From contig JACPIA010000004.1 in assembly GCA_016188295.1 (NCBI GenBank), positions 1 through 42,477 on the forward strand: DNA of 42,477 nucleotides. Direction: 5' to 3'. This stretch comes from Candidatus Vogelbacteria bacterium. Lineage in GTDB: Bacteria; Patescibacteriota; Minisyncoccia; Phycocordibacterales; XYD1-FULL-46-19. Made by a program: the position numbers and the translations under genes. The notes under the pieces are model-generated. The model saw only the letters and a program-made list of their open reading frames with translations, ran no database searches and was not told the origin of the DNA. Positions 1 to 42,477 of this stretch are shown piece by piece; the stretch's first letter is position 1; each line of letters begins with the position of its first letter.

Positions 1-1
1 C

Positions 2-109
2 AATGTGATTACTCCAAAAGAATTGGCGGATGTCGTCAGGCGACTCAACGATCGAGAACGAAAACGATTGAAATTCAAAAGTCCTAAGCAGCTCTTTCTG
101 AAGAAGTGA
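2..109 (+). pseudogene. C-terminal end of an IS30-family-like transposase (truncated by window edge; may be intact outside)
   Basis: Frame 2 translates to NVITPKELADVVRRLNDRERKRLKFKSPKQLFLKK*, resembling the IS30-type C-terminus (LNNRPRK.LGFKTP.E.F). ORF is open at the left edge. Confidence 0.55.
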
Positions 110-268
110 AGTGATGCAATTAGAGTGCTAATCTAGTATAAAGATCAGCATCTCTACTGTTTTATAACCTAAATCTTATGAATTTTATGATTAAAAAATT
201 TTCTTTTCCCAAAAGCAGAATCGCCAACTGATTTTTTCGCCCAAAATTCCTTGCGGTTTTCTAAAATG

Positions 269-640
269 TGGAGATGGCGGGAATCGGACCCGCGTGCAAG
301 AAGGAAAAAGAAAGAGTTCTACAAATGTAGGTCATTTGGAAGTGTCTACTACCAGCAACAAATGATCAAAGACTGGTAGTATGAGCCAAGTAGTTTAAGA
401 GAAAAATGTTAGGCCCCACTTTCTCCGAGACTTAAAGATTATATCACCATCACGCCGCGTTAAGACGCGCGACTTGATCATGCCCACTTAAGCTAAAGCG
501 AAAGCGGGAACCGAGAAAGGTGAAATCACCAATTCGGCTTTAGAAGATGCGTTAGCATTTCTTAATTACCCGTTTAACGAGCTGGGTGTCTCGATTTGCC
601 CTCTTAATTTGACGACTCCTTGTCGAAGCCAATCATCCCC
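269..640 (-). ncRNA. ssrA: transfer-messenger RNA (tmRNA)
   Basis: Minus strand begins GGGGATGATTGGCTTCGACAAGGAGTCGTC and ends CGCGGGTCCGATTCCCGCCATCTCCA; acceptor stem GGGGATG/CATCTCC. Tag ORF ANASSKAELVISPFSVPAFALA* at 556..488. No CCA encoded. Confidence 0.93.
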
Positions 641-643
641 GTA

Positions 644-1084
644 TTAAAAACGGTCTCTGTCAATGTCCCGAGCGGCCTCGCGTTTTTTGATTGTCTCACG
701 CTTGTCGTGCTTTTTCTTTCCCCGCGCCACCGCAAAGCCAAGCTTTAACCGTCTGCCTTTATTATACACCGCAAGCGGTATTAATGTCAAGCGTTGGCGC
801 TCACTGGTGCCCACTAAGGTAGCAAGCTCGGATTTAGAGAGGAGTAAGCGTCTAGTGCGAGCCGGATCATAGTCGGTCGAAGTATTGGCCGGCTGGTAGG
901 CGGGGATAATCGCACCTACTAAATAACCCTCACCACCCCGTATTACCACTCGGGCGCCCTCAAGCGAGCCGTGGCCGGTCCGAATCGATTTAACCTCTGG
1001 ACCCAATAGCTCCAAGCCGGCCTCATAGCGATCTAGGAGCTCATAATTAAAACTGGCTTTATGGTTACGGATCAAATCGGCCAT
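644..1084 (-). CDS. smpB: SsrA-binding protein SmpB
   Basis: MADLIRNHKASFNYELLDRYEAGLELLGPEVKSIRTGHGSLEGARV... typical SmpB. The ORF-track start at 1180 is too long; ATG at 1084 matches family N-terminus and sits 6 nt after TGTTATAAT. Confidence 0.95.
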   Translation of the reverse strand: MADLIRNHKASFNYELLDRYEAGLELLGPEVKSIRTGHGSLEGARVVIRGGEGYLVGAIIPAYQPANTSTDYDPARTRRLLLSKSELATLVGTSERQRLTLIPLAVYNKGRRLKLGFAVARGKKKHDKRETIKKREAARDIDRDRF

Positions 1085-1105
1085 AAGGGGATTATAACAA
1101 AAGAT

Positions 1106-1134
1106 TTGACTTTCAACCCTTATTTTCTTATGAT
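1106..1134 (+). promoter_or_regulatory. predicted sigma70-type promoter for infC operon
   Basis: TTGACT (1106-1111), 17-nt spacer, TATGAT (1129-1134). Confidence 0.6.
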
Positions 1135-1157
1135 AGTAGGGCAGTTTTGCTTGCCAA

Positions 1158-1676
1158 TTGACTAAACGTACCCGCATCAATCAACAAATAACCGTTCCCG
1201 AGCTTCGGGTCATTACCGAGACAGGGGAGAATTTAGGAGTTTTGTCGTGTGGCGAGGCTTTGGCTAAGGCTGGAGAGTTGGGGCTTGACCTAATTGAGGT
1301 CTCACCCGGAGCTACTCCGCCGGTGGCCAAAATCATGGATTTTGGCAAATATCAGTACTTAGAAAATAAAAAGGAAAAAGTGGCCAAGCTCAAAGGTCAT
1401 ACTACCGAGACCAAGACTTTACAGGTTAAAATTGGTACTGGTGAGCATGACTTACAGCTTAAGGCTACTAAGGCGACCGCGTTTTTGGGCGAAGGTCATC
1501 GAGTCAAAATTGATCTGTTTTTACCGGGCCGAGCCAAATACTTGGATCAGAAGTTTTTAGCCGAGCGATTAGAGCGCTTTTTACGCCTCATCCCGGCCGA
1601 TTACAAAGTGGCTGATCCGGCCAAAAAAAGTCCTAAGGGCTGGACGGTGGTTATTGAGAAAGGGACTGCAAAATAA
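1158..1676 (+). CDS. infC: translation initiation factor IF-3 (TTG start)
   Basis: RTRINQQITVPELRVITETGENLGVLS... IF3 motif; followed by rpmI-rplT. In-frame TAG just upstream leaves TTG as the usable start. Confidence 0.95.
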   Translation: MTKRTRINQQITVPELRVITETGENLGVLSCGEALAKAGELGLDLIEVSPGATPPVAKIMDFGKYQYLENKKEKVAKLKGHTTETKTLQVKIGTGEHDLQLKATKATAFLGEGHRVKIDLFLPGRAKYLDQKFLAERLERFLRLIPADYKVADPAKKSPKGWTVVIEKGTAK

Positions 1677-1677
1677 T

Positions 1678-1863
1678 ATGAAAACTAATAAATCATTTTC
1701 TAAACGGATTCGAGTCACCAGTCAGGGCAAATTGCTAGCCCGGTTTGGTGGTAAAAACCATTTTAATGCTAAAAAGAGTGGTCAGACTCAATTGGCCGAC
1801 AAGCGCTCTAAATTAATTGAGCTTTCTCCTAAAAATCGGAGTCGTTTTTTAGCTAATCAATAA
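1678..1863 (+). CDS. rpmI: 50S ribosomal protein bL35
   Basis: MKTNKSFSKRIRVTSQGKLLARFGGKNHFNAKKS...; position between infC and rplT. Confidence 0.9.
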   Translation: MKTNKSFSKRIRVTSQGKLLARFGGKNHFNAKKSGQTQLADKRSKLIELSPKNRSRFLANQ

Positions 1864-1872
1864 TTTTTAAAT

Positions 1873-2217
1873 ATGTCACGCGTTAAACGAGGTACCATTT
1901 CGGCCAAACATCGCCGCTCTGTTCTTAAAAAGGTCAAGGGCTATCGTTTTGGGCGCAGTACCAAAGAGCGTGAGGCTAAAGTGGCGATTATTAAAGCAGG
2001 CGTTCATGCTTTTACTCATCGGCGCGACAAAAAGAACGACTTTCGTCGCCTTTGGCAAATCAAGATCGGTGCGGCCGCAGTCACTCACGGTCTCTCTTAT
2101 AGCAAATTGATGGGTGCATTAAATAAAAAAGGCATTCTGTTTGATCGCAAAATCTTGGCGCACTTAGCCGAGAAAGAGCCGACCACATTTGCCGCGATTG
2201 TAGCTGAAGTAAAGTAA
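1873..2217 (+). CDS. rplT: 50S ribosomal protein bL20
   Basis: MSRVKRGTISAKHRRSVLKKVKGYRFGRSTKEREAKVAIIKAG... Confidence 0.95.
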   Translation: MSRVKRGTISAKHRRSVLKKVKGYRFGRSTKEREAKVAIIKAGVHAFTHRRDKKNDFRRLWQIKIGAAAVTHGLSYSKLMGALNKKGILFDRKILAHLAEKEPTTFAAIVAEVK

Positions 2218-2254
2218 TTTGCCAATCGGCGGATCTGTTATAATAGGGAGAGTT

Positions 2255-2848
2255 ATGAGGACTCTTCCGATATTGTCTTTAGTGATTTTGTTAGCTCTAA
2301 TAGCACTTAATGGATTTTTTGCTTACGAACTATTTTTAAAAGATAAATTAGCCGCGAATAAAGTTTTTTCACCTCAAGCGTACATTGATCGAGGTCTGCA
2401 AGTTGTTTTTGAGGCTAAGGGTAAAGAAAACTCTCCGCCAATCGGTGAACCATCACTGATCGCGACTACTACCGAGCAAAATCTTACAACTAAGGCGACT
2501 ACCACTAAAATAGCGGCGGTACCGTTATCGCGAGTTATTCCACTGCCAACTGATAGTACGCTGATTAAACAAGCTCTAACCGATTTACGTGTGGTCGCCG
2601 GGCAACTGTACGCCACTGTTAGTAGTTACTATACTTTGTGTGTTAATGGAGTAATTAATGATCATATTAGCGATGAGTTGGCTCGAATTGTGAAGGTTAT
2701 TTTAAGTGACCGTGATCTGCCAGATCAAATTGAGGCCGGAGTTAGTTGTGTGGCTACGGTCAGCGGTTATCGAGTGTCTGTTTCTTTATCGGATGGTAGT
2801 AACTGGTGTGTTTCTAATTTAAAAGCCGGTGCTGTTTGTGCCCCCTAG
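2255..2848 (+). CDS. membrane-anchored protein with pilin-head-like C-terminal region
   Basis: N-terminal TM helix (MRTLPILSLVILLALIALNGFFAYELF), Thr-rich linker, then ALTDLRVVAGQLYATVSSYY..C...C..YRVSVSLSDGSNWCVS, resembling the globular end of CPR-type pilins. Confidence 0.55.
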   Translation: MRTLPILSLVILLALIALNGFFAYELFLKDKLAANKVFSPQAYIDRGLQVVFEAKGKENSPPIGEPSLIATTTEQNLTTKATTTKIAAVPLSRVIPLPTDSTLIKQALTDLRVVAGQLYATVSSYYTLCVNGVINDHISDELARIVKVILSDRDLPDQIEAGVSCVATVSGYRVSVSLSDGSNWCVSNLKAGAVCAP

Positions 2849-2884
2849 CCAGATACTTTAATTTAAGTATAATACCAATACTTT

Positions 2885-4831
2885 ATGCCTCGTAAAAAAA
2901 ATATCATTGGTGGGGGCGGGACACCATTGCCACCGGCGCGCTGGGGTACTTTAGCCAATCAACTGACTACTGTTGTGGTGGTTTTATTGTTGATTGTTGG
3001 TATTTATTCTTTAATTAGTGATTTTAACGTCACGGTGCCACCGGTGGCGGTCAGTGAGTTGGTCCGCGAGATCAAAGCCGGCGAAATCAAAAAAATCGTG
3101 GTTGAAGGCAATAATTTAACAGTGACTAATACCAAAGATGAAGAGCAAATCGTAGTCAAAGAGTCTGAATCGTCGCTCTCTGATAGTTTAATTAGGTTAG
3201 GGGTGACGCCAGCGGAACTAGCTAAAATTTCGATTGAGGTGTCCAGAGGTTCAAGTGCTTCGTTTTGGCTCCTAACTATTTTGCCGTTTCTGATTCCGAT
3301 GATTTTTGTGTTGGTGTTGTTTTGGTTTGTCTCGCGACAAGTTAAGGGAGCCTCGATGCAGGCTTTTACTTTTGGCCAATCTAAAGCGCGGATGGTCGAT
3401 CCTAATGATGCCGGTCAACGAGTCACTTTTAAAGATGTGGCCGGAGTGCGTGAGGCTAAGGAGGAATTATTAGAAATTGTCGACTTTTTAAAAAATCCGA
3501 AAAAGTTTATTGATATCGGGGCGCGCATCCCTAAGGGCGTGCTCTTAATCGGTGGCCCGGGGACCGGTAAAACATTGTTAGCTCGCGCGGTGGCCGGCGA
3601 AGCAGGGGTCCCTTTTATGTATCTCTCGGGTTCGGAGTTTGTGGAAATGTTTGTGGGCGTGGGGGCCTCGCGGGTACGAGATTTATTTAAAATGGCTAAA
3701 CGAGTTGCTCCTTCGATTATTTTTATTGATGAGATTGATGCTATCGGTCGTCACCGAGGGAGCGGTATGGGTGGCGGTAATGACGAGCGTGAGCAGACCT
3801 TAAATCAAATCTTGGTGGAGTTGGATGGTTTTGAGCCGACTGAAAAGTTGATTGTGATGGCCGCCACTAATCGTCCTGATGTTTTGGATCCAGCTTTGTT
3901 ACGTCCTGGCCGTTTTGATCGTCGGGTGACTTTAGATCGTCCCGATATTAAAGATCGTGAGGAGATCTTGACCCTCCACGCTAAAAAGAAGCCCTTAGCC
4001 GAAGATGTCGTTTTGCGGGTGATTGCTGAACGTACGCCCGGTTTCTCTGGGGCTGATCTCGCCAACTTGATGAATGAGGCTGCTATTTTGGCGGCGCGAG
4101 AGGATCGTAAAAAAGTCAGCCAATATGATTTAATCAGGAGTGTGGAGAAGGTGATGCTTGGTCCCGAGCGTAAAAGTCATATCCTCTCGGTTAAAGAGAA
4201 AAAAATTACTGCCTATCACGAGATGGGTCATGCGCTTGTAGCCTCCGTCTTGCCTAATACTGATCCGGTGCACAAAGTCTCGATTATTTCCCGTGGTTAT
4301 GCCGCTGGTTATACGCTTAAACTGCCATTTGAGGATAAAAAATTGCAATCTAAGGGCGAATTTTTAGATGATATTGCTATGGCGCTTGGTGGTTATGCCG
4401 CTGAGCAGATCGTTTTTGGCGATATTACCACCGGTGCCTCCAACGACTTGCAAGTATCTACTGCTTTAGCTCGAGATATGGTGGCTAAGTATGGCATGAG
4501 TGAGGCTTTAGGTCCGGTCGCTTTAGAGCTTTCACCTAGTCGTCTAGCCGCTAATGGTATTATCGTGGATCGGCATACCAGTGAGGCGGTGGCGGCTCAA
4601 ATCGATGCCGAGGTGTCTCGGATTATGAATGAAGCCCTTACTCGAGCTAAAAATGTGTTAATCGATAAGCGCAAGGCTCTTGATGATCTATCGCTTCAAT
4701 TAGTCAAAATGGAGTCGGTCGAGCGTGAGGAATTCGAGCAGATGTTGATCATCCACGGTATTAAGCCTAAAGTTAAGACCGATGACAAAAATGAATTGAT
4801 ACTGGCGCCGGATACAGAAATATCGGTGTAA
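2885..4831 (+). CDS. ftsH: ATP-dependent zinc metalloprotease FtsH
   Basis: [22 protein letters not shown] Walker [14 protein letters not shown] Walker [25 protein letters not shown] (HExxH variant HEMGH). Confidence 0.97.
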
Positions 4832-4837
4832 TCTTTT

Positions 4838-4911
4838 GCGCGTGTAGCTCAGTTGGTTAGAGCTCGGAGCTTATACCTCCGCGGTCCTTGGTTCGAGTCC
4901 AAGCACGCGCA
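4838..4911 (+). tRNA. tRNA-Ile, anticodon UAU
   Basis: GCGCGTG/CACGCGC acceptor, D-arm GCTC/GAGC, anticodon stem CGGAG/CTCCG with loop CTTATAC (anticodon TAT), T-arm CTTGG/CCAAG; no encoded CCA. Confidence 0.88.
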
Positions 4912-4924
4912 CTAAATAATTCAA

Positions 4925-7054
4925 TTACTCAAAGTGGATCTCTTGATTCACTACTTGCGCTCGCTCCGAGAGGAGCGGATGTTTGGTTAATCCGGGGTCT
5001 GTTTTAATTAAAGCTTGTGCGGTGGCGCGCGCAGCCTCGACCATTTTTAAATTTTTAATGGCATCCATACCTAAGTCGGAGAGACCCCACTGTTTCTGAC
5101 CACTCAACAGTCCAGCGCCACGGAGAGCCAGATCAAGCTCCGCTAATTCAAAGCCATTTTTGGCGGTAGTTAAGGCTTTAAGACGCTTGAGAGATAGTTC
5201 TGAAGTGGTCTCGGTAAACAAGAGGCAAGTGGCTTGATGCTCCGAGCGAGCCACTCGGCCGCGGAGCTGGTGTAATTGAGCCAAGCCAAAACGCTCCGCC
5301 CCTTCAATAATAATAATCGTGGCATTAGGTACATTGACACCGACTTCTACTACCGAAGTTGCTACTAAAATATCTATTTCTCCAGAAGCAAAATCAAACA
5401 TTACTTCGTCTTTATCCTGAGGTTTAAGTTTAGAGTGAACGAGGCCGACAGTGTATTCAGGAAAGATTTTTTCGGCTAGTTTTTTGGCTTCGGTTTTGGT
5501 CGCTTTAGTCTGTAAGGCTTTCACTTTATCAGGATCGGGCTCATCTATTCTGGGGCAGATAACGTAGGCTTGATGGCCGGCTTTAAGCTCGGAACGGATT
5601 AAGTTGTAAGCTTGATCGCGCTCGGTGGGCGGGATAATTTTAGTGACAATGATCCCACGATTAGCTGGTTGCTCGTCTAAAAGCGATAAGTCTAGATCGC
5701 CATGGATGGTTAGTGCCAGGGTGCGCGGAATTGGCGTCGCTGTCATCGAGAGTAAGTGAGGCGCTTTAGTCTTATTTTGTTTGACTAGTTTAGAGCGTTG
5801 CATCACTCCAAAACGATGTTGCTCATCAATGATCACGTAAGCTAAATTTTTCCATCGGACGCTTTTTTGAATTAAGGCTTGAGTGCCGATTAAAATCGGA
5901 ATCTCGCCACTTGCCACCCATTTTAATAATTGACTGCGGGAGATATCGGTATAAGAACGAGGGTTGATTTTAGAAGGGAATTTATAACACCCACTGCCGG
6001 TCAATAAACCAACAGCCACTTGGTGGTGTTTAAAAAAAGTGATAAACGATTCAAAATGTTGTTTAGCTAAAATTTCGGTCGGAGCCATATAACCCACTTC
6101 AAATCCGGCTTTAACAACAGCATAAGCCGTGGCCGCCGCCACGGCTGTTTTGCCCGAACCGACATCACCCTCCAATAATCTGGTCATCGGAGTGCCACTA
6201 GCTAAGTCCATCAAAATATCTTTGATGGCGCGCTGTTGAGCAGTAGTCGGAGTAAAAGGGAAATCGCCGGTAAATTGCTCTAATCTAGTTTGGTCAACTT
6301 TAATGTTATAACTCTCATTTTGACGATAAGTAGCTCGGTCGCGGAGTCGAGCTAATTGCATTACCAGCACCTCCTCAAACGCAAAACGCTTGCGTGCCGA
6401 CTCCGCATCGCCACTTTTTTGGGGCTCGTGGATCCAGACTAAAGCGGTGCTTAAAGTCGGTAAATGGTATTTAGTTAAAATCTCGGGGCTAATCGGATCA
6501 GCTACTTGCTCATGCAAACCTTCAGCCAGTAGGGTTTTAATATGATGTTGGAACCAACCTGAGGACAGACCCCTGGTCTCGGGGTACACCGGCACCGGCG
6601 TCTCATTTTTATTACCACCACTAAACAAGGACTTTAATGGTTGCCAGTCGGGGGTACCGACAATAATCTCGGGATTGGCTAAATACACTTCACCTTTGCG
6701 CTCGGTGATTTTACCTCTAAAGTAAGCGATAATGCCTGGGGGTACTTTTTTAGCGAGATAAGCCTGATGGAACCAAATTACTTTTAATTTACCGGTTTCA
6801 TCCTCAATTATCGCTTCAGCCATTGGGATTTTTTTACGCCAAGCTTTTTTAGTTTCCGCTTTTAAGACTTTGGCATAAATCAAAACTTCTTCGCCGGCCA
6901 GTGCTTGATCAATAGTGACTAGTAGAGCGCCGCTGGCATAGCGATTAGGAAAGTAGCGCAACAAATCACCTAAAGTTTTTAGACCTAAGCGTTCTAAACT
7001 ATTTTTTTGTAAAGGAGTCGGTCTAAACCGCTCGGTAATTAACGTTTGATGCAA
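4925..7054 (-). CDS. recG: ATP-dependent DNA helicase RecG (probable TTG start inside pilin 3' end)
   Basis: LLEGDVGSGKTAVAAATAYAVVKAGFEVGYMAPTEILAKQHF, IIDEQHRFGVMQRSKL, LSMTATPIPRTLAL, QLRGRVARSEHQATCLL. Start at TTG 7054 proposed over ATG 7105. Confidence 0.93.
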   Translation of the reverse strand: MHQTLITERFRPTPLQKNSLERLGLKTLGDLLRYFPNRYASGALLVTIDQALAGEEVLIYAKVLKAETKKAWRKKIPMAEAIIEDETGKLKVIWFHQAYLAKKVPPGIIAYFRGKITERKGEVYLANPEIIVGTPDWQPLKSLFSGGNKNETPVPVYPETRGLSSGWFQHHIKTLLAEGLHEQVADPISPEILTKYHLPTLSTALVWIHEPQKSGDAESARKRFAFEEVLVMQLARLRDRATYRQNESYNIKVDQTRLEQFTGDFPFTPTTAQQRAIKDILMDLASGTPMTRLLEGDVGSGKTAVAAATAYAVVKAGFEVGYMAPTEILAKQHFESFITFFKHHQVAVGLLTGSGCYKFPSKINPRSYTDISRSQLLKWVASGEIPILIGTQALIQKSVRWKNLAYVIIDEQHRFGVMQRSKLVKQNKTKAPHLLSMTATPIPRTLALTIHGDLDLSLLDEQPANRGIIVTKIIPPTERDQAYNLIRSELKAGHQAYVICPRIDEPDPDKVKALQTKATKTEAKKLAEKIFPEYTVGLVHSKLKPQDKDEVMFDFASGEIDILVATSVVEVGVNVPNATIIIIEGAERFGLAQLHQLRGRVARSEHQATCLLFTETTSELSLKRLKALTTAKNGFELAELDLALRGAGLLSGQKQWGLSDLGMDAIKNLKMVEAARATAQALIKTDPGLTKHPLLSERAQVVNQEIHFE

Positions 7055-7503
7055 ATTGTTTTGGCATCGATTAAGGCCGTTTCCGTCGCGGCCGCTGGGG
7101 CGCAAACACTAACGCGTCCAGTACTATCGACTGCTACAGTATAGCCGGTATTGTCGCCACTGCCAGCAGTAGGGTCCATAGGTAAAGTGGAGATGTAAGT
7201 AGGAGTTAAGCATGAGAGATCAATGGTACTACTAGCGGTAGTGGGAGCACTGTAAATAGTGGAGGTGGCGGTAATGGCTGGACAAATGTAACTACCGAAA
7301 GTGCCGGCAAAAATACCTTTGTTGTCGGTCATGCGTTGACCGATAGCATTTAAAATGGCATTAACGCTTGACTGGCGCTCGGTATTGCGGGCCTGGGCAA
7401 ATTGTTTGGCGGGGTTAATCGCAATAATGACAATTGCCGCTAAAATAGCAATGATGCCGATCACTACCAAAACCTCAATTAAGGTAAAACCTTTTTTAGA
7501 CAT
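7039..7503 (-). CDS. type IV pilin / pseudopilin with class III signal
   Basis: MSKKGFTLIEVLVVIGIIAILAAIVIIAINPAKQFAQARNTERQSSVNAI. Confidence 0.9.
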   Translation of the reverse strand: MSKKGFTLIEVLVVIGIIAILAAIVIIAINPAKQFAQARNTERQSSVNAILNAIGQRMTDNKGIFAGTFGSYICPAITATSTIYSAPTTASSTIDLSCLTPTYISTLPMDPTAGSGDNTGYTVAVDSTGRVSVCAPAAATETALIDAKTICIKR

Positions 7504-7546
7504 AAATTTAAATTAAATAATAAACCCGACTCCAGTATTAATTATA

Positions 7547-7945
7547 TTACAATGGCAATTCTTGCCAAGATAGGGGTGTAAATAAGTGATTAGTTTTGAC
7601 CATCAAATTAGTGTACGCTTCGTTTACTTGGGCTTGGACTTTAATTTCAATCATATTAGGGTTAGTTTGATTGACCGGATAGATCACACAAAGACCATTG
7701 CTAAAAGTAGTGGTTGAAGTATCGGTGTAAGACCGATCAATAATCAAACCCATCAACACTTGATCAACACAACCACTGGCCAAAGCGCGACTAGCCGCTT
7801 TAGCCTCAGTATTTAAGACATTAAAGCGCGCCTGCCAACCGGCAAAACTTTGCTCGCTAATTATCATCAATAACGTCAAGCTAATAATGATAGTGGTAAT
7901 TAAGGCAATATAACCTCGATCCATTATATTTATTTTATAATACAT
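7547..7945 (-). CDS. pilin-like / PilX-like minor pilin candidate
   Basis: MDRGYIALITTIIISLTLLMIISEQSFAGWQARF: G followed by hydrophobic helix; upstream of the pilin gene. ATG at 7945 or 7924. Confidence 0.6.
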   Translation of the reverse strand: MYYKINIMDRGYIALITTIIISLTLLMIISEQSFAGWQARFNVLNTEAKAASRALASGCVDQVLMGLIIDRSYTDTSTTTFSNGLCVIYPVNQTNPNMIEIKVQAQVNEAYTNLMVKTNHLFTPLSWQELPL

Positions 7946-7959
7946 AAATCTAAAATCTC

Positions 7960-8002
7960 TTTAATCTTACGACATAACCTGTCATGACATAAATCTCGTC
8001 AG
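7960..8002 (-). promoter_or_regulatory. palindrome-containing promoter element, copy 1 (upstream of pilin operon)
   Basis: Minus strand CTGACGAGATTTATGTCATGACAGGTTATGTCGTAAGATTAAA; shares 38/43 positions with copy 2, including a perfect 23-bp block. Confidence 0.7.
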
Positions 8003-8035
8003 GTCTAAAATAAGCAGTAAAATAGATATCCACAG

Positions 8036-8608
8036 TTATTTTAATTTGAAATGTAATTTAAGTTCAGCCTCGTTAGTTGGGCTGGTTAACTCGGCTTGGC
8101 GGACATACGGCCGGAGATCAAAAAACTCAATCACAAAGTCAATTTGTTCACGACAAGGATAAGGGTAAACAAAAACGGATTTTTGCCATTCTTTAAAACC
8201 TAATTCTCTTAATTTATAACGAAGGGCATCACGAGCGACACGTTTATTGTGGGGAATATCGTAAATAACTAAACGCCATTTGTAGTCCCAAGTGTTTGGT
8301 TTAGGGATCAATAATTTGTCAGGATTAAACCGATTAGTGGTCGTTTTACCTTTTTCAGTCAAGGTTATGATGATATTACCTTTATTATCCTCCTGCCAAT
8401 CAATTAAGCGCTTATGATTAAATTCTTTGATTGTTCGCCAAAGATAAGCTCGGTCAATTTGTTGCCATTCTTTAGTTAGTCTATTTACAATTTTGATTTG
8501 TTTGAGAGGGGAGCGAGATAAACTAAAAGCTGTCCCAGCTAAAAGTAGTAATAAGATTTTTTGTTTTCGAGGACTTTTTATCACTGAGATCTTTTGATTT
8601 TTTCCCAT
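8036..8608 (-). CDS. PaaX-like / Cas2-like domain winged-helix transcriptional regulator
   Basis: N-terminal HTH-like region, C-terminal YKWRLVIYDIPHNKRVARDALRYKLRELGFKEWQKSVFVYPYPC like the PaaX central (Cas2-like) domain. Confidence 0.75.
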   Translation of the reverse strand: MGKNQKISVIKSPRKQKILLLLLAGTAFSLSRSPLKQIKIVNRLTKEWQQIDRAYLWRTIKEFNHKRLIDWQEDNKGNIIITLTEKGKTTTNRFNPDKLLIPKPNTWDYKWRLVIYDIPHNKRVARDALRYKLRELGFKEWQKSVFVYPYPCREQIDFVIEFFDLRPYVRQAELTSPTNEAELKLHFKLK

Positions 8609-8610
8609 TA

Positions 8611-8653
8611 TTTTATTTTACCACATAATATGTCATGACATAAATCTCGTCAG
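8611..8653 (-). promoter_or_regulatory. palindrome-containing promoter element, copy 2 (upstream of PaaX/Cas2-like gene)
   Basis: Minus strand CTGACGAGATTTATGTCATGACATATTATGTGGTAAAATAAAA; includes perfect palindrome TATGTCATGACATA; extended -10 TGGTAAAAT 6 nt before ATG 8608. Confidence 0.75.
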
Positions 8654-8756
8654 ATGATGATAAATTATATATTTCATATTCTGATCAATAGTTTGGAATC
8701 ATTTTGCTAATAAATTGATTTTGAGTTTTGGAAGAAAATAGGTAGAGTTATAAGAT

Positions 8757-9761
8757 ATGAAGATCGTGATTGCTACCGGGATTTATCCACCCCAGATTGG
8801 GGGGCCGGCCCAGTATGCTAAAGAGTTGGCAGATGCTTTAACCCGAGCAGGTAATGAGGTGGTAATTAAAACTTATCGCTTGGAGTACAAATTGCCAACG
8901 GGTATCAGGCATCTTTATTATTTTTTTAAAATTTTACCAACTGTTTGGCAAGCCGAAGTGGTGATTGCTTTAGATACTTTTAGTGTTGGTTTACCGGCCG
9001 TAGCTGCTGGGCGTCTACTTGGCACCACCGTCATTATTCGCACCGGCGGTGACTTTTTATGGGAGGGTCATGTTGAGCGGACTGGCACTAAAGTGTTATT
9101 CCGTGATTTTTACCACACTAGTCGCGCTAAGTGGAATTTAAAAGAAAAAATCATTTTTGCTTTATCTGGTTGGACTTTACGTTACGCCAGTAAACTAGTT
9201 TTTAGTACTACTTGGCAACGCGATATTTTTACATCGGTTTATAAATTAGATCAAACTAAAATTTATTTGGTCAATAATTTTAGTGGTCCTAAATTGCCGA
9301 GCTTGCCACCAGTGAGTCAAGTTTTTGTGGCTGGGACTCGGCCACTCAAGTGGAAAAATCTAGACACCTTAAAGCAAGCTTTTGTTTTTGTTGGAACCGA
9401 TTACTCGGGGGCTAAATTAGATTTAACTACTGCGTCCTACCAGGAGTTTTTGGAGAAGATTAAAAGTGCTTATGCGGTAATTTTAGTCTCACTGGGGGAT
9501 ATTAGCCCTAATTTAGTGTTAGATGCGTTGCGTTTTAACAAGCCGGTGATTTTAACCAAAGAAACCGGCTTTACGGATTTACTTGAAGACACCGTTTTGT
9601 GGGTGGACCCACTTAACATTCAAGATATTACAGAAAAAATTAAATTATTGTTAGATCCAGCGGTTTATCAAGATTATGTCGCTCGGGCCACGGCTTTTAA
9701 TTACATTCACACTTGGGACGAGATCGCGAGCGAGTTTACTCAAGTAATTAAAACGATATGA
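8757..9761 (+). CDS. glycosyltransferase family 4-like
   Basis: MKIVIATGIYPPQIGGPAQYAKELADALTRAGNEV N-terminal GT4 motif. Confidence 0.85.
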   Translation: MKIVIATGIYPPQIGGPAQYAKELADALTRAGNEVVIKTYRLEYKLPTGIRHLYYFFKILPTVWQAEVVIALDTFSVGLPAVAAGRLLGTTVIIRTGGDFLWEGHVERTGTKVLFRDFYHTSRAKWNLKEKIIFALSGWTLRYASKLVFSTTWQRDIFTSVYKLDQTKIYLVNNFSGPKLPSLPPVSQVFVAGTRPLKWKNLDTLKQAFVFVGTDYSGAKLDLTTASYQEFLEKIKSAYAVILVSLGDISPNLVLDALRFNKPVILTKETGFTDLLEDTVLWVDPLNIQDITEKIKLLLDPAVYQDYVARATAFNYIHTWDEIASEFTQVIKTI

Positions 9762-10810
9762 GTAAAGTGTTAATGATTTCCACTGATCGGGAAATTTTAA
9801 ATCCAGCGAGTGTGGTAGCTAAACGCATGGCCACTTATGGTGAGGTCACGGATGAACTGCATATTGTCGTTTGCAATGTCGGTGGTAAGTCACAAGTTAT
9901 TGAATTAACGGACAATGTCTGGGTTTACTCGACTAATGCTGTCTCACGTTGGTTCTATCCTTTTGGGGCTTATCGAGTAGCCCAAAAAATTGTTAAGCAA
10001 ATTAAACCAACTTTAATTACTTGCCAAGATCCGTTTGAGACGGGTTTAGTGGGTAAGTGGCTCGCTCAAAAGTATAATATTTCACTTGAGATCCAGATCC
10101 ACACTGATATCACTAGTCCCTACTTTGCTAAATACTCTTTACTTAACCAATTAAGATTATTGATTGCAAAATCAGTTTTACCTCAAGTAACGCAAATTAG
10201 AGTCGTCAGTCAAAAAATTAAAGAAGGTATAATTAAAAAATATAATTTAAAATCCGATTTAATTTATATTTTGCCAATTGCGGTAAACTTAAATCCAAGT
10301 GAGGAGATTTGGATCTCACCCTTTAAACAGACTATTTTAGTGGTAGCACGATTAGAAGCGGAAAAAAATGTTAGTTTAGCACTTGAAAGCCTAAAATTAT
10401 TACTTAAAACTGAGGTTGATGCTGGGCTAGTCGTTGTTGGGGCTGGTCGTTTAGAACACGAGCTTAAAAACGAGGCTAGGCAATTAGGGATAGAGGACAG
10501 GGTCGTTTGGGCTGGTTACCAAGCCGATGTTTGGCCCTTTTACCGCGCAGCTAAAGTGTTATTGCACCCGGCCTTTTACGAGGGTTATGGCTTGGTGTTA
10601 GCCGAGGCCGCCTTGCTTGGTTTGCCAATTGTCTCCACTGATGTAGGGGTGGCTAGAGAGGTGGGAGCAACGATTATCTCTAGTGAGTCTGAAATAGTCG
10701 CTCAAGCCCTCCTTGAGGCTCTAAAATCGCCTAAGGCAAGCTATTTACAATCAGGATTAGTTGTGGCTCTGGACGGGTATTTGGCCACCCTTAAGACTAA
10801 ATGGCGCTAA
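9758..10810 (+). CDS. glycosyltransferase family 4
   Basis: LVVARLEAEKNVSLALESLKLL ... LHPAFYEGYGLVLAEAALLGLPIVSTDVGVAREV. Confidence 0.88.
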   Translation: MSKVLMISTDREILNPASVVAKRMATYGEVTDELHIVVCNVGGKSQVIELTDNVWVYSTNAVSRWFYPFGAYRVAQKIVKQIKPTLITCQDPFETGLVGKWLAQKYNISLEIQIHTDITSPYFAKYSLLNQLRLLIAKSVLPQVTQIRVVSQKIKEGIIKKYNLKSDLIYILPIAVNLNPSEEIWISPFKQTILVVARLEAEKNVSLALESLKLLLKTEVDAGLVVVGAGRLEHELKNEARQLGIEDRVVWAGYQADVWPFYRAAKVLLHPAFYEGYGLVLAEAALLGLPIVSTDVGVAREVGATIISSESEIVAQALLEALKSPKASYLQSGLVVALDGYLATLKTKWR

Positions 10811-10838
10811 GTCGCTAACTAGGTTACAATAGTGGTTT

Positions 10839-11267
10839 ATGGAGCGAGCAATAGGTATTTTTCTAAAACATCGGATCCGGCTCGCTAAATATCTAATCTC
10901 CGGCTGTACTGCGGCCGCGGTCAATATTGGTTTTTTGTATTTATTTACTGATATTTTTGGTTGGTATTATTTGGCCTCGGGAGTAGTTTCTTTTATTTTA
11001 GCGTTTGGAGTCAGTTTTACTTTGCAAAAATTTTGGACCTTTGAGAATCATAATCGTGAGCTATTAACCAAGCAATTAGTTATTTATCTGGTTGTTTCTG
11101 TTTCCAGTTTAATTATCAATACCTTAATGCTCTATGTCTTGGTTGATTGGTTTGTAGTTTGGTATATTTTAGCCCAAATTATCGCCGGGGCTTTAATTGC
11201 CTGCGTTAACTTTTTTATTTATCGATTTATCATCTTCCATCAGCCATTAATTCAGGTAGAACAATAA
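10839..11267 (+). CDS. GtrA-like polyprenyl-linked sugar flippase family protein
   Basis: RLAKYLISGCTAAAVNIGFLYLFTDIFGWYYLASGVVSFILAFGVSFTLQKFWTFEN. Confidence 0.88.
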   Translation: MERAIGIFLKHRIRLAKYLISGCTAAAVNIGFLYLFTDIFGWYYLASGVVSFILAFGVSFTLQKFWTFENHNRELLTKQLVIYLVVSVSSLIINTLMLYVLVDWFVVWYILAQIIAGALIACVNFFIYRFIIFHQPLIQVEQ

Positions 11268-11270
11268 AAT

Positions 11271-12311
11271 ATGAAATTGTTGGTTATTACTCAAACAGTC
11301 GATCTTAATGACGATGTTTTAGGTTCATTCCATGTTTGGCTTAAGGAGTTAGCTAAAAATTGTGATAGTCTGCTGGTAATTTGTTTGCGCCGAGGCCAGT
11401 TTGATTTACCAGCTAATGTTAAAGTTTTATCTTTGGGTAAAGAGAGTGGTTATTCGCGTTTAAAATATTTAAAGCGCTTTTTTAAATATCTATGGCAGTA
11501 TCGTCATGACTACGACCGAGTGTTTGTGCATATGAACCCGATTTATATTATCTTGGCCGGTTGGTGGTGGCGTTTAAGCGACAAATCTGTGGCCCTCTGG
11601 TACACTCATCGACAAGTCGATTTAAAACTAAGGATTGCGGCTTATTTTTCTAATATCATTTTTACTGCTGCCCCAGAGAGTTTTAGACTAAAAAGTAAAA
11701 AAATTAAAGTAGTGGGTCATGGTATCGATGTTGAATCGTTTAAATGTGGTACTCCAAAGTCCAATCAAGTTTTTACTATTTTACATATTGGTCGACTAAC
11801 TCCAATAAAAAATTGTGATACTTTAATTATAGCGGCGGGGTTTTTAAAAACTATCCTTAATCAGCCATTTAAAGTCGTTTTTGTGGGAGCGGCAGTTACT
11901 ACTAGTGATCAGGTGTACGCAGGTCAATTAAGAGAGCAAGTTAAAATACTTGGCTTGGAGGATATAATTAGTTTTGTGGGGTCGGTGCCTAATCGTTTAA
12001 TTTGTGATTATTATTGCCAAGCTGATTTGACGGTCAACTTAACCCCGACCGGCGGGATCGATAAGGCAGTACTCGAGTCCATGGCCGCTGGTTTGCCCGT
12101 CCTAACCTCTAATCAAGCGTTTAGAGATTATTTTGGGATTTATGCCGACCGATTAATTTTTACTTTGCGTGATGCTAAAGATTTAGCTGATAAAATTAGT
12201 ACTGTTATCATTAGTGATCGAGCACCAATCGCTAATTATTTACAACAAGTAGTTAAAGAGCGATCTGATGTCTCGAGTTTGATCAATAAGATTATTACTT
12301 TATGGCTGTAA
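11271..12311 (+). CDS. glycosyltransferase family 4
   Basis: ILHIGRLTPIKNCDTLI ... VNLTPTGGIDKAVLESMAAGLPVLTSN. Confidence 0.85.
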   Translation: MKLLVITQTVDLNDDVLGSFHVWLKELAKNCDSLLVICLRRGQFDLPANVKVLSLGKESGYSRLKYLKRFFKYLWQYRHDYDRVFVHMNPIYIILAGWWWRLSDKSVALWYTHRQVDLKLRIAAYFSNIIFTAAPESFRLKSKKIKVVGHGIDVESFKCGTPKSNQVFTILHIGRLTPIKNCDTLIIAAGFLKTILNQPFKVVFVGAAVTTSDQVYAGQLREQVKILGLEDIISFVGSVPNRLICDYYCQADLTVNLTPTGGIDKAVLESMAAGLPVLTSNQAFRDYFGIYADRLIFTLRDAKDLADKISTVIISDRAPIANYLQQVVKERSDVSSLINKIITLWL

Positions 12312-13342
12312 AAACAGTTTGCTGGTTTGGTTTTTATGATACGACCTATTCTCGTAACCGGGTGCTTTTAGCTGGTTTCCGTGAACTTGGTTGGGAGGTT
12401 GTAGAATGTCAGATTAAACCTAAAACAGTCGGTCGTTTTTTAAAATACTGGCAGTTAATTTTAATATATTGGCGCCAGTGTCGGGGAGTTAAATTTGATT
12501 TAGTGGTGGTCGCTTTCCCAGGCCATATTGTGATGCCTTTGGCTTATCTGTTATTTGGTGAGCAGATCATTTTTGATGCTTTTGTGTCTTTATATAATTC
12601 GGAAATAGAGGATCGGCAAGAATATGCCCCGCATAGCTTAAGGGCTTTTTATTATTACAGTTTAGATCGCTTAACCTGCCGCTTGGCTAAAAAGGTTTTA
12701 CTGGATACCGAGGCGCACATTGACTATTTTGTTAATACATTTAAATTGCCAGCTAGTAAATTTATCAGAGTTTTTGTCAGCACGACCCCTGATCTTTTTT
12801 ACCCCATCGAGACTAAACCGAGTGCTAAATTTATCGTTCATTTCCACGGTAGTAATATTCCATTGCAAGGAATGGCAGTAATCATTGAGGCGGCGCGGCA
12901 ACTGGTTGTTTCTCAACCAGAGATTATTTTTCGCCTTATTGGCCCATTTGCTAATCTAAAAGTACCGATTAATATTGAACTTTATGCACCAGTTAGTTTA
13001 AAGAAGTTAAATGAGTTATTAAACGAGGCTGATGTGGTGCTTGGCATTTTTGGTGGGACTAAAAAGGCTCAATTAGTAATTCCTAATAAAGTATTTGAGG
13101 GTTTGGCAGTGGCTAAGCCGGTGATAACTGGTGAGACTGAGGCTGTCCAGGAGTTACTATCTGATAAGCAAAATGTTATTTTGTGTCGAGTTAATGATTC
13201 GGTGGCTTTGGCTGGCGAGATTGTTGCCACTAAAAATAATCACAATAAAAGCAAATTAGTTGCTAAAAATGGGTATAAATTGTTTAAGGATCGATTATTA
13301 CCGGTAGAGATAGTCAGTGATTTATTATGCCAATTAACATAG
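12302..13342 (+). CDS. glycosyltransferase (GT4-like)
   Basis: VHFHGSNIPLQGMAVIIEAARQL ... VIPNKVFEGLAVAKPVITGETEAVQELL. Confidence 0.8.
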   Translation: MAVKTVCWFGFYDTTYSRNRVLLAGFRELGWEVVECQIKPKTVGRFLKYWQLILIYWRQCRGVKFDLVVVAFPGHIVMPLAYLLFGEQIIFDAFVSLYNSEIEDRQEYAPHSLRAFYYYSLDRLTCRLAKKVLLDTEAHIDYFVNTFKLPASKFIRVFVSTTPDLFYPIETKPSAKFIVHFHGSNIPLQGMAVIIEAARQLVVSQPEIIFRLIGPFANLKVPINIELYAPVSLKKLNELLNEADVVLGIFGGTKKAQLVIPNKVFEGLAVAKPVITGETEAVQELLSDKQNVILCRVNDSVALAGEIVATKNNHNKSKLVAKNGYKLFKDRLLPVEIVSDLLCQLT

Positions 13343-14268
13343 CGGTTATTACCCCCCAATATAAAAACGACTATCTTTGTGACACCATTTTAGATGGCTT
13401 ATTAAATTTAGTAACTGAAGATAAGAGTCTAAATTTTAAAATTACGTCTGGTTATACTACTGATTTGGAGGTGACTAAACACATTTTAAATATTGAGCAG
13501 TTTGAGATTTATGCCGCTACCGCTGATTTGATTTTTTTATGTTGGGGTAAAAATAATACCAATAAAGCGTTGGCGGCCAAAATTAATCGATTTGAGCAGA
13601 CAATTTTTATTGATGGCTCAGAGTTGGGAGGCAACCGGCGCTACAATGAGTTAGTAGAAATCGATACTGATTATTTAACTAAAGCCGTGGCTTATTTTAA
13701 ACGGGAAAAGCCCTACCTAGATGAGGTTAGACCATTACCATTTGGGATTGAATCCCACTACATTAAGTATCAACCAGACCAAATTAAAGATATTGATTTT
13801 ATTTGCGTGTTTGGCCAAAAAGATTTTCCGTCACTGCGCCGTGAGGTTGAGTGGGCTTTAATTGATTTTTGTCAGGCTAATAATTTTTCTTATTGGACTA
13901 AACCAACTAACACCCCTGATGAATTTCATCGGTTATTGGCCAGGGCTAAGGTGGGTGTCTCGGTCGGTGGGGGAGGCTTTGATACGGCTCGTTTTTGGGA
14001 AATTTTAGGTAATAACTGTTTATTAATGACCGAAAAGATTGATATTTACGAGTCAGACAGTAAGCGTCTTGATTATAAGCGAATTTGGCAGTTTAAAGAT
14101 TTAGCCGAATTTAAAGCTAAATTAAAGCAAATGGGTCAATATTTACGCTCGAGCTATCAAAAGTCTGATTTAGAGCTAGAGTATAATCAAATTATTAAAG
14201 ATCATTCATCAAAAGCCCGCGTTCTGGAGATTTTGAATCTAGCTCGAGTTAAAAAATTAATCCCATGA
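13327..14268 (+). CDS. CgeB-like glycosyltransferase family protein
   Basis: LARAKVGVSVGGGGFDTARFWEILGNNCLLMTEKIDIYE resembles the CgeB-like acceptor region. Confidence 0.5.
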   Translation: MPINIAVITPQYKNDYLCDTILDGLLNLVTEDKSLNFKITSGYTTDLEVTKHILNIEQFEIYAATADLIFLCWGKNNTNKALAAKINRFEQTIFIDGSELGGNRRYNELVEIDTDYLTKAVAYFKREKPYLDEVRPLPFGIESHYIKYQPDQIKDIDFICVFGQKDFPSLRREVEWALIDFCQANNFSYWTKPTNTPDEFHRLLARAKVGVSVGGGGFDTARFWEILGNNCLLMTEKIDIYESDSKRLDYKRIWQFKDLAEFKAKLKQMGQYLRSSYQKSDLELEYNQIIKDHSSKARVLEILNLARVKKLIP

Positions 14269-15155
14269 ACTGCCGACTTTGTACTGGCCAAACTAAATTT
14301 TTTTTAACAAAAGATGGTTTTAATTTATGGCGCTGCCTTGAGTGTGGAGTGGTATTTGTTGATCCTTTACCATCCGATGATTTTTTACGACAGTCAGTTT
14401 ATCAATCGGGAGTTTATCAAAAAAATAAAGAGCAAAATTTGGCTAAGCAATTACCTAATTTAAAAACCAAAATAACTTTAACTAAACTTAATCAACTGAC
14501 CGCTAATAAAAAACTGTTAGACGTCGGTTCTTCTAATGGACAGTTTATGTACCACGCTAAACAAGCGGGGTTTGAGGTGAGTGGAGTGGAGCTTAATGCC
14601 GGTACCGCTCAAATTGCCCAAGCTAATGGGTTAGAGGTTTTTATAGGCACCTTAGTAGAAGCTAATTTACCTAACACTAGTTACGATATCGTTACTTTAA
14701 ATGATGTGATTGAGCATGTGCCTGATCCGGTGGGTTTGATTAAAGAGGGTGAACGATTGTTAAAAAATGGGGGATTACTGACGGTTGGTACGCCTAACTT
14801 AAATTGTTTGTTTAATAAATTAACCTGGCAATTGTGGTGCCTGTTTGGTATTAGTTGGTCGGCAGTAACTCCACCACATCACTTGTACCAATTTTCGGCT
14901 AAATCTCTAAATCGATTAATGGCCCAAAATGGATTTAAATTAGTCAAAATGATTTTTTTACCAACCTCTAGTCTGCGTTATGAGTTGGGGGTAACTAAAT
15001 TAAAAAGTAGTTTTAAACAAGATAGTTCCCTTAAATTTTTTTTGCGGTTTTCAGGAGGATACTTAGTTTACATTACTTTTTATAGTTTTAGTAAAATCTG
15101 GGTTATGATGGGCGGTCAAGATAATGGCTTAATCGCTTTTTATCGAAAAATGTGA
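14265..15155 (+). CDS. class I SAM-dependent methyltransferase with N-terminal zinc ribbon
   Basis: CRLCTGQ...WRCLECGVVFVDPLP; LLDVGSSNGQFMYHAKQAGFEVSGVELN; NDVIEHVPDP. Confidence 0.88.
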   Translation: MNCRLCTGQTKFFLTKDGFNLWRCLECGVVFVDPLPSDDFLRQSVYQSGVYQKNKEQNLAKQLPNLKTKITLTKLNQLTANKKLLDVGSSNGQFMYHAKQAGFEVSGVELNAGTAQIAQANGLEVFIGTLVEANLPNTSYDIVTLNDVIEHVPDPVGLIKEGERLLKNGGLLTVGTPNLNCLFNKLTWQLWCLFGISWSAVTPPHHLYQFSAKSLNRLMAQNGFKLVKMIFLPTSSLRYELGVTKLKSSFKQDSSLKFFLRFSGGYLVYITFYSFSKIWVMMGGQDNGLIAFYRKM

Positions 15156-15171
15156 AATAGTTAAGACTAAA

Positions 15172-16185
15172 ATGCTTAAAGTTTATACTGGCAAGCCTTT
15201 ATTTGATCAGCCTCATATTGAGGCGCTTTATCCCAACTGGGGCCGGCGGTCGTCTACGCGTTGGTCCGATCAAGCTTTTAAATGTTTAACCGAGCCAGTG
15301 GTGGAGGTGGTGTCTGATCCAACATTGGCTGATTATTTGTTATTGCCTCATAATTGGAATTTGGTTAAAAATAATAAGGATTATTTAGCTGATTGGGAAA
15401 ATTTAATCAAATCAAGTGGCAAAAAAATAATTGTGTTTAATCCGGGTGATGATGGCGAGCCAGTAAAACTTAAAAATGCAATAATTTTTCGCCATTCTCA
15501 ATATCAATCAAGTCTACTGTCAAATGAGATTATTATGCCCGGATATGTGGAAGATTTAGGGGTAAGCGGAGTGACAGTACAGACTAAGCGACCAAAACCG
15601 ATTATTGGTTTTTGTGGTTGGGCCAAGTCGGCTTCCTGGTGGCAGAATCTAAAAACAATAATTAAAGCAGAAATCACCTATCCACTTTATAAACGTCAGG
15701 GCTTGTTCTGGAGGAAACGGATTTTAGGATTTTTGAAACAATCAAATTTAATTGATACAAATCTTATTATTCGTGGTAGTTACTCGGGGAATGAAAAGAC
15801 GATTGAACTTGATCCTAAGCTAGCACGGGAGGAATACATTAATAATGTTACTAATTCTGATTTTACTTTATGTGTCCGTGGGGATGGCAATTTCTCAACG
15901 CGGTTTTATGAGGTGTTGAGTTTAGGACGCCTACCGCTCTTTATTGATACTGATTGTGTCTTGCCGTTAGAAGATAAAATAAATTATGACGAGATAATGG
16001 TTAGAGTAAATTATCTTGATCTAAAACAAGTTGATCAAATAATTAGCCAAGCCTACCAATCTTGGTCGGAGGCGGAATACGCGATCCGTCAACAGAAAGC
16101 TCGAGAAATCTTTGAGCAATATTTACGTCTAGATAAATTTTTAACACTTACTCTAACTAAAGAGTTTTTAAGACAATATGCTTAA
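15172..16185 (+). CDS. exostosin-like (GT47) glycosyltransferase
   Basis: SDFTLCVRGDGNFSTRFYEVLSLGRLPLFIDTDCVLPLEDKINYDEIMVRV matches exostosin signature order. Confidence 0.75.
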   Translation: MLKVYTGKPLFDQPHIEALYPNWGRRSSTRWSDQAFKCLTEPVVEVVSDPTLADYLLLPHNWNLVKNNKDYLADWENLIKSSGKKIIVFNPGDDGEPVKLKNAIIFRHSQYQSSLLSNEIIMPGYVEDLGVSGVTVQTKRPKPIIGFCGWAKSASWWQNLKTIIKAEITYPLYKRQGLFWRKRILGFLKQSNLIDTNLIIRGSYSGNEKTIELDPKLAREEYINNVTNSDFTLCVRGDGNFSTRFYEVLSLGRLPLFIDTDCVLPLEDKINYDEIMVRVNYLDLKQVDQIISQAYQSWSEAEYAIRQQKAREIFEQYLRLDKFLTLTLTKEFLRQYA

Positions 16186-17584
16186 AAAGATCTGTTTAAT
16201 TTTGTTAGGCTGTTTAGCTCTCTTTTTTGTGGGGTATCGTTTAACTGAGAGTCCACCAACTTGGATGGATGAGGGGATCATTATTCAATCAGCTCGGAGT
16301 GTTGCTCAAAATGGAGTATTTGGTTTGCCAGAGGCACCGGGTCAATTTGTGACGGGCAGTTTTTTGACTACTGGTTATCCGGTGGTGTATCCAATTGCCC
16401 TAGTGTTTAAATTAGCAGGAGTTGGTCTCTTTCAAGCGCGTTTAGTAATGGCCGCTTACATTCTATTATTGTTAGTCTTGGTCTATTTTTTAGCGCTTAA
16501 AATTAATGGTAATAATTGGTTTAGTTTAACAACCTTAGCTCTTCTAGTCACTTTTGCGCCACTTTACGGCCAAGGACGCAATGTTTTGGGTGAGGTGCCG
16601 GGTATCTTTTTTATGTTGGTGTCGATATGGTGCTGGTATTGGCTGGCTGATCGGCCCAGTAAATGGTTAGCTAGTCTGGCGGGAGTATCCCTAGGTTTAG
16701 CTTTAGTGACCAAGCCAACTTTCTTACCATTACTACCAGCTGGTATTCTTACTATCGCTTTATTTATTTATCGCCGACAATTATCTTGGGCGCAAAGTAT
16801 TTGGACAATGATAGGCGCTATTATTCCGTTGATTATTTTTTACTTTGCTCAATTATCTAGTGAATCATTTGCTCAAATATTGGCATTTTACAGCAATCCT
16901 CACGCAGTTTCATTAGTCGAGATTATTAAAGCAAATATTTATCGTTTAACAACCGAATTAGAGTCGGTTTATTGTTTGTTATTACTATTAGTATGGTGGA
17001 GTAGTCTGGTTGGTCGTTGGTATTTAAAACAATCAGTAAAGTCAGCTGAAATTGGTGCCGCTCTAGCATCCTCATTCTTAATGTTGGCTTATTTACAGAC
17101 AGTAGGGTATTATCGCTATTTTTTGGCGCCAGAGATTTTAGGTTTAATATACTTGCCCAGCTCACTTAAGTGGTGGTGTGAGCAATTTTCGTCGTTAATC
17201 GTGCGGAGAGTTATGCTTATAGGTCTATTTATTTTGATTGTTTTTCAATTCAATCAGAGTGTGTTTTATTCCTGGGTGGCTAAACATTACGCTAGCCAGC
17301 GTGCAGCCTCATTAACCACTTATTTTAAACAGCCAGAGCATCAACAAACTTACTTTTTATATCAGGCACCAGTGGCGGCTACTTTTTTAGGAAATAAAGA
17401 CTATTATCAGTATTTACTAATTACCCCTAAGGTAATTATTGGCGGGGAGTGGCAAAATAACCCGCCAGCTGATGTTTCGGTGGTACTACCTCAAGATCTT
17501 GATTTAAATAATTTGGCTTGGGCTGAAGATTATGAAACAGTCGATTTGGTTGATCAGTTTAGAATTTTAGAGCCAAAATATTAA
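16178..17584 (+). CDS. polytopic membrane glycosyltransferase (GT39/ArnT-like GT-C)
   Basis: TWMDEGIIIQSARSVAQNGVFGLPEAPGQF...; LGEVPGIFFMLVSIW; many TM helices. Confidence 0.7.
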   Translation: MLKKICLILLGCLALFFVGYRLTESPPTWMDEGIIIQSARSVAQNGVFGLPEAPGQFVTGSFLTTGYPVVYPIALVFKLAGVGLFQARLVMAAYILLLLVLVYFLALKINGNNWFSLTTLALLVTFAPLYGQGRNVLGEVPGIFFMLVSIWCWYWLADRPSKWLASLAGVSLGLALVTKPTFLPLLPAGILTIALFIYRRQLSWAQSIWTMIGAIIPLIIFYFAQLSSESFAQILAFYSNPHAVSLVEIIKANIYRLTTELESVYCLLLLLVWWSSLVGRWYLKQSVKSAEIGAALASSFLMLAYLQTVGYYRYFLAPEILGLIYLPSSLKWWCEQFSSLIVRRVMLIGLFILIVFQFNQSVFYSWVAKHYASQRAASLTTYFKQPEHQQTYFLYQAPVAATFLGNKDYYQYLLITPKVIIGGEWQNNPPADVSVVLPQDLDLNNLAWAEDYETVDLVDQFRILEPKY

Positions 17585-17591
17585 ATTTATT

Positions 17592-18707
17592 ATGAATCTT
17601 GTTTTTGTCGCTAATAATCGTCTACCGACGGAAAAAGCTCATGGTTGGCAAATTGCTAAAACTTGTGAGGCTTTGGCGGTTAATGGCGTTAAAGTAACTT
17701 TAATCACTCCTAAAGTTAAACGCTATGAAGAAGTCGATTTACACCAGTATTATCGGTTAGAATCAAATTTTAATAACATTGCTTTGTCGGTGCCCTATTT
17801 ACTTAATCTAGGAATAATTGGTTTTTCTCTTCGTTCATTATGGTTAGGAGTAAAAACAAGTTGGTGGATTAGAGAACAAAAAATAGATTTTATTTATTCT
17901 CGCGATTTATTAACACTTATGATTTGTCGCTTATTTGGGTATAAGACCGTTTGGGAAGCTCATGATGTTCGTCATCGTTTGATTACTTACTTCGGTTTAA
18001 AATTTACTGCCGGTTTAGTAGTGATTACTAATGGTTTAAAACAGGTTTATAATGATCATTTTAGTTACTTTAAAAAAATATTGGTTGCGGCGGACGGGGT
18101 GGAGGTGTCAGATTTTGATCTTAAATTAACTAAATCAGAGGCGAGAGCTAAATTAGGATTACCACTTAATAAACAATTAATCGTTTACACCGGGCATTTA
18201 TATAGCTGGAAAGGGGTTGATACTTTAGCCGAAGCGACCAAACAATTAACGGATAATCAGTTGGTAGTGTTGGTTGGCGGTACGGAAGTAGATTTAAAAC
18301 GATTTAAATCGGCTCAAACTAATAATGATCGCATACTAATCTGTGGTCATCAGCCTCACCATTTAATCCCGTTTTATTTACAAGCTGCAGATGTGTTAGT
18401 GTTGCCCAACTCTGGCCGAGAAGCAATATCCAAATATTACACCTCACCCCTTAAACTGTTTGAATATATGGCCAGCAATCGGCCGATTATTGCCTCTGAT
18501 CTACCCTCAATTAGGGAAATTTTAGATAATGATAATGCCTTTTTGGTGCCAGCTGATGAGGTTACTATTTTGGCCAATGCAATAAAGCAAACTTTAGAAA
18601 ATGAGGATTTGGCCCGGGCTAAAGCATCGAAGGCTAAGTTGGATGTTACCAATTACACTTGGGATAAACGAGCCGAGCGGATCAAGCGTTATCTACAAAC
18701 TTTATGA
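17592..18707 (+). CDS. glycosyltransferase family 4
   Basis: LIVYTGHLYSWKGVDTLAEATKQL ... TSPLKLFEYMASNRPIIASDLPSIREIL. Confidence 0.9.
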   Translation: MNLVFVANNRLPTEKAHGWQIAKTCEALAVNGVKVTLITPKVKRYEEVDLHQYYRLESNFNNIALSVPYLLNLGIIGFSLRSLWLGVKTSWWIREQKIDFIYSRDLLTLMICRLFGYKTVWEAHDVRHRLITYFGLKFTAGLVVITNGLKQVYNDHFSYFKKILVAADGVEVSDFDLKLTKSEARAKLGLPLNKQLIVYTGHLYSWKGVDTLAEATKQLTDNQLVVLVGGTEVDLKRFKSAQTNNDRILICGHQPHHLIPFYLQAADVLVLPNSGREAISKYYTSPLKLFEYMASNRPIIASDLPSIREILDNDNAFLVPADEVTILANAIKQTLENEDLARAKASKAKLDVTNYTWDKRAERIKRYLQTL

Positions 18708-19402
18708 ATATAACCATCGTTATTCCTACTTATAATGAGCGAGAAAATATTGCGCTTTTAATTCCTAAATTAGCGGGAGTGGTTCCAGAAGCTAAAATTT
18801 TAGTGGTGGATGATAATTCGCCTGATGGTACCGGGGCCCTAGTTTGTGATTTGATGTCTGAATATCGTAATTTAGCGATATTGGCTCGTCCTAGTAAAGA
18901 AGGTCTCGGTAAGGCTTATATCGAAGCTTTTAAACAGGTTTTAGTGGATCAGACCACGGAGGTGGTGATTATGATGGATGCCGATGGTTCACATGGTCCC
19001 CAATATTTACCGGCCATGTTGGCTAAACTTAATCAAGCCGAGGTAATAGTGGGCTCGCGTTACTGTGTCGGTGGGGGGACACTTGGTTGGGAATTGTGGC
19101 GCCGAGCGCTTAGTTTTTGTGGTAATATTTATTGTCGAATGATTACTGGTATACCTATTACCGACTGTACTGGTGGTTTTAATGTGATATCGACTCGTTT
19201 TTTGCGACAGGTTAATTTAGCAGTGATGGATATGTCTGGTTACGCTTTTATTATGGAATTAAAATATCTATTATACAAAACTGGCGCTCGATTTGTTGAA
19301 GTGCCGATTATTTTTAGAAACCGGATTGGTGGTGAATCAAAACTATCCGGGCATATTATTAGCGAGGGTATCATCGCTCCACTTAAGATGAGATTTAAAT
19401 AG
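18704..19402 (+). CDS. polyprenol monophosphomannose synthase (GT2, DPM1-like)
   Basis: MNITIVIPTYNERENIALLI ... ILVVDDNSPDGTG ... MMDADGSHGPQYLP ... GSRYCVGGGTLGWELWRR. Confidence 0.9.
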   Translation: MNITIVIPTYNERENIALLIPKLAGVVPEAKILVVDDNSPDGTGALVCDLMSEYRNLAILARPSKEGLGKAYIEAFKQVLVDQTTEVVIMMDADGSHGPQYLPAMLAKLNQAEVIVGSRYCVGGGTLGWELWRRALSFCGNIYCRMITGIPITDCTGGFNVISTRFLRQVNLAVMDMSGYAFIMELKYLLYKTGARFVEVPIIFRNRIGGESKLSGHIISEGIIAPLKMRFK

Positions 19403-19443
19403 CTGGTAGGTGAATAACAATATGTTAGGATTGCTAAATATAA

Positions 19444-20178
19444 ATGAGAGAAACTAAGCCAGAATTATCAGTGGTGGTGTTATGTTATCGATCGGGCAAT
19501 TTTGCTGCCGTATTTTCTCGTCAGCTGAAGGAAATATTGGAAAAAAATCACATCGACTATGAGTTAATTTTAGTAGGCAATTATAAAAAAGGGTCCGATA
19601 ATCAAGATCGAACTCCAGCCACTGTTAGAGTTTTGGCTCAGCAGGATGAGAAAATTGTCGCAGTGGTGCGAGAAAAAGAGGGTATGATGGGTTGGGATAT
19701 GCGTTCAGGTTTCGAGGTGGTCACGGGAGATACTGTTGCGGTTATTGATGGTGATGGACAGATGCCACCAGAAGACATTATTAAGGTCTATACTAAGTTT
19801 AAATCGGGTGATTTTGATATTGGCAAAACTTATCGTGATACTAGATTAGACGGTTTTGTTAGGGTAGTAGTCTCATTGATTTATAATAGTTTCTTAAGGT
19901 TTCTTTTTCCAAGAGTTAAAGTTAAGGACATAAATTCTAAGCCTAAAATTATTAAACGAGAGGTTCTTAGAAAACTCAAATTAAATTCTGATGATTGGTT
20001 TATTGACGCCGAGATTATTATTAAGGCAACTTATCTGGGTATGTCGGTGGTTGAGGTTCCGACTCAATTTTATCCCAATAACGAGCGATCTTCTTTTGTA
20101 GGCTTAGCCACAATTTTAGAATTTATTGGTAATTTAATTAGCTATCGGATCAGGTTATTTATTGAAAAAAAGCCTTAG
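19444..20178 (+). CDS. glycosyltransferase family 2
   Basis: ELSVVVLCYRSGN ... VAVIDGDGQMPPEDIIKVY ... DINSKPKIIKREVL. Confidence 0.85.
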   Translation: MRETKPELSVVVLCYRSGNFAAVFSRQLKEILEKNHIDYELILVGNYKKGSDNQDRTPATVRVLAQQDEKIVAVVREKEGMMGWDMRSGFEVVTGDTVAVIDGDGQMPPEDIIKVYTKFKSGDFDIGKTYRDTRLDGFVRVVVSLIYNSFLRFLFPRVKVKDINSKPKIIKREVLRKLKLNSDDWFIDAEIIIKATYLGMSVVEVPTQFYPNNERSSFVGLATILEFIGNLISYRIRLFIEKKP

Positions 20179-20198
20179 TTTGCTATATTAGGGTGGTT

Positions 20199-22193
20199 AT
20201 GGAATTGCTCTCGACGACTGTTTTCTTAGTGGTAGCTGTTTTTTTTGGTTACGTTTTAGGGCGCTATGTCCTAGATGAAAATCGGGTTTTTGTCCTAGTA
20301 CCAGTTTCGATCATCCTTGGAATTAATGGCTATATTTTTCTAATTAATACGGGGTCATATCTTATACCAATCAGGGTTAATGTCTGGGTTGTATTTGCTT
20401 TTATTGCGGCTCTGTCTTTGGGTGTTTTTATTTGGCGGCGTCAGAAGGTGATGACACTTGCCTCTATCTTTACTGCTAAACAACTCTGGGTTCTGTTTGG
20501 GGTGGCGGTGTTCATCTCGCTCTCTTCTGGTTTGATTGCTATTAAATCATTAGCCCTCGATGATCTTAATATTGCTCATTTGCCACTAGCAAGGACTATT
20601 ACGGAAGGCAATTTCCCGGTGATGGATCCTAGTGCTCCGAATCACATTCTTTCTACACACTATGGCCCTGATTTAGTTGCAGCTGTTTTTAATTTAGTCA
20701 CCAAAATCCCTTTGTGGCTTGCTTACGATTTACAAATTTTTCTCTTTAGTGGAGCGCTTTTCCTAATGCTCTTTGTTTTGGTTTATGATGTGACTAAACG
20801 ATACAGAGCGTCAATGGTAGCCGCGTCCCTCTTTCTTTTTGGTACCGGTTTACAATGGTTATATTTTTTTACTGAAGGTATACCCGTCTTGTGGCAGCGC
20901 TATGTTAATGGCGAGGCGGTGATAGCTCCCTGGCGTTTTCTGGCGGATATCGCTTTTCCTCAATTGAATACTAGTTATATCTATAGTATGCATAATCATT
21001 CTATAGTGGTTGGGGTACCGATGCTTATTCTTGCTTTATGGCTGTACTTTAAATCTCTTTCGACTAATACTACTCGCCAATCCATCAGCTATGTTATTTT
21101 TTCTGCTTTCGCTTATGCCTATGTGGCCCTTAACTTGGAGCCACATTTTGTGATTACTTTTTTGGCGTTTTTGACGTTATTAGTTATTGCCTTTATTGAT
21201 CGGTGGTTTTCCTGGTTAGGTGACACCTTTTCTTTGATACGATCGAAAGTTTTTTTACGTAATACCATTATCTTGCTAGTAATCAGTGTTGGCTTATCTC
21301 TGGTCCAAGGGGGGATTATTACCTCCCTTTTCCAAGACAACGATCATGCTAGTATTGTTTTGGTTAAAGATTGGCAGGAGTTTACTTACTTTAATTTGGC
21401 TCCCGATCCCGCTGGTCTAAATGATCCCAACACTTTTATCTATCTTTTGAGCTTTGATTTCTTTGTACAGTTTGGTTTACCACTTTTGCTAATTATCCCA
21501 GCCTTAATCTATTTTCTTAAAAGAAAAAATGGAGAATTTCTTTTTATTGCCATTATGGCTTTGGGGGCATTTGTGGTGCCATTTTTGTTTAGACTACCAT
21601 TAAGAAATTGGGAAATGTCTCGGTTTTTTCTCATTGCTATCCCGTGGTTTTGTTTAACTATTGGAGTATTTCTCGAGGCTAAGTATCGAGCGGCGATTTC
21701 TTTATCTGGCCGCAGAGGGGTAATAGTGCTAGGAATATTGGTAGGTTTGACTGGAGTAATTTCACATTTAATGTTTACAATATCTAATTTAGATCGATTT
21801 GGTCAGATTAGCCCACTTATTATGCGGCCGCCAGCTCCCAGTGCGGTTGATGCTCCGGCTTACAATTGGATTAATGATAATACAACCCTTAAGGATAGGT
21901 TTTTCCCATATGATACAGAGTTTATTCGTTTTACTGGACGTTACACCCCAGGTGCGCCCTATAATTTTACTTTTAGTCAACGTGAGGTTGAACGCTCGTG
22001 GTACAACCAAATTATTAGCGACTGTTCGCTTGAAGCGTTTCACTTTTTTGAGATCAATTATTTATACGTTAGTCCTGAATTTCCAATTAAAAATATCAAT
22101 GCTTGTCTTAAAAAATTGAAGGCCCAACCAGTCTATGAATTGGTATTAGATGACAATTACCGCCGGGTCTATCGTTTACCAAGTAACTATTAA
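20199..22193 (+). CDS. large polytopic membrane protein, GT-C-like
   Basis: Multiple TM segments; extracytoplasmic-type motif SLALDDLNIAHLPLARTITEGNFPVMDPS; soluble C-terminus. ATG 20199 preferred over GTG 20193. Confidence 0.6.
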   Translation: MELLSTTVFLVVAVFFGYVLGRYVLDENRVFVLVPVSIILGINGYIFLINTGSYLIPIRVNVWVVFAFIAALSLGVFIWRRQKVMTLASIFTAKQLWVLFGVAVFISLSSGLIAIKSLALDDLNIAHLPLARTITEGNFPVMDPSAPNHILSTHYGPDLVAAVFNLVTKIPLWLAYDLQIFLFSGALFLMLFVLVYDVTKRYRASMVAASLFLFGTGLQWLYFFTEGIPVLWQRYVNGEAVIAPWRFLADIAFPQLNTSYIYSMHNHSIVVGVPMLILALWLYFKSLSTNTTRQSISYVIFSAFAYAYVALNLEPHFVITFLAFLTLLVIAFIDRWFSWLGDTFSLIRSKVFLRNTIILLVISVGLSLVQGGIITSLFQDNDHASIVLVKDWQEFTYFNLAPDPAGLNDPNTFIYLLSFDFFVQFGLPLLLIIPALIYFLKRKNGEFLFIAIMALGAFVVPFLFRLPLRNWEMSRFFLIAIPWFCLTIGVFLEAKYRAAISLSGRRGVIVLGILVGLTGVISHLMFTISNLDRFGQISPLIMRPPAPSAVDAPAYNWINDNTTLKDRFFPYDTEFIRFTGRYTPGAPYNFTFSQREVERSWYNQIISDCSLEAFHFFEINYLYVSPEFPIKNINACLKKLKAQPVYELVLDDNYRRVYRLPSNY

Positions 22194-22195
22194 AA

Positions 22196-24652
22196 ATGAA
22201 AACGTTATCAATTATTATTCCAGCTTATAACGAGGCTTTAAGGTTACCCATTACTTTAGAAAAAATCAAAATATTTTTTGAGTCGGTTAAACCTTTTAGT
22301 TTAAAAGAAGTGATAGTGGTTGATGATGGCTCTAGTGATAATACGTCTCTAATCGCTAAAGATTTTACTGACAGGCTACCGGTCAAAGTTGTTACGCTAA
22401 ATAAAAATTGCGGTAAAGGGGCGGCGGTGCGAGCTGGGGTTAAAGCGGCTGTTAGCGACTGGGTATTTATCTACGATGCTGATGCCGCAACGCCAATTGA
22501 GGAATTGATTAATTTTTTTATTGCTAGTCAAAAAAGCGATATTGTGATCGGTTCGCGAGTTGGGCAGTCTGACCGTACAGTCGTAATGTCTCGGTGGCGG
22601 CGATTTGTTGGTTGGTGTTTCCACACCTTATGTGCGCCACTTTTGCCAGATATTGCTGATGCCTCTTGTGGCGCTAAACTTTTTTCTTACAAGGCCGCTC
22701 AGACGATTTTTAGTGAGCAAAAGCTCAATCGCTTTGCTTTTGACATTGAGATTTTATGGTTGGCTAAAAAGCTAGGTTATAAGATTGCCGAGTTACCGGT
22801 CGAGTGGTTTGCGGTCCCCGGCTCTAAGGTAAGTATCGTCCGAGATAGCTGGGAGATGTTTTGGTCGGTAATTAATTTATATTGGAGAGCCCTTAGATCG
22901 CGGCTACAGAAACATATCTGGGCTATTTTAGTAGCGATGTTGATCGGCGTGATCTATATCGCTCCTCACTTATATTTTGCGTACGATTTGGGAGATGAAT
23001 ATCAAGGAGTGTATATGTCTGGGTCTTATGATGAAGTTTTTTACTACAATTTAATCAGGCAGGTCTATGATGGGGAGTCGGTAGTTTTAAACCCTTATTT
23101 GGTGGAATATCCAGTTACCAGCATTAGCTCATTTTATCGGCCTATTGAATACACTATTGGATTAGTCGGTAAAACTCTCAATTTGTCAATCACTCAAATT
23201 GCTATTAGTTCTAAATTTATCTTTCCCGGCCTAATTTTTTTAACGATTTATCTTTTTGGCTACATTATCTCTGGTAGTCGGTCCGCTAGTTTAGTGGCTG
23301 GTATGGCGGTGTTATTAGGATCAGAGCTGGCTCCTTTAAATCTTGATTCAGCGTGGCGGACTTTGATTTTAGATAGCCCCTTCCATTCTTTTTTAACTTA
23401 TAATCGGCCGGTTAATCCCCAAATTAGTGTTATTTTCTTCTTTTCAAACCTTAGCCTATTGGCTCAAGTTTGGTTGTCACCGCACTTAAAGAGGTATGTG
23501 GTTTTAGCTGGTATCTTGACTGGTCTGTTGGCTTACATTTATTTTTTCTTTTGGAATTTTACTTTAATTTTAATTGGGCTGTTACTGCTCGCGGCCATTT
23601 TTAAGAAAGATAAATTATTAATTAAAAGTTTAGTTTCAGTGTTAGGGTTAAGTCTAGTGGTCTCTTTACCGTTTTTATTTAAAATGCTTGCGACTTTAAG
23701 TGTTGGTATCGCCAGTGTCCAAAAAAATTATGTTTTAACTCACCGGTTTATAGTCGAAAAGGTGATTTTGTTACCACTGTTATTATTAACCACTGTTTAC
23801 GCTTGGAATTATTTAATGACTAAACTTAATTATCCTTCTAAACGGGTATTTGTTTGGTTTGATCAAGCTAAATTTTACTTCTTATATATTTTAATCTGGG
23901 CCGGTTTTTGGGCCAGTAACCAGCAGATGATTCATGGTCACGAAGTCCAGCAACATCATTATCATTTTATGACAAATATTCCCGTCTTTATTATCGTGAC
24001 GGTAATAATTGGGACAATTTTCTTAAATCAATATTTTAATAGACTAAAACCGTATCTGATGGGCTTAAGTATTGTCATAATAATTTGGTCTGGTATTAGT
24101 GTACAGACATCATCATATCGCTTTTTACTGCCGTTATTTACTAATAGTCAAGCGTATGCCGGGGCTTTTAATTGGTTCAATCAAAATACCGCAGTCAATG
24201 AGGTGGTTTATGCCAGTCGTGAGTTGGAGGAATTGGTACCGATGTATACTCATAATGCTGTTTATGATGCTTTACATGCCAGTGTTTATCCGATACCTCT
24301 GGAACGTTTGGAGCATAATTATTTTTTAGGAATGATGTTAAATGGTGTTACGACTGGACAAGCTAAAGAGTATTTATATACTAATCGTAATGATGTCGGT
24401 CAGCGTATTTTTGAAGGTCAATATTGGCGGGCGGTCTGTGGCTCATTTGGCTGCTTCCCAGACACTGTCTTAGATGATTTAGTAACCAAGTACCAGCTTT
24501 TTGTAGCTAAACCCTTAGAGTGGCAATTTAGGCGCTACCAGGTCGACTATATGTTGTGGGATCAGTCTAAACATCCACAATGGCAATTAGACCGCCTTGG
24601 GTTTTTAAAAGAAGTGTGGTGTAAAGATAAATTGTCAATCTGGCGCTTTTAG
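22196..24652 (+). CDS. fusion: ALG5-like GT2 polyprenyl-P-glycosyl synthase + polytopic GT-C-like membrane domain
   Basis: N-term LSIIIPAYNEALRLP ... VVDDGSSDNT ... NKNCGKGAAVRAGVKAAVSDWVFIYDADAATP; C-term ~580 aa with many TM helices (YIAPHLYFAYDLGDEYQGVYMSGSYDEVFYYN...). Confidence 0.78.
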   Translation: MKTLSIIIPAYNEALRLPITLEKIKIFFESVKPFSLKEVIVVDDGSSDNTSLIAKDFTDRLPVKVVTLNKNCGKGAAVRAGVKAAVSDWVFIYDADAATPIEELINFFIASQKSDIVIGSRVGQSDRTVVMSRWRRFVGWCFHTLCAPLLPDIADASCGAKLFSYKAAQTIFSEQKLNRFAFDIEILWLAKKLGYKIAELPVEWFAVPGSKVSIVRDSWEMFWSVINLYWRALRSRLQKHIWAILVAMLIGVIYIAPHLYFAYDLGDEYQGVYMSGSYDEVFYYNLIRQVYDGESVVLNPYLVEYPVTSISSFYRPIEYTIGLVGKTLNLSITQIAISSKFIFPGLIFLTIYLFGYIISGSRSASLVAGMAVLLGSELAPLNLDSAWRTLILDSPFHSFLTYNRPVNPQISVIFFFSNLSLLAQVWLSPHLKRYVVLAGILTGLLAYIYFFFWNFTLILIGLLLLAAIFKKDKLLIKSLVSVLGLSLVVSLPFLFKMLATLSVGIASVQKNYVLTHRFIVEKVILLPLLLLTTVYAWNYLMTKLNYPSKRVFVWFDQAKFYFLYILIWAGFWASNQQMIHGHEVQQHHYHFMTNIPVFIIVTVIIGTIFLNQYFNRLKPYLMGLSIVIIIWSGISVQTSSYRFLLPLFTNSQAYAGAFNWFNQNTAVNEVVYASRELEELVPMYTHNAVYDALHASVYPIPLERLEHNYFLGMMLNGVTTGQAKEYLYTNRNDVGQRIFEGQYWRAVCGSFGCFPDTVLDDLVTKYQLFVAKPLEWQFRRYQVDYMLWDQSKHPQWQLDRLGFLKEVWCKDKLSIWRF

Positions 24653-24666
24653 ACTACTATACCAAC

Positions 24667-25605
24667 ATGATCACTAAGAAGAAAATCTCAGCTATTATCG
24701 CCTGTTATTGCGACGAGTTAGCGATCCCGATTATGTATGAGCGCTTAACCAAAATCTTTAAGGAGATTGGTTGTCAGTACGAGATTATTTTTATTAATGA
24801 TGGTAGCCCGGACAACTCCCAGGCGGTATTAACGGCCATTGCCGAGAAGGATAAACAGGTGGTGGTGGTAACCCACTCGCGCAACTTTAGTACCCAAAAT
24901 GGTTTTATTAGTGGGATGACGGTGGCTACTGGTGATGCAGTGGTCCTACTCGACGGTGATTTACAGGATCCACCCGAGATTATCAAGGAATTTGTATTTA
25001 AGTGGTTGGAGGGCTATGATGTGGTTTACGGAATTAGGACTAAACGAGAAGCCACTCGTTTTTTACAAGTGTCTTATAAATTATTTTATCGTTTGTTTAG
25101 TAAATTATCTTATATTAAAATCCCACGTGATGCTGGCGACTTTTCACTTATTGATCGAAAGGTGGTTGAGGTATTGCTAGCGATGCCCGAGCGCGATATG
25201 TTTATCCGGGGGATGCGGGCTTGGGCCGGCTTCCGTCAAATAGGTGTACCTTATTTTAGACCAGAACGCATGTTTGGGGTGACCACCAACAATTTGCTTA
25301 AAAATATTCGTTGGGCTAAAAAGGGGATTTTTTCCTTTTCCTACGAACCATTAGAATTTATTTTCTATTTAGCGATTATCACTTTTGTTATTGCGTTAGT
25401 GGGTATTATAGCTTATGTGAGCCTGTATTTTATCTATCCTGATCAGCCGCGGGGGATTACCACGGTTATTGTGCTGGTCTTATTCTTCAGTAGTATTCAA
25501 CTCCTTAGTTTGAGTATTATTGGCGAGTATTTAGGTCGTATTTTTGAAGAAGTTAAACAACGGCCCAAGTTTGTGGTTAAAAGTATTTTAAATAAGCCGA
25601 AGTGA
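24667..25605 (+). CDS. GtrB/DPM-like GT2 with two C-terminal TM helices
   Basis: ISAIIACYCDELAIPIMYERL ... FINDGSPDNS ... LLDGDLQDPPEII ... RDAGDFSLIDRKVV. Confidence 0.9.
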   Translation: MITKKKISAIIACYCDELAIPIMYERLTKIFKEIGCQYEIIFINDGSPDNSQAVLTAIAEKDKQVVVVTHSRNFSTQNGFISGMTVATGDAVVLLDGDLQDPPEIIKEFVFKWLEGYDVVYGIRTKREATRFLQVSYKLFYRLFSKLSYIKIPRDAGDFSLIDRKVVEVLLAMPERDMFIRGMRAWAGFRQIGVPYFRPERMFGVTTNNLLKNIRWAKKGIFSFSYEPLEFIFYLAIITFVIALVGIIAYVSLYFIYPDQPRGITTVIVLVLFFSSIQLLSLSIIGEYLGRIFEEVKQRPKFVVKSILNKPK

Positions 25606-26509
25606 TTTGCTTGCTTAAATTATTAGCGGACAAGCCGGCTTGGTCTAACAAGTAGTCACGATTACCAACATTTTTAATAAAGTGATCGGGTAAACCAAAA
25701 GACTTAAATAATTTTGGTCTGATTAGTGAACTAAGTAGCAATTCAGCCACTGCTCCACCTAAGCCCCCAATCAGACTGTGCTCCTCAATAGTAAAAATGG
25801 CTCTAGCTTTTTTAGTTTTAGTCAAAATGAGTTTGTGATCTAGAGGTTTAACACTAGGCATACTAATTACCGACACCTTCTTTTTTAAAACACTCTCTAC
25901 TTTTTCAGCAGTGGCTATGGCTAGATCTAAAATATTGCCGGTACTGATCATCACAATATCTTGACCAGGCTTTATCTCGTAGCCTTGGCCGATCTTGAAT
26001 TGCCATTTTGATTGAGAAAAGTCAGTGCCCGGGTTTTTACTTAAGCGCATATAAGTTGGGCCAGGAGTAGTGAGAGCGGCTTTAGTGGCCCCGGCTGCTT
26101 CCCAAGAGTAAGCGGGACACATTACCTGCATATTAGGTAAAGCGCGCATAATGGCGATATCCTCCACGGTATGATGGGTAACGCCATGGGTGGCGTAATT
26201 ATAACCACCACCTGCCCCAAATAATTTAACATTCAAATTGTGATAGCAAACATCAGTTCGAATTTGCTCAAAACAACGTAAAGTCAAAAAAGAGGCAATC
26301 GAGTAAGTGATGACGGTTTTGCCATTTAAGGCTAAACCGGTAGCTACCCCAATCATATTAGCTTCAGCTACACCCACGTTGATAAAACGGTCTGGGAATT
26401 TATCGCGTATTGACTCTAGGGCGTTAAAGCCTAGGTCGGCTGTAAGGAAAAAAATATTTGGATTTTTCTTCATTTCAACTAATACTTGTTTAACAAAGTC
26501 ATGTCTCAT
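25577..26509 (-). CDS. transketolase, C-terminal subunit
   Basis: DRFINVGVAEANMIGVATGLALNGKTVITYSIASFLTLRCFEQIRTDV ... HHTVEDIAIMRALPNMQVMCPA. Confidence 0.9.
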   Translation of the reverse strand: MRHDFVKQVLVEMKKNPNIFFLTADLGFNALESIRDKFPDRFINVGVAEANMIGVATGLALNGKTVITYSIASFLTLRCFEQIRTDVCYHNLNVKLFGAGGGYNYATHGVTHHTVEDIAIMRALPNMQVMCPAYSWEAAGATKAALTTPGPTYMRLSKNPGTDFSQSKWQFKIGQGYEIKPGQDIVMISTGNILDLAIATAEKVESVLKKKVSVISMPSVKPLDHKLILTKTKKARAIFTIEEHSLIGGLGGAVAELLLSSLIRPKLFKSFGLPDHFIKNVGNRDYLLDQAGLSANNLSKQITSAYLKYF

Positions 26510-27336
26510 AACCTTTTCTTTTTACCGTGAATCTGGTAAGTCTCATCATCAGGGATAAAGTAGTGGGCGAGGAGAGTGTTCTCAATTTTAGGGATACTTT
26601 TACCGCTAATAGTGTCGGCTAAAACCACCGCAGGTCGGGGCGATAATTTAGCTTTAATAATCATTTGCTCTAGCTCCTTAAGGTTGTGGCCAGAAGTGCG
26701 GAAAACGTCCCAACCAAAGGCGGCCCATTTTTTAGCTAAGTCCATGGTGTGGACCTCGCCGGTTTTGCCAAAACCTTGGAATTTATTTTCATCAACAATC
26801 ACAATTAAGTTACTTAGTTTATGGGTGGCGGCAAACATCGCACCCTCCCAGACCGAGCCTTCGTTGCACTCACCGTCGCCCATTAAGACAAACACTTTTT
26901 TTAGGGGGCAGTCCTGTTTCATCGTCAAGGCAATACCAGCACCAATCGAGAGACCATGGCCCAGTGAGCCGGTGGAGACCTCAATCCCGGGGCCGGCGGT
27001 AGTACAGGGGTGGAGGTGAAAAGTACCGCCATCCATTCGATAACCCTCCAAGCGTTTTTTAGGAAAAAAGCCGCGCAAAGCCAAAGTGGCGTATAAAGCG
27101 GCACCACCATGACCCTTGCTTAAAATAAAACGATCACGATCATACAGCTCTGGTTTTTTAGGATTAATCTCTAAAACACGAAAATAAAGCACGGCCATGA
27201 TGTCACTAATACACAAAGCCGAGCCCGTCTCGCCCGATTTGCTACGGTAACCCATCTCCACAATTAATCGTTTGATCTCTTGGCTTAATTTGGACACTTT
27301 AGCCAAGGGAATTTTTTTAGTAATCTTACTTGGCAT
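26506..27336 (-). CDS. transketolase, N-terminal (TPP-binding) subunit
   Basis: RDRFILSKGHGGAALYATLALRGFF ... STGSLGHGLSIGAGIAL ... VFVLMGDGECNEGSVWEGAMFAATHKLSNLIVIVDENKFQGFG. Start ATG 27336 (MPSKITKK). Confidence 0.9.
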   Translation of the reverse strand: MPSKITKKIPLAKVSKLSQEIKRLIVEMGYRSKSGETGSALCISDIMAVLYFRVLEINPKKPELYDRDRFILSKGHGGAALYATLALRGFFPKKRLEGYRMDGGTFHLHPCTTAGPGIEVSTGSLGHGLSIGAGIALTMKQDCPLKKVFVLMGDGECNEGSVWEGAMFAATHKLSNLIVIVDENKFQGFGKTGEVHTMDLAKKWAAFGWDVFRTSGHNLKELEQMIIKAKLSPRPAVVLADTISGKSIPKIENTLLAHYFIPDDETYQIHGKKKRL

Positions 27337-28264
27337 AAAATTGTTGATTATTTCTGAACCAGTCAATATTTTTTTTAATTCCGACTGCAAACGGAGTTTT
27401 GGCCTCAAACTTTAAATCAGTTTTTAATTTGGCGGTATCGGCGACCCAAATATTAGTATCAAACGGACGCTTAGGGTAAGTATTCCATAGTAATTTAGAG
27501 TTGCTCTTAGTTTCAGACATCACTGTATTCACTAAAGTTTGCAGGGTTTGTTGCTTACCACTACCTAAATTAAATACTTGACCACCTAAGTCAGGGCGAT
27601 TACCTGCTTGGATAATAGCGTCAACGATATCATCAACATAAATAAAATCGCGAGCGGTGTCAGGTGAAGCCAGCGGGATGTCGCGATTATTTAAAGCATT
27701 TAAAATTAAGACAGGCAACAATCGAGTTGGTTCCTCATATGGTCCGTAAACTGAGAAGAGACGTAAGGTAATTACTGGTAAGTCCTCGGTGTTGGAAAAA
27801 TGTTGACCCAATAGTGTTTGAGCTACTTTACCCACGGCGTAGTAGCTATTAGGATCAACGCGCTCATCCTCATGCATCGGGTGATCTTTGGTGCCATATT
27901 CTGAAGAGCTACCAGTACTAACGACCATTTTAACACCGGCCGCTTTGGCCGCTTGGAGTAAGTGGAGGGTGGCCATGACTGTGGTCTGGAGAGCCAATTC
28001 GGCGTCTTTTTGAAAAGGGTAAGCCCCGTAAACTACTAAGTGATAGATGATCTCGGGTTTAACTTGAGTGATAATCTCACTCACTTTAGCTTTATCTAAA
28101 ATATCACCCTCATGGATGGTGATTTGATTGCGAATAGATTCTAAGCGCCAGCTGTTTTTAGATTGAGCCCGGACCAAGCCATGGATCTCATGACCTTGCT
28201 CTACCAGTTTATGAGCCAAATTAGCTCCCACAAAGCCGGAGATGCCGGTGATAAAGACTTTCAT
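27326..28264 (-). CDS. NAD-dependent epimerase/dehydratase (extended SDR)
   Basis: MKVFITGISGFVGANLAHKLVEQGHEI; YYAVGK (YxxxK); DFIYVDDIVDAI. Confidence 0.88.
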   Translation of the reverse strand: MKVFITGISGFVGANLAHKLVEQGHEIHGLVRAQSKNSWRLESIRNQITIHEGDILDKAKVSEIITQVKPEIIYHLVVYGAYPFQKDAELALQTTVMATLHLLQAAKAAGVKMVVSTGSSSEYGTKDHPMHEDERVDPNSYYAVGKVAQTLLGQHFSNTEDLPVITLRLFSVYGPYEEPTRLLPVLILNALNNRDIPLASPDTARDFIYVDDIVDAIIQAGNRPDLGGQVFNLGSGKQQTLQTLVNTVMSETKSNSKLLWNTYPKRPFDTNIWVADTAKLKTDLKFEAKTPFAVGIKKNIDWFRNNQQFYAK

Positions 28265-28344
28265 AATAACTTAAGCAGTATCGGTTATTTAAGGATGAGT
28301 GTCAATGATAGACTTTTTGGTGGTTTAAGGGATAATAGGACTAC

Positions 28345-29253
28345 ATGATTGCTACCAAATGTGCGATTTGTGGCACTTTAGATAACGCCAAGGAGGTCTA
28401 CCCAGCTGACTTAGTGGGTGAAGCTTTAGATGAGCGGGCCTTTTCAGCCCGGCGCTTTTATAATCAAAAGATCCATTTTAGGATGGTTAAGTGTCAGGGC
28501 TGTGGTCTGCTACGCTCGGATCCGATCATTGATCCCGAGGTCTACAGTCAGCTTTATGAGCGGAGTCATTTAACTTATGAGGGCTCGATTGATAATATCG
28601 CTAAAACTTATGGTTATTATTTAAAAAAGATTCAATCATTAGTGCCTAGTAAACAAGCCTTACTCGAGATTGGTTGTGGTAATGGTTTTTTCTTAATTGA
28701 GGCTAAGCGTCAGGGTTATGCGCAGGTTTATGGGGTCGAGCCTAGTACTGAGGCCATCACTAAAGCGCCCGCCCGAATTAAATCAAATATAAAACAAGGG
28801 CTGTTTGTGGATGGGTTATTTTCTTCACAATCATTTGATTGTATTTGTATTTTCCAAACCCTAGATCATTTGCTTGACCCTAATCAAGTCTTAACTACCG
28901 CTTTTACTTTACTTAAGCCGGGTGGGATTTTTTTAGCGATTAATCACAATAGTAAATCTTTAAGCGCTAGGATTTTAGGCGAAAAGTCGCCCATTATCGA
29001 CATCGAGCACACTTATTTGTATGATACTAAAACGATCAGACTATTGTTCGAGGAGAATGGTTTCAAGGTAGTACGAGTATTTTACCCTTGGAGCCGTCAC
29101 TCATTTGGTTATCTATTTTCACTCCTACCAATTAAGCCTCTAAAACTTAAACAATTGATTGATAAATTAATTAGTAAAGCTGGTTTAACTGACTGGCCTT
29201 TATTTTTACCTATAGGTAATTTAGGGATAGTGGCTCAAAAGCCTAAAATATGA
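28345..29253 (+). CDS. class I SAM methyltransferase with N-terminal zinc ribbon
   Basis: CAICG ... CQGCGLLRSDPIIDPEVY; LLEIGCGNGFFLIEAKRQGY. Confidence 0.88.
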   Translation: MIATKCAICGTLDNAKEVYPADLVGEALDERAFSARRFYNQKIHFRMVKCQGCGLLRSDPIIDPEVYSQLYERSHLTYEGSIDNIAKTYGYYLKKIQSLVPSKQALLEIGCGNGFFLIEAKRQGYAQVYGVEPSTEAITKAPARIKSNIKQGLFVDGLFSSQSFDCICIFQTLDHLLDPNQVLTTAFTLLKPGGIFLAINHNSKSLSARILGEKSPIIDIEHTYLYDTKTIRLLFEENGFKVVRVFYPWSRHSFGYLFSLLPIKPLKLKQLIDKLISKAGLTDWPLFLPIGNLGIVAQKPKI

Positions 29254-29867
29254 AGCTGTTAAAAAAAATCTTGAATATTCCCATCGTCTGGAATACGCTT
29301 CAAGGTGTAGTCGGGGCTAATACTTTTAAGTACGCCATGTACCCCTCGGTGTTTAAGTCACGGAGCGGTAAGCTCCTAGACTTTGGTTGTGCTTGCGGTA
29401 ATAGCACGGAGGCTTTTTTAGATTTTGACTATTGGGGCGTAGATATTGATCGAGAGGCCATTAAAGATGCCAGTAAAAAATTTGCCTCCTATCCTAATGT
29501 TAAATTTGAATGGGCGGATTTGGCTCAAGCGCCTTACAAGCCAGATTTTTTTGATCATGTTTTATTTGCTGGCACGATTCACCATCTTGATCCTAGGTTA
29601 TTACCACTCTTTATTAAAAACCTATTAGTTTCACTTAAGGTGGGAGGGGAGTTACATATTTTTGAGATCATCCGCCAACCACAGAAAGATAATTTTATTA
29701 CCAAGCTATTTCTCCATCTTGATCAAGGTAAGTATATTAAGACCGAATCAGAATTAAAAGCTATTTTTAAACAAGAGGGGTATAAAATCGCTGAGACACA
29801 ATTTTTTCCTAGTCCTAATAGTTTAATTAAATTGCCCGATTTTGTTTATTTTCGAATCATCAAATGA
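29250..29867 (+). CDS. class I SAM methyltransferase
   Basis: LLDFGCACGNSTEAFLDFDYWGVDID ... FAGTIHHLDPRLLP. Confidence 0.85.
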   Translation: MKLLKKILNIPIVWNTLQGVVGANTFKYAMYPSVFKSRSGKLLDFGCACGNSTEAFLDFDYWGVDIDREAIKDASKKFASYPNVKFEWADLAQAPYKPDFFDHVLFAGTIHHLDPRLLPLFIKNLLVSLKVGGELHIFEIIRQPQKDNFITKLFLHLDQGKYIKTESELKAIFKQEGYKIAETQFFPSPNSLIKLPDFVYFRIIK

Positions 29868-32164
29868 AAAACTTTGCTATCTTTGTGATTCTGCCGATCG
29901 TGTTAATTTTTACTCCATTAGTATTTGGAGGCAAAATTTTTTTTGGCGGGGATCTGACTCATTATTCCTATCCCGCGATGGAGTTTTTTCAGACCCATTA
30001 TCTGTCTGGTCTTAATCCCTATTTGTACTTAGGGTTTCCACTCGCTTCCTCTTTCCAATATTCCCATTTTAACCCGGTTTATTTATTGGTTTTTAGACTA
30101 TTTGATTTTATTGATGGCTACCATCTGATCTTATTCCTTAATGTAATTCTAGGCGCCGTTTTTGCCTACCTATTTTTTACCAGTCTATCACTTAGTCGAA
30201 ATAGCTCGCTTATTGCCACTGTGGTCTTTAGCTTGAGTCAAATTGGCTTTTCTTGGATACCGTCGTCAACAATCTCTAATGGTTTTTTTCTTTTACCGGC
30301 AATTTTATGGTCAATTAACCAAATTATTTTAAATAAAAAATGGTCGCCAGTGTTTTTGGTAGTCGTCTTTGGTTACGCTTTCTTGAGTGTTCATTATCAA
30401 TTTATTGTGATGGCTTTTTGTGGCGGGTTTGCTTTTCTTACTTATCAGATTTTGTTTCTGAGTCATACTGGTTTGTCTCTTTATCAGAGATTAAAGCTAA
30501 TGATTTGGTATTTTATTGCTTTGGCGGGAGGATTTATTATTGGGGCACCGCAAATATTAAATACCTACCGTTTTTTCGAGTACACTACTCGTTCAAGTTT
30601 TATTACCTATGAGTATCTTAAATGGTTTGACCCCGCTAAATATCTTTTGCCTAGTCTAAATGTGCAAGGTTTTACCGGGCCAGAATTTATGCCTTATATC
30701 GGTATCGTGCCGTTGTTTTTGGTGATCATTGCTTTAGTCTTTACGCTTAAAAAGAATTCTTTGACCTTGATGGCTGGCCTCGGTTTTTTATTGTTTTTTA
30801 GTTTAGTTATTGAGTATTCGCCAACCGCCTTGATTTTAAAGTATTTGCCCGTTTTTAAATATTTTGCCATTCCGGCCAGATGGCTTTATGTCGGCAATAT
30901 TTTCTTAGCTATCCTAACCGGTTTTGGCTGGCGATTCCTGGCTGATCAAAAAGACGAGGCCCTTTTTAGAACGATCAATGTTTGGATAAAAAGGATTACG
31001 ACGGCCATTGTCTCACTACTCTTGATTATTAATTTGTTTTTTTATTTATTCAGAACCAAAATCATCTTTTTAACTAAGAACTATTTTGATACCTACATTT
31101 ATCCTGATACTTCGCAATTACCGCTTGATTATTACCATCAGTTGATTGTTGTATTGATCGATAAAGCTTTTTACAATATCAGTTTACTTAATCCGCATGT
31201 TATTTTGTTGTTAGTAACCGTAGTTTTACTTTGGATCACACTAAAGACATATCATAATAATAAAGAATATCTCTTTAGAGCTTTGGTTATTTTAACAATA
31301 ATTAATCTAGTAGCCACTTTTTTCTTTAGTGTTAAATTTACCGATCGCAGTTTAGTTACTACTAAACCTCAATTTGTTACCTTAATAAAACAACGTGAAT
31401 CCGATTTAAATAACTTTAGAGTCTATAGCTATTTAGTAGCTTCGGCCCAATATCGGGAAATAGCGGCCCTACATCCTGAGGCGATAGAAGATGTCGATGT
31501 TTTTGCTTTAGAGGGCTTAATTGGTAATACTAATGATTTAGCGTTAGTCGGTGGCGTTGAAGGCAATGGCGATCGTAAAGTCCAACAACTAGTCCTGTTT
31601 TATTTAGATAAAGAAGAAACCTCACTAGCAGAGAAGATTCCATTACTGTCAGCTTTAAATGTTAAATATATTGTTACTCCCTACGAGATCAAGCATAAGA
31701 ATTTGGTTTTAGTCTCAAGTATTTTGGCAACTAAATTTAAAGTACCACTTTATTTATATGAGAATAAAGAGGTAATGCCAAGAATATTTTTCCCTAAAAT
31801 AGTCAGTTATCTAAAAGAGAACGATGACCAAGTTAATTTAAACACTATTGTTAATCCGTCTAATAATTTTACTGAGAAGTCCTACATCGAATGTAACACT
31901 TGTGATAAAGTGCTATTAGTCGATCAATCTGACACCCAGCTATTCGTGGTTGATTTTCAAGATGAAAAGATTAAAATTAACACCCAAACTAAAGCATCTC
32001 GCTGGTTGGTGGTCTCCAATGCTGATGTGCTAGGCTGGAAGGCATATATTGACGGGAAGCCAGTAAAAATCTATCCAGCCAATTATGCTCTGCAAGGTAT
32101 TTATGTGCCGGCCGGAGAGCACGTCGTCGAATTAGTCTATCGGACTAAATGGTGGGAATTATGA
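29864..32164 (+). CDS. YfhO-like polytopic membrane protein
   Basis: FFGGDLTHYSYPAMEFF...; C-terminus VSNADVLGWKAYIDGKPVKIYPANYALQGIYVPAGEHVVELVYR typical of YfhO family. Confidence 0.85.
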   Translation: MKNFAIFVILPIVLIFTPLVFGGKIFFGGDLTHYSYPAMEFFQTHYLSGLNPYLYLGFPLASSFQYSHFNPVYLLVFRLFDFIDGYHLILFLNVILGAVFAYLFFTSLSLSRNSSLIATVVFSLSQIGFSWIPSSTISNGFFLLPAILWSINQIILNKKWSPVFLVVVFGYAFLSVHYQFIVMAFCGGFAFLTYQILFLSHTGLSLYQRLKLMIWYFIALAGGFIIGAPQILNTYRFFEYTTRSSFITYEYLKWFDPAKYLLPSLNVQGFTGPEFMPYIGIVPLFLVIIALVFTLKKNSLTLMAGLGFLLFFSLVIEYSPTALILKYLPVFKYFAIPARWLYVGNIFLAILTGFGWRFLADQKDEALFRTINVWIKRITTAIVSLLLIINLFFYLFRTKIIFLTKNYFDTYIYPDTSQLPLDYYHQLIVVLIDKAFYNISLLNPHVILLLVTVVLLWITLKTYHNNKEYLFRALVILTIINLVATFFFSVKFTDRSLVTTKPQFVTLIKQRESDLNNFRVYSYLVASAQYREIAALHPEAIEDVDVFALEGLIGNTNDLALVGGVEGNGDRKVQQLVLFYLDKEETSLAEKIPLLSALNVKYIVTPYEIKHKNLVLVSSILATKFKVPLYLYENKEVMPRIFFPKIVSYLKENDDQVNLNTIVNPSNNFTEKSYIECNTCDKVLLVDQSDTQLFVVDFQDEKIKINTQTKASRWLVVSNADVLGWKAYIDGKPVKIYPANYALQGIYVPAGEHVVELVYRTKWWEL

Positions 32165-33192
32165 GGATATTAATTATTACTAATAATCTTAAGCCAAATT
32201 CCGGCTGGGGACGCTACTCACTCGGAGTAGTTAACGAATACCAAAAACTAAACATTCAATGTTTGGTTTTGACGGAAACAACTGACCTTAAACCACTAAT
32301 CTCAATTTGGTCGTTGTTGACTAATATTTGGCTGACTAGGCGAATGGCGGACAACTATGATATCATCCATGCTTTTGACGGGTGGCCTTATGGGGTCTAT
32401 GGTTACTTTGCAGTTTTAGGGACTAATAAAAAATTATTTATCAATGCGGTCGGTACCTATGCTGTGATTCCACTTAAAAGGGGGTTGCTAGCTCGGAGTT
32501 ATCGTCGGGCCCAACAAGTTTTTGCGATCAGTGATTTTATTAAAAATAAAATTCTGGAACAGGTTAAATTAACTAATATCAGTACAGTTTATTTAGGTTT
32601 GACTCCCTTACCGGAAGTTATAGTTGATAAAATGACCAATTTCCCAGTAATTTTAACAGTGGGTGAAATTAAAAATCGCAAAGGTCAGTATGATACCATT
32701 CAAGCCATTAAGTTATTAACTAAAGATTATCCAAAAATTTTATACTTGATAATCGGGTCAGGTCGAGATCAAAATTATACTCAAAAAATTAAAGATTATG
32801 CGGTGGCTCAAGGTTTAGATGGCCAGGTTAAAATCATCGTTGATGCTAAAACCGATCAAGATTTAGCATATTATTATGCAGTAGCTGATGTGTTTACTCT
32901 TAACTCTAAAACCAGTGAACATTATTTAGAAGGTTTTGGTCTGGTATTGTTAGAGGCGGCGCAGTTTGGCTTGCCAGTGGTTGCCAGTCGGGACTCGGGT
33001 ACGGCCGAGGCAATGCAGGATGGTTATAATGGCTATTTAGCCACCGCTGGTGATTCAGCATCGATTGCCGAGGCACTAACCGAGGCACTAAAAGATAAAG
33101 AGAGATTAGGAGCTAATTCTAAACTGTTTGTTCAAAATTTTACTTGGCAAAAGACCGCTCAAAAATATTTGGCGTTTTATAAACAATTATGA
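32161..33192 (+). CDS. glycosyltransferase family 4
   Basis: PVILTVGEIKNRKGQYDTIQAIKLL ... EGFGLVLLEAAQFGLPVVASRDSGTAEAM. Start ATG 32161 overlaps previous stop as ATGA. Confidence 0.9.
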   Translation: MRILIITNNLKPNSGWGRYSLGVVNEYQKLNIQCLVLTETTDLKPLISIWSLLTNIWLTRRMADNYDIIHAFDGWPYGVYGYFAVLGTNKKLFINAVGTYAVIPLKRGLLARSYRRAQQVFAISDFIKNKILEQVKLTNISTVYLGLTPLPEVIVDKMTNFPVILTVGEIKNRKGQYDTIQAIKLLTKDYPKILYLIIGSGRDQNYTQKIKDYAVAQGLDGQVKIIVDAKTDQDLAYYYAVADVFTLNSKTSEHYLEGFGLVLLEAAQFGLPVVASRDSGTAEAMQDGYNGYLATAGDSASIAEALTEALKDKERLGANSKLFVQNFTWQKTAQKYLAFYKQL

Positions 33193-34424
33193 AAATTGTT
33201 ATTTTGTCAGATGATTTTCCTCCTTTAATAAATGGTGGGGCCGCGGCGGCCGCTGGTACAATGGCGACTCAACTTAAATCTTTAGGTTGTGATGTTTCAG
33301 TGATCACCACTTGTCGACAATTAGACCAAGCTGGATCCGTGGTTACTGTTTCTGGTATTATGGTTTACTCCATTTGTTCTAATTATCATGAGCGATGGCG
33401 GGCGTGGCTGTCTTTATATAATCCCCAGACGGTTTTTAAAGTAAAACAACTACTTAAAGATTTAAATCCCGACATTGTCCACGCTCATAATATTCATTAT
33501 CACCTGTCGTATTACTGCTTAGTGTTAGCTAAAAAATTTGACGCTAAAGTCTTTTTATCTGCTCACGACGTGATGATATTTCATTACGGTAAATTAAAAT
33601 CATCTCAAATTAATACTCCAATCAGTTGGTGGGACCAATTTTTGGTTTATCGCTTAAGATTTAATCCGTGGCGTAATTTGTTTATCAGATATTGTTTGCG
33701 ATCCGTCGATAAAATATTTGCGGTTAGTCCGATGCTGAAGAAAGTTCTTCAGCTTAACAATATTTCTCGGCCGATTGATGTTGTAGCTAATGGAATTGAC
33801 CTCCAAGAATGGTCTATCGAAAGTACTTTATCACGAAAAATGTTAGATCAGTTTGACTTGGTCGATAAGGACATTATTTTATTCGTAGGACAGCCCACCG
33901 TAGCCAAAGGTATTAAACAACTACTTTCAGCCTTTAAGGAGATTAGTTCTTATCAACCCCAAGCACGACTGTTGGTTGTTGGTAGATCAAGTAAAATAAC
34001 AGAAAAATTGATAATTGATTTAGGCCTAGGATTGATTAGAGATCGGATAGTGATTCTTGATTGGATTGATCGTGATTTGCTTCCAGTCATTTATCACCTT
34101 GCTCGGATAATCGTAATGCCATCAATTTGTTTTGATACTTTTGGGCTTGTAGCGGCCGAGGCTTTAGCTTGTGGCCGGCCCGTAGTGGTATCATGTTTTG
34201 CTGGTATCAGTGATTTAGTTGAAAGAACGGGGGCAGGATCAGTAGTTAATCCACTGAAAAAAACTGAATTAGTTAAAGCTATTTTAAATTTTTTAATTAA
34301 TAAAAATGAAGCAGAGCGAATCGGTCAATTGGGTCAGTCGGTTGTTGAAAAATATTTATCAGTCAACCAAACTACCGCCTTAGTTTTAGCCGAGTATAAA
34401 CGTGTGATAAGCTTCCAAATATGA
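33189..34424 (+). CDS. glycosyltransferase family 4
   Basis: MKIVILSDDFPPLINGGAAAAAGTMATQL ... FDTFGLVAAEALACGRPVVVSCFAGISDLV. Confidence 0.9.
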   Translation: MKIVILSDDFPPLINGGAAAAAGTMATQLKSLGCDVSVITTCRQLDQAGSVVTVSGIMVYSICSNYHERWRAWLSLYNPQTVFKVKQLLKDLNPDIVHAHNIHYHLSYYCLVLAKKFDAKVFLSAHDVMIFHYGKLKSSQINTPISWWDQFLVYRLRFNPWRNLFIRYCLRSVDKIFAVSPMLKKVLQLNNISRPIDVVANGIDLQEWSIESTLSRKMLDQFDLVDKDIILFVGQPTVAKGIKQLLSAFKEISSYQPQARLLVVGRSSKITEKLIIDLGLGLIRDRIVILDWIDRDLLPVIYHLARIIVMPSICFDTFGLVAAEALACGRPVVVSCFAGISDLVERTGAGSVVNPLKKTELVKAILNFLINKNEAERIGQLGQSVVEKYLSVNQTTALVLAEYKRVISFQI

Positions 34425-35128
34425 AACAGGACCCAAGTATCTATGATGGATTAAGTCTCAATTATGCTGAAAAACGATATACTGGCAAAGTTGATAGTTA
34501 TATCAAATATATATTCACTACCCGGCGTTCAATTTTAACTGGGTTTTTTAAGGAGGTGCTTAATAAAATAGAGAAACCGTCTGTTTTTGAGATTGGCTGT
34601 GCTGATGGGGTGTTAGCTCGATTTTTACGACAACAGTTTCCTGAGCAAATTGGCCATTTTGTTGGGGTTGATATTTCTTCAGAGATGATTAAATTGGCCT
34701 TGTCGGCTAGGATTGTTGATGCGGATTTTTATTTACGCGACCAGCTTAATCCCGATTTTGAAGCGAGTGATGTTGTTATGGAGGTTGGTGTTCATACTGG
34801 GGATTGGTCTAGTGAGATCGCTTATTGGAGACAACACTTAAAACCAGATGGTTTTTTGATTAAGTCGGTTGCTGGGCGGCAATCTATATATGCTCGATTA
34901 AAGCTTTACGATAGGGATTATTATCAAGATTACTCGAGTTATCGAGAGTATGAAAAAATCTTTAATCAAGATTTTGATATTATCGCTACTAAATCTTATG
35001 GTATATTTATCCCTAAAATTTGGCGTTGGCCAGCGCTTGCCAGGCCGATTCAAATGTTTTTTGATCAAGTATTGGTTTGGTTTCCAGAGCTCTATCATGA
35101 GCGGGTCTATTTATTAAAAAAGCGCTAA
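34421..35128 (+). CDS. class I SAM methyltransferase
   Basis: VFEIGCADGVLARFLRQQFPEQIGHFVGVDISSEMIKLA. Confidence 0.85.
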   Translation: MKQDPSIYDGLSLNYAEKRYTGKVDSYIKYIFTTRRSILTGFFKEVLNKIEKPSVFEIGCADGVLARFLRQQFPEQIGHFVGVDISSEMIKLALSARIVDADFYLRDQLNPDFEASDVVMEVGVHTGDWSSEIAYWRQHLKPDGFLIKSVAGRQSIYARLKLYDRDYYQDYSSYREYEKIFNQDFDIIATKSYGIFIPKIWRWPALARPIQMFFDQVLVWFPELYHERVYLLKKR

Positions 35129-35131
35129 TCT

Positions 35132-35791
35132 ATGAAAATTGTAAAATTAAGAAGGGAGGATTTGTTTAGGGAAGTTAAAAAAAAGATTATCACGACGGAC
35201 ATCGTCTTAGATATTGGTTGTGGGATTAATCCGGAGCAAATGATCATCCCCGCTGTTCATATTTGTTATGAACCATTTCAGGAGTATATCGATTATTTAC
35301 AAAATAAGATTAGGGGCCAATTTGATCGGGTTTATTTGGTCCTTAAGGGGACCTGGAAGGATGCTATTGAGACTTTTCCGGACAAGTCTGTTGATACGGT
35401 CTTTTTGATTGATGTCATCGAGCACTTGGATAAAGAAGAGGCTTTGGATTTATTAAAACAGATGGAAAAAATTGCCCGAGTTCAAATTATCATATTTACT
35501 CCTCTGGGATTTATGCCGCAACATCATTCTGATGGTAAAGATGCTTGGGGGATGAATGGTGGTAGTTGGCAAGAGCATCGATCTGGTTGGCTGCCAGAGG
35601 ATTTTGACGATACATGGGAATTTTTTATTTCCGAAGATTTTCACACTCATGATAATTTAGGTAAGAAATTTAATAAGCCTCAGGGAGCAATTTGGGCCGT
35701 TAAAACCATAGGGACTTTCCGTAAAAGAAACTTGGTTAAGATTGTGAGTAAAAAAATGTATCTTTGGCTTAAAAAAAGTTTAGTTATTTAA
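35132..35791 (+). CDS. class I SAM methyltransferase-like
   Basis: VLDIGCGINPEQMIIPAVHICYEPF ... TVFLIDVIEHLDKEEALDLLK. Confidence 0.75.
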   Translation: MKIVKLRREDLFREVKKKIITTDIVLDIGCGINPEQMIIPAVHICYEPFQEYIDYLQNKIRGQFDRVYLVLKGTWKDAIETFPDKSVDTVFLIDVIEHLDKEEALDLLKQMEKIARVQIIIFTPLGFMPQHHSDGKDAWGMNGGSWQEHRSGWLPEDFDDTWEFFISEDFHTHDNLGKKFNKPQGAIWAVKTIGTFRKRNLVKIVSKKMYLWLKKSLVI

Positions 35792-36902
35792 ACCAGATTT
35801 TTTTATTAATAAAATCAGTATAGCTTAAAATTATCCGCACCACCTTTTTGGAGACATTAGTAGGGGTGTAGTCTTTAGTTAAGTCAAAGTCTTTTTTGTC
35901 ACCACGAGGTTGATCCAAAACCGCCTCTAAACATCTTAAGACATGTGTTGTCTCTAGTCCCGACATTACAACTGCGGCCTCATCCATGGTCTCGGGCCGT
36001 TCATGAGCCTCCCGGAGGTTTAAAGCTGGGAAATTTAAAATGGAGGACTCTTCACTAATAGTGCCGGAGTCGGACAAAACACAACGAGCATTTTGTTGTA
36101 ATTTAATGTAATCTAAAAAACCTAGTGGTTTTAGGATTTTAATTTGGGAGTGGAGGTGGACCTGGCTGTCAGTGATTATTTTATTGGTCCGTGGGTGGGT
36201 GGAAAAAATAATTGGCTGATCGTATTTCTCGGCAATAGTATTAATGGTGGTGATCAATTTTTCAAAATTTTTAGGGTTATTAACATTTTCCTCCCGGTGA
36301 GCGCTCACCACAAAATAAGTTTCCGGTTTTAGACCCAAATTAGTAAGCACTGACGAATCTTTAATTTTTGACTCGTAAAAAGAGAGCACTTCTCTCATTG
36401 GTGAACCAGTTTTTATGATCTGATTTAAAGGTAAACCCTCTCTAATCAAACTTTGTCGGGCTAAGTCAGAATAAACTAGATTAATATCACTAATATGATC
36501 AATTATTTTTCGATTAATCTCTTCGGGGATGCGCTGGTCATAACTGCGGTTACCTGCCTCCATGTGAAAGGTGGGGATCTTTAAGCGCTTGGCAGCATAC
36601 ACTCCTAGGGAGCTATTGGTGTCGCCCAAAACCAAAAAGGCATCAGGTTTTTCCGCCAGGAGGACTTTTTCAGTCTCCATGATTACTTTGGCCACGGTTT
36701 CGCAGGAGCTTTGGCCGGCCGCGTTAAGAAAAAAGTCAGGTTTTCTAATGCCTAATTCTTTAAAAAATATTTCATTTAATTCGTAATCATAATTTTGGCC
36801 AGTATGGATTATTTTGTGGTTGGTTTTAAGATCTAGCTCATGAATGACTCGGGATAACCTAATAATTTCTGGTCGCGTCCCTAAAATAGTAATGATTTTC
36901 AT
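35784..36902 (-). CDS. UDP-GlcNAc 2-epimerase family (WecB-like)
   Basis: MKIITILGTRPEIIRLSRVI ... LVLGDTNSSLGVYAAKRLKIPTFHMEAGNRSYDQRIPEEINRKIIDHISD ... HREENV. Confidence 0.93.
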   Translation of the reverse strand: MKIITILGTRPEIIRLSRVIHELDLKTNHKIIHTGQNYDYELNEIFFKELGIRKPDFFLNAAGQSSCETVAKVIMETEKVLLAEKPDAFLVLGDTNSSLGVYAAKRLKIPTFHMEAGNRSYDQRIPEEINRKIIDHISDINLVYSDLARQSLIREGLPLNQIIKTGSPMREVLSFYESKIKDSSVLTNLGLKPETYFVVSAHREENVNNPKNFEKLITTINTIAEKYDQPIIFSTHPRTNKIITDSQVHLHSQIKILKPLGFLDYIKLQQNARCVLSDSGTISEESSILNFPALNLREAHERPETMDEAAVVMSGLETTHVLRCLEAVLDQPRGDKKDFDLTKDYTPTNVSKKVVRIILSYTDFINKKIWFK

Positions 36903-36906
36903 CTTG

Positions 36907-37779
36907 TTAATTTTTTCCATGGTCATAAAAATTATTTAAGTTAATGTAATCTTTTAAATCTTGAACTGCTTGTTCCATTGGTATTAAGGGATCAGGATTA
37001 ATATTAAATTTAGATTTGATTGTCCTGTTTACTGGGGCTCCAATTTTATCGGTGGCCTCAATAGTTAAACCTGCATCAAATACTTTATTGAAAATATTTA
37101 ATAATTCAAACTTATTAACAGTCTCATTTAAAACGGTGTGGTAAGTTGGAGATTTTCTAACTAAGTCATCAAAGTAATCATCGCTTTGGCGGATGATGTT
37201 GTGACAAAATTGAGCGAACTGTAATGTGGTGACGCCATTCCATAGATGGTGAGTAAAGCCGGTTAATGGTTTATCTTTAGGTTGAGATAAAAACCACTCC
37301 AAAAGGCTGGCTTTATTTTTTAACTCCGGACCAATAATCGAACAACGGAGGTTTAGGAAATTGGGTTGAAATACTTCACCAAGGCTTTTGGTCTTGCCAT
37401 AGACATCTAGGGCATCATGAGGGGAATCTTCTAAATAATTACCTTGTTGGCCACTGTAGACACAGTCGGTGGCAATTTGAATGATTCTAGAGTTGGTCTC
37501 TTCTTCAGCTAATTGATGAGGGAATAAAGCGTTAATTTTAATTGCTCGGAGGACACCTTCGGAGTCGTTGTCTTTACAATAAGGCTTTATCACTCCAATA
37601 CAATTTATGATATAGTCAGGCTTAAAATAAGGAAGAATTTTATCTGCTAGTTTATCGACGCCAGCTTCAAACTCGTCACGAACTGTCCCTAATACGTTAA
37701 AATCGTCTTGCTTGGAAAAATAGTCAAAAACCATTGAGCCTAGCATTCCCGATTTTCCTAAAATCAATATTTTTTTCAT
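36907..37779 (-). CDS. RmlD-like sugar-nucleotide reductase (SDR)
   Basis: MKKILILGKSGMLGSMVFDYF ... IQIATDCVYSGQQGNYLEDSPHDALDVYGKTKSLGE. Confidence 0.88.
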   Translation of the reverse strand: MKKILILGKSGMLGSMVFDYFSKQDDFNVLGTVRDEFEAGVDKLADKILPYFKPDYIINCIGVIKPYCKDNDSEGVLRAIKINALFPHQLAEEETNSRIIQIATDCVYSGQQGNYLEDSPHDALDVYGKTKSLGEVFQPNFLNLRCSIIGPELKNKASLLEWFLSQPKDKPLTGFTHHLWNGVTTLQFAQFCHNIIRQSDDYFDDLVRKSPTYHTVLNETVNKFELLNIFNKVFDAGLTIEATDKIGAPVNRTIKSKFNINPDPLIPMEQAVQDLKDYINLNNFYDHGKN

Positions 37780-37786
37780 TAGCTGT

Positions 37787-38242
37787 TTAACGATTGATTA
37801 CTTGCCAGATTTTCATTCCCCAATAATCAGCCGGAAAGCGATAGTCATCATTTTTGGACTCCTCCGTGGTGGTGGTAGAAAAGAACAAAATTTTACCCTG
37901 GGGCGTAAGAAAGCGGAAACCGTTAGCAAAACCAGCTGGAATATGTAGTAAAGCTGGTTTTTTATCGGAGAGGATAAAACGATGTACGGTATTGTCCTTG
38001 TTTGGTTTAACTGGATCATCCATCTCAACTGTAGCTATTATCGCTGAACCACTAATCACCAAAGCGTATTTTTCCTCCTTTAAATGTCCATGGAAGGCCC
38101 TGATTGTGTCAGTTGAAAAATTTTCCACCATGTAAAATCTTTTAATCCCCTTAAAATTAAAAGAATTATTAAAAATTAAGGTACCTCGGTCATCGATCGC
38201 TATACCGCCGTCAATTAATCTTGGTTCAATCTTGTTGTCCAT
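37787..38242 (-). CDS. RmlC-like cupin sugar epimerase/isomerase
   Basis: IDDRGTLIFNNSFNFKGIKRFYMVENFSTDTIRAFHGHLKEEKYALVISG... Confidence 0.75.
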   Translation of the reverse strand: MDNKIEPRLIDGGIAIDDRGTLIFNNSFNFKGIKRFYMVENFSTDTIRAFHGHLKEEKYALVISGSAIIATVEMDDPVKPNKDNTVHRFILSDKKPALLHIPAGFANGFRFLTPQGKILFFSTTTTEESKNDDYRFPADYWGMKIWQVINR

Positions 38243-38243
38243 T

Positions 38244-39230
38244 TTATTTAGCAGAGTTTTTAAAAAAATCTTTTAAAAAAATCTGATTAGAGTAACGAGG
38301 ATTGTTGAAATCTTTAACTCGATTGTTTTGAACCAAGTCGGCGATCTCGTCAATACCATCATCGACTGAATATTTGGGGCTGAAATTGAAATATTTTTTG
38401 GCTTTGTCACAGGAAACTTGGTAATTTCGGGCGTCCTCAAAAGACATCTCAGTGAGGTTTAGTTTTGTTTTAGGGAAATGTTTTTTAATTTGTTTAGCTA
38501 AATCGATTATCTTGATATTATTTTTGCTGATATTAAATATTTCTGATCGAGATTGTTCTTTAAATTCTAAAGCGTCGACTAAGCATTGGGCAGCGTCTTT
38601 AACGTGGAGTAATGGTCGATACTGATTGCCACCAAAGATGTTTAGCGTACTACCAAGGCAAGCACGAGCAGAAAGAGCATTTACTACTAAGTCCATTCGA
38701 ATTCGGGAAAAAAGGTCGGAGACACCAAACAATGTTCCTAAGCGGAAGATCACCGCGTTATTATTTTTAAGTAGTTTTTCAGCCTGATATTTAGTATCGG
38801 CATAGAGAGAGAGGGGTCTGACTAGAGATGATTCATTTAGGATGAGTGTGTGTTGTGCACCGTAAACCGAGCAGGTCGAGGTAAAAACAATTCGGCCGGT
38901 AAAGTTTTTAGCCAACCAGGCTACAGCTTTTTGGTTTACTTCTCGAGTCAGATTTTCATCTAATTGGCAGGCTCCATCGCCCACAATGGCCACTAGCCAA
39001 ATAACAGCATCAGCCCACCGTAACTCTTTTTTTAACCTTTTTTTGTCTAAAACATCTCCGTAGACAAAGTCGACTGGCTTACGGTATAAGTCTTCGTACA
39101 TCAAATTATCATAGACTTTAAAATTATATTGATTTGATTTTGTCGCTAAAATATCAGTAACTGCTCCACCGACGTAACCTGCTCCACCGACCACGAGAAT
39201 ATTATTTTTCCTTTTTTTACTTAGGATCAT
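38244..39230 (-). CDS. NAD-dependent epimerase/dehydratase (extended SDR)
   Basis: NNILVVGGAGYVGGAVTDILATKS ... SLYADTKYQAEKLL (YxxxK) ... YRPLLHVKDAAQCLVDAL. Confidence 0.88.
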   Translation of the reverse strand: MILSKKRKNNILVVGGAGYVGGAVTDILATKSNQYNFKVYDNLMYEDLYRKPVDFVYGDVLDKKRLKKELRWADAVIWLVAIVGDGACQLDENLTREVNQKAVAWLAKNFTGRIVFTSTCSVYGAQHTLILNESSLVRPLSLYADTKYQAEKLLKNNNAVIFRLGTLFGVSDLFSRIRMDLVVNALSARACLGSTLNIFGGNQYRPLLHVKDAAQCLVDALEFKEQSRSEIFNISKNNIKIIDLAKQIKKHFPKTKLNLTEMSFEDARNYQVSCDKAKKYFNFSPKYSVDDGIDEIADLVQNNRVKDFNNPRYSNQIFLKDFFKNSAK

Positions 39231-39251
39231 GTTTGTTTTTTGAATGGGCTA

Positions 39252-39280
39252 ACTGTAGCACAGTTGTTTTTTAAGGACAA
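39252..39280 (-). promoter_or_regulatory. predicted sigma70-type promoter for sugar-nucleotide module
   Basis: Minus strand TTGTCC-N17-TACAGT with extended -10 TGC, 21 nt upstream of ATG 39230. Confidence 0.45.
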
Positions 39281-39300
39281 GGTTTAAATTAACTTAAATA

Positions 39301-40461
39301 TTAGCGGGTATGGTTGATGATATCAGCCAGTTTTTGGGCATTTATCTCAGCATTATAAAGACGATGAAAAGTGTCCTGAGCTTTGACTATGGTCGCTTGG
39401 GAGTGCCTCTGGTCAGTGAGTATCTTTTTAATCGCCTTTTTAAGTAAATCAATGTTATTTTGATCCACAACAGTGGCCAAACCGTGTTTGTGGCTGAAAC
39501 GACTGACATAGGCATAATCAGGGGCATGGACTAAAATTGGCCGCCCAGAAGCCAAATAGTCGGTTAATTTACCCGGAGTGGCTGTTTGGATTATCGCTGG
39601 ACTGGGTGTCTCCCAAGCTAATGGCAAAAAAAGAATATCAGCTTTGGTTTGTATTTCAGGCATCTTTTCTTGTGGGGCCTTAGTAAAGATAATTTTAGGA
39701 TTATTAATGTAATGTGCTACTAAGTCTGCTGGGGGATTAAGGACATAGAGGGTTAAAGTTATCTCTAGTTCAGTCGTCTCTATTACGGCTTGGATTAAGT
39801 TTTCAATACTTTGGCGTTGAGCCCAATATAGGTGTCCAGTGAAGACGATCGAATAAGGAGAAATGGGATTATAAAGAGTTATTTGTTTCTGGTATTGGTT
39901 AAAATCAGTCGAATTATAAATTATTTCAAAATCAAGTCGAGGGTAACGTCTTAGGTAAAATTCCCTGGTACCCTCATTAGTAACAATAATTTTTATAGCC
40001 CAATAAAAAATAATCGGCTCGATCAGCCAGGCGATTATTTTTTGGCGCCGGGGTAAATAATTGTCTTTATAAAGGTCTAATAAGTAAATGGCTAATGGGC
40101 GACCAGTGATAATCGACAACGTTAATCCAGTTAAAAAAGAATGACCACCATCAGAGACGGAAAAAATAAGGTCGACATGTTCTTGTTTAATTAATCGGTA
40201 TCCGCCATTGATTAACTGGTAAGCTTGAGTTATCCTTTTAAAGAAACCAGTTTTAAGCAGACTCCATTTATCGTAATAATAGTAATTAGCCGGTAGCCAA
40301 TTGTTAGTTAAATTACCACTATGGGTATTTTTATAGTTAGTTAGGATGCAATAGTCAGTTGGACTAAATCGGGAGAAGAGGTGATAGATACAATTTGGGC
40401 CGCCAGCTACTGGTGGAGCCCATCTAAAAATGAGCAGTGTCTTGTTTTTTAACCTTATCAT
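39301..40461 (-). CDS. glycosyltransferase family 4-like
   Basis: LIFRWAPPVAGGPNCIYHLFSRF ... SIVFTGHLYWAQRQSIENLIQAV ... TPGKLTDYLASGRPILVHAP. Start ATG 40461 overlaps flippase stop as ATGA. Confidence 0.82.
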   Translation of the reverse strand: MIRLKNKTLLIFRWAPPVAGGPNCIYHLFSRFSPTDYCILTNYKNTHSGNLTNNWLPANYYYYDKWSLLKTGFFKRITQAYQLINGGYRLIKQEHVDLIFSVSDGGHSFLTGLTLSIITGRPLAIYLLDLYKDNYLPRRQKIIAWLIEPIIFYWAIKIIVTNEGTREFYLRRYPRLDFEIIYNSTDFNQYQKQITLYNPISPYSIVFTGHLYWAQRQSIENLIQAVIETTELEITLTLYVLNPPADLVAHYINNPKIIFTKAPQEKMPEIQTKADILFLPLAWETPSPAIIQTATPGKLTDYLASGRPILVHAPDYAYVSRFSHKHGLATVVDQNNIDLLKKAIKKILTDQRHSQATIVKAQDTFHRLYNAEINAQKLADIINHTR

Positions 40462-41729
40462 GTTTTGGGGATCGTGCGTGCTTGGAAGTAATAATAATTT
40501 AGGATCATTAAAAAGACCCAAGACACAGTGTTTTTAATTACCGCTCCGGTCAGTCCAAAATTACTAATCAAGACAAAAGACAGAATTATATTCAATAAAC
40601 CAGAAGCGACATTAGCCCGATACAAAACATGGATATTTTTATCCAAAGTATATTTCATAGATAGAATACTGATTGCTGGAATAGTAATTAAACCAATACT
40701 ATATAATTGAGATAAGCCGATGGAGGCCAAATATCTAGGGAAAAGTAATTGATAGATGAATGGTGCGATTAAGATATAAATCAAGGTGATCAGGCCAAAA
40801 ATAATTGTCAGAGTCAGAGTTTTTTGGCGTAGACTTTGTCTTAAGTGCGTTTCATCATCAATGGCGGCTATTTTGGGTAGGCCAACAGTAAATACCCCTT
40901 TAGCTAGACTGCGTATTTGTTCAGGTAAAGCAACTGCAAAAGAGTATATTGCCAATTCCGCTGCGCCAATAAAATGAAATACTAGAATTTTATCCATTTG
41001 GGCAGCAATTAAGTTAATTACATTCATTAAGCTAAGGTGTTTGCCATAGGAGATAGTGTCAGATTCGATACGATTGTTTAGAGAATGGATTTTAATGGTC
41101 CATTGAAGCATTACATAACGAGCGATAGTCAATGGTAAGAAATAAGATAACAGGATAAAATAAATGTTATTGGTTAGGAATAGGGCCGTAATTATGCTTA
41201 TAGTGGAGATTATTTGAATGAGAATATAAAAAATGTAATTGTTTCGAAAATCTTTTTTACCATAAAGTATTGAACCATAAAGATTAAAAATATCGACGAT
41301 TGGTAAAAAAAAGGCGGTAATTAAGAAACAGGCAGACAGTGTCTGATCGCCAGAAAAAAAGTAATATCCAGCTACAAAAAGACTGCCAATGCCACCCAAT
41401 ACCCCCCAGCGTAATTTAGTTTTATAGGCGTTCCAAAAAGAGCCATCGTACCCTTTCATTATTGCTTGGGCGATGGCACCGTCTAAACCTGAGAGGGTTG
41501 GAATAGCCAAAATAGCGACAATGGACATTATATACTTATAAATTCCATAAGTGGTTTCTGGTAGGAGATTAGCAAAAGCCAGTGATAAAGCTAGGCCCGA
41601 TAAAGTAGAGACAACGTGTCCGATGGAAACCCAAAAACCACCGCTGGCCAAGTAGACCATATCGGTTTTGGTGTAGCGCTCGCTATAACGGAGACTTTGA
41701 TAAAGCCCAGATTTAAAGCGTTTTATCAT
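40458..41729 (-). CDS. oligosaccharide flippase (Wzx/MATE-like)
   Basis: Polytopic; GHVVSTLSGLALSLAFANLLPETTYGIYKYIMSIVAILAIPTLSGLDGAIAQAI typical of polysaccharide flippases. Start 41729 or 41738. Confidence 0.85.
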   Translation of the reverse strand: MIKRFKSGLYQSLRYSERYTKTDMVYLASGGFWVSIGHVVSTLSGLALSLAFANLLPETTYGIYKYIMSIVAILAIPTLSGLDGAIAQAIMKGYDGSFWNAYKTKLRWGVLGGIGSLFVAGYYFFSGDQTLSACFLITAFFLPIVDIFNLYGSILYGKKDFRNNYIFYILIQIISTISIITALFLTNNIYFILLSYFLPLTIARYVMLQWTIKIHSLNNRIESDTISYGKHLSLMNVINLIAAQMDKILVFHFIGAAELAIYSFAVALPEQIRSLAKGVFTVGLPKIAAIDDETHLRQSLRQKTLTLTIIFGLITLIYILIAPFIYQLLFPRYLASIGLSQLYSIGLITIPAISILSMKYTLDKNIHVLYRANVASGLLNIILSFVLISNFGLTGAVIKNTVSWVFLMILNYYYFQARTIPKT

Positions 41730-41774
41730 CAATACCATACTAGCATTTCCGTCTTTTTATGCTATAGTGCGACC

Positions 41775-42477
41775 ATGATATTTAAAAATATTTTACTGTG
41801 GGCTATTGTTGGTGGGATTTGTCTACTTTTGATTACTCCATTAATTGTTTCCTCAACTTTATTTTTTCCCTTTATCACTGGTAAGGCCTTTTTCTTTAGA
41901 ATTGTGGTGGAGATTATTACTGGCCTGTGGTTGATTTTGATGTTGGTCGATAAAAATGCTCGACCTAAATCGTCACCGCTATTGTGGTCAGTATTAATTT
42001 TGGGAGTGGTTGCCTCTTTGGCAGCTTATTTGGGAGTTAATCCGATGCGTAGTTTTTGGTCGAATTTTGAGCGAATGGAAGGGTTAATTGGTTTATGGCA
42101 TATTTTAGCTTTGTTTGTCGTAACCGGGTCAGTGGTGATTAAACGGGAATATTGGCGTTTAATCGTTTGGTCTTCATTGGTGGTCAGTACGCTCATTTCT
42201 AGTTATGCTTTAGTCCAACTACTTGGCTGGGCTACAATCAATCAAGGTGGTGTCCGAGTAGACGCCACTTTTGGCAATGCCACCTATTTGGCGGTCTATT
42301 TGCTCTTTAACTTGTTTTTAATTTTCGTTTTACTGACCAAGGTGTGGGTCGCCCATGTGTGGCAACGTTATATTTTAGGCATTTTAATGGTCTTGCAATT
42401 GGTCGTACTTTACCATACGGCCACCCGAGGGGTTATTTTAGGTTTAATTGGTGGATTATTATTGTCTGGTATTTTAA
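41775..42477 (+). CDS. O-antigen ligase-like polytopic membrane protein (truncated at window edge)
   Basis: MIFKNILLWAIVGGICLLLITPLIVSSTLFFPFITGKAFFFRIVVEIITGLWLILML...GVNPMRSFWSNFERMEGLIGLWH; open at the right edge, absent from the ORF track. Confidence 0.8.
   Translation, partial: MIFKNILLWAIVGGICLLLITPLIVSSTLFFPFITGKAFFFRIVVEIITGLWLILMLVDKNARPKSSPLLWSVLILGVVASLAAYLGVNPMRSFWSNFERMEGLIGLWHILALFVVTGSVVIKREYWRLIVWSSLVVSTLISSYALVQLLGWATINQGGVRVDATFGNATYLAVYLLFNLFLIFVLLTKVWVAHVWQRYILGILMVLQLVVLYHTATRGVILGLIGGLLLSGIL

Follow-up and report, generated by a model that had tools for sequence, protein, structure and literature searches.

Three-component glycosylation systems are composed of a GtrB synthase, a GtrA flippase, and a GT-C transferase (PMC11127046). 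The GT-C enzymes possess 7 to 13 transmembrane helices (PMC11127046, PMC5836110) and an acidic motif in an extracellular loop, in most cases the first one, for which DXD, DXE, EXD, DDX, or DEX are listed (PMC5836110). A related case of two membrane-associated activities in one chain is Ppm1 of M. tuberculosis (Rv2051c), in which an Lnt domain is joined to a polyprenol-P-mannose synthase; in relatives, the two are free and adjacent (PMC3460810).

The locus described here resembles the three-component systems (PMC11127046, PMC8035078, PMC5836110) in that all three kinds of component are predicted from one surface-glycan cluster. It differs from them in that synthase and GT-C are joined in one polypeptide, that the GtrA gene lies 11 kb away, and that the GT-C family has no match in Pfam or NCBIfam. 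With Ppm1 it shares the fusion of a polyprenyl-P-sugar synthase to a large membrane enzyme, the two being free and adjacent in relatives. In Ppm1, however, the synthase is preceded by an N-acyltransferase, whereas here it is followed by the putative GT-C transferase. The three-component systems and both kinds of enzyme are already known, and only their joining is unusual; the excerpts of open-access literature on these systems that were available to us contain no mention of a fusion between synthase and GT-C.

The fusion is encoded in the window, the whole stretch of 42,477 nucleotides that was analyzed, which is part of a 163-kb contig from a tiny-genome bacterium of Patescibacteria (genome of 574 kb in 11 contigs). 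An earlier note on this DNA had proposed that one ORF of 818 aa joins a polyprenyl-P-sugar synthase to a putative GT-C transferase. The ORF is confirmed as an unbroken frame on the + strand, and its ATG lies 2 bp after the stop codon of the preceding gene (20193 to 22193). It comprises the following features:

22196 to 24652, + strand: 818-aa fusion ORF, GT2 domain (polyprenyl-P-sugar synthase type) followed by a GT-C-type membrane domain; ATG start, uninterrupted
22196 to 22909, + strand: GT2 domain, residues 1 to 238
22322 to 22330, + strand: DDG nucleotide-binding motif, residues 43 to 45, intact
22475 to 22483, + strand: DAD (DXD) metal-binding motif, residues 94 to 96, intact
22910 to 24649, + strand: GT-C-type domain of an unnamed family, residues 239 to 818
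22970 to 23209, + strand: predicted first extracytoplasmic loop, residues 259 to 338
23030 to 23035, + strand: D279-E280 acidic motif (YDEVFYYNLIRQVYDG) in the first outer loop, putative catalytic acid
24092 to 24649, + strand: C-terminal extracytoplasmic domain by predicted topology, residues 633 to 818, about 180 residues

The GT2 domain is matched by Pfam Glycos_transf_2 (PF00535) over residues 5 to 170 (E = 1.2e-24). Its top two PDB matches are the dolichol-P-mannose synthase (DPMS) 5mlz (1.8e-13), followed by ArnC (2.5e-11). With both motifs intact and such synthases as its closest characterized relatives, the domain is of the polyprenyl-P-sugar synthase (DPMS/GtrB/ALG5) type, as had been suggested. 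A more specific ALG5-like assignment is plausible through the motifs D-x-x-x-G-x-K-x-F and FD-x-E-x-L, which we take to be ALG5-like. None of the matching NCBIfam equivalogs names the sugar, as PgfS, ArnC, PpgS, and AglJ all score far below their cut-offs (PgfS 59.5 bits versus 500). The domain lacks a membrane helix of its own. The DPMS of 5mlz, its best solved relative, likewise has a fused membrane part that keeps the GT2 at the membrane, but this part is GtrA-like and not GT-C.

The nearest sequence to the GT2 domain is a free GT2 of 239 aa (L117, 54% identity), which aligns with it end to end and comes from G004, a genome in the same family. An Agl23-type gene (TIGR03663, below its cut-off), apparently split by a frameshift (L117:3634-5044), overlaps at its end with the gene of this free GT2.

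The junction between the two halves is tight. The free GT2 of G004 aligns to residues 1 to 238 and free membrane proteins (L075 and L128, 43 to 44% identity) align from about residue 232, which leaves no linker between the domains. Between Met221 and the middle of the first transmembrane segment (TM1), the reading frame contains no ATG, GTG, or TTG, so that apart from Met221 the ORF offers no obvious place for a separate second protein to begin. Such a frame could also result from an assembly or sequencing error in which two overlapping genes were joined, and GT2 and GT-C genes that overlap in the same order do occur in relatives (for example L242, L243, L260, and L261); the genus is, moreover, represented by one genome only. 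An error of this kind is nevertheless very improbable, as the junction retains neither leftover intergenic sequence nor an in-frame start between Met221 and TM1, and a second fusion in another genome (G221) shows that the GT2 and GT-C architecture exists.

The membrane half (residues 239 to 818) was matched by nothing in Pfam, NCBIfam, or the PDB in sequence and profile searches, the PDB returning chance hits only. Even the Pfam PMT_2 model (PF13231) does not match it and weakly recognizes only one of 54 relatives (0.0039). Its affiliation emerges from profile comparison, in which HHalign matched a profile of 93 copies of the membrane domain to alignments built from other membrane proteins of related genomes. 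PMT_2 is matched with a probability of 98.9 (E = 2.4e-17) over 453 columns at about 11% column identity, and the STT3-type family with a probability of 97.9 (E = 4e-13), while YfhO reaches 30.7. The membrane families outside GT-C that were used as negative controls score 0.1 (MOP flippase) and 0.2 (SecY). The domain thus resembles PMT_2/ArnT-like transferases in its long profile similarity, the D-E motif of its first outer loop, and its inside N-terminus, and differs from them in its low column identity, the missing match to the PMT_2 model, and the GT2 domain at its N-terminus.

The predicted topology is consistent with this relationship. Hydropathy averaged over the 93-member family yields 11 hydrophobic segments in residues 239 to 818, a number inside the range described for GT-C enzymes. 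The density of lysine and arginine alternates between 0.17 and 0.24 per column in inner loops and 0.00 and 0.09 in outer loops; this positive-inside pattern over the 11 helices places the N-terminus inside, an 80-residue first loop outside, and the C-terminal domain outside. The acidic motif that the earlier note advised looking for in the first periplasmic loop is found there as D279-E280. Followed by a valine, it takes the DEX form, and it lies within the block that pairs, in the HHalign alignment, with the PMT_2 D-E motif. Column 280 is acidic in 71% of the 93 family members and column 304 in 88%; a catalytic role of D279/E280 is putative and assigned by analogy.

AlphaFold2, given only two sequences of the membrane domain as input, reached a mean pLDDT of 35.3. 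The assignment of residues 239 to 818 to the GT-C enzymes is therefore supported by homology and predicted topology, not by a structure model. The proposed GT2 and GT-C fusion accordingly stands on the controlled homology, the topology, and the D-E motif. The same three lines of evidence speak against a C-terminal region outside the GT-C enzymes, the outcome by which the earlier note would have been overturned. The membrane domain appears to represent a GT-C-type family for which neither Pfam nor NCBIfam has a matching model.

The domain could have a GT-C fold and yet have lost transferase activity, acting as a scaffold or taking part in flipping, as is suggested for Agl23-type proteins by their family name: the closest free GT2 (54%, G004) adjoins a gene of this type, and the acidic motif is not strictly invariant, with the above 71% at column 280. 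We regard such a loss as improbable, given that the window copy retains its D-E, that the acidic residue at column 304 is kept in 88% of members, and that a GtrA gene is present for flipping. An active transferase remains the preferred reading of the membrane half.

The share of sampled genomes that encode a relative of the membrane domain is roughly 8 to 16% (order, 62 of 397; class, 55 of 384; phylum, 23 of 287). Almost all of these relatives are free proteins, about 600 aa in length. Two scans of genome contigs returned one relative, in Candidatus Zambryskibacteria RIFOXYD1, and one of viral contigs returned none. Only two of the 93 copies are fused to a GT2, namely the window protein and one of 839 aa in G221, whose locus also encodes GtrA; they lie on two separate branches. 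In the trees, the two halves of the window protein cluster with free proteins of different genomes, the GT2 with that of G004 and the GT-C domain with one of the Zambryskibacteria genome (G310), while the G221 halves are placed far from both. This points to two separate fusion events, although the trees are quick ones without bootstrap. The search for the architecture elsewhere, which had been recommended, additionally uncovered fusions of a GT2 with a PMT_2 domain over its cut-off in Patescibacteria (L107:2246-4027, 593 aa; L314:62-2215, 717 aa). These follow the same domain order and logic but belong to different GT2 and GT-C subfamilies, so that they probably arose separately.

Some further frames were considered and set aside. 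Long frames around the membrane domain in G990, G936, and G776 are not GT2 fusions; their N-terminal extensions are without GT2 features and probably non-coding. The N-terminal extension of the copy in G255 (L074) has no Pfam match. At L109:6560-8191, a copy split into two ORFs lies next to an unbroken copy.

The fusion is embedded in a cluster that also holds GT4 enzymes, methyltransferases, nucleotide-sugar enzymes, and a MOP flippase, which points to a function in surface glycan formation. The genes most relevant to the fusion are:

10839 to 11267, + strand: GtrA (PF04138), candidate flippase for the lipid-P-sugar, 11 kb upstream of the fusion
16178 to 17584, + strand: PMT/PMT_2 GT-C protein of the same cluster
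18704 to 19402, + strand: second DPM/AglJ-like GT2, by Pfam and NCBIfam matches
20193 to 22193, + strand: polytopic protein of 666 aa upstream of the fusion, the same neighbor being kept in Zambryskibacteria
24667 to 25605, + strand: downstream GtrB/PgfS-type GT2 (NCBIfam PgfS 6.7e-71, below cut-off)
29864: YfhO match, GT-C-type protein of the same cluster

The 666-aa protein has no Pfam or NCBIfam match and is possibly, even probably, another GT-C-type protein. Among named relatives, the locus of Candidatus Zambryskibacteria RIFOXYD1 (G310), from the same order, is the closest to this one. It encodes two GT2s, a 663-aa membrane protein, and the free GT-C, followed on the opposite strand by a free window-like GT2, a GtrB-type GT2, one further gene, and two halves that we take to be transketolase-like. 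Two such halves adjoin each other in the window as well (25577 to 27408, − strand). The window has nearly the same order and kinds of genes, but its GT2 is joined to the GT-C, whereas in Zambryskibacteria the most similar free copy of this membrane domain (43%) adjoins a free GT2. This synteny does not prove that the same gene was captured because the fused GT2 has a closer relative than the free one of Zambryskibacteria.

The same parts are combined differently in other genomes. GtrA is fused to the same GT-C domain in G187, G077, and G140, with a window-like GT2 as the next gene in G187 and G077; the loci are L071:4542-6731 and L072:1423-3615, both with this GT2, and L073:4585-6756. The GtrA part in G077 is called by its sequence similarity to that of G187. 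In G083, GtrA is fused to a window-like GT2. Together with the GT2 and GT-C fusions, each pair of the three components is thus fused somewhere. It may be, and we suggest this tentatively, that Patescibacteria repeatedly weld the parts of three-component systems in different pairs and that the membrane domain founds a new, widespread GT-C family.

Other domain combinations were encountered alongside these. The same GT-C domain is fused to a polysaccharide deacetylase domain in G127 (L070:4453-6876). A frame of 1755 aa (L126:1051-6318, G351:C8), of which the first ~120 residues may be non-coding, combines a window-like GT2 with a second GT2, a MOP flippase domain, and a GT4. Proteins that join two GT2 domains of differing type occur in several families of the order (L122:4975-7119, L124:11160-13214, L127:5309-7669, and L245:389-2593).

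GT2 genes next to the GT-C domain were counted as same-strand GT2s within 60 bp of it and compared with those near other genes, with related loci treated as independent. On this count, the idea that the GT-C domain generally adjoins a GT2 is not upheld (16 of 92 versus 78 of 593 other genes, p = 0.17), whereas window-like GT2s are enriched beside it (6 of 92 versus 8 of 593, p = 0.006). The general result would suit two independent domains: the GT-C would draw on a different donor, and the fusion would serve mainly to hold the GT2 at the membrane, with the GT2 product going to other GT-Cs of the cluster. Candidates for such an exchange are the proteins at 16178 to 17584, at 29864, and probably at 20193 to 22193, beside the GT2s at 18704 and 24667. 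The genome encodes a further GT-C protein and no fewer than two additional GT2s of this general kind, so that donor and transferase could indeed be cross-paired. Independence is still unlikely in our judgment, as separate lineages have joined or placed side by side GT2 and GT-C domains of the same kinds, and a similar GT2 is the next gene where GtrA is fused to the GT-C.

The fusion is instead likely to unite the donor synthase and the transferase of a GtrB/GtrA/Gtr three-component glycosylation system in one chain, with the flippase kept separate. This reading draws on two domains in one frame, the GT2 motifs, the GT-C homology, the predicted topology, and the presence of GtrA, all taken from sequence. 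On the cytoplasmic face, the GT2 domain would transfer a sugar from a nucleotide sugar to polyprenyl phosphate. A separate flippase is still needed because neither domain of the fusion matches one; the GtrA at 10839 to 11267, the single PF04138 match in the genome, would most likely flip the lipid-P-sugar. Outside, the GT-C domain would employ D279/E280 of its first loop to place the sugar loaded by the fused GT2 domain on a surface glycan or protein, and the ~180-residue C-terminal outer domain could bind the acceptor. Production inside would in this way be coupled to use outside within one polypeptide, as had been envisaged.

Synthase and transferase normally act on opposite sides of the membrane, and here both predicted tasks fall to one protein. 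The fusion also points to a GT-C-type family, unrecognized by Pfam and NCBIfam, in about 8 to 16% of the sampled Patescibacteria genomes. GT-C transferases are hard to assign to their donors, and a natural fusion with the likely donor synthase is suggestive evidence of pairing, which comes from bacteria that mostly resist cultivation and whose surface glycans are little known. Should donor and transferase form a physical pair, the fusion may pass the lipid-P-sugar along a dedicated route, and each such fusion would assign a donor to a transferase.
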